Positions 1 to 53,344 of a stretch of 53,344 nt of DNA are shown in pieces. The stretch comes from Verrucomicrobia subdivision 6 bacterium (GTDB taxonomy: Bacteria > Verrucomicrobiota > Verrucomicrobiia > Methylacidiphilales > Verrucolacustridaceae), in contig CANESK010000003.1 in assembly GCA_947441075.1 (NCBI GenBank), positions 1 to 53,344 of the forward strand. The letters are read 5' to 3'. The position numbers were made by a program, and so were the translations under genes. The notes beneath the pieces are model-generated. The model was not told the origin of the DNA, ran no database searches, and worked only from the letters and a program-made list of their open reading frames with translations. How positions within the stretch are numbered: position 1 is the stretch's first letter; the number at the start of each line of letters is the position of its first letter.

Positions 1-1503
1 CGATTGGTCCAGTGGATGGGGATGGTTTTTTTGAGCACGGCGGTCTCGAGGGTAACGGATGCGTGGGCGAAGGATACTCTCGAGGGAGGAGGCTATGGCG
101 CGGCGGGCGGTGCGCCACTCGGTTTCGGTAAGGCCACTGGAGTCCCAATGCCCTTCTTTGGCGCGATCGGCAAAAAGTTTTTCGACTAACTTTTCGGCGT
201 CTCCTGGGGTGGGCTTATCCATGGCGCGGGAAGCAGATTCGACTGCGTCGGCGAGGGAGAGGAGAGCGGTTTCGGGGGATTGGGGAGTGGGGCCGAGGTA
301 GCGGAAGGAGGAGTCGTCGACGGAAGGAATATCGTCATCGCGGAGTCGGAGGATTTTTCCCCCAGTGCGAGCATCTTTTTCCTGTTGGAGGGCGCGTTGA
401 TAGAAGTACCAGACGAGAGTGGCACCGTGGTGTTCGCGAATACCTTCGCGGAGGCGGCGGGGAAGGTGATGTTTCCGAGCGAGGGCGACACCGTCTTTGA
501 CGTGGGCGAGGATGATGAGTGCGCTCATGGAGGGGGTGAGGTTGGCGTGAGGATCGGGGTCGGTGGAGTTGAGATTTTCGGTGAAATACTCGGGTTTCTC
601 GAGTTTTCCAATGTCGTGATAGAGGGCCATGGCGCGACAGGCGCGCGGGTTGGCGGAGCGGGAGGCGCTGGCGGCAGCTTCCGCGAGGTGACCGACGAGA
701 ATGCTGTGGAGGTAGGTTCCTGGGGCTTCTAGGGCGAGGCGACGAAGGATGGGGTGGTCGAGGCTGGTGAGTTCGAGCCAAGAAAGATCGGTGGTGCGGT
801 CGAAAGCGGATTCGAGGATAGGAAAGAGTGCGCCAACGAGGATGGCGCCGAGAAGGCCGAGAGCGGCGGCGGAAAGGGCTTCGGTGAGGATGAGTTCGCG
901 AGTGATGGAGAAGTTGGTGCCAGCGGAGAGAACGGTGGAGAGAAGGGCGACGAGGCCGATACCAGCGCCTGCGCGGAGAAGGTCGGAGCGGCGATAGAGT
1001 TTCTGAGAAAAGAGGATGGCGGCGATACCCGTAATGATGGAGGAGACGAGGTAGCGACCATCGGGTTGGAGGAGAAAGAACTCACCCATGCCGAGGAGAA
1101 CAACGAGGAGTAGGCCAGCGCGCGGACTGACTAGGGTGGTGAGGACAAGGGCAGCGAGGGCGGGGGGGATGAGGTAGGAGCCTGCTGCGAAGGAGAAGCG
1201 TGGGGCGATTTTGAGAAGGATAAGAATAAAAGCGAAGTTACCGATGAGGGTGAGAAGGAAGAGAGCGAGGAGACGATTACGGATGAGGGTTTCGGGGAGA
1301 ACGACAGAGAGGATGAGCGGAAGAACGAGGGCGATGAAGATTGCGGCGATCCAAGCGGAAGGACCGGAGCCTGCAGGGGTGAAAAGGGAGAGGCCATAAG
1401 CCGCGGCGGCGGTGAAAAGAAAAAGAGCGAATCGAATTCGGCGATCGGACTCGAGGCGGTTTTCGGTGGCGCCTCGACCCGCGAAGGGCTCGGCGGCGCT
1501 CAC
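1..1503 (-). CDS. pgpH: 7TM-HD family cyclic-di-AMP phosphodiesterase (PgpH/YqfF-like), C-terminus cut by window edge
   Basis: An open frame of 501 codons runs from a GTG at 1503 off the left edge. The N-terminal ~230 residues hold about six or seven hydrophobic segments. They are followed by a HD-type phosphohydrolase domain with the metal-binding HDIGK at residues 296-300, an upstream GTYLHSILVGHLAE helix and a downstream EHHGATLVWYFYQRAL stretch, all typical of the 7TMR-HD family. Characterised members hydrolyse c-di-AMP at the inner membrane. The GTG overlaps the phoH stop (GTGA), so the two are translationally coupled; PhoH next to 7TM-HD (and usually YbeY) is a common bacterial arrangement. 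The large extracytoplasmic 7TMR-HDED domain of longer homologues seems reduced: membrane segments begin within the first 40 residues. Family assignment is firm; the nucleotide substrate is inferred from the family. Confidence 0.88.
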   Translation of the reverse strand, partial: MSAAEPFAGRGATENRLESDRRIRFALFLFTAAAAYGLSLFTPAGSGPSAWIAAIFIALVLPLILSVVLPETLIRNRLLALFLLTLIGNFAFILILLKIAPRFSFAAGSYLIPPALAALVLTTLVSPRAGLLLVVLLGMGEFFLLQPDGRYLVSSIITGIAAILFSQKLYRRSDLLRAGAGIGLVALLSTVLSAGTNFSITRELILTEALSAAALGLLGAILVGALFPILESAFDRTTDLSWLELTSLDHPILRRLALEAPGTYLHSILVGHLAEAAASASRSANPRACRAMALYHDIGKLEKPEYFTENLNSTDPDPHANLTPSMSALIILAHVKDGVALARKHHLPRRLREGIREHHGATLVWYFYQRALQQEKDARTGGKILRLRDDDIPSVDDSSFRYLGPTPQSPETALLSLADAVESASRAMDKPTPGDAEKLVEKLFADRAKEGHWDSSGLTETEWRTARRAIASSLESILRPRIRYPRDRRAQKNHPHPLDQS

Positions 1504-2474
1504 AAGGTGAGGCTGGTCTGCCGAGCTCCGCGATGGTCCTTGTAGGCCCGAACGATCTTACCGACGAGTTCGTGGCGGATGACGTCGGTGTCTTGGAAGT
1601 GAACGAAGCCGATGCCCTCGACGGGGGTGAGGGCTTGGACGGCCTCGATCAGGCCCGATTTGCGGCTATGGGGGAGATCGATTTGGGTGGGATCGCCGGT
1701 GACGATGCATTTGGATTCGGGTCCGAGGCGGGTAAGGAACATGAACATCTGTTCGGTGGTGGCGTTTTGGCCTTCGTCGAGGATGACGAAGGCGCCGTTG
1801 AGAGTACGACCGCGCATGTAGGCGAGGGGGGCGATCTCGAGGATTCCCTTATCCATCATCTTTTGGATTTCTTCGACATCGAGCATATCGTGGAGGGCGT
1901 CGTAGAGGGGTCGGAGGTAAGGGAAAATCTTTTCTTGAAGATCTCCCGGGAGGAAGCCGAGGGCTTCGCCTGCTTCGACGGCGGGGCGGGTAAGGATGAT
2001 ACGACTAATCTTATCGGATTTGAGGTAGGAGATGGCGAGGGCCATGGCGAGGTAGGTTTTGCCGGTACCGGCGGGGCCGATGCCGAAGGTAAGATCGTGC
2101 TTGCGAATGGTGTCGACGTAGGCCTTTTGGAGAAATGTCTTAGGGAGGATAGCGGGTTTTTTGGCGGAGACCTGAATACGGCATGACCAGATGCTTTCGA
2201 GGTTTTTACCTTCGCCGCGATGGACGGCTTGGAGGGCGTAGCGAAATTCGTGGCGGCGAACGCGGAGTCCGTGTTGGTGGGCGAGGTGGAGTTGACGGAA
2301 AAGTTCTTGGGCTAAGAGGACGGCGGGTTCGGGGCCTTCGATTTTGAGGATGGCATCGCGGGAGATGAGTTTGACGCCGAGGAGGGTCTCAGTTTCGCGA
2401 AGGAGGGATTCGTCAGAGGCGTAGAGATCGGAGAGGGCCCGTGCGTTATCGAAAGTGAGAATCTGTTCGCTCAT
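1500..2474 (-). CDS. phoH: PhoH-like ATPase
   Basis: The 324-residue protein has an N-terminal ~110-residue KH-like region and then a P-loop ATPase domain. The Walker A motif GPAGTGKT is at residues 133-140 and the Walker B region reads VILDEGQNAT. Length and motif spacing match PhoH/YbeZ proteins, which are linked to RNA metabolism and ribosome maturation through YbeY; the exact reaction is unsettled. ATG at 2474 gives the conserved family start. Its stop overlaps the GTG of the 7TM-HD gene. The upstream gene is 58 bases away on the same strand, so co-transcription is likely. No ybeY is visible; it may lie beyond the left edge. Confidence 0.92.
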   Translation of the reverse strand: MSEQILTFDNARALSDLYASDESLLRETETLLGVKLISRDAILKIEGPEPAVLLAQELFRQLHLAHQHGLRVRRHEFRYALQAVHRGEGKNLESIWSCRIQVSAKKPAILPKTFLQKAYVDTIRKHDLTFGIGPAGTGKTYLAMALAISYLKSDKISRIILTRPAVEAGEALGFLPGDLQEKIFPYLRPLYDALHDMLDVEEIQKMMDKGILEIAPLAYMRGRTLNGAFVILDEGQNATTEQMFMFLTRLGPESKCIVTGDPTQIDLPHSRKSGLIEAVQALTPVEGIGFVHFQDTDVIRHELVGKIVRAYKDHRGARQTSLTL

Positions 2475-2532
2475 CGCCTTTTGGTATTACTAGGGAGGAA
2501 GGAGGAGGGGGGAAGCACGATTATGTGACAAG

Positions 2533-3870
2533 TTAGCGAAGAATGGAGTCGAGGGAGGCGGTGGCTCGTTTGAGGGAGGAGAGGGTTTCGCCGACGGTGC
2601 GTTCGGCACCTTTGGGGTTGAGGGGGAGGGGAAGACCGGGTTCGAGGGAAGTGACGAGGGCGCAGATGCGATCGTTGACCATGATGCCGAGGAATTCACC
2701 ACCGAGGGTAAGGACCCAATCCCCCGAGCTGGGGGCGTATTCGCCTTGGAGTCGATTGAGGAAGCGGGAATCCATTTCGAGGTAGCCAGGCAAGTTGGGT
2801 GCGAGGCGGAAGGTGCATTCGCCGTAAGATTCGCCGTTGGGGTGAAGGAGGAGACTTTTGGAAAATCGGAAGGGATCGGTGGCGAGGCGGTAAGTCGAGG
2901 AAGCTATACGGGTGGTTTCGGCGGGATCGACGGGCGCGAGGAGAAGGCGAGGATCGCCTTGTTTGAGGGTGTAGAGGGACGGGATGGGTTGAGGAAAGTT
3001 GGAGGGGGGCGGGAGGGTGAGACTGCCAGTGAGGGAACTCCAGGTGCCTTGGGCGTCGCCGAGGGTAAAGGGAGTTTGCGAAAGGGGGATGAGGGCGACG
3101 GTGCGAGAGCCATCGGTGAGGAGAATCGATTTTGATTCGCGGCGGCGGGGGGATGAGCTTTGGGCGGAGGGGCGTTCGGCAAGGAGGAGGACAGTGGCGC
3201 GGCGGGCAAGGAAGTCGGCGTAGAGTGCGTTGGGGGCGACGGGGCGATATTCACGGATTTCCTTAGTGATCTCGCCGTTTTTTTCTGCGAGTTGGGTGAC
3301 TCCTTTAGAAAGGGATTGGTTTTGTTCGAGGAGCTTCTTTTTTTCGTCTTCGGCGGTGCGCAGGGTGGCTTCGGTGAAGCGGGAACGCTCTTCGGCGCTA
3401 CGAGCGACGAGGTTAGCGGAGGCGACTTGGGCTCGCAGGGTAGAGGTTTCGGTTTTGAGTTTTTCCTCAGTTTGGCGGAGGGTGTTGGCTTCGGCGCGAG
3501 CGGATTCAAGGGCAGCGCGGGCACGTTCTGCTTCGAGGCCTACTTGCTGGGTGAGGCGAAGGGTTTCTTGTTCTTTTTTCTGGAGGCGTTCGGAGAGTTC
3601 GGTGGTGCGAGCGCGGGCTTGATCGAGGATGGTGGCACGGGTGGTGGATTCGGCTTGAGTGGAGGTAAGGTCGCGGGCGAGTTTTTCGCGGTTGGAGCGT
3701 TCTTCTTCGAGGGTGAGGCGGAGGGCGGCGACGACGTCTTCGCGGGCGGAGGTGGGTTGGCTGGCGAGGGGAAGAGGGGGCGGAGGGAGTTCGTTTTTAT
3801 CCCAGCGGGTGAGGGCGAGGAGATTGAGGAGGAGGAAATCGCAGAGGATGAGGAGGAGGGTTTTATTCAT
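2533..3870 (-). CDS. Membrane-anchored coiled-coil protein with MotB/ExbD-like N-terminus and C-terminal trypsin-like fold candidate
   Basis: I do not recognise a named family for the 445 residues. Residues 3-22 form one transmembrane helix carrying an acidic residue, D11, in LCDFLLLNLLALTRW. This is the pattern of the single helix of MotB/ExbD/TolR (Asp followed by leucines). Residues ~48-215 are Ala/Glu/Arg/Lys-rich heptads, a long coiled coil. Residues ~220-445 form a globular region of alternating strands with SGDWVLTLGGEFLGIMVND, which resembles the C-lobe of trypsin-like folds but lacks a GDSGG serine motif. The gene sits 41 bases downstream of a gene whose C-terminus looks like ExbB/MotA (3912-5564), so the two may form one envelope complex. 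The proton-channel idea is inference; the coiled coil and anchor are directly visible. Confidence 0.7.
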   Translation of the reverse strand: MNKTLLLILCDFLLLNLLALTRWDKNELPPPPLPLASQPTSAREDVVAALRLTLEEERSNREKLARDLTSTQAESTTRATILDQARARTTELSERLQKKEQETLRLTQQVGLEAERARAALESARAEANTLRQTEEKLKTETSTLRAQVASANLVARSAEERSRFTEATLRTAEDEKKKLLEQNQSLSKGVTQLAEKNGEITKEIREYRPVAPNALYADFLARRATVLLLAERPSAQSSSPRRRESKSILLTDGSRTVALIPLSQTPFTLGDAQGTWSSLTGSLTLPPPSNFPQPIPSLYTLKQGDPRLLLAPVDPAETTRIASSTYRLATDPFRFSKSLLLHPNGESYGECTFRLAPNLPGYLEMDSRFLNRLQGEYAPSSGDWVLTLGGEFLGIMVNDRICALVTSLEPGLPLPLNPKGAERTVGETLSSLKRATASLDSILR

Positions 3871-3911
3871 GGCGAAAGCGTCGGCGGGCGGAGCCTCGCG
3901 GGTTCACGGGT

Positions 3912-5564
3912 TTAGGATTTTTGCGGTGGAAGCAAGAGGCGCTGTTTGAGAGCGCGGACATGGAAGATTTTAACGATAGCGACACAGGCGATACCAAAGA
4001 GGTTGGAGGCGTAGGCGGCAAGGAGGCTGGGTTGAATGACGCCGATGACTTGGAGGACGAGAGCGGTGGCGGTGCCAGCGATTCCGACGTAGAGACCTGC
4101 ATCAAAAAGATTGTCCTCATTTTCAAGGAGGCGGAGTTTGAGATTAGGATCACCGGGGCCGTTTTCGATTTGTTGGATGCGGCGGAGGCAAATGCGGTAG
4201 ACGGTGATTTGCAGGCCAAGGAAGATGGCGAGGGTGATAAGATTAGTGGGATCCATGGCACTCCTTGGGTGAGATTGGATTGTAGTGGATGGGGCGGGAT
4301 GGGCGAGACTCAATCGATATTTTGGATAGGGGCGAGGGTGGAGGAGGGCGGGTTCGAGGAGGGTTCCGAGAAGGAGGGCGAGGAGGGCGGTTTGGGCAAG
4401 GCGTGGAGCAGGACGCCAAGGGCCTGGGCTGGTGGGGGCAAGACCTGGGAGGAGTTGCCAGAGGGCAGCGATAAAAAACCAGGAACCTGAGAGAAGAAGA
4501 ATAAGGCGGAAGAGGAGTAGGGGTTTTTCAAAGTGAAGAAGGGCGGGGATCCAGGAAGTGGGGAGGGGAGCTGAGCTGGAGAGGACGGGAACGTGGCGGG
4601 AGACGAGGAGTTGAACGGAGCCGCGCCCTGAGGCGATGGCGGTGGAGAGAGGTTTCCAAGGTTGAGTGGTGGGGAGAGGTAGGAGGGGGAGGAGGTCGGC
4701 GGGGTTGCTCCAGAGGGCGGCGGCGAGGAGTAGGTGGGGGGGTTCGGAGGGGGTACGGATCTGTTCAGAAAGCCAGAGGAGGGTGGGGAGGGAGTGGAGG
4801 GTGCCGAGAATTTCGCGGAGGGAATCGTAGTCGTAGCGGCGGCTGAGGGAGAGGAGGGCGAGGAGGGTGGGTTGGAGGGGGCGAAGAGATTGTTCTTGGA
4901 GGGAATCGGTGGCGGATGTTTTTATTTCGCTGGCGACGGAGGGAGAAAAAGCGGCGGTATCAAGAAGGTGAGCGGTGAGAAGTAGGACGGCTTCGAGGGG
5001 TTGGCCGCCTGGACTTGTGGCGAGCAGAAGTGGCGGGAGTGGAGGAAGGGAAAGAGTATCGAGAAGAGTTTGGACGCCAGGGGAGGGATTGGAGCGGAGG
5101 TCTTGGCGAAGCCGAAGGCGAACCGATTCACGGAGGAGGAGAGTGAGAGTGGGCGGGGGTGTGGAGGCGGTAGTTTCGAAGGCGAGGCCCGAGGTGGCGA
5201 GGATGAGTTCGAGGCGGGGATCGCGGGTGCCGAGGGAGGCGAGATCGGGGCGGGAGGAGAGGAGTGTGCGGGCGGACTGGAGAACGGCATCACTTTCGGG
5301 GAGGTGCATGGATTGGGCTAGGAGGGCGAGGCGAAGGCCAGCGCCGAGGTGTTCGGAGTTGAGAAGAGAGGCTGAGAGTTCGGTGAGTGGGGTGGTACCT
5401 TGGCCAGCGGCGATGAGGAGACGTTCGTCGATGGCTTGGAAGCGTATGGGGAGAATGGCCGCACTGAGGATGGCGGCGAGGCCGAGGACGAGATTGAGGA
5501 GGGGAGGAGGTTTCAGGCGGAGAATCGGGGTAGGGATGGGTTGATGCGGGTAAAGATTTCCCAT
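3912..5564 (-). CDS. Large membrane protein with a C-terminal three-helix ExbB/MotA-like domain (possible fusion or dual product)
   Basis: The open frame gives 550 residues: a membrane helix near residues 22-42, a Leu/Pro/Ser-rich mainly helical region to ~340, two hydrophobic helices (~345-370 and ~395-415), and a distinct C-terminal domain from M437. That last domain (114 residues) begins MDPTNLITLAIFLGLQ, continues with an NLFDAGLYVGIAGTATALVL helix and ends with a third helix, resembling the three-helix core of ExbB/TolQ/MotA. An internal ATG at 4256 with a Shine-Dalgarno AAGGAG could make that domain alone. The start at 5564 overlaps the end of alr by 52 bases, so an alternative later start for the long form is possible. 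No enzymatic motif is seen. The composition (L, P, S, T) follows the strand skew. Confidence 0.62.
   Translation of the reverse strand: MGNLYPHQPIPTPILRLKPPPLLNLVLGLAAILSAAILPIRFQAIDERLLIAAGQGTTPLTELSASLLNSEHLGAGLRLALLAQSMHLPESDAVLQSARTLLSSRPDLASLGTRDPRLELILATSGLAFETTASTPPPTLTLLLRESVRLRLRQDLRSNPSPGVQTLLDTLSLPPLPPLLLATSPGGQPLEAVLLLTAHLLDTAAFSPSVASEIKTSATDSLQEQSLRPLQPTLLALLSLSRRYDYDSLREILGTLHSLPTLLWLSEQIRTPSEPPHLLLAAALWSNPADLLPLLPLPTTQPWKPLSTAIASGRGSVQLLVSRHVPVLSSSAPLPTSWIPALLHFEKPLLLFRLILLLSGSWFFIAALWQLLPGLAPTSPGPWRPAPRLAQTALLALLLGTLLEPALLHPRPYPKYRLSLAHPAPSTTIQSHPRSAMDPTNLITLAIFLGLQITVYRICLRRIQQIENGPGDPNLKLRLLENEDNLFDAGLYVGIAGTATALVLQVIGVIQPSLLAAYASNLFGIACVAIVKIFHVRALKQRLLLPPQKS
4254..4266 (-). 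promoter_or_regulatory. Internal ribosome binding site and ATG for the ExbB-like C-terminal domain
   Basis: On the minus strand AAGGAG (4266-4261) lies four bases before an in-frame ATG (4256-4254). Few genes in this window have so clear a Shine-Dalgarno sequence. The domain starting here is compact and conserved-looking, so independent translation is plausible, giving a 114-residue product ending at 3912. Confidence 0.4.
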
Positions 5565-6604
5565 GGGATGGTATCGGCTTCACGGGCGAGGTCGGTGGCG
5601 GTGCGGGTGAGTCGACCCGACTGGCCGAGCCAAACCACTTCGTTACCGCGGAGAGGATTAGGGACGCGGGTAACGTCGAGGAGAGTCATATCCATGGTAA
5701 CGCGACCAAGGATGGGGCAGAGGCAACCTTGGACGAGGGCGTGACCGCGATTGGAAAGGGAGCGGGGCAGACCGTGGGCGTAGCCTGTGGCGATGGTAGC
5801 GACGCGAAGATTGCGGGGAGCGCGGAAGGAGGCGCCGTAGCTGATGGTTTCTCCGCGAGCGACGGAGCGGACAAGGAGGATGCGGGATTTCCAGGTAAGA
5901 ACGGGTTGGAGGCGCGGGGAGGAGCGGGCGGTGGGGTGGATGCCGTAAAGGGCGAGACCTGGGCGAGCGTGGGTAAGGGAAAAGGGAGTGGTTTGGAAAG
6001 AGGCGGCGGAGTTGGCCCAGTGGTGGGGGAGATTCTTGGGTAAGAGGAAGGCGGATTTTAACTGGCGGCGGGTGAAGGCGGGATTGGAATCGGCGCAGGC
6101 GAGGTGGGTTAAGGTTCCGACGAGATCTAGGGATGGTTGTTGGGCGATGAAGAAAAGGAGTTTTAAAAATTCCTGCGGGGTGGCCCCGAGGCGGTTCATG
6201 CCGGTATCGAGTTTGGCTTGGACGAGGGCGATGGTCTTGGCTCGGGTGGCGGCGCGGACGAGCTCGCGGGCTTCGGTGAGGGAGGAGAGGGTGATGGTGA
6301 GACGATTTTGCAGAGCGCAGGGGAATTCGGCTGCGAGAGTGGAGCCGAGAAGGAGAATGGGTTGGCGGATTCCAGCGCCGCGGAGTTGGGTGCCCTCGGA
6401 GACGAAAGCGACGGCGAACTCTTCGCATCCAGCCTGGGCGAGGGCCCGAGTGATGGGGATAAGACCGTGACCATAGGCGTTATCTTTAACGACGGCGAGA
6501 ATCTGGGTTTTGGGAGGGAGAGAACGACGTAACGTGCGGAGGTTGTGGCGGAGGGCAGGAAAAGAAATTTCGCACCAGGTGCGAACGTCACCGGGAATTT
6601 TCAT
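5513..6604 (-). CDS. alr: Alanine racemase
   Basis: A PLP enzyme of 363 residues that interconverts L- and D-alanine for peptidoglycan. The N-terminal TIM barrel carries the PLP lysine K40 in AVVKDNAYGHG. The C-terminal beta domain has the catalytic-tyrosine region ETISYGASFR, the VTMDMTLLDVT segment and the terminal IPWEIFTRI. The frame stays open further upstream, but the ATG at 6604 is chosen because the conserved protein begins there (WCEISFPALRHNLR) and the upstream translation is low-complexity. It follows tsaB by 62 bases on the same strand and overlaps the next gene by 52 bases. Length is normal and no key residue is missing. Confidence 0.93.
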   Translation of the reverse strand: MKIPGDVRTWCEISFPALRHNLRTLRRSLPPKTQILAVVKDNAYGHGLIPITRALAQAGCEEFAVAFVSEGTQLRGAGIRQPILLLGSTLAAEFPCALQNRLTITLSSLTEARELVRAATRAKTIALVQAKLDTGMNRLGATPQEFLKLLFFIAQQPSLDLVGTLTHLACADSNPAFTRRQLKSAFLLPKNLPHHWANSAASFQTTPFSLTHARPGLALYGIHPTARSSPRLQPVLTWKSRILLVRSVARGETISYGASFRAPRNLRVATIATGYAHGLPRSLSNRGHALVQGCLCPILGRVTMDMTLLDVTRVPNPLRGNEVVWLGQSGRLTRTATDLAREADTIPWEIFTRINPSLPRFSA

Positions 6605-6666
6605 AGGATGAGGATAAGGGGTGGGAAAGAGGGGTGAGAGCCTAAAAATGTGGGGGTGGGGTAGTT

Positions 6667-7248
6667 TTATTTTGTGGCCATGGTTGGGCGGAGATGGATG
6701 GGTTCGAGGGGGAGATCGGACTCGAGTTCGTGGGTTTGAAGGTAAGAGGCGAGGTCGGTGGCATGGATGGACATTTTTTTTTCGACGCCTGGGAGGGCGT
6801 CGGAGGTGACGGCAAGAGTGCAGCGGCTTAGGAGAGAGGGCAGAGAGGTGGCTGGGTGGACTTGGGTTGGTGTGTGGAGTTTCCCCATAGAGTAGAAAGT
6901 GGCGAAGATGTCGCTGCGGCGGGCATCGGAGAAAATACCGAGAAGAGGAGTGTCGGGATAGTGGTAGGCGATGGCGCCGGTGCTGCGGACAGGGAGGACG
7001 GGACAGCGCCAGGAGGCGGCCATGCCGTGGGCGGAGGCGATGGCGGAGCGAATTCCTGAAAAAGAGCCTGGTCCTACTCCGATAAGAATTTGTGAAGGGG
7101 TTGGTGGGTTGGGTAGAAGAGTTTGTAAAGAGGGGACAAGAGTAGCGGCGACAGTTCCCGGGAGAGTGCCTGAGGTAATGGCTTGGCCTTGTTGGGTAAA
7201 AACCCAAGAGGCGGGAGAGGTTGAAGCTTCGAGGATGAGGCGGGTCAT
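6667..7248 (-). CDS. tsaB: tRNA threonylcarbamoyladenosine biosynthesis protein TsaB
   Basis: A protein of 193 residues in the ASKHA (sugar kinase/Hsp70) fold. It has the N-terminal ILEASTSPASW strand-turn and the diagnostic GVGPGSFSGIRSAI near residues 57-70. TsaB scaffolds TsaD (and TsaE) in making t6A37 on tRNAs that read ANN codons. The protein is slightly shorter than E. coli TsaB (231 residues), as in many phyla. A tsaD gene lies in the same window at 27850, but not in the same operon. The gene sits between DUF3108 and alr on the minus strand; alr next to tsaB or tsaE is common. Confidence 0.87.
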   Translation of the reverse strand: MTRLILEASTSPASWVFTQQGQAITSGTLPGTVAATLVPSLQTLLPNPPTPSQILIGVGPGSFSGIRSAIASAHGMAASWRCPVLPVRSTGAIAYHYPDTPLLGIFSDARRSDIFATFYSMGKLHTPTQVHPATSLPSLLSRCTLAVTSDALPGVEKKMSIHATDLASYLQTHELESDLPLEPIHLRPTMATK

Positions 7249-7290
7249 AAAAAAGGCTCGGGCAAGGAGGGTAGAGAGGGGAAGAGAATA

Positions 7291-8100
7291 TTAGGGGGTG
7301 GAGGAGGGGTCGGATTCGGAGAGAATAGGAACGGGTTGGTCATCGGGTTGGAAGTCGAGACCGGGACCGCCACCTCGGATGAGGCGGATGAGGAAAGTTC
7401 CGTACTGAAATTTAAGTTTGGCGAGAACGGGAATGCGGCGAGCGTCGTCAGTCATCCAGAGTTTGAGCCAGCCTTGGTGACGGGTGGAAGGGCCGAAGGG
7501 TTGGCCGAGGATTTCGATGAGGGGGCGTGGGGGATCGTCTTCGATTTGGAGAGTGCCGATTTGTTGGCAGGTCATTTTTGAAAAGAGGGGTTCCTTGTTC
7601 TCGAGAACATTCCAGGTGATGGTTTCTCCGGCTTTCCATGGGTATGCGCGAACATGGTAGAGCATGGAGCCGAAGTCTTCGGCGGGACCGTCGGGCAGAT
7701 CAAAGTTTTCTTCGGGTTTACCTGGGGCGGGGAAGAATCGGCCAAGTTTGACGGAGTAGTCGGGCAGGGTTCGGCGATTGCGGACGTTGCCGCCTTCGCT
7801 GCGGTCCTGGATATATTCGAGAGTACGCCAAGGTTGCAGTTGAGTTAGGGAGGTGAGGCGACTGCGAATAGGAAAAAAAGCTTCGATGGGACCGCGCGAG
7901 CGGAGATAAAGCTCAAATCGTTCTACCCCTTCGCGTTTGGGTTCTTTTTTTGCGGTGAAGATTGCTTCGGCCGCATCGAGGGGACCGTATTCGATGAGGT
8001 AGGTAAGTTTTTCTCCATCGGGCCAGGGAAAAGTGGGCGGAGTTTGAGCTTGGCCGGTAGAGAGACTGAGGAGAATGAGAAGCAAGCAGGAGCTGCGCAT
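7291..8100 (-). CDS. DUF3108 exported protein
   Basis: The protein has 269 residues. The first 18 are a cleavable-type signal peptide (hydrophobic LLLILLSLS, then Gly-Gln-Ala). The rest is a beta-rich domain starting FPWPDGEKLTYLIEYGPLDA and including LYLRSRGPIEAFFPIRSRLTS, which matches DUF3108 periplasmic proteins. The biochemical role of the family is unknown; its fold is thought to resemble lipid-binding periplasmic proteins. It follows the nitric oxide synthase gene by nine bases, so they are probably one transcript. Whether that pairing is functional cannot be told from sequence. Confidence 0.75.
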   Translation of the reverse strand: MRSSCLLLILLSLSTGQAQTPPTFPWPDGEKLTYLIEYGPLDAAEAIFTAKKEPKREGVERFELYLRSRGPIEAFFPIRSRLTSLTQLQPWRTLEYIQDRSEGGNVRNRRTLPDYSVKLGRFFPAPGKPEENFDLPDGPAEDFGSMLYHVRAYPWKAGETITWNVLENKEPLFSKMTCQQIGTLQIEDDPPRPLIEILGQPFGPSTRHQGWLKLWMTDDARRIPVLAKLKFQYGTFLIRLIRGGGPGLDFQPDDQPVPILSESDPSSTP

Positions 8101-8109
8101 GGGGTTAAG

Positions 8110-9255
8110 TTAGTAAGGGCTTTTTTGAGTAAGAAAGTTGGGGGAGTACTCGGTGGGGTCGTAGGAGCGGTTCCAGAGGGGGGAGGTGGACCCTGAGAGA
8201 GGGGGGATGAGCCAGTCCCAGAGTCCGCGTACCGACCTTCCTTTTTTCGATTCGTCTTGTTCAAAACGCAGATGAGAGGCGGAGGCGGAGTGGTGGTCGA
8301 TGATGCGCACCCCTGCTTTTTGGAAAGAGTGGAGAACAGCGCGGTTTAGTTCGACGAGGGCACGATCCTTCCAAAGAGTGGAAGGCCGAGAGGTGTCGAG
8401 ACGGAGGCGGCGAGCAACATCTGGGAGAAGGTTGTAGCGATTTTCATCGGCAAAGTTCCGGGTTCCGATTTCGGTTTCCATATACCAACCACTGAAAGGG
8501 GCGGCAGGAAAGCTGATGCCTCCGATTTCGAGTTTCATATTGGAAACGACGGGGAGCGCGACCCAGCGAAGCCGGAGGGAGTTGAGGCAGGGGGAGTCGG
8601 GATGGCGGATAGAGACTTCTTGGGTGACTTTTTTTGGTGGTGGAAAAAGGCGGGGTTTTTTTTCAGGTAAAGAGATAACGATGGGGAGGAGATCGAAGGG
8701 GGTGCGTTTTTTTGGTGGGATCCAACCTAAGTGAAGGCAGAGGTCGGTAAAATCGGCTTCGGCGGGATCGCCGAGGATTTGCTTTTTATTGATTCGGTAG
8801 CCGGCGTATCGGCTGAGTTGGTAGTTCCAGATTCGGGGGCCGCGCCCTTTTGAATCGGCGGGCGGGAATACGGTGACGGTGGAGCGGATGTCGCCGTGGT
8901 GGGTGGCGTGCTTTAGGTGCTGAAGGCAACCGTGATAGATGTCTTCTTCGGTAGAAGCGTGGCGCTGATCGAGAACATCTAGTTTGGACCAAAAAAAGCG
9001 ACCGACACAACGGACGCTGTTGCGCCAAGCGAGCCGGCATCCGTAGGTGAGTTCGGGGAGGGTGAGTTGGTAGGTGCCTGATTTGGTGATTTGGGCTTGG
9101 GCTTGTTGGATGCGGGAAGCCGCGATGGTGGGAGCTTCTTTTTCAGACTGGAGCAGCTGAAAAAAAGCTTTGGCGGATTGGGTGAGGGGGATCGGTTTTT
9201 TGCGACCGGTGAGGCGAAGGCGCTCGGATAAGGCGAGAAAAGGGCAAGAGGACAT
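8110..9255 (-). CDS. nos: Bacterial nitric oxide synthase, oxygenase domain
   Basis: Read from ATG 9255 the protein has 381 residues, close to bacterial NOS (~360). It shows the proximal-thiolate motif WRNSVRCVGR with the heme-ligating Cys83, the arginine-binding segment PFSGWYMETEIGTRNFADE with substrate Glu262, the pterin-side DHHSAS at 320-325 and the C-terminal WDWLIPPLSGS. The enzyme oxidises L-arginine to citrulline and NO using electrons from separate reductases; no flavin reductase domain is attached, as in other bacteria. Translation could start further upstream (ATG at 9357), but that extension shows no conserved NOS sequence and would overlap the purD start. It appears to be the first gene of a minus-strand run. 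NOS is well known in Bacillus and Deinococcus and sporadic elsewhere. Confidence 0.93.
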   Translation of the reverse strand: MSSCPFLALSERLRLTGRKKPIPLTQSAKAFFQLLQSEKEAPTIAASRIQQAQAQITKSGTYQLTLPELTYGCRLAWRNSVRCVGRFFWSKLDVLDQRHASTEEDIYHGCLQHLKHATHHGDIRSTVTVFPPADSKGRGPRIWNYQLSRYAGYRINKKQILGDPAEADFTDLCLHLGWIPPKKRTPFDLLPIVISLPEKKPRLFPPPKKVTQEVSIRHPDSPCLNSLRLRWVALPVVSNMKLEIGGISFPAAPFSGWYMETEIGTRNFADENRYNLLPDVARRLRLDTSRPSTLWKDRALVELNRAVLHSFQKAGVRIIDHHSASASHLRFEQDESKKGRSVRGLWDWLIPPLSGSTSPLWNRSYDPTEYSPNFLTQKSPY

Positions 9256-9355
9256 GGGTAGTAGAGTACTCGGTTGGTGGACGGCGTAAAATCCCGTTGC
9301 GAGGAAGAAATCTTTGCTTTCGCATTGGCTGAAAGTTGCGAGAACAGAACGCTTC
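9256..9355. promoter_or_regulatory. Divergent intergenic region between nos and purD
   Basis: This 100-base gap must hold the promoters for both divergent genes if nos starts at 9255. I see no convincing -35/-10 pair or operator repeat. An in-frame ATG for nos at 9357 overlaps the purD ATG (9356) on the opposite strand, so the two coding regions could abut exactly. Confidence 0.4.
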
Positions 9356-10648
9356 ATGCTTGAGACATTTAGTGTGCTGATCATTGGGGGTGGGGGTAGG
9401 GAGCATGCCTTGGGGTGGGGTTTCGCACGGGATCCGCGGATAGAGAAGATCTGGTTCGCTCCGGGGAATGCGGGGACTTCGGAAATTGGGATTAACCTTC
9501 CTTTGGGGGTGACGGATTTGGTGGGAATCACCGATTGGGCGAAAAAGGAGAAGCCTGGATTAGTGGTGGTAGGGCCTGAGGTGCCGTTATGTGCAGGATT
9601 GGCGGACCGGTTAAGGGAGGTAGGGTTGAGGGTGTTTGGTCCTGGGGCGGATGGAGCGCAGTTGGAGGGGAGTAAATCGTTCTGCAAAGAGTTGCTGGTT
9701 GCTCAGAAAATCGCTACGGCACGAGCGGGTTCTTTTACGGATCAGGAAGAAGCGATTCGGTTTAGTGAGTCGCTTCCTCCGCGGCAAGTGGTCAAGGCGG
9801 ATGGGTTGGCTGGGGGAAAGGGGGTGGTGATGGCGGGTACTCATGCGGAAGCGGGTCAGGCGATTCGGGAGATGATGGAGGGACGAGTTTTCGGGGAGGC
9901 GGGAGCGAGGGTACTGATTGAGGAGTTTTTGGAAGGGGATGAGCTGAGTATTCATGCGGTAACGGATGGGAAAAGATTGGTGATTTTACCTTCGGCGCAG
10001 GATCACAAGCGGGTGGGGGATGGGGATAGGGGTTTGAACACGGGAGGAATGGGGGCATATGCGCCCGCGCCGAGGGCGACTCCCGACCTGCTTCGCGAGG
10101 TGGAGGAGAAGGTACTTCGCCCTACTTTGGAGGGTTTGCGGGCTAGGGGGATTGAGTATCGGGGGGTTCTTTATGCGGGGTTGATGTTGACGAGCGAGGG
10201 GCCAAAGGTGTTGGAGTTTAACTGTCGTTTTGGAGATCCCGAAACGGAGGTGCTTGTGCCGTTATTAGAAACGCCGCTTTGGGATCTGCTAGGGGCAGCG
10301 GCCGATGGGGATTTATCGAACCTTTCGATGCAAATTCGTAAAGGAGCGGCCTTAACGGTGGTGATAGCGGCGCCAGGTTATCCTGCGCAACCTTCTTTAG
10401 GTCAGAAAATTCAGATGGGTAATGGAGGGGTGGATTCGGTGGTTTTTCATGCGGGAACGAAAAAGGCAGGGTCGGAAGTGGTGGTGTCGGGAGGGCGGGT
10501 GTTGGCGGCGACGGGCTGGGGGGATGATCTGCGGACGGCGCGTGAGCGGGCTTATGGGGCGGTGCAGCGGGTTTCCTTTGCCGGAATGTATTTTCGTAGG
10601 GATATCGGGCATCGGGCTTTAGGAAAAGTTATTTACGATGCTCCGTAG
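9356..10648 (+). CDS. purD: Phosphoribosylamine-glycine ligase
   Basis: A protein of 430 residues that performs the ATP-dependent ligation of glycine to 5-phosphoribosylamine, the second step of purine synthesis. It begins VLIIGGGGREHALGW (the family N-terminal phosphate-binding loop) and has an ATP-grasp domain with VKADGLAGGKGV and the family signature EFNCRFGDPETE near its C-terminal third. ATG 9356 is chosen because the conserved N-terminus follows within five residues; an upstream ATG (9314) would add 14 unrelated residues. No other pur genes are nearby. It opens a plus-strand block running to 16.3 kb. Confidence 0.95.
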   Translation: MLETFSVLIIGGGGREHALGWGFARDPRIEKIWFAPGNAGTSEIGINLPLGVTDLVGITDWAKKEKPGLVVVGPEVPLCAGLADRLREVGLRVFGPGADGAQLEGSKSFCKELLVAQKIATARAGSFTDQEEAIRFSESLPPRQVVKADGLAGGKGVVMAGTHAEAGQAIREMMEGRVFGEAGARVLIEEFLEGDELSIHAVTDGKRLVILPSAQDHKRVGDGDRGLNTGGMGAYAPAPRATPDLLREVEEKVLRPTLEGLRARGIEYRGVLYAGLMLTSEGPKVLEFNCRFGDPETEVLVPLLETPLWDLLGAAADGDLSNLSMQIRKGAALTVVIAAPGYPAQPSLGQKIQMGNGGVDSVVFHAGTKKAGSEVVVSGGRVLAATGWGDDLRTARERAYGAVQRVSFAGMYFRRDIGHRALGKVIYDAP

Positions 10649-10693
10649 GTGGGGGGTGGCAGAATGAAAGGAAAAGGCTAGAGTAGGAGCTTG

Positions 10694-11896
10694 ATGAAAA
10701 CGGTGCGTATCCTTTCACTGCTAGCGATGGGGGCTTTTGTGGGGGTTTGGGTTTCGCCCAAGCTTCCTCTGATTGCAGGGAAGGTGACGGGAGTCATGGA
10801 GAAGATTCGGGCGCGGAATCGGGCTCCCTCGGCTGCCTCGATGAGTTCGGTGCCGATGCGACCTGCGGCCTTGCCCTCACCTCAACCGGTGAGTGGTTTA
10901 AAGCCTGTGGAGGCGGTGGAGATTGCGCGTCTTTTAGGATCGGAAGCGGGCGGGATTCCAGCGGAAGCGACGCCGATAAAAATGAGTCGGGTGCTTGAGC
11001 AGACCCGGGGGCGGATGGCGGTGACCGAGCCAAGAAAGACGGCATCTCCGGAGCGGCCATGGGTAGCGGAGTGGCTCCCTAACAATGTGGCGTATTGGAG
11101 GGTACGGAATTTAAGTCCCGCTCTAGCGGAAGCGATCGGAAGAGATTGGGCGGTGTGGCGGCAGAAGAATCCGTTGGGTGCAGTGCTCGATTTACGGGAG
11201 TGCCTGCCGTCGCAGAGTTTGGAAGCGGTGGCGGAAGTGTGTGGACTCTTCGTTACTCCTGGGGAGGTGCTTTTCACTTGGAAGGATGGGGCAGGGCGGG
11301 AAAAAGTGTTTCGTTCGGATCGGCAACCCTTGGGCTTGGGGTTGAGCACACCCTTGATCGTTCTGGTGGGGCCAAATCTGCGCGGGGCGGGTGAGTTGGT
11401 GGCCTCGATTTTGCAGGAGCGTGGGGGTGGAATTTTATTAGGGCAATCGACAGCGGGTCAGTTGGGTTGGCTAGCGGAGACGCGACTATCTTCGGGACGC
11501 TCTCTTTTTCGGATGCAGGGGGAGATTGTTCTGCCAGGGGGGCAGACGGAAACGGGTCGGCCTTTGCCTGCGGATGTAGATTTGGCGGGGGATGGGTTTG
11601 TGGATACGGAGATCTGGCCAGGGGGAGAGGCGACGATTGCCTCAACGGTAGCGGAAGTTCCTCCGATTAAGCGACCGAATGAAGCGTCCTTGATGAAGGA
11701 AGAGGAGATTGATTTAGAGGAGTATATTCCAACAACAGGCACGGCGAAGGAGAGTGAAGTGAAAAGACCCCCGCAGGATCGGGTTTTACAAAGGGCGGGG
11801 GACTTGCTCCGCGCGATTCGAAAAGTACCACCGACGAGGAGAGCGGCATTTGACCCAAGCCTTTTCCGAGGCCAAGTTAGTGATTCCTTTATTTAA
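10694..11896 (+). CDS. S41 peptidase-like protein lacking the catalytic Ser-Lys dyad
   Basis: The protein has 400 residues from ATG 10694, which has GGAG five bases upstream (10686-10689). Residues ~5-25 are a signal peptide or anchor, followed by a Pro/Ala-rich linker. From ~135 there is an S41 (CtpA-like) fold: [20 protein letters not shown] matches the DLRDNPGG strand-loop, and [18 protein letters not shown] aligns with [18 protein letters not shown]. At the nucleophile position Ser is replaced by Gly231, and the later lysine (TFGKG) aligns with Gln256 in TAGQLG. It is therefore probably not a protease; it may be a scaffold or binding protein. No PDZ domain is seen. An active S41 homologue is encoded at 26548. 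It lies between purD and the glyA fusion, 11 bases from the latter. Confidence 0.68.
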
Positions 11897-11907
11897 GAAC
11901 CCCCAAG

Positions 11908-14085
11908 ATGAAAAATGTACTTTTTATTTGTACGGGCAATGTTTGCCGAAGCCCAATGGCAGAGGGGTTGTCGCGACTCGCCATGGGTGAGAGTCGGGAG
12001 GTTACCTTTAGTTCAGCAGGAATCGGTGCAGTTTTAGGGCAGGCGCCCAGTCCGTACGCGGTTGAGGTGATGAGGGATTTGGGATGTGATATTTCGCGGC
12101 AAAGGAGTCAACCCACCACGGCTGAGGTGGTGCGTAAGGCGGACTATATTTTTGTCATGACCTATGGGCATCTCGATTCGATGCTTCTGCTGTATCCGGC
12201 GGCAGCGGATAAAATTTTTCTACTGCGTGAATTCCAACCGGGTCTCTCCCCTGATGAGCGGGAGGTGGATGATCCGATTGGCCAAACGGTGGCGGTGTAC
12301 CGGGCATGTCGGGATCAGATTCAGCAGTCGATCCCCTTCCTAATGGAGGTGGTGCAGAGTGGAGTGGTGGCGACATCCGCGAGTGCGGCGGCGGGGCAGA
12401 TCTGTATTGGGTTGGCTGGTGATTCGGCGGGGCGAGTTCTTCTGTCGGAAGCGAGGGAGGTGTTGAGGCAAGAGGGTTGTACGGTTTTCAATTTGCCGGC
12501 AGGGAATGGGGCGGAGTATCCCGAGATTGCGCAAGTGGTTGCGCAAGCAATTCGAGGAGGAAGGATTCAAGGGGCGGTGGTGGTGGGAAGATCGGGGATG
12601 GGATTGTGCATGGCATCAAACCGTTTTCCTAAGGTGCGGGCGGTGGTGGCCGGATCGCCCGAGGCGGCACGTTGTGCGCGGGAGCGGTTTCACGCAAATG
12701 TGTTGTGCTTGGGTGCGGATGAGTTGGGTGCGGCGGATGCGCGAGCGTGCGTACAGGAGTGGATTGCGACTCCCTTTGCGGGCGCACGGTATGAGGAGAG
12801 AATTAATCGGCTGGAAGGGATGGGGGGGGCAAGTGCCGCGGATCCTGTGGGCGCTGATCTGGCGAGGACGGATGGATTGGTGGCCGAAGCGATTCGGCGT
12901 GAGCATCGGCGTCAGTCGGAAAATATTGAGCTAATCGCTTCGGAAAACTTTACCAGTCCTGCGGTGATGCAGGCCCAAGGGTCTTGTCTGACGAATAAGT
13001 ATGCTGAGGGTTATCCTGGGAAGCGGTGGTATGGAGGATGCGAGTTTGTGGATGAAGTGGAGCAGGCGGCGATTGATCGGGCGAAGGAGTTGTTTGGGGC
13101 GGAGCATGCGAATGTGCAGCCGCATTCAGGAGCGCAAGCGAACACGGCGGTCTATTTCGCTTTTCTGAAGCATGGGGATAAAATTTTGACGATGGATTTG
13201 GCGCACGGGGGCCATTTGACCCATGGGCATCCGAAGAACTTTTCTGGAATGTTCTACACCGTGCGACATTATGGGGTTGATCCAACGACGGAACGGATCG
13301 ATTACGAATTATTGGAGAAGGCGGCGTTGGAGTTCCAACCAAAGATGATTACGGTGGGGGCTTCGGCTTATTCTCGCCTGTTGGACTATGCCAGGATGAG
13401 GGAGATTGCCGATAAGGTGGGGGCACTACTTTTCGCGGATATGGCGCACGTGTCCGGGTTGGTGGCGGGAGGGGTGCATCCGAGTCCGGTGCCTTATGCG
13501 GATTTTGTGACGACGACAACGCACAAGGGGTTGCGAGGTCCGCGGGGGGGAATTATTTTATGTAAAGCGAAGTACGCCAAGGAAATTGATTCGATGGTAT
13601 TTCCCGGGGTACAGGGAGGGCCTTTGATGCACGTGATCGCAGGGAAGGCAGTCTGTTTTCTGGAGGCTTTGAAGCCTGAGTTTAAGTTGTATCAAGCGCA
13701 GGTGGTGAGGAATGCGCGAGCTTTAGCGGAGGGATTAAAGAAACACGGATACAAGATTGTATCTGGGGGAACGGATAATCATTTAATGTTGGTGGATCTG
13801 AGACCTGCGGGGATGGATGGTAAGGTAGCGCAGGAAGCGTTGGATGCGGCTGGGATTACAGCGAATAAGAACTCGATTCCGTTTGATACGGCTTCGCCGA
13901 TGCGTCCTTCGGGGATTCGATTAGGGACGCCTGCGATGACGACGAGGGGAATGAAGGAGTCAGAAATGTTCGATATTGCGAATTTGATTCATCAAGCCTT
14001 ACAAAAACGAAATGATCCTGCGGGGTTAGAAGTCGTGCGGGGTGAAGTTCGCCGGTTGACGGCGCTATTTCCGTTGGCGAGCTAG
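11908..14085 (+). CDS. glyA: Three-domain fusion: low-molecular-weight protein phosphatase + RpiB-like + serine hydroxymethyltransferase
   Basis: One uninterrupted frame encodes 725 residues. Residues 1-~150 are a low-molecular-weight phosphatase: CX5R loop CTGNVCRS near the N-terminus and general-acid DDPIGQ. Residues ~157-298 match RpiB/LacAB: the ANVLCLGAD strand is kept, but the active-site segment reads [16 protein letters not shown] where the family has CGTGIG, and the HD pair after the first strand is DS. Residues ~310-725 are a full SHMT with [10 protein letters not shown], the GGHLTHG loop and PLP lysine K540 in [18 protein letters not shown] makes glycine and methylene-THF from serine. 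In Bacillus subtilis ywlE (arginine phosphatase), ywlF (rpiB) and glyA are neighbours in this order, so the fusion follows that cluster. The phosphatase has Val where YwlE has the specificity Thr, so its substrate is unclear. Confidence 0.92.
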
Positions 14086-14093
14086 GGGTTTCT

Positions 14094-14399
14094 CTGGCTA
14101 CCCCAACTGACTTGCAGGTCATTGGGGCGGAGTTGGCTATTCGGTGGCCCGACGGCAAGGAAAGTTATCTGGCGCTGGAAACGTTAAGAAAGAGTTGCCC
14201 TTGTGCGGCTTGTGCTGGAGAACCTGGGTTGACGCGATCGGTGCCAGGTTTGGGGCAAAAGTTGACGGAGGAGAGTTTTCGTTTGAAGGGAATGCAGAGG
14301 GTTGGAGGGTATGCGATTCAGCCGACTTGGGAAGATGGCCATGGGAGTGGAATTTATTCGTGGGATTATTTGCAGAAGATTGCGCCTCCGACCTCATGA
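14094..14399 (+). CDS. DUF971 protein (GBBH-like N-terminal domain), likely CTG start
   Basis: The 101-residue small domain has the conserved layout LAIRWPDGKESYLALETLR, a Cys cluster CPCAAC, VGGYAIQP and DGHGSGIYSWDYL. DUF971 is the Zn-binding N-terminal domain seen in gamma-butyrobetaine hydroxylase and as a stand-alone protein tied to Fe-S or apo-protein handling; its exact role is unknown. The usual family start (PTDLQxIGxELAI) is present, but no ATG, GTG or TTG precedes it in frame. The first standard codon, TTG 14112, would cut off the PTD. CTG at 14094, nine bases after the glyA stop, would restore MATPTDLQ. The gene ends in an ATGA overlap with the MFS gene. Confidence 0.8.
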   Translation: MATPTDLQVIGAELAIRWPDGKESYLALETLRKSCPCAACAGEPGLTRSVPGLGQKLTEESFRLKGMQRVGGYAIQPTWEDGHGSGIYSWDYLQKIAPPTS

Positions 14400-15640
14400 A
14401 GGAGCGAGAGAGAGTTGGGCCTGCGGGGAGGGGAGAGATTTTCGCTTGGTGTTGGTACGACTTTGCAAACAGCGCGTTTGTTACGGTGGTGATCACGGTG
14501 GTGGGTGGAGTTTATTTTACGAAAACCATTTGTGGTGCGGCGAGTTGGGCGGAGTTTGCTTGGGGCACGACGTTATCGGTCTCGGCTGGGCTGGCGATGG
14601 GGGTAGGTCCATTTCTAGGGCGTTGGGCCGATCGGCGGGCGTCGAAAAAAAAGGCGCTGGTGGTGGCGACAGTGGTGTGTGTGGTGGGGACGGTGCTTTT
14701 TGGTGGGGTGAGGTGGGGGGTGATTGGGGCGATGATGGTGCTGGTAATAGCGAACGGGGCTTTTTTATTAGGGGAGAATCTGGTGGCGTCGTTTTTGCCT
14801 GAGTTAGCTGAATCAGGGAAGAGGGGTCGGGTAAGTGCGTATGGTTGGGCTTTTGGGTATCTGGGCGGGTTGAGTTCGTTGGGCTTGGCGTTATTTCTTT
14901 TGCGCGAGGGTGGGGAATGGGCGACGAGGAGGGTTTTCTTGGCGACGGCGGTTTTTATGTTTCTGGCGTCTTTGCCGACGATACTTTTCTTGCGGGAGCG
15001 AGCGGTACCGAGGATGGGTCAGGCGGTTGAGCTGGGTTGGAGAATGATTTGGCGGACGCTGGGTGAGCATCCCGAACTGGTGTGGTTATTGACCGGTTTG
15101 GCGGTGGCGTTATCGGGGCTGAGTGCGGTGGTGGGGTTTGCTTCGATTTACGCGACGCAGGAGATTGGTTTTACTTTGGAGGGGACGGTGAAGCTTTTCG
15201 TTTGTTTACAGGTGGCGGCGGCGTTGGGAGCACTGGCGACGGGGCCTTGGCAGGATCGGGTGGGGTCGAGGTGGGTGTTGTTGAGCTCCTTGGGAGTGTG
15301 GGTGTTGGTGAGTGTAGCCGCGTTTTACAGTCGATCGGTTGAATCCTTTTATGGGGTGGCGGCATTGGCAGGGGTAGGGATGGGTTGGTTGCAGTCGGCA
15401 GGGCGAGCGGCGGTAGCGGAGCTTACGCCAGAGGGGAGGGAGGGGGAGTTATTCGGTTTGTGGGGGTTTGCGGGAAAGTTAGCGGGGATTGTGGGGCCTT
15501 TGCTCTTTGGTGGTTTGGTGGTGTTATTCGGAATGCGTGGGGCGATTTTGCTCAATGGGGTCTGGTTTTTGCTGGGGGCGGTGCTTTTGTCGCGGGTAGG
15601 GTGGAGGGGTGAGAGACCGTTCGTGGAGCCAAGGAGATAG
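14396..15640 (+). CDS. MFS transporter, UMF1/Atg22-like family
   Basis: A protein of 414 residues with about 12 hydrophobic segments. It opens with WCWYDFANSAFVTVVIT, the hallmark of the UMF1 (vacuole effluxer Atg22-like) branch of the major facilitator superfamily. The cytoplasmic loop GRWADRRASKKKAL after helix 2 is the MFS motif A equivalent. Fungal Atg22 exports amino acids; substrates of bacterial members are not established. The ATG at 14396 overlaps the DUF971 stop. The frame is open upstream, but that stretch is only another reading of the DUF971 gene. Confidence 0.85.
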   Translation: MKERERVGPAGRGEIFAWCWYDFANSAFVTVVITVVGGVYFTKTICGAASWAEFAWGTTLSVSAGLAMGVGPFLGRWADRRASKKKALVVATVVCVVGTVLFGGVRWGVIGAMMVLVIANGAFLLGENLVASFLPELAESGKRGRVSAYGWAFGYLGGLSSLGLALFLLREGGEWATRRVFLATAVFMFLASLPTILFLRERAVPRMGQAVELGWRMIWRTLGEHPELVWLLTGLAVALSGLSAVVGFASIYATQEIGFTLEGTVKLFVCLQVAAALGALATGPWQDRVGSRWVLLSSLGVWVLVSVAAFYSRSVESFYGVAALAGVGMGWLQSAGRAAVAELTPEGREGELFGLWGFAGKLAGIVGPLLFGGLVVLFGMRGAILLNGVWFLLGAVLLSRVGWRGERPFVEPRR

Positions 15641-15695
15641 CGAGGACAAGAGGAAAGAGCTCGGGGCGTATCGGATGTTGGGGTTAGGGCGGGAG

Positions 15696-16325
15696 ATGAA
15701 ATCGATTCGACGAAGATCGGCCACGGATCAAGTTGGGCTCTATCGTTATATTGGGGATGGGACAGCGGAGCGGCCTTGGTTGAAGGTGACGCGGGCGGAG
15801 TATTTAATCACGAGAAGGAAGGCGCAGGTCGAGTGTTTGGGGATGAGGTCGGCGACGGATGTGGATCAGTTAAAAATTGAGAGAAAGACTTATGATCAGT
15901 TGGCGGCAAGGGAATCGACCGCGGCGGGATTACGGGAGGCGTTTCGACAGGCGCATGGGCGGGGGATGACGGCGCGGGAGTTGGAGTTATATGGAAAAGC
16001 AGCGGGAGAGGCGGGCCTTGAATTTAAGCCTGATTTAAAGGCGAAGGCTTCAGGGATGCGGAGGAGGTTGATGGCAGAGGTGGTGGAGAAAGTGGAGAAT
16101 CGAGTACGGGGCGGGCAGATTCGGATGCAGGAGGTTTGGGCGGCGGTGGCGGGAGAGGAGACAGCTCAGGAGTCGATGTTGGAATATATCAATGGATTCA
16201 AGGGGGTGGCGTGGATTCGTTGTTTAAGTTCGACGAGGCGTCACGAGATTGGGCGGAGGATGGGACTAAAAGAGAAGCTCTCGGAGAAGCTTGGGGTAAA
16301 GATTCGGCGGTTAGCGTTTCGGTAA
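15696..16325 (+). CDS. Protein with DciA-like (DUF721) C-terminal domain
   Basis: A basic protein of 209 residues. The first ~120 residues (Lys/Arg/Glu-rich, helical) match nothing I know. Residues ~125-209 have the DUF721 pattern: QEVWAAVAGEETAQESMLEY, then GVAWIRCLSSTRRHEIG and a C-terminal KLGVKIRRLAF strand. DciA loads the replicative helicase in bacteria that lack DnaC or DnaI, which include most PVC bacteria. The assignment rests on the C-terminal pattern only. Start ATG 15696 is chosen among several upstream options because the upstream residues overlap the intergenic region after the MFS gene. It is the last gene of the plus-strand block. Confidence 0.55.
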   Translation: MKSIRRRSATDQVGLYRYIGDGTAERPWLKVTRAEYLITRRKAQVECLGMRSATDVDQLKIERKTYDQLAARESTAAGLREAFRQAHGRGMTARELELYGKAAGEAGLEFKPDLKAKASGMRRRLMAEVVEKVENRVRGGQIRMQEVWAAVAGEETAQESMLEYINGFKGVAWIRCLSSTRRHEIGRRMGLKEKLSEKLGVKIRRLAFR

Positions 16326-16367
16326 GGCACTAGTTAGTCAGGCGTGTGGGCGTTGAGGAGCTAGAAG

Positions 16368-16970
16368 TTAGTATTTTACGCTGCAGCCGTAGGATTTTGT
16401 TTGGGGAGTAGGGACGGGTTTGCCAGCGAGGGCGGCGTCGAGAGTTTCGCGAACGTAGTTGGTTGCTTTGGCGCAATCGGCGGGGTTGGCAGATGGGATA
16501 CTATCGATAGCACCCGCGTAGATAACTTTTCCATCGGGGTTGATGATAAAAATATCGGGGGTGGTTTTTGCACCGTATTTCTGGCCGACATCTCCTGAAG
16601 GATCGAGGAGGACGGCGGTGGAAGAGGCCCCCATATCTTTACGGTTGGCTTCGGCTTGAGGTCCGGTGCAGTGGCCTTGTTTGCCTGGGGCGGAGGAGAT
16701 GATCGAGAGCCAGATGACGCCTTTGGCGGTGTACTCCTTTTGGAGCTTTTGCATGTTTCCGCTGGAGTACTGTTTTTTGACAAATGGACAGTCGTGGTTC
16801 ATCCATTCGAGGACAACAAATTTGCCTGCGTAGGTGGAAAGTTTTTGAGAATTATCCTTCGAGTCTTTGAGGTTAAAGTCGGGTGCGGGTTCCCCTGGTT
16901 CGACTTGAGCGAGGGCAGTCAGGCAGAGAGCGAAGAAGGTGGAGCTGGTAAGGAGGAGACTTTTGATCAT
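16368..16970 (-). CDS. Exported thioredoxin-fold redoxin (AhpC/TSA type)
   Basis: A protein of 200 residues with an N-terminal signal peptide (~21 residues, ending LTALAQ). A thioredoxin-like fold follows: GEPAPDFNLKDS, then the redox loop NHDCPFVKKQY with a single active-site Cys61 (CPFV instead of CxxC), and the cis-proline strand KTTPDIFIINPDGKVIYAGAID. This sub-family often has a YGCSVKY-like tail with another Cys, as here. It probably acts as a periplasmic thiol peroxidase or thiol-disulfide protein; the physiological partner is unknown. It converges with the DciA-like gene and lies 107 bases downstream of the peroxiredoxin gene. Confidence 0.82.
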   Translation of the reverse strand: MIKSLLLTSSTFFALCLTALAQVEPGEPAPDFNLKDSKDNSQKLSTYAGKFVVLEWMNHDCPFVKKQYSSGNMQKLQKEYTAKGVIWLSIISSAPGKQGHCTGPQAEANRKDMGASSTAVLLDPSGDVGQKYGAKTTPDIFIINPDGKVIYAGAIDSIPSANPADCAKATNYVRETLDAALAGKPVPTPQTKSYGCSVKY

Positions 16971-17077
16971 GAGGTTATTTTTTCATTAAGGAAACGAAAG
17001 TCAAGATGAGGCAGAAACTAGGAGATTGAGCTCAAACCAGAGATGCGGATGGAAGAAAGGGTCGAGGCCCTATCTGG

Positions 17078-17554
17078 TTAGCAGGAGCTTAGGGCAGCTT
17101 TGATTTTTTCGAAATTGGGCAATTCAAGAGGGGTGGGGGTTTGCTCGGAGTAGCGGATGACTCCCGTTTTATCGATGACGAAGGCGGCACGGGCGCTGAC
17201 GGATCCTAGGCCGATGAGATCGGGCAGGAGGGTGCCGTAGGCTTTGCTTACTTCTTTATTTAGGTCGCTGAGGAGAGTGAGGGAGATTTTCTCCTTATCG
17301 GCCCAGGCTTCCTGAGCAAAAGGAGAATCGACGCTGAGGGCATAGACGGTGGCATCCAGTTTTTCGTAGGCACTGAGACCGCCGGAAACTTCGCAGAGTT
17401 CTTTGGTACAAACACCGGTGAAAGCGAGGGGGAAGAAAAGAAGGACCGTCTTTTTCTTACCGAAGTTATCAGAAAGTTTGATGTCCTTAAGGTCTTCGCC
17501 TCGTTTGGTTTTGAGGGTGAAGTCGGGTGCTTTTGTACCTAGGGCAATGGCCAT
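17078..17554 (-). CDS. Peroxiredoxin (AhpC/TSA family)
   Basis: A protein of 158 residues with the peroxidatic Cys49 in FPLAFTGVCTKELC and a second Cys54 five residues on, as in PrxQ/AhpE-type or atypical 2-Cys enzymes. ALSVDSPFAQEAWADKE and the later FVIDKTGVIRYSE strand are family landmarks. It reduces peroxides using thiols, probably in the cytoplasm because there is no signal peptide. ATG 17554 has AGGAG seven bases upstream. A longer frame exists upstream but would run into the end of pnp. It follows pnp by 19 bases on the same strand. Confidence 0.9.
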   Translation of the reverse strand: MAIALGTKAPDFTLKTKRGEDLKDIKLSDNFGKKKTVLLFFPLAFTGVCTKELCEVSGGLSAYEKLDATVYALSVDSPFAQEAWADKEKISLTLLSDLNKEVSKAYGTLLPDLIGLGSVSARAAFVIDKTGVIRYSEQTPTPLELPNFEKIKAALSSC

Positions 17555-17573
17555 GACTTTTCTCCTAGTAGGA

Positions 17574-19721
17574 TTAGTTGCGGCCTGGGGAACCGTTAGT
17601 TCCTGAGGCATCCCGAAGGGCAGCTTTGCGGGAGAGTTTCACACGGCCTTTGTCATCGACTCCGATGCACTTGACCTCGACGAGGTCGCCCATTTTGACG
17701 GCGTCGTCGACGCGTTCGATTCGGCCTTCGGCGAGTTCCGAGATATGAACGAGGCCGTCGCGACCTGGGAAGATTTCAACAAAGGCGCCAAAATCTTTCA
17801 GGGAGACGACACGACCTTTGTAGGTTTTACCGACTTCGATATCCCCGGTGAGGCCCGAAATAAGTTCTTTGGCGCGGACCATGGCTGGGCTGGTGTTGGC
17901 GTAGATGCGCACCGTGCCATCGTCCTCGACGTTGACTTCGGCACCCGTTTCAGCGCAGATGCCTTTGATGGTTTTGCCACCGGGTCCGATGAGGAGTCCG
18001 ATTTTGTCTTGGGGGATCTTGAGGGTTTCGATCTGCGGAGCGTAGGGGGAGAGTTTGTCACGATGCGCAGGGATGACGGAGGCCATGAACTTAAGAATTT
18101 CGTGACGGGCGGTGGTGGCACGATCGATCGCATCGTTAAGGAGCGAAAGAGGTAGGCCAGGAAGTTTGAGATCGAGTTGGAACCCAGTGACGCCTGTAGG
18201 GGTGCCGCACAATTTGAAGTCCATGTCTCCGAAATGGTCTTCGCTGCCGATGATATCGGTGAGCATTTGGTGGCGGATCATTTTCTTGCCAGCGGCATCG
18301 AATTCAGTGACGAGTCCTACGCTGATTCCGGCGACGGGGGCTTTGATAGGTACGCCTGCGTCGAGGAGGGCAAGGGTGCCACCGCAAACGGAGGCCATGG
18401 AGGTGGAGCCGTTGGACTCCATAATTTCTGAGGAGATTCGAACGGCGTAACCAAACTCGGCTCCTGAGGGGATGACGGGTTCGATGGATCGCTCGGCGAG
18501 GGCACCGTGGCCGATTTCGCGACGGCTTTGGCCACCGAAGCGACCTGTTTCGCCGACGGAGAAGGGAGGGAAGTTGTAGTGAAGGAGGAAGCGCTTACTG
18601 CTGACGCCACCGGTGTAAGCGTCGATCTGCTGGGCCTCGTCTAATGGTCCGAGGGTGGCCAAGCAGACCGCTTGGGTTTCGCCTCGAGCGAAAAGGGAAG
18701 AACCGTGGGAGCGAGGAAGAATGCCGACCTCGCCTGTGAGAGTACGAACCTTGTCGGCGGGACGTCCGTCGCATCGTTTATTTTTGTCGAGGATGCTAGT
18801 GCGGAAGGCCTTTTTCTGGAGGTAATCGAAAGCTTGGGAGATTTCGAATGGGGTGGCAGTGGCGAATTTCTCGAGAATCTTGGCCTTAACCTCATCTTTG
18901 AGGGCGTTGACGGCTTGGTGCCGTGCGACTTTGGAAGGTTGGTAGATGGCGGCTTCAATACGGGAGCCCGCAACGCTGTAGGCGATCTCGAGGAGTTCGT
19001 CTTTGACGAGGAGGAGAGGGGCTTGGCGCTTTGTCTTGCCGCAGGAAGCGGCGAGTTCTTTTTGAATTTTGATGATGGGTTGGATGGCGTCTTGGGCGAA
19101 GGCGAGGGCGGCTTTGAACTCTTTTTCGGGGAGTTCGCGGGCGCTGCCTTCGATCATGAGAGGTTCGGTTTCGGTGCCGACGTAAACGAGGTCGAGATCG
19201 CTCTCGGCATTTTCGTTATGGGTCGGGTTAGCAATGAACTTGCCGGCAACGCGCGCGACGCGGACGGCGGCGATAGGACCAGCCCAAGGAATATCGGAGA
19301 CCATGAGGGCGGCAGATGCGCCGTTCAAGGCAAGGATATCGGGATCATTCTGGCCGTCGGCGCTGAGGAGGATGGCGATGACTTGGGTGTCGTAGTAGTA
19401 GCCTTTGGGAAAGAGGGGACGCAGAGGGCGATCGATCATTCGGCAGGTGAGGATCTCTTTTTCGGTGGGGCGACCTTCGCGGCGGAAGTAACTTCCGGGG
19501 ATGCGACCGACGGCGGCGGCTTTTTCTTTGTATTCGACGGTGAGGGGGAAGAAGTCTTGGCCATCTTTGACTTTGGTGGCGGAGACGGCGGTGACGATGA
19601 TGATGGTTTCACCCATGGTGACGAGGGCGGCGCCGTCGGCGAGTTTGGCAAGTTTTCCGGTTTCGATGGTGAGGTCGCGATCGCCGACACGGGCGGTTAG
19701 AGATTTGTGGTTTTGGCTCAT
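17574..19721 (-). CDS. pnp: Polynucleotide phosphorylase
   Basis: A protein of 715 residues with the standard order: two RNase PH domains (the first ends near residue 220, the second begins ~310 with KRCDGRPADKVRTLTGEVG), a KH domain with IGLLIGPGGKTIKGI, and an S1 domain starting GKTYKGRVVSLKDFGAFVEI. It is a 3'-5' phosphorolytic exoribonuclease and a core part of RNA decay. It lies downstream of rpsO on the same strand as in many bacteria, with a 201-base spacer containing a stem-loop. In E. coli this spacer holds an RNase III site used for autocontrol; here that is only an analogy. Confidence 0.96.
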   Translation of the reverse strand: MSQNHKSLTARVGDRDLTIETGKLAKLADGAALVTMGETIIIVTAVSATKVKDGQDFFPLTVEYKEKAAAVGRIPGSYFRREGRPTEKEILTCRMIDRPLRPLFPKGYYYDTQVIAILLSADGQNDPDILALNGASAALMVSDIPWAGPIAAVRVARVAGKFIANPTHNENAESDLDLVYVGTETEPLMIEGSARELPEKEFKAALAFAQDAIQPIIKIQKELAASCGKTKRQAPLLLVKDELLEIAYSVAGSRIEAAIYQPSKVARHQAVNALKDEVKAKILEKFATATPFEISQAFDYLQKKAFRTSILDKNKRCDGRPADKVRTLTGEVGILPRSHGSSLFARGETQAVCLATLGPLDEAQQIDAYTGGVSSKRFLLHYNFPPFSVGETGRFGGQSRREIGHGALAERSIEPVIPSGAEFGYAVRISSEIMESNGSTSMASVCGGTLALLDAGVPIKAPVAGISVGLVTEFDAAGKKMIRHQMLTDIIGSEDHFGDMDFKLCGTPTGVTGFQLDLKLPGLPLSLLNDAIDRATTARHEILKFMASVIPAHRDKLSPYAPQIETLKIPQDKIGLLIGPGGKTIKGICAETGAEVNVEDDGTVRIYANTSPAMVRAKELISGLTGDIEVGKTYKGRVVSLKDFGAFVEIFPGRDGLVHISELAEGRIERVDDAVKMGDLVEVKCIGVDDKGRVKLSRKAALRDASGTNGSPGRN

Positions 19722-19811
19722 AGTTTTATAGGTGGGTCACGGCAGAGCACGGCCCAGAGAGAGGAAATTCTTGGGACGGGGAAGGAAACTTAGATCCAGC
19801 TCGGGTGGCTT

Positions 19812-19855
19812 CAGAGGACACCGCGGAGGCCAGGGAGCCTGCGTGGTGTCATCTG
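19812..19855 (-). promoter_or_regulatory. Stem-loop in the rpsO-pnp spacer
   Basis: An interrupted hairpin: CAGA/TCTG (19812-15 with 19852-55), GACACC/GGTGTC (19817-22 with 19845-50), then two further pairs and AGGC/GCCT (19827-30 with 19837-40) around a six-base loop, with single mismatches between segments. The transcript strand is minus, between the rpsO stop and the pnp start. There is no T-run, so a factor-independent terminator is unlikely. A processing or regulatory stem is more plausible. The rest of the 201-base gap shows only a direct repeat of CAGCTCGGG at both sides of the stem. Confidence 0.4.
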
Positions 19856-19922
19856 CTCAGCTCGGGCTGGAGATGGGGTTTCCCGCTCGGAGGGGACTTG
19901 GGGGGTAGTGGGTTGCGGTGAG

Positions 19923-20186
19923 TTATTTCCTCAGGTTTAGTTTCTCAAGAAGAGTGCGGTAGCGTTTGGGTTCGGTACGATGAAGGTAGTCGAGGAGGCG
20001 GCGGCGCCGGCTGACCATTGAGAGGAGTCCACGCCGTGAAGCGAAGTCTTTGACTGATTTCTGTAAATGGAGGGAAAGATGGTTAATGCGCTCGGTGAGG
20101 AGGGCGACTTGGACATCGGAGGAGCCGGTATCCTTCGGGTGAAGGCGATTGCCGGTGATGATCTTGCTTTTGGTTGCGAGGGCCAT
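19923..20186 (-). CDS. rpsO: 30S ribosomal protein S15
   Basis: A protein of 87 residues matching S15 from end to end: [35 protein letters not shown] and [15 protein letters not shown]. It binds the 16S rRNA central domain early in 30S assembly. The length is normal (89 in E. coli). The ATG at 20186 is only 19 bases from the start of a divergent gene, so promoters for both must overlap the coding starts or the spacer. Confidence 0.97.
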
Positions 20187-20205
20187 GAGTTAAGAATAAA
20201 ACCAT

Positions 20206-21315
20206 ATGGTAAAAAGATTTCGAGTCAAGACCGGAAGATGGCTGGGAATGCTGTGCCTATTGGGGTTGGTAAGTGGCTGGGCGCAGGAGGTGGGGGAGTT
20301 GATGCTACGGAAGGATGAAAAAATGATGGGGTTGAGGGGTGATTCGATGCCGGAGGGTAAGGAGGAAAAGAAGGAGTTCAGCTGGAAGGCGGATTTAGCG
20401 AGAATGGGTTTTGTGGCGCCGATTGAGGAACTGAATCAGGGGGAGGTGGTGGGACAAAAGTGGTTGATGGGAGGGGGAAGGCCGGGTTTTCTAGGGGCGA
20501 AGGTTTTCTTTTTGGTGGAGGGGAATCCAGAGGAGGTGGCGGGAATTATTTTGAGTTTTGACCCAACGAATGGGAAGGATTTTGCTTGGACGGACGGAGG
20601 GGCGGTAAAAATATTTCAAAGTTTTGCGCGACCACCTCAGGAGGTAGTTTGGGGAAAATTTCGTGAGGCGTTGGGAAAGGGGCCTTTTGATATACTTTTG
20701 AGTGCGGCTGACCAGAAAGTGGGGAAATACCATTTGCAACCGGAGCAGATGGGAATGATTAGGGCCGACAAGGTGGATGGGTGGGTGATAATTTTGCAGG
20801 ATATTGTGGAGGCCTATCATCGGGGAGGGTGGAAAGAGAATGGCAAGGTGCCATCTGGGCCAGAGAGCGCGGTGGACTTTGATGAGGAGTTGAGAGAAGT
20901 GCTGGAGGAAAATGGACCGGTGCGAGATGAGTTTCGCAAGGTGTTGACGGCAGTGGCAATGGGGGGGAGGAATGCGAAAGAGAAAATTTTGGTGAACGAC
21001 TACTGGCAGTTGATGGAGGTGGATAAGTCGCCTGCGGTGGGGTTGGGTTGTGGGGTGGCTCGGGCTGGGGTGGGAGGACGATGGGAGGTTGCGGATATGG
21101 GATACTGGGTTTCGAGTGGGTATTTTGGCTCGATTAGCCTCTATGGTATTTGGCCTTATGGGGATGGGAAGTCGCTCGTCTGCCGGGTGGATGTGGTACA
21201 AACTGATCCACGTCAGCTTGACCAAGCGACGGCGAGGATGGTGGGGGAGGGAATGTTTATGCGAGAGGTGAAGGGGGCTTGTGAGGAGATTGCCAGGAGA
21301 ATTAAGGGAGGTTGA
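20206..21315 (+). CDS. Predicted exported protein of unknown function
   Basis: I do not recognise a family for these 369 residues. The first ~26 form a signal peptide: a basic KRFRVKTGR region, a hydrophobic LGMLCLLGLV core and a WAQ cleavage site. The mature part is mixed alpha/beta with a short Lys/Glu-rich linker at ~45-60. No catalytic motif or transmembrane segment is visible. An internal ATG at 20248 would leave a short hydrophobic start and is less likely. It is followed by an outer-membrane barrel gene 50 bases away on the same strand, so an envelope role is reasonable but unproved. Confidence 0.65.
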   Translation: MVKRFRVKTGRWLGMLCLLGLVSGWAQEVGELMLRKDEKMMGLRGDSMPEGKEEKKEFSWKADLARMGFVAPIEELNQGEVVGQKWLMGGGRPGFLGAKVFFLVEGNPEEVAGIILSFDPTNGKDFAWTDGGAVKIFQSFARPPQEVVWGKFREALGKGPFDILLSAADQKVGKYHLQPEQMGMIRADKVDGWVIILQDIVEAYHRGGWKENGKVPSGPESAVDFDEELREVLEENGPVRDEFRKVLTAVAMGGRNAKEKILVNDYWQLMEVDKSPAVGLGCGVARAGVGGRWEVADMGYWVSSGYFGSISLYGIWPYGDGKSLVCRVDVVQTDPRQLDQATARMVGEGMFMREVKGACEEIARRIKGG

Positions 21316-21365
21316 GGAGGGATGGGTTTAGGCTTGGAATTTAAGGTTAATCGTATATTAACTCG

Positions 21366-22367
21366 TTGGTCGTGAGTAGGTTCTTACAACTTAAATATTT
21401 GGGACTAATGGCCTTAGGATTGGCTGTTGGTGGAGTACTTTTTGCCCAGGAGCCAGGGCCTGGGCCGATCACGCCTGAGGGGGAGATTCAGGATCCATTG
21501 GCGCCGGTGCGTTTAGGACCTGGAAGAACCGCATTCGGGCCGGCGAAAAGCCAAGCCACAGAGGATTGGGATTTTGAAGTGGGAGCGGACTACGGGTATG
21601 TGGCGTCGGCGAGTTTAAAGCAGGGATTAGGAACGATCACGGAGCAGTCGGCTGAGGTGGGGGTATTGGCGAGTCGGCGAATTGAGGATGGGTTGGTGGG
21701 GATTGTAGGGGCGGACTGGCAGACCTTCTCGTTTGGGTACAGCGGATCGAATATTCCTCTCCCGCAAAATCTGCAGGGCTTGAATGCGATTTTCGGGGTG
21801 GATGTGCAGTTGGATGATGCGAGTGAGTGGTTGATGCGAATTCAGCTTGAGCCTGGGGTCTATGGGACGCTGCAAAGTTTAGGTTGGCATCAGGTGAATA
21901 TGCCTGGGGTGGCGGCTTTCACCAATGTGATCGATGATGATTTTCAGTGGTTCATTGCAATTCGAGCGGATGTTTTTAATTTTTTCCCCGTGTTACCGAT
22001 CCCGGGGTTTCGTTGGTGCTTTGCAAAGGACTGGTTGCTGAATGGAAGTGCGCCGAAACCGACGATTGATTGGAGGCCGATCGAGGGAATGCGACTGTTT
22101 GTGGGGGGTGATATTTTGAATTTGAATGTACGCTTGCCGGAGAGTGATCCGGAGGTGTTGGGGAATCGGAGTTTATCGGGGGCTTTGCTTAATTATTTCG
22201 AGGCACGGGTGGGAGGAGGGGTTTCCTACGAAGTATCGCCGGGTCTTTCGGTGCAGGCGGAGGGGGGTGCGATGGTATGGCGGACGTTCACTTTTCCGCG
22301 GATTAATGACAATGTGAACAGCACGATGGCACCGTACTTCCAGATTGCGTTGCGCGGTCAGTTTTAA
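21366..22367 (+). CDS. Outer-membrane beta-barrel protein (DUF6268-like)
   Basis: A protein of up to 333 residues with a signal peptide (LMALGLAVGGVLFAQ), a Pro/Gly-rich linker and then many amphipathic strands with alternating aromatic residues, such as FEVGADYGYVASASLKQ and LVGIVGADWQTFSFGYSGS. It ends in the C-terminal phenylalanine (IALRGQF) typical of Bam-inserted barrels. No ATG is near; the start is TTG 21366 or GTG 21372. Function is unknown; the DUF6268 label is from the general pattern only. An AT-rich stretch directly upstream (21334-21361) probably contains the promoter. Confidence 0.65.
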   Translation: MVVSRFLQLKYLGLMALGLAVGGVLFAQEPGPGPITPEGEIQDPLAPVRLGPGRTAFGPAKSQATEDWDFEVGADYGYVASASLKQGLGTITEQSAEVGVLASRRIEDGLVGIVGADWQTFSFGYSGSNIPLPQNLQGLNAIFGVDVQLDDASEWLMRIQLEPGVYGTLQSLGWHQVNMPGVAAFTNVIDDDFQWFIAIRADVFNFFPVLPIPGFRWCFAKDWLLNGSAPKPTIDWRPIEGMRLFVGGDILNLNVRLPESDPEVLGNRSLSGALLNYFEARVGGGVSYEVSPGLSVQAEGGAMVWRTFTFPRINDNVNSTMAPYFQIALRGQF

Positions 22368-22420
22368 GGAGCTGGGTTGAGCGGGAGGAGTTGGCAGAAA
22401 GTGGGGGAGGTGAGTAGAGT

Positions 22421-22993
22421 ATGAGGATGAGAAATTTGCAGGTGTGGGCGTGGGTGTTTGGCTTGTGTCTTACGGGCTTGGTGAGTGCGGAAGAAGAGGA
22501 TGGTGGTGCGGCTGCGGCAAGCGAGGAGGCGGTTAAGCAGAAGATGCAAGATGGGGTGGAAACGGGAGCGAGGCGAAATATTACTTTAGGGGCGATGTAC
22601 TGCGATGAGTTTAAGCAGCAGGAGGGGGTGCAGACATTAAAGAATGGGATTATGTACAAGGTGGAGGCGACGGGGAAGGGGAAGACGCCAAAGACAAGCG
22701 ACTGGATTAAGGTGAATTATACGGGCAAGCATGTGGATGGAAAAGTTTTTGATAAATCGAAGGAAGGGGAACCATCGCGGTTGAGGGTGGATCGGACGGT
22801 GACGGGTTGGCAGGAGGTGCTTCCGCGGATGAGGGAGGGGGATAAGTGGGAGGTGGTGATTCCTTCACACTTGGCCTATGGAGCTAGAGGCACGGCGGCG
22901 GGAAGTATTGGGGCGAATGAGACGTTGGTTTTTACAATTGATCTGGTGGAGGTGGAAGATCCGGCAAAAAAAGCGGATGTTAAGCAACCTTAG
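22421..22993 (+). CDS. Exported FKBP-type peptidyl-prolyl isomerase
   Basis: A protein of 190 residues with a signal peptide (~23 residues, WVFGLCLTGLVSA), a short charged helical region and an FKBP domain from ~75: NGIMYKVEATGKGKTP, DWIKVNYTGKHVDGKVFDKS, VTGWQEVLPRMREGDKWEVVIPS, HLAYGARGTA and the final LVFTIDLVEV strand. This is the Mip/FkpA arrangement of periplasmic foldases. The active-site residues (Tyr in NYTG, Asp in VFDKS, Trp in GWQE, Tyr in LAYGARG) are all present. It ends two bases before the queA stop on the opposite strand. Confidence 0.92.
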   Translation: MRMRNLQVWAWVFGLCLTGLVSAEEEDGGAAAASEEAVKQKMQDGVETGARRNITLGAMYCDEFKQQEGVQTLKNGIMYKVEATGKGKTPKTSDWIKVNYTGKHVDGKVFDKSKEGEPSRLRVDRTVTGWQEVLPRMREGDKWEVVIPSHLAYGARGTAAGSIGANETLVFTIDLVEVEDPAKKADVKQP

Positions 22994-22994
22994 T

Positions 22995-24026
22995 TTATAG
23001 AATAAGCATAGCATCGCCGAAGCTGAAGAAGCGGTACTTGTTCTCGAGGGCATGGCGGTAGGCGCGGAGGGTGAGGTCGGGGCCAGCGAAGGCAGCGACG
23101 AGAAGGAGGAGAGTGGAGTGGGCGAGGTGAAAGTTGGTGAGGAGACCGCCGACCCTTTTAAATTCGTAGGGGGGATAGATGAATGAGGAGGTGGTGCCTT
23201 GATGAGGGGCGAGGGAGGGGGCGGACTCAAGGACGCGGGCGGAGGTGGTGCCGACGGCGATAAGTTTGTCGGCGGCGGCGGCTTTTTCGGCGAAGCCAGT
23301 TGGGATTTCATAATATTCCGAGTGCATGGGGTGATCGCGAAAGTCTTCTGTTTTGATGGGGCGAAAGGTGCCGAGTCCGACGTGGAGAGTGAGGAAGGTG
23401 TGGGGGAAGTGGGCGAGGAGTTCTGGGGTAAAGTGGAGGCCCGCGGTGGGGGCGGCGACGGAGCCTGGGGGTTGGGCGTAGGTGGTTTGGTAGTCGGTGG
23501 GGTCGGAGGGCTGGAAATCGGGTTGGCCTTGAACTTTGCGGGACTTGAGGATGTAGGGGGGGAGTGGGGGTAGACCGTAGTGCTCTAAATTGAGGGATTC
23601 GCCGAGAACTCGGAGGACGAGTTGGCCGCCAGGGATCGATTTCTCGACCCGAAGTTGGGGGGCAGGACCTACGGGGGTGGATCCAGGGATGGGATCGGGA
23701 AAAACGGTGGTACCGGGTTGGAGGCGTTTGGAGGGGGTGCCAAGGGCGGTCCACCAACCTGGGCTGGTTTCTTCTAGGAGGAGGAGTTCGGTGCGATTTT
23801 GAGAGCAGATGAGGCGGGCGGGGATAACTTTCGAGTTATTGAGGACGAGAAGGTTTTTTGGGGAGAGGAGGGAGGGGAGGTCGCGGATGGTGAGATCGGT
23901 GAGTTCTCCATTGGCTCGGCGAAGTAGGAGGAGGCGGGCGGAGTCGCGGGGGTGGGCTGGGGAAGTAGCGATCCGATCGTGAGGGATGGTGAGAGAGAGG
24001 AGTTCCTGTAGGAGAGTGTTAGTCAT
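22995..24026 (-). CDS. queA: S-adenosylmethionine:tRNA ribosyltransferase-isomerase
   Basis: A protein of 343 residues that transfers and isomerises the ribosyl group of SAM to preQ1 in tRNA to form epoxyqueuosine. Family landmarks are the N-terminal HPRDSARLLLL, LVLNNSKVIPARL, PPLPPYILK, SVAAPTAGLHFTPELL, TLHVGLGTFRPIKTEDFRDHPMHSEYYEI and the C-terminal NFHLAHSTLLLLVAAFAG. Length and ends are normal. It is divergent from the pseudopilin gene and converges on the FKBP gene; no other queuosine gene is in the window. Confidence 0.95.
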   Translation of the reverse strand: MTNTLLQELLSLTIPHDRIATSPAHPRDSARLLLLRRANGELTDLTIRDLPSLLSPKNLLVLNNSKVIPARLICSQNRTELLLLEETSPGWWTALGTPSKRLQPGTTVFPDPIPGSTPVGPAPQLRVEKSIPGGQLVLRVLGESLNLEHYGLPPLPPYILKSRKVQGQPDFQPSDPTDYQTTYAQPPGSVAAPTAGLHFTPELLAHFPHTFLTLHVGLGTFRPIKTEDFRDHPMHSEYYEIPTGFAEKAAAADKLIAVGTTSARVLESAPSLAPHQGTTSSFIYPPYEFKRVGGLLTNFHLAHSTLLLLVAAFAGPDLTLRAYRHALENKYRFFSFGDAMLIL

Positions 24027-24067
24027 GGTTAATTGACAGAGTGTGCCGAATGGGGCATGTTTTACCT

Positions 24068-24676
24068 ATGAGAAAAACCCTTGGCGGTATGAAATTATTA
24101 AAAGCGAATTCGTTTACCCTTGTCGAGCTTTTGGTGGTCATCAGTATTATCGGACTTTTGGCGGGAATGGCGGTGCCAGCAATTCAAGGGGGATTAGACA
24201 AGGCGAAGCAACAGGTGGATGTATCGAATGCGCGCCAAGTCGGAATGATTCTTTTCAGCGATGCGAATGACAACGACGGAACTTTTTCGACCAACGGAAC
24301 AACCTCTCTCATGATTTTCACTAATTTGATTGGCAAAGGTGCTCTAAGCAGCACCAAAGTATTGGCGGGCCAAGGTTATCCCGCAGCACCGAGCACTAAT
24401 AGTATCACCGCTTCTAATATTGCGATGGCTTATGTTTCCGGATTAACCACTTCAGATGACGGGCAGACGCCAGTTTTGATCTCGAAAGGATTAACCACGC
24501 TTACCGCCACGCAGGTCATATCCGGAATCACCACAGGATGGAAGTCAAAGGGAATCGTGATCTACCGAGTGGGCAATTCCGCTGAGTTCCTTAAGTCTGG
24601 AAATGGTGGAGTCCCTGTCGGTTCAGTTAACATGACTTTAAGTACGAATTCTATTACTAACCAAGTGTATCAATAA
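24068..24676 (+). CDS. Type II secretion/type IV pilin-like pseudopilin
   Basis: About 202 residues from ATG 24068 (a second ATG at 24089 is possible). After a short basic leader comes the prepilin signature FTLVELLVVISIIGLLAGM, with Glu at position 5 of the mature helix. NARQVGMILFSDANDNDG follows, a pattern common in the abundant pseudopilins of Verrucomicrobia, Lentisphaerae and Planctomycetes. The globular part is Ser/Thr/Gly-rich. A prepilin peptidase would cleave before the Phe. No secretion machinery genes are near. Base composition is more balanced than in the flanking genes. Confidence 0.85.
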   Translation: MRKTLGGMKLLKANSFTLVELLVVISIIGLLAGMAVPAIQGGLDKAKQQVDVSNARQVGMILFSDANDNDGTFSTNGTTSLMIFTNLIGKGALSSTKVLAGQGYPAAPSTNSITASNIAMAYVSGLTTSDDGQTPVLISKGLTTLTATQVISGITTGWKSKGIVIYRVGNSAEFLKSGNGGVPVGSVNMTLSTNSITNQVYQ

Positions 24677-24683
24677 AATTTTA

Positions 24684-25520
24684 CTATATTCGACGTAGTG
24701 CATCCGCTAGCTGACTAATCAATTCGGCATAGCTAGGCCAGCGGGAGTCGGTCTTTTTCCCGAGGCATTTATCGATTGTGAAAACGGTTTGCTCTTGGGC
24801 ATCTGGGCAGAAGCTACGTAGGGGGGGCGGACGATCCGAAATGTGGCGCTTGGCTACCTCCTCAGCGGTATCCGCTTCAAAGGGGGGGCGACCTGCGATG
24901 GCATGGTATAAAGTGGCTCCAAGGGAATAAATATCGCTACGAATATCTTCTGGTTCCCGCAGAAGTCTTTCGGGGGAGACGTAGTAGGGAGTGCCCCAGA
25001 TCTCATCCTGCTGGCCGAGGGCTGACCGTGCTCCCGAGGCCAGACCAAAATCAGCTAGTTTTGGAATATTTCCTCTGGCGAATAAGATATTGCCCGGTTT
25101 GATGTCGCGGTGAATTAGGCCTGTTTCTTCATGGGCAAACTGTAGGGCGGAGGCGATTCCAAGACCGACTTCAAGAACATCTTTTTCTGGCACTTTGGCC
25201 TGTTTTTCCATGCGGTGCTCTAGGCTGGGTTCATCGAGATGTTCCATGACGAGGTAAAGTCGTCCGTCTTGCTCCCCAAGGGTAAAGACGCGAATGATAT
25301 TCGGATGGGCGAGGGAGGCGGTGACTTCCACCTCTTCGAGAAACTTTTTGGCGAAGGCGATATCTTCGCCGAGATCGGATCGCAGAATCTTGAGGGCAAC
25401 CTTGCGGTTTAATCCAGTGTCTTTGGCGAGATAAACCGTGCCCATCCCGCCTTGACCCAAAACCTGCTCGATCTGGTAGTTACCAAAGGACATTCCTGCT
25501 GTGATCAACCCCTCCTGCAT
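24684..25520 (-). CDS. Soluble Ser/Thr protein kinase (PknB-type, kinase domain only)
   Basis: A protein of 278 residues that is essentially one Hanks-type kinase domain: glycine loop LGQGGMGTVYLA, ATP lysine K44 in VALK, catalytic HRDIKPGN (137-144) with D139, DFG at 157-159 and GTPYYVSPERLL. No transmembrane segment or sensor domain follows, unlike most PknB proteins, so it must be recruited by partners. All catalytic residues are present, so it should be active. It converges with the pseudopilin gene (7-base gap) and is divergent from the sugar-nucleotide gene. Confidence 0.93.
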   Translation of the reverse strand: MQEGLITAGMSFGNYQIEQVLGQGGMGTVYLAKDTGLNRKVALKILRSDLGEDIAFAKKFLEEVEVTASLAHPNIIRVFTLGEQDGRLYLVMEHLDEPSLEHRMEKQAKVPEKDVLEVGLGIASALQFAHEETGLIHRDIKPGNILFARGNIPKLADFGLASGARSALGQQDEIWGTPYYVSPERLLREPEDIRSDIYSLGATLYHAIAGRPPFEADTAEEVAKRHISDRPPPLRSFCPDAQEQTVFTIDKCLGKKTDSRWPSYAELISQLADALRRI

Positions 25521-25600
25521 TGGTTTAAGTTGGCTTATTTATTGTGGCGGAGCGAGTCCGTTGGCTTGCCTTTTGATGAGAACCTTTCTAGGCCAAGAGG

Positions 25601-26551
25601 ATGCCAATTAGTGTTGTCACGGGGGGGTCGGGATTCCTCGGGTCCCATTTAACGGATCGCCTGCTCAAGGAAGGCCATGAGGTGATTGCGGTGGATAGCC
25701 TCTTGACTGGAAACGAGCGAAACTTGGATCACCTGAGAACCGAAAAGAGGTTTCGTTTTCTTCGGCATGATGTGACCAAGTTTATTGCGGTGGAGGGGCC
25801 AGTGGACTTCGTCTTTCATTTTGCCTCACCCGCCAGCCCGATTGATTATTTAGAACTCCCGATTCAAACTCTTAAGGTGGGTTCTCTTGGTACTCACAAC
25901 GCCCTCGGCCTGGCCAAAGCCAAAGGAGCAACCTTCCTTCTGGCCTCGACCAGCGAATGTTATGGCGATCCTCTGGTACATCCTCAAAAAGAAGAGTATT
26001 GGGGAAATGTTAACCCGATTGGTCCAAGGGGAGTTTACGATGAGGCGAAGCGTTTTGCGGAAGCGATGACGATGGCCTACCATCGCTTTCATAAGGTGAA
26101 CACCAAGATTGTCCGGATCTTTAATACCTATGGGCCACGGATGCGGTTGCGGGACGGGCGGGTGGTTCCTGCCTTTGTGGGGCAGGCCCTGCGGGGGGAG
26201 CCGATGACCGTTTTCGGCGAGGGCAAACAAACTCGTAGCTTCTGTTTTGTCAGCGATCTGATTGATGGAATTTATCGCTTGTCCCAAGCCGACTTTCACG
26301 AACCAGTGAATATCGGAAATCCATTGGAGCTGACCATCATGGAATTCGCTGAGAGAATCCGGCGACTGACGGGAAGTCAAAGCTCTATCGTTAAAAAGCC
26401 TCTCCCCGTGGATGATCCCCAACAACGACAGCCCGATATCACACGCGCGAAAAAGGTTCTTGGTTGGGAACCAAAGATTTTGTTGGAGGATGGGCTGCGT
26501 GAAACGATTCAGTGGTTTCAGGCAAATCTGAATAGTCCAGGACGAGCGTGA
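25601..26551 (+). CDS. UDP-glucuronic acid decarboxylase-like NAD-dependent epimerase/dehydratase
   Basis: A protein of 316 residues: Rossmann N-terminus [18 protein letters not shown], then [35 protein letters not shown] with catalytic Tyr and Lys, and [19 protein letters not shown]. The GDPLVHPQ...[11 protein letters not shown] pattern is that of UDP-xylose synthase (UXS), which oxidises and decarboxylates UDP-glucuronate to UDP-xylose. The family usually reads TSEVYGDP and YDEGKR; the C and A here are small changes. It supplies sugar for surface polysaccharide. It overlaps the S41 protease gene (stop TGA within GTGA). Confidence 0.85.
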
Positions 26552-27843
26552 TTTCGTTGTATCGATACGGATGGGCGGGCTTATTTTGGGTTACGATCTC
26601 GGCATGGGCGGCACCGGAAGGCACTAAAACCAATTCGGCTACACAACCGGAAGAGGGCCGGTATCGCAGTGCGCTGCTTTTTGCCAATGTAGTGGAGTTG
26701 ATACGAGACGAGTACCTGGACATCGAAAAGACCGATTACGACAAGATGACCTATGCAGCCCTCCGAGGGTTACTTTCGTCGCTGGATCCGCATAGCCAGT
26801 TCCTGGATCCAGAAAATTATAAACTGATTCGGACGGAGACGGAGGGGCAGTTTGGTGGGCTAGGTATTTCTATCGGGTTGCTTGAAAACCAGCTGACAAT
26901 CAATATCCCGATTGAGGGGGGTCCGGCCTACCGTGCGGGTCTTCTGCCTGGGGATCGAATCATTAAAATTGATGGGGCGGGGACGCAGAAGCTCAGCTTA
27001 GGCGAGGCGATTCGGAAGTTAAGGGGCCGGCCTGGAGGGGTGGTAAAGTTAACGATTTACCGACCAGCGGAAACGAAGACGCTGGAAGTTTCGGTTGTTC
27101 GCGAAATGATTCAAGTGCCCACGATTACCGACGTGGGTCTACTTTCTGAAAGTACGACACGTGGCGAAAAAATCGGCTATCTAAGAGTTACTCAATTTGG
27201 GGAAAAGACAGGCTATGAGTTTGATGCCGCCTTGTCGCGGTTGGAAGCCCAAGGGGCGGTCGCCCTAATTCTTGATCTAAGAGATAACCCAGGCGGTTTA
27301 GTCGATGCGGCTGTGGAGATGGTGAGTCGGTTTGTACCCAAGGACACATTAGTGGTGGCAACCGAAGGTCGAAAAGCTACGGCAGAGCGGGTGGAGTACC
27401 TTTCCCGAGCCTGCACCCGAAGAATTAAATTGCCGACGGTAGTTTTAGTAAATGGGAATACCGCGAGTGCAGCAGAAATCGTGGCGGGTGCGCTGCAGGA
27501 CTTGGGGAAAGCGGTGATTGTGGGGGAGAGAACCTTTGGAAAGGGTTCGGTCCAGACGGTGCAGCGTTTGGATCTCAGCGTGACACCCGATGTAGGGGTA
27601 CGTTTGACGACGGCGCACTACACCACCCCTTCAAGAAAAAAGATTCACGGAGTTGGAATTGAACCTGACATTACGGCCCGATTAACTCGTGGTGAGGAGC
27701 AAAGTATTTATCGGCAGAGAAGTCCAGGTTTACAGAAGAGCGGATTGCCGGTGGTCGAGATTCAGGACGAGCCCTTGGATCGGGCGGTGGATCTACTGCG
27801 TGGGTGGAAAGTGGTGGCCCGTCGATCCTATCCCACTCGCTAA
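26548..27843 (+). CDS. C-terminal processing peptidase (S41, CtpA-like)
   Basis: A protein of 431 residues with an N-terminal signal peptide ([15 protein letters not shown]), a helical region with [11 protein letters not shown], a PDZ domain (~110-190, [15 protein letters not shown] and [15 protein letters not shown]) and the S41 catalytic core. The nucleophile is Ser307 in [10 protein letters not shown], the general base is Lys332 in TFGKGSVQT, and [11 protein letters not shown] is present. It degrades or trims periplasmic proteins. GTG 26548 is the start and overlaps the previous gene. It is fully equipped, in contrast to the S41-like protein at 10694. Confidence 0.94.
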
Positions 27844-27849
27844 GATGCC

Positions 27850-28875
27850 GTGGAGACGATTTGTGCTTTAGGGATTGAAACTTCCTGCGATGAGACGGCA
27901 GTGGCCGTCGTCGAAGCGGACGCGCATGGCTGTCGTCTGCTAGGGGAATCACTAGCTACTAGGCCGGAGGAGCATGCTCGATTAGGCGGAATTATTCCTG
28001 AGCTTACGGCCCGGCAACATCTGGAGCTCTTGCCTAAGATCACGGCCGAAGTGAGAGGAAAGATTGGGCGTTCAGGCTTTCAAGTGGTAGGGGCAACGGC
28101 TGGACCTGGATTAGCCCCCGCATTATTGGTGGGATTATCTTTTGGTAAGGGTCTGGCTTGGGCGGAAAATTGTCCCTTTCACGCGATCAATCATTTGGAG
28201 GGACATCTTTTCAGTCCCTTTGTTTCCGCAGGATTATGGCCCGAGTATCCTCATTTATCGTTGATTGTCAGCGGGGGTCATACCTTGCTAGTGGATGCGG
28301 CGAGTCCGACGGAGCGGAAGATTTTGGGTACGACGCGTGACGATGCGGCGGGGGAGGCTTTTGATAAGTTGGCACGAATGGTGGGGTTGGGTTATCCAGG
28401 AGGTCCCGCGATGGAGATCGAATCAAGACAGGGAAAGGCAGGTCGCTACCTACTTCCTCGACCGATGAAGGGAAGTGAGGGATGTGACTTTAGTTTCAGC
28501 GGACTTAAAAACGCCGCCCGATTATTGCTGGCTAAAAACCCTGATATGGCTCTGCCTGGTCAAGCAAGGGCGGACTTCTGTGCGGAAGTTCAGGCGGCGA
28601 TTGAGGAGTCGGTGGCGGATCGTTGCGAGCGAGCTTTTGAAAAGACTGATAGAAAACTTTTAACGGTGAGTGGTGGGGTGAGTGCCAATCGCGGTCTGGT
28701 GCGAGCCTTGGAGGTGGTTGCGCAGAAGTCGGGGGTGAAACTGCGCCAAGCTTCGGCAGGATGGAATACAGATAATGCTTCGATGGTTGCGGCAGTGACG
28801 GCACGCCGAGCTTTGGATGGAGTATCGTCCGATTGGGAGCGGGACGTGGATCCGCGTTGGTCGGTTTCCGCGTAA
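27850..28875 (+). CDS. tsaD: tRNA N6-adenosine threonylcarbamoyltransferase
   Basis: A protein of 341 residues. It is the catalytic subunit that transfers the threonylcarbamoyl group to A37 of tRNA. Landmarks are LGIETSCDETAVAVV, GGIIPELTARQHLE with the metal-ligand HLE histidines of the family (later NHLEGHL), SLIVSGGHTLLV, CDFSFSGLKNA and the C-terminal DNASMVAA. The start is GTG 27850 because the only nearby ATG (27845) is out of frame. It is seven bases after ctpA. Its partner tsaB is at 6667-7248. Confidence 0.95.
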   Translation: METICALGIETSCDETAVAVVEADAHGCRLLGESLATRPEEHARLGGIIPELTARQHLELLPKITAEVRGKIGRSGFQVVGATAGPGLAPALLVGLSFGKGLAWAENCPFHAINHLEGHLFSPFVSAGLWPEYPHLSLIVSGGHTLLVDAASPTERKILGTTRDDAAGEAFDKLARMVGLGYPGGPAMEIESRQGKAGRYLLPRPMKGSEGCDFSFSGLKNAARLLLAKNPDMALPGQARADFCAEVQAAIEESVADRCERAFEKTDRKLLTVSGGVSANRGLVRALEVVAQKSGVKLRQASAGWNTDNASMVAAVTARRALDGVSSDWERDVDPRWSVSA

Positions 28876-28900
28876 GGTTGGTGCGAATGGGAGAACGGTT

Positions 28901-29545
28901 TTAGGAGGGAATGAGCCAAGTGGGGAGAGGGGATGGAAGTTCGGGGAGGGAGGCGGGGAGTTGGAGGAGTGGGAGACCAGTAAGTTCTTCGAGAAGGGCA
29001 GGATTGGTCTGGGTGGCCAGGTCGTCTGGGGCTTGATGAAGATTGAGAATAATTCCAAGAAGGGGAAGCTTCGCTTGGCGAATTGAGTCCACAGTCAGGA
29101 GAGTATGGTTAAGAGTCCCTAGGGTGGCTCGCGCTATTAGGAGTACAGGTAGGGCAAGTTCTTGCGCCCATTCGCGTACTCCACTGGATTGATCGAAAGG
29201 AACACGCCACCCGCCAACTCCCTCTACCAGAAATGGACCTGAATAGTTGGAGGATAGTTTTTGCATTCGTTCGCGCAAGATGGCCCAAGGAAATGGGCGA
29301 ACCTCAAGAATGGAGGCGGCGTAAGGGGAGAGCGGAGCTGCGAAATGGATGGGATTTATTTCTATGGGGGAAATGGCGCCATTGGCCGCTTCAGAGAGGC
29401 GAAGGGCATCCTCGCGATCTCCACAAGAAATAGGTTTAAGGGCGAGTGCTGGAACTCCCTGATCTCGGAGTGCTTTTGTTAAAAGAGCTGTAAAAAAAGT
29501 TTTACCCACGCCCGTATCCGTTCCTGTAATGAAGATGCCTTTCAT
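28901..29545 (-). CDS. bioD: Dethiobiotin synthetase
   Basis: A protein of 214 residues: N-terminal P-loop GIFITGTDTGVGKTFFTALL, then ALKPISCGDREDA, VEGVGGWRVPF and LLIARATLGTLNHTLLTV. It closes the ureido ring of biotin from DAPA, CO2 and ATP. ATG 29545 overlaps the bioA stop by ATGA, so translation is coupled; the open frame upstream of it is only a shadow of bioA. It is the last gene of the long minus-strand run and converges with tsaD (25-base gap, no clear terminator). Confidence 0.94.
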   Translation of the reverse strand: MKGIFITGTDTGVGKTFFTALLTKALRDQGVPALALKPISCGDREDALRLSEAANGAISPIEINPIHFAAPLSPYAASILEVRPFPWAILRERMQKLSSNYSGPFLVEGVGGWRVPFDQSSGVREWAQELALPVLLIARATLGTLNHTLLTVDSIRQAKLPLLGIILNLHQAPDDLATQTNPALLEELTGLPLLQLPASLPELPSPLPTWLIPS

Positions 29546-30933
29546 AATGGAATCACTTTGTTTAGAGCAAGAAGAAGTGCATCCACCATCTTTTCTAGTT
29601 CGTTGTCCGTGGTGCAGTATGGAGGCATCAAAACTAAAACGTCGCCAATAGGACGGGTTAGAAGTCCAAATTCGCGAGCGACCTGGCAAACTTTGTGGCC
29701 TGTGCGGTTAGTGGTAGGGAAAGGGGTGCGGGTCGTACGATCAGCGACCAGCTCTATCGCGAGGATTGCCCCCTCTTGGCGAACATCTCCCACATTGGGG
29801 TGTACCCAGAAGCGGGTAGAAAGAGACTGGAGATGCTGAACCAAGGAATCGTGTTGAATCTGGTTTTTGGGTTGATGCAAAAGCTCTAGGTTGGCCAAAG
29901 CGGCGGCACAGCCAAGGGGGTTGGCGGTGTAAGTATGGCCGTGATAGAAGGTGCGTTCGGGGCCTCCTGAGAAGGATTGAAAAATATCTTCTGTGGTGAG
30001 AGTGGCAGCAAGGGGGAGATAGCCACCAGTCAGTCCTTTGGCGACGGCAAGGACGTCAGGCATGACACCTTCAGCATGAGATGCCAATGGGTAGCCTGTC
30101 CGACCGAAGCCAGTAAGGACTTCGTCAAAGAAAACCCTAGCCCCCACTTGACGAGCGGCGGCGGAGGTGCGCTTGGCGTAGCCGTGCGGCTGCATGATCA
30201 TGCCAGCGGCTCCCTGGACGCGTGGTTCCAAAACCCAAGCGGCAAGTGTGTCGCCAGATTGATGAATCTTCTCTTCGGCAAGGGTGGCGCATTCGAACTT
30301 ACATTTTCGGTAGGTACGGGCGTCAGCTTTTTCAGGTTTGGCTTGATTGAACGGGCAACGGTAGCAAGCGGGGGTCATGACTTTGCCTGAAGAGAAGAGA
30401 ACGGGCTGATAGTGATGGTGAAAGGTGTCGCTGTGACCAAGGCTCATTGCGCCGACGGTATCCCCGTGATAAGCCCCATCGGGGGATATAAAATGAGTGC
30501 GTTGGGGTTGGCCGTTCTGGGCGAAGGCCTGGAGGATCATTTTGAGGCCTGCTTCCATTGCGGTAGATCCATCATCGGAGAAGAAGACGCGTTCGAGGGT
30601 AGGAGAGAGTCCTTTTGCATTGGCATAGTGCACCAATTCCTGTGCCAGGCTGATGGCAGGTTCGTGAGTCAGGCCGAGAAAAGAGGAGTGGGCGATCTGG
30701 TCGAGCTGGGTTCGAATTGCCTGATCAATGGTGGGATTTCGATGTCCGTGGAGGTTAGTCCAGATGGAAGAGTTGCCGTCGAGGTAGCGTTTTCCGTCGG
30801 TACCGACTAGCCAGGCGCCATCGCCAGAAGCGATAGCGAGTGGTTCGAAAGAGGGATCCATCCACTGCGCATGAGGAGTAAAGGGATGCCAGAGATGCTT
30901 GCGATCGAGGCGGATACTTTCAGCAGAGTTCAT
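29542..30933 (-). CDS. bioA: Adenosylmethionine-8-amino-7-oxononanoate aminotransferase
   Basis: A class III PLP aminotransferase of 463 residues that uses SAM as amino donor to make DAPA. It starts with the family DRKHLWHPFTPHAQW and has GAYHGDTVGAMS, VFFDEVLTGFGRTG and the PLP lysine in AVAKGLTGGYLPL. It has ATGA overlaps at both ends (with bioF and bioD). Compared with E. coli BioA (429) it is somewhat longer, with an insert near KVMTPACYRCPFNQAKPEKA, which carries Cys residues. Such inserts occur in other phyla's BioA. Confidence 0.94.
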   Translation of the reverse strand: MNSAESIRLDRKHLWHPFTPHAQWMDPSFEPLAIASGDGAWLVGTDGKRYLDGNSSIWTNLHGHRNPTIDQAIRTQLDQIAHSSFLGLTHEPAISLAQELVHYANAKGLSPTLERVFFSDDGSTAMEAGLKMILQAFAQNGQPQRTHFISPDGAYHGDTVGAMSLGHSDTFHHHYQPVLFSSGKVMTPACYRCPFNQAKPEKADARTYRKCKFECATLAEEKIHQSGDTLAAWVLEPRVQGAAGMIMQPHGYAKRTSAAARQVGARVFFDEVLTGFGRTGYPLASHAEGVMPDVLAVAKGLTGGYLPLAATLTTEDIFQSFSGGPERTFYHGHTYTANPLGCAAALANLELLHQPKNQIQHDSLVQHLQSLSTRFWVHPNVGDVRQEGAILAIELVADRTTRTPFPTTNRTGHKVCQVAREFGLLTRPIGDVLVLMPPYCTTDNELEKMVDALLLALNKVIPL

Positions 30934-32078
30934 GAAAAGGAAGGAATTGGCAAAGTAGAGAGGGCGGAGGCGAGGGTCTGGATATCATTTTGGGTGTGGC
31001 GGGAAGAGAAACTAAGGCGAAGGCGCGCCGAACCCTCGGGCACGGTGGGAGATCGAATGGCGGGGACGTCGATACCTAGATTGCGGAGGGAAGCCGAAGC
31101 AGAGAGGGCAGCGGAGTTTGCACGGCAAGCGATGAGATGGATTGGACCAGAGAGAGGAGAAGGATAAGCGGCGGTGAATTGGGCGATGTTTTGCTGGAGC
31201 GTTTGGCGAAGGGTGTCGCCTTCAGTTGAGCGGACAATTTCGAGGCTGGTCAGTGCGGCAGAAGCGGATGCGGGAGAAAGAGCTGTTCCGAAAAGGAAGG
31301 TACGCGATTCATTGAGGAGATGATTAATGATGAAATCGGAAGCTGCGACGAAGCCACCGGAGGATCCGAGTGTCTTGCCGAGTGTTCCCATCTGGATGTC
31401 GATTTGGTGGGTGCAGTTGAGCTGGGCGGCGAGGCCAGCGCCTGCGGGTCCACAGATCCCGTTGGCGTGAGCTTCGTCGAGGAGAAGCCAAGCCCCGGCT
31501 TGATTTTTAAGTTGAATGATTTCGAGAAGGGGCGCCCAGTCGCCATCCATAGAGTGGAGGGATTCCACGACGAGAAGAACTTTTCCTGATGGGTGGAGTT
31601 GGGTGGTGGAGGTTAAAACCTTCTGGAGTTCTTTGGTGTCTTGCCGATGGAAAACTCGGATACGGGCGCCAGAAAGTTTGGCCCCATCGAAGAGGCAGGA
31701 GTGGGCGTTTCGTTCGAGAACAACCGTATCTTGAGGACCGAGGAGTGCGGGGATTACGCCCAAGGGGGTGAGGTAGCCTGCAGAAAAAATGAGGGCTTGC
31801 TCGGTTGATTTCCATGAAGCGAGAGATTTCTCGAGTTGGCGATGGATGGGTGATGAACCTGCGAGAAGACGGGCAGCCCGGGCACTGGTTCCGAAGTTTT
31901 GGACGGCTTTGGTTACGGATTCGAGGACAGAGGGGTGGCGAGAAAGACCGAGGTAATCGTTATCGGAGAAGGAGATTGAGGGGGGCTGTGAGGGAAGGGA
32001 ACGTTGGGAATGATTTTGGGTTCGGCGCTGGTTTTGGTGGACAATATCGTCTTGGAACGATGGTGAGGTCGAGTGCAT
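30930..32078 (-). CDS. bioF: 8-amino-7-oxononanoate synthase
   Basis: A PLP enzyme of 382 residues of the alpha-oxoamine synthase family; it condenses pimeloyl-ACP/CoA and alanine. Landmarks are SFSDNDYLGLSRHP, GTSARAARLLAGSSPIHRQL, LLLDEAHANGICGPAGAG and the PLP lysine in MGTLGKTLGSSGG. ATG 32078 is preferred; a TTG at 32123 would add 15 residues and lie four bases from the amidohydrolase stop. The N-terminus before SISF is Gln/Ser/Pro-rich and lacks the usual family sequence, perhaps drifted by the strand bias. No bioB, bioC or bioH is in the window. Confidence 0.92.
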   Translation of the reverse strand: MHSTSPSFQDDIVHQNQRRTQNHSQRSLPSQPPSISFSDNDYLGLSRHPSVLESVTKAVQNFGTSARAARLLAGSSPIHRQLEKSLASWKSTEQALIFSAGYLTPLGVIPALLGPQDTVVLERNAHSCLFDGAKLSGARIRVFHRQDTKELQKVLTSTTQLHPSGKVLLVVESLHSMDGDWAPLLEIIQLKNQAGAWLLLDEAHANGICGPAGAGLAAQLNCTHQIDIQMGTLGKTLGSSGGFVAASDFIINHLLNESRTFLFGTALSPASASAALTSLEIVRSTEGDTLRQTLQQNIAQFTAAYPSPLSGPIHLIACRANSAALSASASLRNLGIDVPAIRSPTVPEGSARLRLSFSSRHTQNDIQTLASALSTLPIPSFS

Positions 32079-32126
32079 CTGGCTTTCAGCGTGGCGAAGA
32101 GAGGGGGGTAGGGACGAGGTCAAAAC

Positions 32127-33347
32127 TTAGATGGGGTCGTGCTGGGTGATGCGTCCCGCGACGCAACTTACTTGGGCTGGGTCGTGAGACTGAAGGATCC
32201 ATGAAACTGGATCGTGGTTGGCAGGAATTTCCCAACCGATCCAGTCGGCCCAGCGTCCGACTTGGAGAGTGCCGAGTTTATCCTCGAGTTGGAGGGCACG
32301 CGCGGGGGTGGTGGTTAGGCTGGCCCAGGCCTCTTCAGAAGTAAGGGAAGGTAAGGTTTCTTGGAAAAGGCGAATTTCTTGGCGCAGATCAAGTTTTAGA
32401 TTGAGAGAGGAGGCGGGGCTATCGGTGCCTAGGCAGATTGGGATTTTGTGTGCACGGAGAAGATCGGCTTGGAATGAGTTCCGTTTAAACCATCGGTGGG
32501 AAGATGGGCAGTGGACTACGGTGGCATGGGTTTCATGAAGGTAAGGGAGATCGGATTCGGGCAGTTCATTAAGATGAGCGAGGATGGGTTTTAGGGGGAG
32601 GGCTTGATGACGGTGGCACCAGTCCAGGGAGGAACGGTTCCCCGAAAAATCATCTCGTTTGAGGTCAGCTGGTAAAAGATTCTGGAGAGGGCTTTTCTTT
32701 CCGCAGAGAAGTTGGGTTTCATCGGTTGATTCGGCTAAATGAGTGGTGAAAGGCAGGTGGTGGAGATCGGTAAGCCGTCGTAGTTCTTGAAAAAGAGATG
32801 GGGAAGCGGTGTAAGGAGCGTGGGGAGAGAGGGCGAGGTGCCAAGCGCTGGTGGGATGGCGTGCGAGCCATGCGGTAACGCGGTCGAGAAGTTCTGCTGG
32901 GTGCGCGGGAGTGTGAAGATCCATAAACTCCAAGGCCCACCAGACTCGGGTGGCGGTGGAGGTGAGGCCAGACAAAGTGGAAACATCAGAAGTAATAGAA
33001 AGTAAGGAGGTGGTTCCTGAAAGAAGAGCGTTTTGAGAGGATTGGGTGATGGAGCGGCGACGGACTTCTGGGGTAAGACCAGGGAGGAGGGGAATGATTT
33101 GGCGAAGCCAATCGGTGAAGGTGTTGGTGGGGGAGAGGGTATTGGCCAAAGAAGAGAGCTCGAGGTGGGCGTGAAGATTGATGAAGCCAGGCGTAAGGGT
33201 CAGGCCTGGAAGGCGGAGAACTTCCTCTCCTGGCTGGGGGGAGAGGGAGGAACCAACTTCAGAAATCGTGTCGCCGTTAATGCGGAGGCAACCAGGGCGG
33301 TGAATTGTTCCGAGAGATTCGAGGACGGCGTCCGCCAAGATTAACAT
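32127..33347 (-). CDS. Amidohydrolase of the SsnA/TRZ/ATZ (cytosine deaminase-like) family
   Basis: A protein of 406 residues from ATG 33347. Metal-binding sites are HxH in PGFINLHAHLELSSL, H in LALSPHAPYTA, H in TTHLAEST and D in CLGTDSPASS. A small beta-sandwich is built from both ends (N-terminal LADAVLESLGTIHR, C-terminal LGTLQVGRWADWIGW). The family deaminates purines, pterins, SAH, aminofutalosine or s-triazines; the exact substrate cannot be read here. NAHTHLELS-type loops occur in aminofutalosine deaminases, which is one option. It sits between def and bioF in one run. A longer upstream frame is only a shadow of def. Confidence 0.85.
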   Translation of the reverse strand: MLILADAVLESLGTIHRPGCLRINGDTISEVGSSLSPQPGEEVLRLPGLTLTPGFINLHAHLELSSLANTLSPTNTFTDWLRQIIPLLPGLTPEVRRRSITQSSQNALLSGTTSLLSITSDVSTLSGLTSTATRVWWALEFMDLHTPAHPAELLDRVTAWLARHPTSAWHLALSPHAPYTASPSLFQELRRLTDLHHLPFTTHLAESTDETQLLCGKKSPLQNLLPADLKRDDFSGNRSSLDWCHRHQALPLKPILAHLNELPESDLPYLHETHATVVHCPSSHRWFKRNSFQADLLRAHKIPICLGTDSPASSLNLKLDLRQEIRLFQETLPSLTSEEAWASLTTTPARALQLEDKLGTLQVGRWADWIGWEIPANHDPVSWILQSHDPAQVSCVAGRITQHDPI

Positions 33348-33351
33348 TCGG

Positions 33352-33939
33352 TTAGCGGGCTCCTTTAGGCATTGGGTGGTTTTGTAGAATCTCAGCAAGG
33401 GCAGGGGCGATGGAACGACGAATCTCGGCAGACATGCGATCGATGAAAAGGATGCCGAGGAGGTGATCGACCTCATGTTGGAGGGCGCGAGCGAGGAGCC
33501 CGCCCGCAGTGAGGGTGTTGGATTTGCCTTGGAGATCGAGGTAGTCCATTTGAATACGAAGGCTACGTCGTACGTCGCCACTGACGCCCGGGAAGCTAAG
33601 GCAACCTTCATCGGCGTCCTCGCGTCTGCGGGTGAGGGTAAGAACGGGATTACAGAAAAAGAGAGGCATATGGAGGCGCCAATCGACGGCTTTGCCCGCG
33701 AGTTCCATGGTGGAGGGACGTTTGGCGACTTTACGTAGGTCGACGACTGCCATTTGGAGGGAGACGCCGATTTGAGGGGCAGCGAGTCCGATGCCTTCGG
33801 ATTCATGCATGGTGGCCTCGAGGCAATTGGCGAGTTGGTTTAGCTTTTCGTTGGGGGGCCGAACGAGGAGAGCCGGTTGGCGCAAGACGGGGTCACCGTA
33901 AATGCGGACGGGTAGAATTGGATTGGAGGATGGTTTCAG
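33352..33939 (-). CDS. def: Peptide deformylase, likely CTG start
   Basis: A metal enzyme that removes the formyl group from nascent proteins. Its three motifs are present: GIGLAAPQIG, EGCLSFPG and QHEVDH. The conserved family N-terminus (ILPVRIYGDPVLRQPA) is encoded upstream of the first standard start (TTG 33885), yet no ATG, GTG or TTG lies in frame there. CTG at 33939 overlaps the exbD stop as CTGA and would give 195 residues (MKPSSNPILP), a normal length. ATT (33921) is another candidate. It is followed by the amidohydrolase after four bases. Confidence 0.9.
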   Translation of the reverse strand: MKPSSNPILPVRIYGDPVLRQPALLVRPPNEKLNQLANCLEATMHESEGIGLAAPQIGVSLQMAVVDLRKVAKRPSTMELAGKAVDWRLHMPLFFCNPVLTLTRRREDADEGCLSFPGVSGDVRRSLRIQMDYLDLQGKSNTLTAGGLLARALQHEVDHLLGILFIDRMSAEIRRSIAPALAEILQNHPMPKGAR

Positions 33940-34418
33940 GGGGCGGCAGTGGCGCCAGCGATCTTGGAGGTACGAACGGAGATCGGGACACCTGCGTCCT
34001 CACACGCGTCGAAGAACTTAAAGAAGATGGAGATAGGGGTCGTCTCATCAAAGTTAAGAATCAGGTTTTTGATTCCCTTTTCTTTGAGGAGTTTGGCGAG
34101 GTCGGCGCGGAAAGTAGCGGATTTTGGATCGACGTTGAGAGTTTGGTCGCCAAGGAAGAGAGGGAATTTGTCCGCTTCAAAAAGTTTAGCGTACTCAGCC
34201 GCCTTGGCCGATTTCATGGTTAACTCGGGCGGGGCTTTTTTGGAGTCTTCGACTTTTTCGGTGCCTTTTTCGGATTTCGGTGGGGTGACGTCGACCGAAG
34301 CGGTTTTCTTTTTAAAACTGGTGGTGACGATGAAAAAGATGAGAAGCATGCATAGGATGTCGATCAACGGGATGACGTTGATTTCGACGCGGCGTCGGCG
34401 GGTTGGGTTGAACTTCAT
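33936..34418 (-). CDS. exbD: ExbD/TolR family protein
   Basis: A protein of 160 residues: a short cytoplasmic basic tail (TRRRRVEINVIP), one membrane helix with the proton-path Asp20 in PLIDILCMLLIFFIV, a Lys/Glu-rich linker and a periplasmic alpha/beta domain ending in SVRTSKI. It pairs with the ExbB-like gene 21 bases upstream to use proton motive force, here apparently for the TonB-like protein encoded before it. The Cys in the helix (ILCM) is unusual but does not touch the key Asp. Confidence 0.9.
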   Translation of the reverse strand: MKFNPTRRRRVEINVIPLIDILCMLLIFFIVTTSFKKKTASVDVTPPKSEKGTEKVEDSKKAPPELTMKSAKAAEYAKLFEADKFPLFLGDQTLNVDPKSATFRADLAKLLKEKGIKNLILNFDETTPISIFFKFFDACEDAGVPISVRTSKIAGATAAP

Positions 34419-34439
34419 CGCGGGCGAACCCGGATCTCG

Positions 34440-35084
34440 TTAGGCGGAGACTTCTTCGGTGTAGAGTTTCTTCAAGAGGAGCATGGAAAACTCCTCAAGT
34501 TCTACGGAAAGGACGTCGATCTTTTTACTGAAGAAGGTGAAGGGGAAGAGCATGACGATGGCGGTGCCGATGCCGAGAACAGTGGTGTGTAGGGCTTCGG
34601 CGATGCCAGTGGCGATTTTTTCGGGGTCGGCATTAGTCGAGCCGACAGCGGCAAAGATGGTGATAAGACCTGTAACGGTTCCGACGAGACCGAGGAGAGG
34701 GGAGGCGCCGACGAAGATTTCTAAGTAGACGATACCGCGTTCGAGGCGAGCAACTTCAGTGCGGGCAAGAGTTTGTAGGACCTCGACGTTTTCGGCACGG
34801 GGAAGGGAGGCGTGTTCCAGAGAGCTGTTGACGAGTCGGGCGAGGGCGGAGTCGTTACGGACACAGAGGCGGACAAGGGTTTCGGTGTTACCACCTGGTT
34901 TGAGGGCGCGAATGGCGTCAATGACTTCTCGTGGCGTGACGCGTTCCCGGCGGAGGCGAAGAAAGATAAGGACAGAGAGGAAGACTCCTACGATTAAGGA
35001 AGCAACTAAGGGGAAGATGATTAGGATCAGGACAAAGGGAGAGATTCCGAGAGCAGTTAAATGGCCGATGACGGGTAGATTCAT
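34440..35084 (-). CDS. exbB: MotA/TolQ/ExbB proton channel family protein
   Basis: A protein of 214 residues from ATG 35084 (a TTG nine bases upstream is possible). There are three membrane helices: ~15-40, then a cytoplasmic loop with RVTPREVIDAIRALKPG, a second helix VGASPLLGLVGTVTGLITIF and a third ALHTTVLGIGTAIVMLFPF. The conserved GLVGTV and Thr residues line the proton path. Together with ExbD and the TonB-like protein it forms an energy-transducing complex of the inner membrane. Confidence 0.93.
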   Translation of the reverse strand: MNLPVIGHLTALGISPFVLILIIFPLVASLIVGVFLSVLIFLRLRRERVTPREVIDAIRALKPGGNTETLVRLCVRNDSALARLVNSSLEHASLPRAENVEVLQTLARTEVARLERGIVYLEIFVGASPLLGLVGTVTGLITIFAAVGSTNADPEKIATGIAEALHTTVLGIGTAIVMLFPFTFFSKKIDVLSVELEEFSMLLLKKLYTEEVSA

Positions 35085-35132
35085 AAAAATCAAACGTAGG
35101 TAGGAATATGAAAAAGGCGAGCCCTGATCTTT

Positions 35133-36209
35133 TTAGTAGATTCGAAAAGCAAGCTGCCAAGGGAAGCCTTTAGGCATTTCTTTTAGGAGAGCATCAGGGA
35201 ACGGACCGATGAGATTACTGGATTGGTTGATGGCATCGCCACTGATCTGGCCAAGGATGGAATTGGGGTCGCCTTGAACGACATCGAGTTGGGAGATGGA
35301 TCCATCTGGATTGACGAAGAAGCGAATGACGACTCGATTCACTCCGATTTGGGCCATGGTTTGTTGAACTTTTAGATTCCAGCGTGAGCCGATGCCGAGG
35401 TAGAGCTTGTGTTGATAGCGACCGAGGGCGGTTCCCATGGAGGCAAAGGAGGCGTCTTGGCCCATTTGGGCACCACCCGAAACGGCGCTACGATCGCGAA
35501 AAATGTCTGGGGGTGGAGCCATGGCGGAGGAGGAGTCGGATGCCTCGGAAGCGGCTTGGGCTTGGGATGGAGGGGTGGAGTCTTGGCTTTGACTTTGGTC
35601 AGGGGTGGTATCGGGAGGAGTTTCTTGGGCAGGTTTTTGGATGGCTTCGCCTGGACCTGGAGTGGGTTTGAGGAGTTCGGTTTTGGGAAGGGGGGGGGCG
35701 GGGTCGGGTTTTGCTTGTGCAGGGGGCTTAGCGGCGGAGGGACTGAGGCGGGCGGAGGGGGGGGGTGATGCTGGGTTGGGGGAAAACTGGGAATTCTGCA
35801 TGGTGAGGGAGTCGTTATTTTTGCCTTCTTGGCCGCCGAGGGTTGGGTCGGTGCCATTGACGACCTTGCTGGAGGCGGCGGTGTTGCGGTCACTTTGTAA
35901 GGCGGTGCGAGGATCTACTTTATCGGTTTCTTTCAGGCCTGAGGCGTCGGCGAATTGGCTAACCAAGGGAGGGGCGGCGATGGGAGGAGCCTGAGCCAAG
36001 CGCTGGATTTTTAGATTCGTGCGCACAGGAGCGGCGTCAGCCTTTTTGGTTAAACGAGATATGGACTCGGAAGAAAACCAGAAGAAAGCGAAGAGAAGGA
36101 AATAAAGTAGAGTGAAGGAGGTGGCGATGATCAGGTCGCGGCGTTCCCGAGGGTCTTGTCCTGAGTAGGGCAAGGGAGAGTTCTCTTCGGTGGGCAGGGC
36201 CAACGTCAT
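35133..36209 (-). CDS. TonB/TolA-like energy transducer
   Basis: A protein of 358 residues: a cytoplasmic N-terminus, one membrane helix at ~28-47 (IIATSFTLLYFLLFAFFWF), a long Pro/Gln/Ser/Lys-rich periplasmic spacer (~110-240), and a C-terminal alpha/beta domain with GSRWNLKVQQTMAQIG, VVIRFFVNPDGSISQLDVV and the final WQLAFRIY. That layout is TonB or TolA. Placement before exbB-exbD supports TonB. The partner receptor is not in the window. It starts 26 bases after the RND pump stop. Confidence 0.75.
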   Translation of the reverse strand: MTLALPTEENSPLPYSGQDPRERRDLIIATSFTLLYFLLFAFFWFSSESISRLTKKADAAPVRTNLKIQRLAQAPPIAAPPLVSQFADASGLKETDKVDPRTALQSDRNTAASSKVVNGTDPTLGGQEGKNNDSLTMQNSQFSPNPASPPPSARLSPSAAKPPAQAKPDPAPPLPKTELLKPTPGPGEAIQKPAQETPPDTTPDQSQSQDSTPPSQAQAASEASDSSSAMAPPPDIFRDRSAVSGGAQMGQDASFASMGTALGRYQHKLYLGIGSRWNLKVQQTMAQIGVNRVVIRFFVNPDGSISQLDVVQGDPNSILGQISGDAINQSSNLIGPFPDALLKEMPKGFPWQLAFRIY

Positions 36210-36235
36210 AATCTGAAATTAGGATGCAAACTGAG

Positions 36236-39200
36236 TTAGGACAAGGTCGGCGGGTAGGCGGGGTGAGAAACAGGCCGACGAGGTCGGAATCGATCTACGG
36301 TGATATAAAAGGCGGGCACAAGATAGAGAGTGAGAAAGGTGGAGGAAAGCATGCCTCCGACAACGGCGACTCCGAGTGGACGACGACTTTCGGCCCCCGC
36401 GCCGAAGCCGAGTGCGATGGGAAGAATCCCGATGATGGTGGAGAGGGCGGTCATGAGGATGGGTCGAAGCCGAAGGCGACCAGATTCGAGCATGGCCTCG
36501 AGGGCGGGGACACCGAGAGCCCGTTGTTGATTGGCGAACTCGACCAGAAGAATGGAATTTTTGGTGACGAGACCCAAAAGAAGGACCAGGCCGATCAAGC
36601 TGTAAAGATTCAGATTCATAGAAGGAATTTCTGGAATCAGTCCGAAAATAATAGCCAGTGGTTTAGGTAAGGCACCTGGGGGAGCGTACTGGGGGATAAC
36701 GGCCAACCCGTTGAGGAAACCGAGAACATAAATAAGTAGAAGCGCACCGACCGCGGCCAAGGGGAGGGCGATCATGATGGTGAGAGGGTGGATGAAGCTT
36801 TCGAACTGGGCGGCGAGGGCCATGTAAACGATGAGAACCGCCAGAAGAAGGATCTGCCAGGCTTCGCCGACGCCAGAGCGCAGTTCGCGGGCTTCCCCAT
36901 CGAATTCCATTTTGATTCCAGGCGGCAGAATTCTCCGACCAATTTCCTCGGTTTTTTCGATGGCTTGGCCGAGGGTGCATCCTTGAGGTTGACCGCTGAC
37001 TTGGGCGCAACGTTGCCGAGCAAAGTGGGAGATGGAGTTGACCGAGCCTTTTTCTTTAGCTCGGACGAGATCACGAATGGGAACGAGTTGTCCGCTGCGG
37101 GCGCGAACATAGAGAGAATTTAGTTCGTCGGGGACGAGACGATCCACACGGCGGAGTTGGGCAATAACGTCATACTGTTTGCCCTCGAAATTAAAGCGGG
37201 AAATATCGAGGCCCCCGAGGAGAATTTGAAGGGACTCGGAAATATCGCGAACGGAGATCCCGAGGGCGGCGGCGCGATTACGGTCGATTTCAAGATTGAG
37301 CTGAGGTTTTTCGTAGTTGAAGTTGGTACGGGGTTGGCTGAGGAAGCCTGCTTGATCGATTTCGTCTCGCAATTCCCGCGCGCTTTTTTCTAATTGGACA
37401 AGGTTGGGGCCTTGAAGAATGACTTGGAAAGAGGCATCGAACCCGCGTCCGATGGCTTTGGGAAGAAAGGGAATGACGACCGCTCCGCGAATTTCGCTGA
37501 TCATGCGAGTGAACATGGAGCCGCGAGCTCCTGGGCGGGCGAGTTGTAGTCCCGTGCGTTCCCGATCGGGTTTTAAGCGCATAAACATAATTCCAAGGTT
37601 GGATTGTCCTGGGGAACCGCGAGCGAGGGCAACGGCGGAAAAGTAGCCTTCCACCTCTGGATATTCGGAAGCGATCTTCTCGGCTTGGCGGATATAGCGG
37701 TCGGTGGCTTCGGTGGTCGAGCCTTCTGGGGTGACGACGACGGCAACGATGGTTCCTTTATCTTCATCTGGAAGAAATTCTTGGGGAATGGCCTGATAGA
37801 GAAGAACAGTGAGTGCGAGGATTCCTGCACCGAGTCCGAGTAGGGCGCGGGGGTGACCGAGCGCGGCGGCGAGGCTCTTGGTGTAGAAAAGGGAGATGCG
37901 ATGTAAAACTGATTCGAGAAACCTGGCATAGGCGGGAGGATTGGCGGAAGGCGGTTTTAAGAAAAAGGCACCGAGGGCAGGGCTGAGGGTCAGAGCGACG
38001 AAGGCGGAGATGGTAACGGAGCCAGCTAAGGTGACGGCAAATTCGCGGAAGAGAATTCCAGTGGTCCCACTTTGAAAAGCGATGGGAAGAAAGACGACGA
38101 CAAGGCTGGCGGTGATGGCGAGAATAGCTCCAGTGATTTCCTTCATGGAGGTAATACTGGCTTCAAAGGGGGTCATACCCTCTTCAATGTGGCGGACGAT
38201 ATTTTCGAGGACGACGATGGCGTCGTCGACCACGATCCCGATGGCGAGGACGAGAGCGAGTAGGGTGAGGATATTGACGCTGTACCCGAGCATGTAGAGC
38301 AAGGCGAAGGTCCCAAGAACGGAGATGGGAATGGCGGCGGCGGGGATGAGAGTGGAGCGGGCTTCTCGGAGAAAAAGGAAGATGAGGACGACGACGAGAA
38401 GAACGGAAATAATGAGGGAGACAACGACTTCGTCGATGGCGTTCTCGACATAAAGAGAAGAGTCGAAGGGGATATCGATTTTTACGTCGGCAGGGAGGAG
38501 AGGTTTGATTTTTTCCAGTTCACGACGGACTCTTTGAGCGACCTCGACGGCGTTGGCATCGGACTGTTTGACTACGCCCAAACCGACGGCGGGTTGACCT
38601 CGAAAGCGGGCGATGGTCTGTTCAACGGCTGGCCCTATTTCCACGGTGGCGATATCGCGCAAGCGGATGGGAGTGCCCTCTGTATCTCGGACGATGAGAT
38701 CGGCGTACTGGTCGGGGCGATCCATTCTCCCTCTTGCCAAGATACTGAGAGAGCGCTCCTGGCCTTCAATTTGGCCTGAGGGTAGCTCCACATTTTCTTT
38801 TGCGAGCAGGGCGCGGATATCGGCTGCGGTGATCTGGCGAGCGGCCATTTTTTCTGAATCGAGCCAAATCCGCATGGAGGTTCTTTTCTCCCCTCCGAAG
38901 TTGATGCCGCCTACGCCTGAGAGAACCTGGAGGCGATCTTTGATTTGGCGTTCGGCCAGATTGGTGAGATCGAGGGTGGAGCGGGTGGCGCTGGAAAGAG
39001 CGACCCACATGACCTCTTGGGCATCGGCGTCTTGTTTGGCGACGATGGGTTCTTTGATGTCGTCAGGGAGTTTATCGCGGACTCGGCTAATGCGATCCCG
39101 GACGTCTTGGGCTCCGATATCGACGTCGCGGTTGAGTTCAAATTCAACTGTGATACTGCTGACCTGCTCCCGCGATTCACTGCGGAGGATTTTAATGCCA

Positions 39201-39424
39201 GGAATATTATTAATTTCCTGTTCCATGGGTTCGGTGACATCGGCTTCGACAAGCTCAGCATTGGCACCCGGGTAGATGGTGATGATGGAGACGACGGGAG
39301 GGTCGATGTTAGGGAGTTCGCGGACGGGAAGGCGGGAGAGGGCAACGATGCCAACGAGGGCAATCGCCAGATTAGCCATGGTGGCGGCCACGGGTCGCCG
39401 AATGCAAAACTCTGGAAGATTCAT
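36236..39424 (-). CDS. RND multidrug efflux permease (HAE1, AcrB-like)
   Basis: A protein of 1062 residues with 12 membrane helices in two repeats and large periplasmic loops. It starts PEFCIRRPVAATMANLAIAL and has PNIDPPVVSIITIYPGA and IGIVVDDAIVVLENIVRH, the proton-relay Asp pair in helix 4. The C-terminal half has ILLAVLIVYMALAAQFESF and LVTKNSILLVEFANQQR. It exports hydrophobic compounds with an adaptor and outer-membrane channel. The adaptor gene overlaps it (ATGA); no TolC-like gene is in the window. It is followed by TonB-ExbB-ExbD. Confidence 0.95.
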   Translation of the reverse strand: MNLPEFCIRRPVAATMANLAIALVGIVALSRLPVRELPNIDPPVVSIITIYPGANAELVEADVTEPMEQEINNIPGIKILRSESREQVSSITVEFELNRDVDIGAQDVRDRISRVRDKLPDDIKEPIVAKQDADAQEVMWVALSSATRSTLDLTNLAERQIKDRLQVLSGVGGINFGGEKRTSMRIWLDSEKMAARQITAADIRALLAKENVELPSGQIEGQERSLSILARGRMDRPDQYADLIVRDTEGTPIRLRDIATVEIGPAVEQTIARFRGQPAVGLGVVKQSDANAVEVAQRVRRELEKIKPLLPADVKIDIPFDSSLYVENAIDEVVVSLIISVLLVVVLIFLFLREARSTLIPAAAIPISVLGTFALLYMLGYSVNILTLLALVLAIGIVVDDAIVVLENIVRHIEEGMTPFEASITSMKEITGAILAITASLVVVFLPIAFQSGTTGILFREFAVTLAGSVTISAFVALTLSPALGAFFLKPPSANPPAYARFLESVLHRISLFYTKSLAAALGHPRALLGLGAGILALTVLLYQAIPQEFLPDEDKGTIVAVVVTPEGSTTEATDRYIRQAEKIASEYPEVEGYFSAVALARGSPGQSNLGIMFMRLKPDRERTGLQLARPGARGSMFTRMISEIRGAVVIPFLPKAIGRGFDASFQVILQGPNLVQLEKSARELRDEIDQAGFLSQPRTNFNYEKPQLNLEIDRNRAAALGISVRDISESLQILLGGLDISRFNFEGKQYDVIAQLRRVDRLVPDELNSLYVRARSGQLVPIRDLVRAKEKGSVNSISHFARQRCAQVSGQPQGCTLGQAIEKTEEIGRRILPPGIKMEFDGEARELRSGVGEAWQILLLAVLIVYMALAAQFESFIHPLTIMIALPLAAVGALLLIYVLGFLNGLAVIPQYAPPGALPKPLAIIFGLIPEIPSMNLNLYSLIGLVLLLGLVTKNSILLVEFANQQRALGVPALEAMLESGRLRLRPILMTALSTIIGILPIALGFGAGAESRRPLGVAVVGGMLSSTFLTLYLVPAFYITVDRFRPRRPVSHPAYPPTLS

Positions 39425-40470
39425 GGAGCGGGAGTGGTGGAAGATTGGGGTGTGGAAGGGGTTTCGGGGAGAAGTTTGCGACCAGGGGCAAGGCGGAGAT
39501 TGCCTGAGCGTGCGACGAGATCGCCTGCCTTGAGTCCTCTAACGATTTCAATCCGTCCTGGGATGCGAAGACCTATTTCAATGGGAACGAGTTCGGCCAC
39601 TCCCTCGGCGTCACGGTAAGTGGCGAACCCACCTTCGTGGGGAAAGATGCAATCTTCTGGGAGGGTGAGGGCTTTTTCTTTCGTGCCGATGGCGAGGTCA
39701 AGATTGGCAAACATTCCGGGTTTGAGTCGGTGATCGGCATTTGGGACGAAAGCGCGGGCTTGGACGGTGCGGGTGGCCATATCGATCTGGGGCTCGATGA
39801 GATAGATCTCGCCAACGAAAATCTCGTCTCCGTAAGCGGCGACTTTGAGGTGGATGGGTTGGCCGGGTTGGACACGTGCACCGTAGCGTTCAGGAACACC
39901 GAAGGTGAGTTTCATGCGATTGAGGGCGTAGAGGCTAACGAGAGTGGTTTGGGGACTGACGTACTGACCGACGCTAATGGTGCGGTGACCAAGGACACCA
40001 GCGAAGGGAGCGGTTAGGGTATATTCCTGGAGTCGTTTGCGGGCAAGGAGGAGAGAAGCCTGGGTCCGCATAGAGTTCGCACGGGTTTGATCGTGTTCCT
40101 GTTGGGAAATAGTGCCATCGGCGAGGAGGGTATCGGAGCGTTGCAGTGTCTCCTTGGCGTAAAGGTAGTCGGCTTCTGTCTCTGCGACACCCGCGGCTTG
40201 CTTAGATTCGTCGATTTGGAGAAGAACATCGCCTTTTTTGACTACGGCACCTTCTACCATGGTGATGGAAGTTATTTCTCCGTCGACTTCGGGTTTGATG
40301 TCGACGGATTCTTCCGCCTCAAGGGTGCCGATGGCAGCAAGGGTTTCGAGGAGGGGACCTTCCTGGACGGCAACCAGATCGACGGGAACAGGTCGATCCT
40401 TAGGTGGTCCGCCGCCTTTTTGACAGGCGCTCAGAGCCAAGAAGGCTAGAAGAATGACAAAATGATTCAT
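39421..40470 (-). CDS. RND efflux periplasmic adaptor lipoprotein (HlyD/AcrA family)
   Basis: A protein of 349 residues from ATG 40470, with a lipoprotein signal ending at Cys16 in LLAFLALSAC. The domain order is barrel-lipoyl-hairpin: the first lipoyl half has ESVDIKPEVDGEITSI and VVKKGDVLLQIDE, then a short helical hairpin (~95-145, LADGTISQQEHDQT), then LTAPFAGVLGHRTISVGQYV and the beta-barrel. It joins the pump to an outer-membrane channel. Its stop overlaps the pump's ATG. Another ATG lies 12 bases upstream. Confidence 0.93.
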   Translation of the reverse strand: MNHFVILLAFLALSACQKGGGPPKDRPVPVDLVAVQEGPLLETLAAIGTLEAEESVDIKPEVDGEITSITMVEGAVVKKGDVLLQIDESKQAAGVAETEADYLYAKETLQRSDTLLADGTISQQEHDQTRANSMRTQASLLLARKRLQEYTLTAPFAGVLGHRTISVGQYVSPQTTLVSLYALNRMKLTFGVPERYGARVQPGQPIHLKVAAYGDEIFVGEIYLIEPQIDMATRTVQARAFVPNADHRLKPGMFANLDLAIGTKEKALTLPEDCIFPHEGGFATYRDAEGVAELVPIEIGLRIPGRIEIVRGLKAGDLVARSGNLRLAPGRKLLPETPSTPQSSTTPAP

Positions 40471-40511
40471 ATGATGAATGGTTAACAATGTGAAGCATCT
40501 CCCGACCCTGG

Positions 40512-41507
40512 TCAAGAGGGGAGGAGATCGCGAATAGCGGTAATGAGATCGGGCAGGCCCTCGCCAGTGGTGGCTGAGACAGAAAAGATGGTTTTGCGGG
40601 CAGCGGCTCGCAAGGCGGCAAGATTTTTGGCGGATTCTGGGAGATCGCTTTTATTGGCAGCGATGAGAAAGGTGCGTTGCCCAAGAGCTGCGTCGTGAAG
40701 ACGAAGTTCTTTACGAAGGAGCCGATAATCTTCTACGGGATCGCGTCCTTCGGTTCCTGCGGTATCGACGACAAGCAAAAGAACGGCGCAACGTTCGATA
40801 TGGCGCAAGAAATCGTGACCCAGTCCTTTGCCATCGTGGGCGCCTTCGACCAATCCGGGAATATCCGCGAGGGTGAAGCGATTTTCTTCGGCGGAACCGA
40901 CCACTCCGATGTAGGGGGCGAGGGTGGTGAAGGGATAGGATGCAACCTTGGGCCGAGCGGCGGATAGGGCGGCGAGGAGGCTAGATTTCCCGGCGTTGGG
41001 CAAGCCGACGAGGCCTACTTGAGCGATCGATTTTAGAACAAAGATAAATTCTCCTGATTCTCCGGGGCGTCCATCTTCGGCCATGCGTGGGGTTTGGCGG
41101 GTAGAGCTGGCGAAGCGTGAGTTTCCGCGTCCGCCGCGTCCGCCTGCACAAAGAACGAATCTTTCGCCAGGGTTGGTAAGATCGATGAGGGGATCGCCTT
41201 CCTCTCCTGGGGGGAGGGGGTAAATCACGGTGCCGGGTGGAACTTTTAAGAGACAATCTTTGCCTGCTCTGCCCGAGCACTGTTTGCCGCTGCCAGTATT
41301 GCCGTTGCCAGCGCGGGCGTGGGGTCGAAAGCGGAGATCGATCAGGTTATTCAGTTGGGGATCCACCTCGAGAATGATGTCGCCGCCGTCGCCGCCGTCT
41401 CCTCCGTCGGGTCCGCCCTTGGGGACAAACTTTTCGCGTAGGAAACTGACGGCGCCACGGCCACCGTTACCGGCGTTGGCATGGATACGAACTCGATCAA
41501 CGAACAT
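40512..41507 (-). CDS. obg: Obg family GTPase
   Basis: A protein of 331 residues: N-terminal glycine-rich Obg fold (DRVRIHANAGNGGRGAVSFL, GPDGGDGGDGGDI, GGRGGRGNSRF) and a G domain with P-loop GLPNAGKSSLL, switch II DIPGLVEGA and NKSD. ObgE acts in late 50S assembly and the stringent response. It lacks the optional C-terminal OCT domain. ATG 41507 starts at the conserved MFVDRV; the longer upstream frame is a shadow of the CHASE2 gene, with which it overlaps by 11 bases. Confidence 0.95.
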   Translation of the reverse strand: MFVDRVRIHANAGNGGRGAVSFLREKFVPKGGPDGGDGGDGGDIILEVDPQLNNLIDLRFRPHARAGNGNTGSGKQCSGRAGKDCLLKVPPGTVIYPLPPGEEGDPLIDLTNPGERFVLCAGGRGGRGNSRFASSTRQTPRMAEDGRPGESGEFIFVLKSIAQVGLVGLPNAGKSSLLAALSAARPKVASYPFTTLAPYIGVVGSAEENRFTLADIPGLVEGAHDGKGLGHDFLRHIERCAVLLLVVDTAGTEGRDPVEDYRLLRKELRLHDAALGQRTFLIAANKSDLPESAKNLAALRAAARKTIFSVSATTGEGLPDLITAIRDLLPS

Positions 41508-42696
41508 GGGAAGTTTCCATCCAATTGTGAAGTCGGGGCGCAAGAAGCGTGGCAAGAAAGGAGCCGAGGCAAAGTGGGAGCGCGCCAGAATACCCCCCTA
41601 ATTTTGCGGCGATCCAACCTGCTCCGAAAACAAGACCGGCTAAGCCACAAGCTTCGATTAGGCCGATGTGCCAGCGTTCTCCTGAGGAAAGACCAAGGCC
41701 AGCTGAAGCGAAAAGGACGGATAGGATGAGCCAACTGGGAGGATGGAGAACGGGGGTGGGACCAGCGGAGAGGCGAGTCCAAGTGCGGAGAACGGCATCG
41801 GCGAGAGCATGTTTACCGAGGGGAGAATCGATGGAGGGATCGACTTCGGCGAGGGTGGTGGCGATAAGAACGGGTTGGCGGGAGATTTGCTTTAAATTGA
41901 AGTAGGGGGTTAGTCCGATACGTTCCTGCTCGGCAGCAAGGACGACACCACGAATTTCCATTTTAGTGGTGGTGGGTTCGGCTTGATTCCAATCGATAGG
42001 GACGGAGCCGCGGAGATCGAGGGGGATGGTTTGGAGGGGAAGGCCTTGGGCATTGCGGAGAATCAAGCGGCGTCCCTGGAGTTCGGATTGAGTGAGGTCG
42101 GCGTTGAGAGCGCGGGCGTACATGACGAGAAGCCAAGAGGGAATGACGGAATCGGCTTGGCGAAAAACGAGAGGAAGGCGACGAAGTTGGCCATCTGCAT
42201 CGGGAGTGATCTTCCAAGCGGCGAGGGTGGCGGATTGGCGAAGACTTTTCTCTGGGGCGAGAAATGAGTCGGCCGTACGCAGGCTTTGGAGAGAGCCGTG
42301 GTGGGGAATTTTTGGAAGAGAGAGAGTTTCGGTGCTGGCGAGCGCAGGGAAAGTGGTAGCGGGGAGAACAGATGTCTCAAAGGAGGCGAGGGCGCGGGCC
42401 ATCTGATCGTCTTGGGCGGGTTCGAGGACATCGGGGGCGTCGAGGGGTAGGAGTAGGCCGACGGGATTTGGGCGATAGGGAGATATGGCGCGGAGAAGAA
42501 GAGTGAGGTCAAGACGGGGCCATGGCCAAGGTGCGCCAGCGAGGTCTGCGATGGTGATGAGAGTGGGCAGAGGGGCGGTCTGGGCGGGAGCCGAAGTGGA
42601 GGGAAGCAGAAGTCGAGAGTAGGGCACGGCGGCGGTGGCAAGGAGTAGACCGAGAGCGCTTGCGGCCAGAAGGGAGAGAATCCTAGAAAGTTGCAT
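41497..42696 (-). CDS. CHASE2-type sensor domain protein without output domain
   Basis: A protein of 399 residues with an N-terminal membrane helix (LSLLAASALGLLLATAAVPY), a large extracytoplasmic domain (~40-320) and three C-terminal membrane helices (LSVLFASAGLGL, IEACGLAGLVFGAGWIAA, LPLCLGSFLATLLA). The middle has CHASE2 features: GAPWPWPRLDLTLLLRAI, PDADGQLRRLPLVFR and VLIATTLAEVDPSIDSPLGKH. CHASE2 domains usually feed kinases or cyclases; here the protein stops after the helices. It opens the long minus-strand run and overlaps obg. Confidence 0.62.
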   Translation of the reverse strand: MQLSRILSLLAASALGLLLATAAVPYSRLLLPSTSAPAQTAPLPTLITIADLAGAPWPWPRLDLTLLLRAISPYRPNPVGLLLPLDAPDVLEPAQDDQMARALASFETSVLPATTFPALASTETLSLPKIPHHGSLQSLRTADSFLAPEKSLRQSATLAAWKITPDADGQLRRLPLVFRQADSVIPSWLLVMYARALNADLTQSELQGRRLILRNAQGLPLQTIPLDLRGSVPIDWNQAEPTTTKMEIRGVVLAAEQERIGLTPYFNLKQISRQPVLIATTLAEVDPSIDSPLGKHALADAVLRTWTRLSAGPTPVLHPPSWLILSVLFASAGLGLSSGERWHIGLIEACGLAGLVFGAGWIAAKLGGYSGALPLCLGSFLATLLAPRLHNWMETSHVR

Positions 42697-42776
42697 CGTT
42701 CGACCTTAGCGGAAATCTGGTAAATGGCGAAGGGGAACCGGATTGAAAAAAGCTGTTAAGGAACTAGGCTGGCGGG

Positions 42777-43082
42777 GTGAAAAGTGGCACGATCGAATTA
42801 CCAACAGAGAGTCCGACGCAGGAGGCTGACTTTTCGGAGGCTTTTGCCAAAGGGTGGCGGGTGCTGGTCTGGAATGATCCGATCAACCTTATGAGCTATG
42901 TGGTTTTCGTATTTCAAAAAGTATTAGGTTTCGATGAGCCCAAGGCGAAGAAGCATATGTTGGAGGTGCATGAGCAGGGTCGGAGCATGGTAGCGATGGA
43001 AACGCGAGAGAAGGCGGAGATGTACTGCCAGCGATTGCAGGAGTTTGGTTTAAAATCGACTTTGGAGGTGGCGCCCGCATGA
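42777..43082 (+). CDS. clpS: ATP-dependent Clp protease adaptor ClpS
   Basis: A protein of 101 residues: a flexible Glu/Thr-rich N-terminus and then the ClpS core WRVLVWNDPINLMSYVVFVF, KKHMLEVHEQGRSMVAMETREKAE and the final GLKSTLEV strand. It delivers N-end-rule substrates to ClpAP. The NDxxN..Y..V and HxxG elements of the N-degron pocket are present. The start is GTG 42777. Its stop overlaps the ATG of the DUF2017 gene. Confidence 0.94.
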   Translation: MKSGTIELPTESPTQEADFSEAFAKGWRVLVWNDPINLMSYVVFVFQKVLGFDEPKAKKHMLEVHEQGRSMVAMETREKAEMYCQRLQEFGLKSTLEVAPA

Positions 43083-43570
43083 GGGTGAGTCAGGAGGGCG
43101 CTGGGGACAGGCAAATTGAGTTTGCGGCTCCTGAGGCGGCACTTTTGCGGCAAGCGTTGCAGAGTACGGCGGAGGCGTATGAGACTGATCCAAGCGAGCT
43201 GGATCCAATGGTGGGGAATGCTTGGTATGGGCAGTCGGGTTTGCGGGAGGCGGGGATTCGTGGGGAGGATGCGGCGCATTGGGTGGCGGGTTTGCACGAG
43301 GCGCGAATGGGGAGAGGAGCGGCGATGAAGAGTTGGCTGAAAACGTTGCCGCCAGTTGGGCAAGCGGGGCGTTGGGTTTTGCCGAAAGACGAAGTGGAAT
43401 CTTTTTTGGCGACGTGCAATGACCATCGTTTGAGGCGGGCGGCCGAGTTCGATTTGGGGGAGGGAGACTTAGAGGTGAGGGCGATGGAAAAGGCCAAAGG
43501 GGACAAAAGGATCGCTTTAGTGGAAATTCATTTCCTAGCTTGGATAATTGAACTCATTCTTCATGAATGA
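43079..43570 (+). CDS. DUF2017-like protein coupled to clpS
   Basis: A protein of 163 residues, helical and acidic, with EAALLRQALQSTAEAYETDP near the N-terminus and LVEIHFLAWIIELILHE at the C-terminus. In Actinobacteria a DUF2017 gene directly follows clpS, and this protein has the same size and position. Its role is unknown, presumably in Clp adaptor function or control. Similarity is judged from pattern and context only. ATG 43079 overlaps the clpS stop. Confidence 0.55.
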   Translation: MRVSQEGAGDRQIEFAAPEAALLRQALQSTAEAYETDPSELDPMVGNAWYGQSGLREAGIRGEDAAHWVAGLHEARMGRGAAMKSWLKTLPPVGQAGRWVLPKDEVESFLATCNDHRLRRAAEFDLGEGDLEVRAMEKAKGDKRIALVEIHFLAWIIELILHE

Positions 43571-43643
43571 ATTGCAAGCGATTCGCATCTCTTTTACTTG
43601 GAATTAAGCGAATGGGTGCTAAGAACTCTTCATCGCAAATCGA

Positions 43644-44918
43644 ATGAAAAAACGTAGCAATGTGATTGTGGTAGGGGCTGGGCCGGCAGGATGTGCCGTG
43701 GCTCGGGCTTATGCTATGGCTGGGCGTTCGGTGGTTTTGCTGGAGGCAGAGGCGGAAGGTAAAAGTCACAAGCGTTTTGCGGGGGAATGGCTTCATCCGC
43801 AAGGGGTGGATGCACTGAAGAAACTTGGATTTGGCTCGATTACGTCGATGCAGGGACGGCCTCGGGGGCGCGGTTTTGTGGTTTATCCTGGGCACGGTGA
43901 ATCTCCTGTAAAACTGGATTACGTGCAGGGTCAACTCGGTTTGGCTTTTCATCACGGAGATTTAGTCGACGAGATGCGTCAGATGGTGGCAACGACAGAT
44001 GGCGTAACTTTTCGCCATGGAGTGAGAGTGGCTTCGGTAGATGATGAGGGGGTTGTTTTGGAGAGTGGGGAAAGGCTGGAGGCAGGAATTGTGGTGGGGG
44101 CGGATGGTCGTTCGAGTGTGGTACGACGAAGTTTACGAGGGACCACTTCGCATAAGCCGATGTCTGCCATGACGGGGATTTTGCTTGAGGGGGTAAAGGC
44201 ACCCTATCCTGATTACGGCCACGTTTTTTTAGGAAAGCCTAGTTTTCTTCTTGGGTATGAGATTGCTCCTTCGGTGGTGCGGATATGTGTAGACGTACCC
44301 CTAAAATATAAAGCAGAGATGAAAGATCCGGAATGGTTGATTGCGGCGACGCGCGAGACCTTGCCTCCCGTTTGGAGACAGCCGTGTGAAGAGCAGATTC
44401 GTGGTGGGCATTTGCGCTGGCAGGCGAATCACTTTTTGGCTCGGGCCGATTATGGGAATGGGCGGCGAGTTTTGATTGGGGATGCGGCGGGTCACACTCA
44501 TCCGCTGACGGCTACGGGGATTACCAATGGGCTGGTCGATGCGATTGAGTTAGTCGAGACGGCCAATTTTCAGGCATTTGCCAAAAGCCGGCGTCGGGCT
44601 TGCCGAGTACCAGAGCTTCTCTCCCGTGCGCTCTATGATTGTTTCTCGAAAGAGGATGCCTTCTCCAATTCGTTACGGCGGGCGGTTGTTTCGCTTTGGC
44701 GCAGTGATGAAAAGGAACGGGAGCGAACGATGGGTCTGCTGATGGGGAATGGCCGTTCTTTCCTTACTTTTGCTGGACCCTTTCTGCGGGCGTTGTTTGG
44801 CGCTTGGAAGGGTCGGGATAAAAGTACCACGGTGGGTGCGGATATTGCTTCGATTGCGAGTTGGATTCGGTTACCGATGGCCTATGCGATGGCGGGTTGG
44901 GTTCGTCCTAAAGCATAA
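43644..44918 (+). CDS. FAD-dependent monooxygenase, squalene epoxidase-like
   Basis: A protein of 424 residues: Rossmann GxGxxG in VIVVGAGPAGCAVARAYA, then FAGEWLHPQGVDALKKLG (the R/K..GE.L.P.G element of squalene epoxidases), the DG motif VVGADGRSSVVRRSL and the GD motif VLIGDAAGHTHPLTATGITN, matching GDAxNMRHPLTGGG. Squalene epoxidase makes 2,3-oxidosqualene using O2 and FAD. Its convergent neighbour encodes an oxidosqualene-cyclase-like enzyme, which supports that role. It could also be a related p-hydroxybenzoate-hydroxylase-type or geranylgeranyl-reductase-type enzyme. A C-terminal hydrophobic region (IASWIRLPMAYAMAGWV) suits membrane association. Confidence 0.72.
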   Translation: MKKRSNVIVVGAGPAGCAVARAYAMAGRSVVLLEAEAEGKSHKRFAGEWLHPQGVDALKKLGFGSITSMQGRPRGRGFVVYPGHGESPVKLDYVQGQLGLAFHHGDLVDEMRQMVATTDGVTFRHGVRVASVDDEGVVLESGERLEAGIVVGADGRSSVVRRSLRGTTSHKPMSAMTGILLEGVKAPYPDYGHVFLGKPSFLLGYEIAPSVVRICVDVPLKYKAEMKDPEWLIAATRETLPPVWRQPCEEQIRGGHLRWQANHFLARADYGNGRRVLIGDAAGHTHPLTATGITNGLVDAIELVETANFQAFAKSRRRACRVPELLSRALYDCFSKEDAFSNSLRRAVVSLWRSDEKERERTMGLLMGNGRSFLTFAGPFLRALFGAWKGRDKSTTVGADIASIASWIRLPMAYAMAGWVRPKA

Positions 44919-44942
44919 ATTCTTCGCGAAAAAATTACTCCC

Positions 44943-44956
44943 CAGAATCGTTTCTG
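44943..44956. other. Short inverted repeat between convergent genes
   Basis: CAGAA (44943-47) and TTCTG (44952-56) form a five-pair stem with a four-base loop between the convergent flavoprotein and cyclase genes. It lacks a clear T-run on either side, so it is at most a weak shared terminator. Confidence 0.2.
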
Positions 44957-44962
44957 AGGAAT

Positions 44963-46906
44963 TTAAGATTGGAGAAACGTAGCGAAGGCTTTGAGGGGGA
45001 AGGCGCGTTTATAGTGGTCGTACCGAATTAAAGTGGTGCGATAAAATAGTCCTGGAATGGGTTGAGGCGGGAAATCTCCATCGGTTTGTTGGGTTTTGAG
45101 AAGAAAATCCAGTCCCCTACTCACGGCAGGATCTTCCTTGGGTCCAGTGGCGAGGAGTGCGATTAGCGCCAGCGCGGTGGGTTCGACCAATCCAACATCA
45201 CTGGGAATCGGTCGACGTTGAAGGCAGGAGTCCGGATGCTCGCCCCATCCACCGTCGGCGAGCTGTTGGGAAAGAAGAAAGTTACGCCCCCGAACGATTC
45301 GAGGGTCATGAATGGGAAGGCCCGCTGCCAAGAGGCCTGGAAGAGTGAAGGAAGTTCCATAATTAAAGCAGATGCCCCAGACCGCCTCCCAAGAGCCGTC
45401 CTGTTTTTGGGTCTTAGTTAAATAACGAACACCGTGCTGAATGGCTCGATCGACCGCGGCGGATTCTATTTCGGGAAACTTTTTTTGCACTAGGGCCAAC
45501 GCCGCAAGAACCGATCCGGTGCACTCGGCGTACGAGTGATCGACCATGATGTCGGCGAAGACGTGGGAGGCGTTGAAGATTTCAATCCAAGAAGGGCCGA
45601 TGACTCGGTCGCAACTGCCCCAACCTCCGTCCCGGTTCTGGTAGCTGAGGATGAAATGCAGTCCGTCGGTTATGATCTTTGCAGAGATGGGCTGAGGAAG
45701 AGAGGGGGTGGCCTCGACAAGGGCGAGGATACTTTCGGCGGTGCAATCGGCAATGGACCAACCATTGCGACGCTCACTGAAAGGCCAACCTCCTTTTCGG
45801 GGAAGGCGATGGTAGCGGTGGGGGGAAGGCAGTTCATCGATCACCTGATTTTCGACAAGATAACGGCAACCGTTTTCGATTCCCTTACGGGGCGCTAAGT
45901 TTGAACCTAAGAGGTTCATTCCTTGTAGGGTAAAAGCGGTGTCCCAGACTTTGGAGGAGGTGAACCCCTGACAGGCGGTGTATGCAGGAAATTGCCAAAG
46001 GTATCGAGGGAGTTCGCGCCAACTGCGATCGAGGAAGGCGGTTTTACCTTCGACGAAATGGGCTAAGGTGTTGTAGCAGGCGTTGACGGGGGCTTGGCGG
46101 GTGAAATCAGACTGTTCGTCCTCGTAGACGATGTGTTCGTAGGTTAGGCGGATGGCCTTTTTGCGCAGAAAGGAAGGGATCCATTTTTCTAGGAAACGAA
46201 CAAGGGGCATGATGAGGCGGACGACAAGGGTTTCTGGGACGATATGGTCGGTAGGGGCAAGATCGGCGCGATGCTTGGGCCAATCGATCGTTTCGAAACC
46301 TTGCGGGTAAAGTTCGGTGCGGAGTTGGAGGAGAATGGGATCAAGAGGAGCTTGCCAACGGCGTCCGTAGAAATAGGCCATAGGGAGATAAACAATTCGG
46401 ACATAGCCAGAGATATTCGCGGGATGGATGGGAATCCATTTTGGCAAAAGATATAGTTCGGGGGGGACTGGGGTGACTCCCTCCCATGAGTAGAGGTTGA
46501 GGATGGAGAGAATAAATTTTCCCCAAGCGGCGGCTTTGATGGGAGTGCCAGAGGTGTGGATCCAGTTGCGGAGGCGGGCGAGTTCAGGGCGTTCCGGTTT
46601 TTCTCCGAGCAGACGAAGGGCGACGTAGGAGATGGCACTGGTAAAGACGGCCCCGCGAACTGATTCTTCGTGCAGGCCGATGGAGCCGTCGGAGATTTGG
46701 GGCTGGAGAAGACCTGCGACAAATCTTGGTCGATCTTTTTCTGAAATGGGTCGCTTGGTGAGGTAGGAGGTGATGACGTAGAGAGGGAGAAGAAAGTTGG
46801 GTCCAGTATAGGGAACGCACCAACTCCCGTCAGCGATTTGGGTGCGCTCGAGAAAACCGAGAAGGCGCCGGGTCGCTTGGGTGACGGAATCGTGGCGAGT
46901 GGTCAT
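44963..46906 (-). CDS. Triterpene cyclase of the oxidosqualene cyclase type
   Basis: A protein of 647 residues with QW repeats (QNRDGGWG 423-430, QKQDGSWE 500-507, QQLADGGWGE 547-556). The initiating-acid motif is DCTAE at 387-391, as in oxidosqualene cyclases (OSC), not the DDTA of squalene-hopene cyclases. Other OSC landmarks are IVYLPMAYFYGRR, SSKVWDTAF, KGGWPFS and VWGICFNYGT. It is ~80 residues shorter than eukaryotic OSCs at the N-terminus. Against human lanosterol synthase the His232 position reads Tyr168, Tyr503 reads Cys432, and the residue two before the DCTAE Asp is Ile385 (Val in lanosterol, Ile in cycloartenol synthases). The product is thus open. It overlaps the PIG-L gene (ATGA). 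Confidence 0.85.
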   Translation of the reverse strand: MTTRHDSVTQATRRLLGFLERTQIADGSWCVPYTGPNFLLPLYVITSYLTKRPISEKDRPRFVAGLLQPQISDGSIGLHEESVRGAVFTSAISYVALRLLGEKPERPELARLRNWIHTSGTPIKAAAWGKFILSILNLYSWEGVTPVPPELYLLPKWIPIHPANISGYVRIVYLPMAYFYGRRWQAPLDPILLQLRTELYPQGFETIDWPKHRADLAPTDHIVPETLVVRLIMPLVRFLEKWIPSFLRKKAIRLTYEHIVYEDEQSDFTRQAPVNACYNTLAHFVEGKTAFLDRSWRELPRYLWQFPAYTACQGFTSSKVWDTAFTLQGMNLLGSNLAPRKGIENGCRYLVENQVIDELPSPHRYHRLPRKGGWPFSERRNGWSIADCTAESILALVEATPSLPQPISAKIITDGLHFILSYQNRDGGWGSCDRVIGPSWIEIFNASHVFADIMVDHSYAECTGSVLAALALVQKKFPEIESAAVDRAIQHGVRYLTKTQKQDGSWEAVWGICFNYGTSFTLPGLLAAGLPIHDPRIVRGRNFLLSQQLADGGWGEHPDSCLQRRPIPSDVGLVEPTALALIALLATGPKEDPAVSRGLDFLLKTQQTDGDFPPQPIPGLFYRTTLIRYDHYKRAFPLKAFATFLQS

Positions 46907-47757
46907 TTCTTGGCGCCTAATTTGGCCAGACGAGCGATTGTTTCTGTGCGAAAGAGATCGAGAATAGAGGAGAGGAACTCGGTAGGAGAAAGTTTTCCCT
47001 GAACGAGGGGGCGAAGATCGAGGGCGAGAACCACCTCCGGGACGGAGTCGGCTTGTGTGGGGTTGGCAAAAGTGGCTTGGGCGTGGCGTCGACCTAGGGC
47101 GGCTCGGTCGTACCGTTTCCCGCCTTCGACCTGAGATTTAAAACAGCGGAGGAGGGATGGTCCTAAGGTTTCGGGAGCGTGGCAGGCGAGGCGGATAATA
47201 TGAGCATGGGGAACCCAATCGAGATCGCCCCATACTTCGCAACCGTAGATCTCTTTGGGTTGAACAGAGGAGGGAAGTTTTTGGAGCGCTTCTAGGCAGG
47301 CGAGGAGAACACCGATATGACTCTCGTGACGATCGGCAGGGTTGTGGAGATAGAGGACTTGGGGACGAGCGGTTTCAAGGATTTTGACGAGATCTGCAAC
47401 GACGGCGGACCGGTCGGTCTGACGGACGGCGGAGCTGGGATGGCCGAGCTGAAGAACGGAGGCGTAGTCTCCGAGATCGGCGGCCTGATGTTGCTCTTTC
47501 TGGCGGAGGGAGATCAGTTCTGAATCGGTGGTTTTGGCGAAGGGACCAGTTCGAGGGGCGCCTGCGCCATCGGTGACCACGACCCCTGAGAACCGGTTGG
47601 TGGGGTGTTGGAAGCAGGTGGCAATTCCAGGGAAAGCGAGGATTTCGAGATCGTCGGCGTGGGCACCGATTCCGAGGTGGGTGGTGGTGGCGAGGTTCGC
47701 GAGGGGATCTTGGCCACGGGGGGCGTAGAAATCGGCGGAGGATTGAGAGAATTTCAT
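46903..47757 (-). CDS. PIG-L/LmbE-type deacetylase
   Basis: A protein of 284 residues from ATG 47757, with the zinc-binding AHADDLEI (H33, D35, D36) and HNPADRHESHIGV. The family removes acetyl groups from GlcNAc-linked lipids or small molecules (PIG-L, MshB, BshB). TDGAGAPRTGPFA and SLRQKEQHQAADLG are also typical. It is between GtrA and the cyclase, overlapping both by ATGA, so all three are co-translated. This suggests an acetamido-sugar-linked lipid, which is inference. Length is normal. Confidence 0.87.
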   Translation of the reverse strand: MKFSQSSADFYAPRGQDPLANLATTTHLGIGAHADDLEILAFPGIATCFQHPTNRFSGVVVTDGAGAPRTGPFAKTTDSELISLRQKEQHQAADLGDYASVLQLGHPSSAVRQTDRSAVVADLVKILETARPQVLYLHNPADRHESHIGVLLACLEALQKLPSSVQPKEIYGCEVWGDLDWVPHAHIIRLACHAPETLGPSLLRCFKSQVEGGKRYDRAALGRRHAQATFANPTQADSVPEVVLALDLRPLVQGKLSPTEFLSSILDLFRTETIARLAKLGAKK

Positions 47758-48248
47758 CGGCGGGAGGTTCCTGTTTTCTGGCGAAAGACCCAAAGGGAAG
47801 CGAAGAGATAATTGAGGAGAGCGCCGGTGGCAACGGCGACGGCATTGAGGGCGGCGGTTTCAATTGGCCGATTGGTTTCTAAAAGGAAAAGAAGAAAGTT
47901 GAGGAGGAGAAGTTGAAAAATAAAGGCAAGGGCGGCGGTGAGGTAGTATTGGCGGAGGAGTTTCCACGAAGGGGGCCAAACCTGGAAGGTCCAGGCGGCA
48001 TTGAGGAGATAGTTGATCCCGCAACAAATGATCCAAGAGAAGAGAGCGGCCCCGGTGGCGGCGCGATGGCCTCCAGGGTCGAGAGAAAGCCAAGAATGCC
48101 CAAAGGAGAGGAGAAGCCAGACGATGAGAGTATTGAGGAGGGTACCCACCCCGCCAACGAGGCCGAAGCGGAGGATGCGGATAATCTCCTTTTGGGGAAG
48201 ACCTGCAGGAAGTCGGGTTTGATGAGGACGGGGCGGATGAGGAATCAC
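47754..48248 (-). CDS. GtrA-family membrane protein
   Basis: A protein of 164 residues with four hydrophobic helices: RILRFGLVGGVGTLLNTLIV (the GtrA signature), then FSWIICCGINYLLNAAWTF, ALAFIFQLLLLNFLLFLL and ATGALLNYLFASLWVF. GtrA proteins move polyprenyl-phosphate-linked sugars across membranes or assist glycosyltransferases. It is the first gene of the GtrA/PIG-L/cyclase operon. The start is GTG 48248, with no better option near; 77 bases separate it from a divergent gene. Confidence 0.85.
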   Translation of the reverse strand: MIPHPPRPHQTRLPAGLPQKEIIRILRFGLVGGVGTLLNTLIVWLLLSFGHSWLSLDPGGHRAATGAALFSWIICCGINYLLNAAWTFQVWPPSWKLLRQYYLTAALAFIFQLLLLNFLLFLLETNRPIETAALNAVAVATGALLNYLFASLWVFRQKTGTSRR

Positions 48249-48325
48249 GAGGTTCTGAGGATGGCTAAAAATGAGCGGATCGGCAATTGGCTTGAACGGA
48301 TGGGGAGAGGATCCGTCTAAACTAT

Positions 48326-48730
48326 ATGGCTGGAAGTTCTTGCCACGGAGGTGCAGAGAGCGAATTTAAAGTTGCGGTGCATGACCTCAATTCAGCGGAG
48401 ACGTTGATTATCCGCGGGGAGCTGACGGAGCCTCCTACGTGGTTTCCGGCGTATCGTGAATTGACGATGAAATTAAAGGGGACAGTGGTCGCGGTGATCT
48501 TGATTGAGTCGGAGCGCAATTTGAGGGATCTATATTGGAAATGGACAGGAAGAAACGGCGGCCGGGATTACGTGAGCGATCTGATTTTCACGGACGAGTA
48601 CGAGCCGGGGATCAAGCTGGATGCGAAGCACGATCGATTGCATCCCACGGTGACGGTGGAGCGGATTGTGCCGGAAAATCTTTCCGAGGTAGCGGGTCGA
48701 GTGAGTGCTTTGGCGGCTTGGGCTTTTTAA
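48326..48730 (+). CDS. Small protein of unknown function
   Basis: I do not recognise a family for these 134 residues. It begins MAGSSCHGGAESEFKVAVHD and contains TVVAVILIESERNLRDLYWK and IFTDEYEPGIKL; alternating strand and helix suggest one soluble alpha/beta domain. No signal peptide is seen. It is divergent from GtrA and ends 24 bases before the next gene's start. Confidence 0.55.
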   Translation: MAGSSCHGGAESEFKVAVHDLNSAETLIIRGELTEPPTWFPAYRELTMKLKGTVVAVILIESERNLRDLYWKWTGRNGGRDYVSDLIFTDEYEPGIKLDAKHDRLHPTVTVERIVPENLSEVAGRVSALAAWAF

Positions 48731-48753
48731 CACCGAAAGTCTTTTGGGTAGGG

Positions 48754-49392
48754 ATGGGGTTGATTGGTTTTGTGGCATTGGGGTTGAGTCGGTCTGGCGA
48801 GGTGGTCCCGGTTTCGGAGTTAAAGGCGAAAGGGGATCTTTTTTATCGGAAGGGTGAGTTGGAGCCATTCACGGGTACGGCCGAAGCGGAGAATAAAAAG
48901 AGGAAAACGGAGGCGGAATTTTGGCAAGGGCGGATGCATGGCCGATATCGGAGTTGGTTTAGCAACGGGCAGTTGGAAAGTGAGTCGTACTTTGAGGAGG
49001 GAGTGAGGGAAGGGATTGACCGGCGTTGGAATCCGCAGGGGCAGATCCTGCAGGAGACGCGTTTTCTGAAAGGACTGATGGATGGGACAAGGACGGAGTG
49101 GTACGCCAATGGCAAGGTGGAGCGGAGAACGAATTGGCAAAAAGGGAAACGACAGGGAGAGATTGAAACATGGTTTGAGGACGGGACGAAGAAGGGGGTA
49201 GGAAATTTTAATGGGGGGGAGCGGGATGGAACCTTTGTGGTGTGGTGGGAAAATGGCAAAAAGCGGCAAGAGACGAATTATAGGATGGGGGTTGCTGAGG
49301 GATGGAGTCTGGAGTGGGGACGGGACGGAAAAGAAACGAAGAAGGCTTTTTTTGTGAATGGGAAAGCGACGGAGGCACCTGCAAAGGGGTAG
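48754..49392 (+). CDS. MORN-variant (YwqK-like) repeat protein, exported
   Basis: A protein of 212 residues: an N-terminal hydrophobic segment (MGLIGFVALGLS), then five or six ~23-residue repeats of the type G...G..R.W..NGQLE.E..F..G, for example GRMHGRYRSWFSNGQLESES, MDGTRTEWYANGKVERRTNW and RDGTFVVWWENGKKRQETNY. Such repeats occur in MORN-variant proteins sometimes listed as YwqK antitoxins; they fold as beta sheets. No toxin is adjacent. ATG 48754 is the best start. Confidence 0.75.
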   Translation: MGLIGFVALGLSRSGEVVPVSELKAKGDLFYRKGELEPFTGTAEAENKKRKTEAEFWQGRMHGRYRSWFSNGQLESESYFEEGVREGIDRRWNPQGQILQETRFLKGLMDGTRTEWYANGKVERRTNWQKGKRQGEIETWFEDGTKKGVGNFNGGERDGTFVVWWENGKKRQETNYRMGVAEGWSLEWGRDGKETKKAFFVNGKATEAPAKG

Positions 49393-49436
49393 TCTTGAAA
49401 CTGGGTTGATCTGGGTTTAGGGTTTCTCTTCCAGGA

Positions 49437-49510
49437 GCACCCGTAGCTCAACTGGATAGAGTGTCGGCCTCCGAAGCCGAAGGTTGACGGTTCGACCCCG
49501 TCCGGGTGCA
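49437..49510 (+). tRNA. tRNA-Arg (anticodon CCG)
   Basis: A cloverleaf: acceptor stem GCACCCG (49437-43) with CGGGTGC (49503-09), D arm TAGCTCAACTGGATAGAG, anticodon loop CTCCGAA with CCG, T arm GACGGTTCGACCCCGTC, discriminator A. CCA is not encoded. Confidence 0.95.
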
Positions 49511-49540
49511 GGTTTCTTTAAAGGAGAAGGGTGAAAAAAG

Positions 49541-49612
49541 CTCCGGAGGCTGGGATCGAACCAGCGACCAATGCATTAACAGTGCATCGCTCTACCGCTG
49601 AGCTACTCCGGA
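49541..49612 (-). tRNA. tRNA-Asn (anticodon GTT)
   Basis: On the minus strand the acceptor stem TCCGGAG (49612-06) pairs with CTCCGGA (49548-42), with D arm GTAGCTCAGCGGTAGAGC, anticodon loop CTGTTAA with GTT, T arm GCTGGTTCGATCCCAGC and discriminator G, as expected for Asn. It converges with tRNA-Arg. CCA is not encoded. Confidence 0.95.
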
Positions 49613-49674
49613 AAGCAGTGGGGTAACCTACCGAAAAACTTGCGAGGACTCAACTCCCACGGAATGATGAAATC

Positions 49675-51255
49675 TCAGATCGGCTGAGGCAAGAGAAAGT
49701 AGGAAAGGCTATCGGTGAGGGCGAGGGCGCTGGCTTCGAGGATATTGGTAGAGACGCCGACGGTGCCCCATTGACGGATACCATCGCTGGATTCGACGAG
49801 GACGCGGATGCGAGCGGCGGTGCCTCCGCGGGAACTGACGATGCGTACTTTGTAATCGATCAGCTTGATTTTACGGAGGGTGGGGAAAGAGGGTAGGAGG
49901 GCTTTACGGAGGGCGGCATCGAGAGCGTCGACGGGACCGTCTCCTTGGGCGGAAGTTTTACAAAGTTTTTTGCCTACGCGGACGGTGATGGTGGCGCGGC
50001 TGGTTTCCCGAGCAGTGGGACGTGCGCGGACCACCTCGACTTTGTAGGAGTCGATCTGGAAAGGGGCGGGGATTTTTTGGAGGGAGCGGCGAACGAGGAG
50101 TTCGAAAGAGGCATCGGCGGCCTCGAATTCGTAACCATCTTTCTCAAGTTTTTTGATTTTGGCGAGGATGGCGCGGGTGGCGGGAGATTTTTCTTCGACG
50201 GAGATACCGAGTTCGCGGGCTTTCATCATGACGTTGGCTCCGCCAGAGAGTTCGCCGACGAGGATGCGTTGACGATTGCCGACCGAGGCAGGCTCGATGT
50301 GTTCGAAGCTGGCGGAAAGTTTATTGACCGCATTGACGTGCATGCCGCCTTTGTGGGCGAAGGCGGTACGACCGACGAAGGGGGCACGGGGATCGTGATG
50401 AAGGTTGGCGAGTTCGTCGACAAAGCAGGAAAGTTCGGAGAGTTGGCGGAGATTGCCCTCGGGCAGGATTTTTTTTCCGAGTTTGAGTTCAAGAAGAGGG
50501 AGAAGGGTAGTGAGATTACAGTTTCCGGTGCGTTCTCCGTATCCGTTCATCGTGCCTTGGACTTGAAGGGCGCCTTCTTGGACGGCGGCGACGGCATTGG
50601 CGACGCCTAGCCCGCAATCGTTGTGGGTATGGATGCCGATTTTGCTTTGGGGAAAGCGGGCTCGGACGGAGCGGACGGTGGTGGCGATTTCGGAGGGGAG
50701 GCGACCGCCATTGGTATCGCAGAGGACGAGGTAGTGGGCTCCTGCTTCGGCGGCAGCTTCGAGAGTGCGGAGGGCGTAATCGGAATCGGCGGTGTAGCCA
50801 TCGAAGAAGTGTTCGGCGTCATAGATGACTTCGCGTCCCTCTTTTTTGAGGATGGCGACGGTGTCGGCGATCATGCGAAGGTTTTCGACTGGGGTAGTGC
50901 GAAGGATTTTTTCAACGTGAAGGAGCCAGCTTTTTCCGAAGATGGTGACGACGGGGGTTTCTGCTTCGAGGAGGAGGCGGATCTGGGAATCGGCGGCGGC
51001 GTCGATGTTGGGTCGGCGGGTGGAGCCGAAGGCGGCGAGTTTTGAGGAGCCCCAGTGGAGTTTTCCGGCTTGGGCAAAGAAGTCTCGATCCTTGTCGTTG
51101 GATCCTGGCCAACCGCCTTCGACGTAGTGGAATCCGTAGGAGGCGAGGCGTTCGGCAAGGCGAAGTTTATCGGGGAGGGAAAAGTGGACGCCTTCGCCTT
51201 GGGCACCATCGCGGAGGGTGGTGTCGTAAAGGGTGAAAGTGGGGTCGGTGGCCAT
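49675..51255 (-). CDS. cimA: Citramalate synthase (isopropylmalate synthase family)
   Basis: A protein of 526 residues: an N-terminal TIM barrel starting LYDTTLRDGAQGEGVHFSL, with HTHNDCGLGVANAVAAVQEG and NGYGERTGNCNL, and a C-terminal allosteric domain. The FTLYDTTLRDGAQ start and length match CimA, which condenses pyruvate and acetyl-CoA in a threonine-independent route to isoleucine. LeuA proteins typically read DTTLRDGEQ. It is alone, 62 bases after tRNA-Asn. Distinguishing CimA from homocitrate synthase is from pattern only. Confidence 0.87.
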   Translation of the reverse strand: MATDPTFTLYDTTLRDGAQGEGVHFSLPDKLRLAERLASYGFHYVEGGWPGSNDKDRDFFAQAGKLHWGSSKLAAFGSTRRPNIDAAADSQIRLLLEAETPVVTIFGKSWLLHVEKILRTTPVENLRMIADTVAILKKEGREVIYDAEHFFDGYTADSDYALRTLEAAAEAGAHYLVLCDTNGGRLPSEIATTVRSVRARFPQSKIGIHTHNDCGLGVANAVAAVQEGALQVQGTMNGYGERTGNCNLTTLLPLLELKLGKKILPEGNLRQLSELSCFVDELANLHHDPRAPFVGRTAFAHKGGMHVNAVNKLSASFEHIEPASVGNRQRILVGELSGGANVMMKARELGISVEEKSPATRAILAKIKKLEKDGYEFEAADASFELLVRRSLQKIPAPFQIDSYKVEVVRARPTARETSRATITVRVGKKLCKTSAQGDGPVDALDAALRKALLPSFPTLRKIKLIDYKVRIVSSRGGTAARIRVLVESSDGIRQWGTVGVSTNILEASALALTDSLSYFLLPQPI

Positions 51256-51562
51256 AGGTAGGGAGGATAACTAGGATATAAATTTGAGAAAGAAGGAAGG
51301 CGGATGGGGGTCAGCTTAGGTTAAGATAGCCCTTTTTCGAAATCGCAAGGAAGAGGAAATGGCAAGGATTAGGTAATGGTATAAAGCCATGAAATTCACA
51401 TACTTGCAGTATCCATTCTGTGTGCATTGAAATGGCAGTAAAAGATATAATCCTTGAAGCAAGAACGTAACATTTGAAAGTCAATAATCGGTAGCATAAA
51501 TAAAAAGGTGAAGTAGGTTTTAGATATGGGTGTATTACAGAAAATCTAGTTCTAATGCGTTT
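51256..51562. other. AT-richer intergenic region upstream of the metalloprotease
   Basis: The gap of 307 bases is visibly richer in A/T than its left flank and contains no credible gene. A perfect TATAAT lies at 51446-51451 with TTGAAA at 51427-32; the 13-base spacing is too short for a standard sigma-70 promoter, so a promoter here is only possible. No repeats, tRNA or terminator are seen. Confidence 0.35.
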
Positions 51563-53344
51563 ATGCGTAACTATTTTGACAGTTTAAATGCCTTTTGCGT
51601 TGCGCTCTTGCTTGCCATTCCTGCGTGTGTTTTTGCGCAAAGTAGTGATTCTCCTTTCTGGCAGGATGTCCCTGACCCTCAAAGTCAATCCAGTTTGCGC
51701 GCGCAAACTACCCCTCTGGAAAGGGAAATCATTCCGCAATCTTATCGGACCGTCTCCTTGCAGCGGAACGCGATGCAGGTTTTTCTTGATGCGGTACCAA
51801 CCGAATCATCTGGCCGAAAAATCCAAGACGGCACGGAAATCACTCTACCCTTGCCCGAGGGTGGTTACGGCAGATTTAAAATCTTAGAGTCACCGATCAT
51901 GGAGCAGGGACTGGCAAATCAGTTTCCCGAAATAAAAACTTTCATCGTCCAAGGAGTCGATGACCCCGCATCCTCAGGAAGGATCGACCAAACCCCGAAA
52001 GGATTTCGTGCCTGCATCTATTCAACCCGGGGAAGATTTTTTATCGATCCCTACTGGAAAGAGAACGACAGCGTTAGCATGTCCTATTACACGAGGGACT
52101 ATTTAAATCCCGCCAAACTCAAGGAGCTTGCTTGCGGCGTTCTGGGAAACAGCAACCCAACGGCTTTACGATCGGCGAGCCTTTCCTTAATGGCGAGGCC
52201 AACGGGTGCATTGTTAAAAATCTACCGGTTAGCTTTGGCTTGCACCGGGGAATACGCCGCAGCCGTTTCGACTGCCCCTGTCACCATCGATAAGGTCATG
52301 GCAGCCATGGTCACTTCGGTAAACCGAGTGAACTCCGTTTACGAAAAGGACTTTTCGATCCGCATGATTTTAGTGAACAATAATAGCTCTCTTATTTTCA
52401 CCACTGCATCCACGGATCCTTACACCAATACGGACGGAATCGCCATGCTTACCCAAAATCAAACCAAAGTTGATGCGGTGATTGGGTCAAGCAACTATGA
52501 CATTGGACATGTATTTAGCACGGGCGGTGGTGGTATTGCCGGACTTGGGGTCGTGTGTGTGACGGGTCGGAAGGCGGAAGGTGTTACTGGTAGTCCCAAA
52601 CCCGTTGGAGATGCTTACGACATTGATTATGTGGCGCATGAGATGGGGCATCAATTCGGCGGAAACCACACTTTTAATGGAACCACTGGAAGCGCTTCAG
52701 GCAATCGAAACGCTAGTACGGCCTATGAACCCGGGAGCGGCAGCACGATTATGGCTTACGCTGGAATTTGTGCTCCGCAGGATTTGCAATCTAACAGCGA
52801 CCCTTATTTCCACTCCGCTAGCTACACTGAGATCGACAACTATACGACAACCGGAACTGGCAAAACTCCCTCCAGCACGACCAGTACCGGCAACAATCCC
52901 CCCGTTATCGCGGCTTTGCCGACGGCTACCATTAGCATTCCAAGTCAAACGCCCTTTGCGCTTACGGCGAGCGCTTCCGATTTGGACGGGGATTCTTTGA
53001 CCTATTGCTGGGAGGAATTCGATGCAGGGTCTGCACAAGATCCCACGGTTACACCTAGGGATAATGGAAGTTCTTGTATTTTCCGTTCCTACAGCCCGAC
53101 AACCAGCCCCACCCGTTTTTTCCCCTCGTTACCTTTTATTTTATTAAACTCCAACTTACCGCCTGTTAACTACACCCTCAACGGTACGACCTATATCAAC
53201 GGCGAGACCATCCCCACAACCACTCGGACGATGAATTTCCGGGTGGCCGTACGCGACAACCGGGCTGGGGGAGGTGGTCAAAACTGGGCGGCGATGAAAG
53301 TAGCCACGGTTTCGACGGCTGGGCCTTTTAAAATCACTTCATTA
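51563..53344 (+). CDS. Secreted reprolysin-like zinc metalloprotease, C-terminus cut by window edge
   Basis: The open frame runs from ATG 51563 to the edge (594 residues seen). A signal peptide is at ~1-25 (VALLLAIPACVFAQ). A propeptide-like region extends to ~190. The catalytic domain has HEMGHQFGGNH (359-369), the HExxHxxGxxH zinc site of metzincins, and a Met-turn MAYAGIC at 397-403, 28 residues later. After ~440 there is a Thr/Ser/Pro-rich linker and a beta-sandwich of PKD/cadherin type (SDLDGDSLTYCWEE). Long multi-domain homologues often end in a sorting or autotransporter-like tail, not visible here. Codon and base use are balanced, unlike most of the window. Confidence 0.88.
   Translation, partial: MRNYFDSLNAFCVALLLAIPACVFAQSSDSPFWQDVPDPQSQSSLRAQTTPLEREIIPQSYRTVSLQRNAMQVFLDAVPTESSGRKIQDGTEITLPLPEGGYGRFKILESPIMEQGLANQFPEIKTFIVQGVDDPASSGRIDQTPKGFRACIYSTRGRFFIDPYWKENDSVSMSYYTRDYLNPAKLKELACGVLGNSNPTALRSASLSLMARPTGALLKIYRLALACTGEYAAAVSTAPVTIDKVMAAMVTSVNRVNSVYEKDFSIRMILVNNNSSLIFTTASTDPYTNTDGIAMLTQNQTKVDAVIGSSNYDIGHVFSTGGGGIAGLGVVCVTGRKAEGVTGSPKPVGDAYDIDYVAHEMGHQFGGNHTFNGTTGSASGNRNASTAYEPGSGSTIMAYAGICAPQDLQSNSDPYFHSASYTEIDNYTTTGTGKTPSSTTSTGNNPPVIAALPTATISIPSQTPFALTASASDLDGDSLTYCWEEFDAGSAQDPTVTPRDNGSSCIFRSYSPTTSPTRFFPSLPFILLNSNLPPVNYTLNGTTYINGETIPTTTRTMNFRVAVRDNRAGGGGQNWAAMKVATVSTAGPFKITSL

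Follow-up and report, generated by a model that had tools for sequence, protein, structure and literature searches.

The locus at positions 43,644-48,248 of the DNA analyzed here (the window: 53,344 nucleotides of contig CANESK010000003.1 from a Verrucomicrobia subdivision 6 bacterium) raises the question of what a bacterial oxidosqualene-type cyclase produces when its gene lies beside those of a squalene-epoxidase-like enzyme, a PIG-L deacetylase and a GtrA protein. The four-gene layout with two ATGA overlaps and a 44-base convergent gap, as described in the initial annotation, was borne out by the open reading frames and by sequence inspection. A squalene-epoxidase-like FAD monooxygenase (SE/SQMO; 43644..44918, plus strand, 424 aa, predicted product 2,3-oxidosqualene) converges on three minus-strand genes, which encode an oxidosqualene cyclase (OSC; 44963..46906, 647 aa), a PIG-L/LmbE-family deacetylase (46903..47757) and, as the first gene of the operon, a GtrA/DPMS-type small membrane protein (47754..48248, 164 aa). 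TCAT at 46903-46906 and 47754-47757 corresponds to the minus-strand ATGA overlaps of PIG-L with the OSC and of GtrA with PIG-L. The PIG-L reading frame as called spans 46903-47793, but the true start is most likely the ATG at 47757, giving 284 aa, since the alignments of several relatives begin only at residues 9-13. The 44 bases separating the convergent stop codons (44919..44962) hold a minus-strand hairpin with a T-tail; a hairpin scan found 4 such sites versus 7.0 expected in shuffles, and the hairpin alone is no evidence.

The Pfam bit scores were 76.3 for squalene epoxidase (cut-off 20.1), 151 and 166 for the N and C domains of SQHop_cyclase, 53 for PIG-L and 63.5 for GtrA_DPMS_TM (cut-off 26.1). 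Compared with one relative (protein identity 95.7-97.6%), dN/dS was 0.035-0.089 across all four genes. Overall, dN/dS ranged over 0.057-0.082 for the OSC and 0.035-0.046 for the SE, where the higher figures stem from a pair close to synonymous saturation; evolution is faster in PIG-L and GtrA than in these two. This purifying selection indicates that all four are real, constrained genes, and together with the genus-wide conservation described below it rules out chance or artefact as the origin of the locus.

Judged by its sequence, the cyclase belongs with the OSCs and not with the squalene-hopene cyclases (SHCs). It scored 549 bits with TIGR03463 (below the strict cut-off of that model, 851, while the TIGR01787 score exceeded its own cut-off) versus 210 bits with the SHC model TIGR01507, and 457 bits against human LSS versus 116 bits against SHC. 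The protein carries the DCTAE acid motif instead of DxDDTA, with D455, C456 and C533 present in 16/16 OSCs of the genus, and the separate SHC of the same genome carries DIDDTA. The branch between OSCs and SHCs had a support of 100 in both a quick tree (76 rows) and a careful tree (34 rows). An AF2 model (pLDDT 92.2) matched human OSC best among PDB entries (1w6k; Z 46.5, rmsd 2.0 Å, 646 aligned residues), with the match to SHC close behind (Z 44.6). SHCs share this fold and the N and C domains, but differ in their DxDDTA acid, their squalene substrate and the lack of an SE, and are 28% identical to the window cyclase. Motif, scores and trees thus rule out an SHC, and, with the fold, uphold the earlier reading of the cyclase as oxidosqualene-type.

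By homology, the flavoprotein is predicted to be a squalene epoxidase. Its best match among solved structures was human squalene monooxygenase (6c6n; E 2.8e-27, next match 1.5e-9). In a quick tree, which had one distant outgroup and gave long-branch warnings, it grouped with OSC-linked SE-like proteins of five loci (L143, L121, L106, L113 and L160; SH-aLRT 99), in agreement with its initial designation as SE-like, and this clade includes one SE-OSC fusion and one SE-squalene synthase fusion. SE-like proteins also lie near 31/59 OSCs outside the genus.

The most distinctive property of the cyclase lies at its active site. When lanosterol is formed, deprotonation is believed to fall to a dyad of 232H and 503Y (human numbering), and a comparison of lanosterol, lanostadienol and parkeol synthases showed both residues to be invariant (PMC9236903). 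The window cyclase lacks this protosteryl dyad: Y232 and C503 were found in 16/16 OSCs of the genus, whereas H232/Y503 was found in 58/58 other bacterial OSCs. These counts derive from 79 loci representing the best 80 of 116 relatives, from which six partial loci (L097, L098, L100, L117, L132 and L135) were left out of the residue alignment, and more distant OSCs, such as those of Methylococcales, fall outside the 58. Searches of two Bacteroidota orders (16 and 399 genomes) later added 26 OSC rows, nine of them in genomes already counted, with H232 in 24/24 where readable and Y503 in 26/26. The genus-wide Tyr/Cys replacement of the His232/Tyr503 dyad is new here. Of 100 columns with 95% or higher conservation among the other OSCs (again from the best 80 of 116 relatives), 10 carry a genus-fixed residue unseen elsewhere, including S230, Y232, F381, T382 and C503. 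Enrichment of these changes in the active site gave P values of 0.009 and 0.051 with a broad and a strict version, respectively, of an informally compiled residue list. Residue-to-product rules rest on few enzymes. With the sterol-deprotonating pair gone from the cyclase, the label "sterol-type" first given to it is probably wrong for the product.

The position of the genus among OSCs depended on the tree. The quick tree, which omitted four further rows of the genus (L083, L084, L089 and L094), placed it near the base of the OSCs, whereas the careful tree nested it with OSCs of Myxococcota and Verrucomicrobia (100/97); a basal placement was not rejected (p 0.236). The groups compared in the AU tests, here and below, were chosen with a tree already in view. 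Identity of the window OSC to OSCs outside the genus was 31-43% (among the best 80 of 116 relatives). The genus enzymes share DCTAE, C533 and an often linked squalene epoxidase with the known lanosterol and cycloartenol synthases of Methylococcales, Myxococcota and Bacteroidota (PMC4919349), but H232, Y503, W230 and N697 of the latter are all replaced, and the genus OSC is set apart by its own deep clade and the PIG-L/GtrA operon. The only plant OSC in the alignment, TwOSC1 (8j5z), likewise combines Y232 with a non-Tyr residue at 503, although this is W503 rather than C503. It is 34% identical, and a joint clade with the genus was rejected (AU p 0.0016), so the change at 232 and 503 arose separately. 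The TwOSC1 product is, we assume, a non-sterol triterpenoid. An arborane-type triterpenol synthase from Eudoraea, a marine member of the Flavobacteriaceae, is another bacterial OSC, reported to form a pentacyclic non-sterol triterpenol (Banta et al. 2017).

Bacterial sterol-type cyclases, described as rare in the initial annotation, are less so than supposed: Wei et al. 2016 report OSCs in 34 genomes from five phyla (PMC4919349). Their set has one verrucomicrobial OSC (Verrucomicrobiaceae bacterium) and OSCs from freshwater metagenomes, and sequences of this clade may therefore already be included. Among the matches listed, literature titles and abstract openings reported no OSC from subdivision 6 Verrucomicrobia.

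An OSC sequence was present in 20/20 other genomes of the genus examined (as a partial gene at a contig end in G003, G007, G008, G009, G013 and G019), which rules out a recent transfer into a single genome. Gene order was conserved wherever contigs permitted, with one exception, OSC and PIG-L being adjacent in 16/16 and PIG-L and GtrA in 13/13 testable contigs, so the synteny extends beyond one genome, as had been anticipated. The flanking genes are as syntenic as the four-gene block, however, and gene order alone thus says little about a joint pathway. In 57 relatives outside the genus no match reached the level of an OSC, the top score being 191 bits at 30-31% identity. Six OSC-less relatives were compared around clpS, which was present in 6/6, with DUF2017 in five by one search and in all six by another; the 13.6-15 kb retrieved around it gave no match to any of the four genes, indicating that the block arrived or assembled beside clpS in this genus. 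Gene absences in the genus rest on drafts that are 63-96% complete.

HpnC, an HpnD-HpnE fusion and the SHC lie together in a separate hopanoid locus on contig C16 of the same genome, and PF00494 was found in 21/21 genomes of the genus, this one included. The sterol-desaturase family PF04116 was found in 0/21 of these drafts and P450 in 1/21. By comparison, PF04116 was present in 41/50 genomes with other OSCs (39 above the cut-off), which are mostly larger than the genus drafts and represent 50 of the 58 loci (L102, L108, L111, L119, L124, L146, L152 and L156 were omitted).

Taken together, we favor as the probable explanation a genus-specific oxidosqualene pathway leading to a non-sterol, 3-hydroxylated triterpenoid. 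Squalene would be made by HpnC and the HpnD-HpnE fusion at the hopanoid locus, and the SE-like flavoprotein, judging by its family, its linkage and the fusions in relatives, would use O2 to convert it to 2,3-oxidosqualene. In the OSC, the acid site of Asp455, Cys456 and Cys533 would protonate this epoxide, and cyclization would follow. Because the dyad and its neighbors are replaced, the cation would presumably end not as lanosterol, cycloartenol or parkeol but as another tetra- or pentacyclic triterpenol. The absence or near absence of P450 and sterol desaturase, the two tailoring families tested, suggests that no demethylation to true sterols would follow and that the alcohol would be used largely unmodified, presumably in membranes beside hopanoids. 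GtrA and PIG-L share the OSC operon and could possibly act on the lipid.

Ordinary bacterial sterol synthesis, in which the OSC yields cycloartenol or a similar protosterol despite its altered residues, seems unlikely to us. It would fit Ile at position 453, which is found in bacterial cycloartenol synthases (PMC4919349), the retention of F444, W387, W581 and F696, and the nesting of the genus among sterol-type myxobacterial and verrucomicrobial OSCs in the careful tree. What weighs against it is the loss of H232 and Y503 throughout the genus while all 58 others (among the best 80 of 116 relatives) keep both, together with the replacement of W230, N697 and the cycloartenol-type Y381/H449. The missing sterol desaturase points the same way, yet some OSC bacteria are listed with no further sterol genes in Wei et al. 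2016 (PMC4919349). More improbable still is that the cyclase has squalene as its substrate, as an SHC does, while the flavoprotein does another job, such as isoprenoid side-chain reduction. The flavoprotein did score 72 bits with a geranylgeranyl reductase (GGR) subfamily model (cut-off 158.8), close to its SE score of 76, and in Myxococcota a homologue of GGR has sterols as substrates (PMC12004948); but a Pfam scan found no GGR catalytic domain in it, a search of the genome gave no second strong SE-like gene (next match 17 bits), and the cyclase has DCTAE rather than DxDDTA beside a separate SHC. We consider such a scheme very improbable.

The initial suggestion of an amino-sugar-decorated or membrane-flipped triterpenoid would make the four genes one pathway, the triterpenol being GlcNAc-glycosylated, deacetylated by PIG-L and flipped by GtrA. 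The ATGA coupling and the constant adjacency of these genes agree with this, as does the AHxDDxE plus HxxH motif of PIG-L, which we take to be the Zn site; it is intact in the window protein (AHADDLE) and present in 9/9 genus sequences inspected. The motif is common to the PIG-L/LmbE deacetylases BshB, MshB and PIG-L, but the window protein differs from these in belonging to a verrucomicrobial family often found near NagB-like proteins, and a PDB sequence search at E 0.01 returned no match. This family occurs in 27/57 OSC-less relatives outside the genus (weakly in one, G073), with a NagB-like isomerase within 1.4 kb in 10/20 of their PIG-L loci. Around 59 OSC loci from outside the genus no PIG-L or GtrA turned up, and no glycosyltransferase was among the 17 window proteins scanned. 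The equal synteny of the flanks and the faster evolution of PIG-L and GtrA also speak against a shared role, as does the PIG-L of G011, which looks broken, with an internal deletion and an altered frame in a stretch free of Ns, although this may be an assembly error in a draft of 550 contigs and 72% completeness. The apparent loss of PIG-L and GtrA in G002 was dropped as evidence, a run of Ns there making loss and assembly gap indistinguishable. The proposed decoration thus lacks support, and we regard the four-gene pathway as quite unlikely.

Bacterial OSCs are generally taken to be sterol makers, and as such are invoked in arguments on eukaryote origins and fossil steranes. If the non-sterol reading is true, bacteria too converted sterol cyclases into non-sterol triterpene cyclases, keeping the starting chemistry and dropping the terminating dyad. 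A bolder version, which is speculative and which we hold to be rather doubtful, is that a non-sterol OSC resembling that of plants, perhaps of the arborane-type pentacyclic kind, arose independently in planktonic Verrucomicrobia of lakes. These would then be an unrecognized freshwater origin of triterpenoid biomarkers that are oxygenated at C-3 and whose source in sediments is disputed, and PIG-L and GtrA might attach an amino-sugar head group and move it. Sediments predating flowering plants contain isoarborinol derivatives, often of ambiguous source (PMC10646143). The lake-dwelling genus described here is a candidate producer of a 3-hydroxy triterpenoid.

The domain models assigned the four proteins of the locus to the squalene epoxidase (SE, 43644-44918, forward strand), SQHop cyclase (44963-46906, reverse strand), PIG-L (46903-47757, reverse strand) and GtrA (47754-48248, reverse strand) families. 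The sequence bore out the four open reading frames, the two ATGA overlaps and the 44-base convergent gap described in the initial annotation, and the PIG-L start is probably at 47757 rather than at 47793. Comparison with a 97% relative gave dN/dS values of 0.035 for SE, 0.057 for the cyclase, 0.089 for PIG-L, 0.081 for GtrA and 0.056 for the flanking Obg-like gene; with a 79% relative the values ranked in a similar order, although the synonymous sites were near saturation.

Judged by its sequence, the cyclase is an oxidosqualene cyclase (OSC) and not a squalene-hopene cyclase (SHC). It scored 549 bits with the OSC model, which is under that model's strict cut-off, versus 210 bits with the SHC model, and 457 bits against human lanosterol synthase versus 116 bits against SHC. 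These scores, together with the retained DCTAE motif and C533, rule out an SHC identity. The nearest fold to its AlphaFold model (pLDDT 92.2) was human OSC (Z 46.5, rmsd 2.0 Å, 646 residues), to which the SHC fold came close (Z 44.6). The oxidosqualene-type cyclase initially proposed is supported by the model scores, the conserved residues and the nearest fold.

One study (PMC9236903) reports that every lanosterol, lanostadienol or parkeol synthase it compared carries His232 and Tyr503 (human numbering), two residues believed to take the proton from the last cation on the way to lanosterol. Each of the 16 complete or almost complete OSCs of the genus has Tyr232/Cys503, while His232/Tyr503 was present in 58 of 58 other bacterial OSCs, these being nearer relatives drawn from the best 80 of 116. 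A further 26 OSC rows from two Bacteroidota orders, 9 of them from genomes already counted, had His232 in 24 of the 24 read and Tyr503 in all 26. At ten of 100 well-conserved columns (230, 232, 336, 381, 382, 503, 504, 579, 590 and 654) the genus invariably carries a residue that occurs in none of the other OSCs; six of these ten (P 0.009), or four by a stricter list (P 0.051), belong to what we take to be the cavity residues. The one plant OSC in the set resembles the genus in having Tyr232 and a residue other than Tyr at 503; a clade joining the two was rejected (AU p 0.0016), indicating that this likeness is convergent.

OSCs with His232/Tyr503 were also found in four other verrucomicrobial-titled loci (L114, L121, L143 and L148), and among 387 genomes spread across the phylum the one holding the window scored 545 bits with the OSC model and all others 278 bits or less. 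A careful 34-row tree nested the genus together with OSCs of Myxococcota and Verrucomicrobia (100/97), and a quick 76-row tree placed it near the base of the OSCs; neither the basal place (p 0.236) nor a clade of the genus, L121 and L143 (p 0.323) was rejected. The OSC of L148, on a contig titled Akkermansiaceae, was sister to that of a Chitinophagales MAG (100), reflecting transfer or a binning error. The OSC of a complete genome titled Glaciecola amylolytica (L161, CP034120.1) grouped with that of Fluviicola. The same genome (G499) turned up when the order of the Fluviicola genome was searched, and it seems to belong to that Bacteroidota order under a wrong label.

The flavoprotein likely acts as an SE, as suggested by two single-frame fusions: an SE domain joined to an OSC (1133 aa) on an Aestuariivita-titled MAG contig (L160:7591-10989, forward strand), and SE-like and squalene synthase domains (1150 aa) directly upstream of an OSC in a Polyangiaceae MAG (L106:5457-8906, forward strand). 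Of 59 other OSC loci, many of them shortened by contig ends, 31 have an SE-like protein nearby, and the flavoprotein groups with five of these proteins, the two fused ones of L160 and L106 among them (99 SH-aLRT, in a tree with long-branch warnings). Counting against this role, SE and geranylgeranyl reductase models score similarly. The L160 OSC forms a long branch and has residues M98, Y230, A381 and F697.

The window's genome is a 1.73 Mb draft. Among the loci with 97% OSC identity, L083-L085 bear the title 'Verrucomicrobia subdivision 6 bacterium' and L097 and L100, from one genome, the title 'uncultured Verrucomicrobia bacterium'; BACL9, Lanier and Kiruna occur in titles of other genus records, and from record titles most sampling sites appear to be lakes. 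Two genus contigs titled 'Akkermansia muciniphila' (L087) and 'Candidatus Paceibacterota' (L089) look wrongly labelled. OSC sequence was present in all 20 other genus genomes examined, as partial genes at contig ends in G003, G007, G008, G009, G013 and G019. The OSC adjoins SE in 18 of 19 genomes with testable contigs (G019 fell outside the test), the exception being G008, whose OSC contig continues for 3.7 kb without SE. In G008 (L117; contigs C16 and C160) the epoxidase stands after DUF2017 on a contig other than the OSC's, through rearrangement or misassembly. The survey of gene order suggested in the initial annotation found the OSC/PIG-L/GtrA synteny genus-wide, beyond the window's genome, with PIG-L next to the OSC in 16 of 16 testable contigs and GtrA next to PIG-L in 13 of 13. 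The flanks, comprising clpS, DUF2017 and the Obg-like gene (assigned by eye) to one side and genes for a MORN protein and a 526-aa protein to the other, are equally kept, so that synteny alone leaves a shared function unproven. The DUF2017 gene (42777-43570) directly follows clpS with a 4-base overlap, a pair also found in OSC-less relatives. In G011 (L073:4058-4706), PIG-L has an internal deletion and a frame change, with Ns absent.

Squalene/phytoene synthase family genes occur in 21 of 21 genus genomes. A distinct SHC is encoded in the window's genome together with HpnC, a weak HpnG-like protein and, beside HpnC and SHC, a 775-aa HpnD-HpnE fusion (L167:6527-8854, forward strand, contig C16). 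Another PF00494 gene (L169, contig C1) lies beside prenyl diphosphate synthase-like and weak CruF-like genes. A P450 was found in one of the 21 genomes (G015, listed at 5% contamination) and the sterol-desaturase family PF04116 in none, giving no sign of sterol demethylation within the two families tested. Of 50 genomes that carry other OSCs, 41 had PF04116, 39 of these with scores above the cut-off; this is a contrast rather than proof, since the family is broad and those genomes are mostly larger.

PIG-L was matched in 48 of 78 genomes searched (21/21 in the genus, 27/57 outside). Around 20 fetched homologues from outside the genus (37-49% identity), neither GtrA nor SE was found by profile, nor an OSC by BLAST; a NagB-like (Glucosamine_iso) cluster member, its family called on three representatives, lay within 1.4 kb of PIG-L in 10 of the 20. 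These neighbourhoods point to soluble amino-sugar metabolism as the usual work of the family. The PIG-L motif is intact in the genus, and it seems improbable that the enzyme was recruited to act on the triterpenoid lipid. In G074, a NagB-like domain is fused to a second PIG-L domain (L205:6896-8848, reverse strand), adjoining the PIG-L homologue.

The cyclase is a new variant of bacterial OSC. Its product, a membrane role and any head group are inferences; the locus represents a constrained, genus-wide two-enzyme oxidosqualene pathway, whose cyclase has probably been rewired away from sterols.
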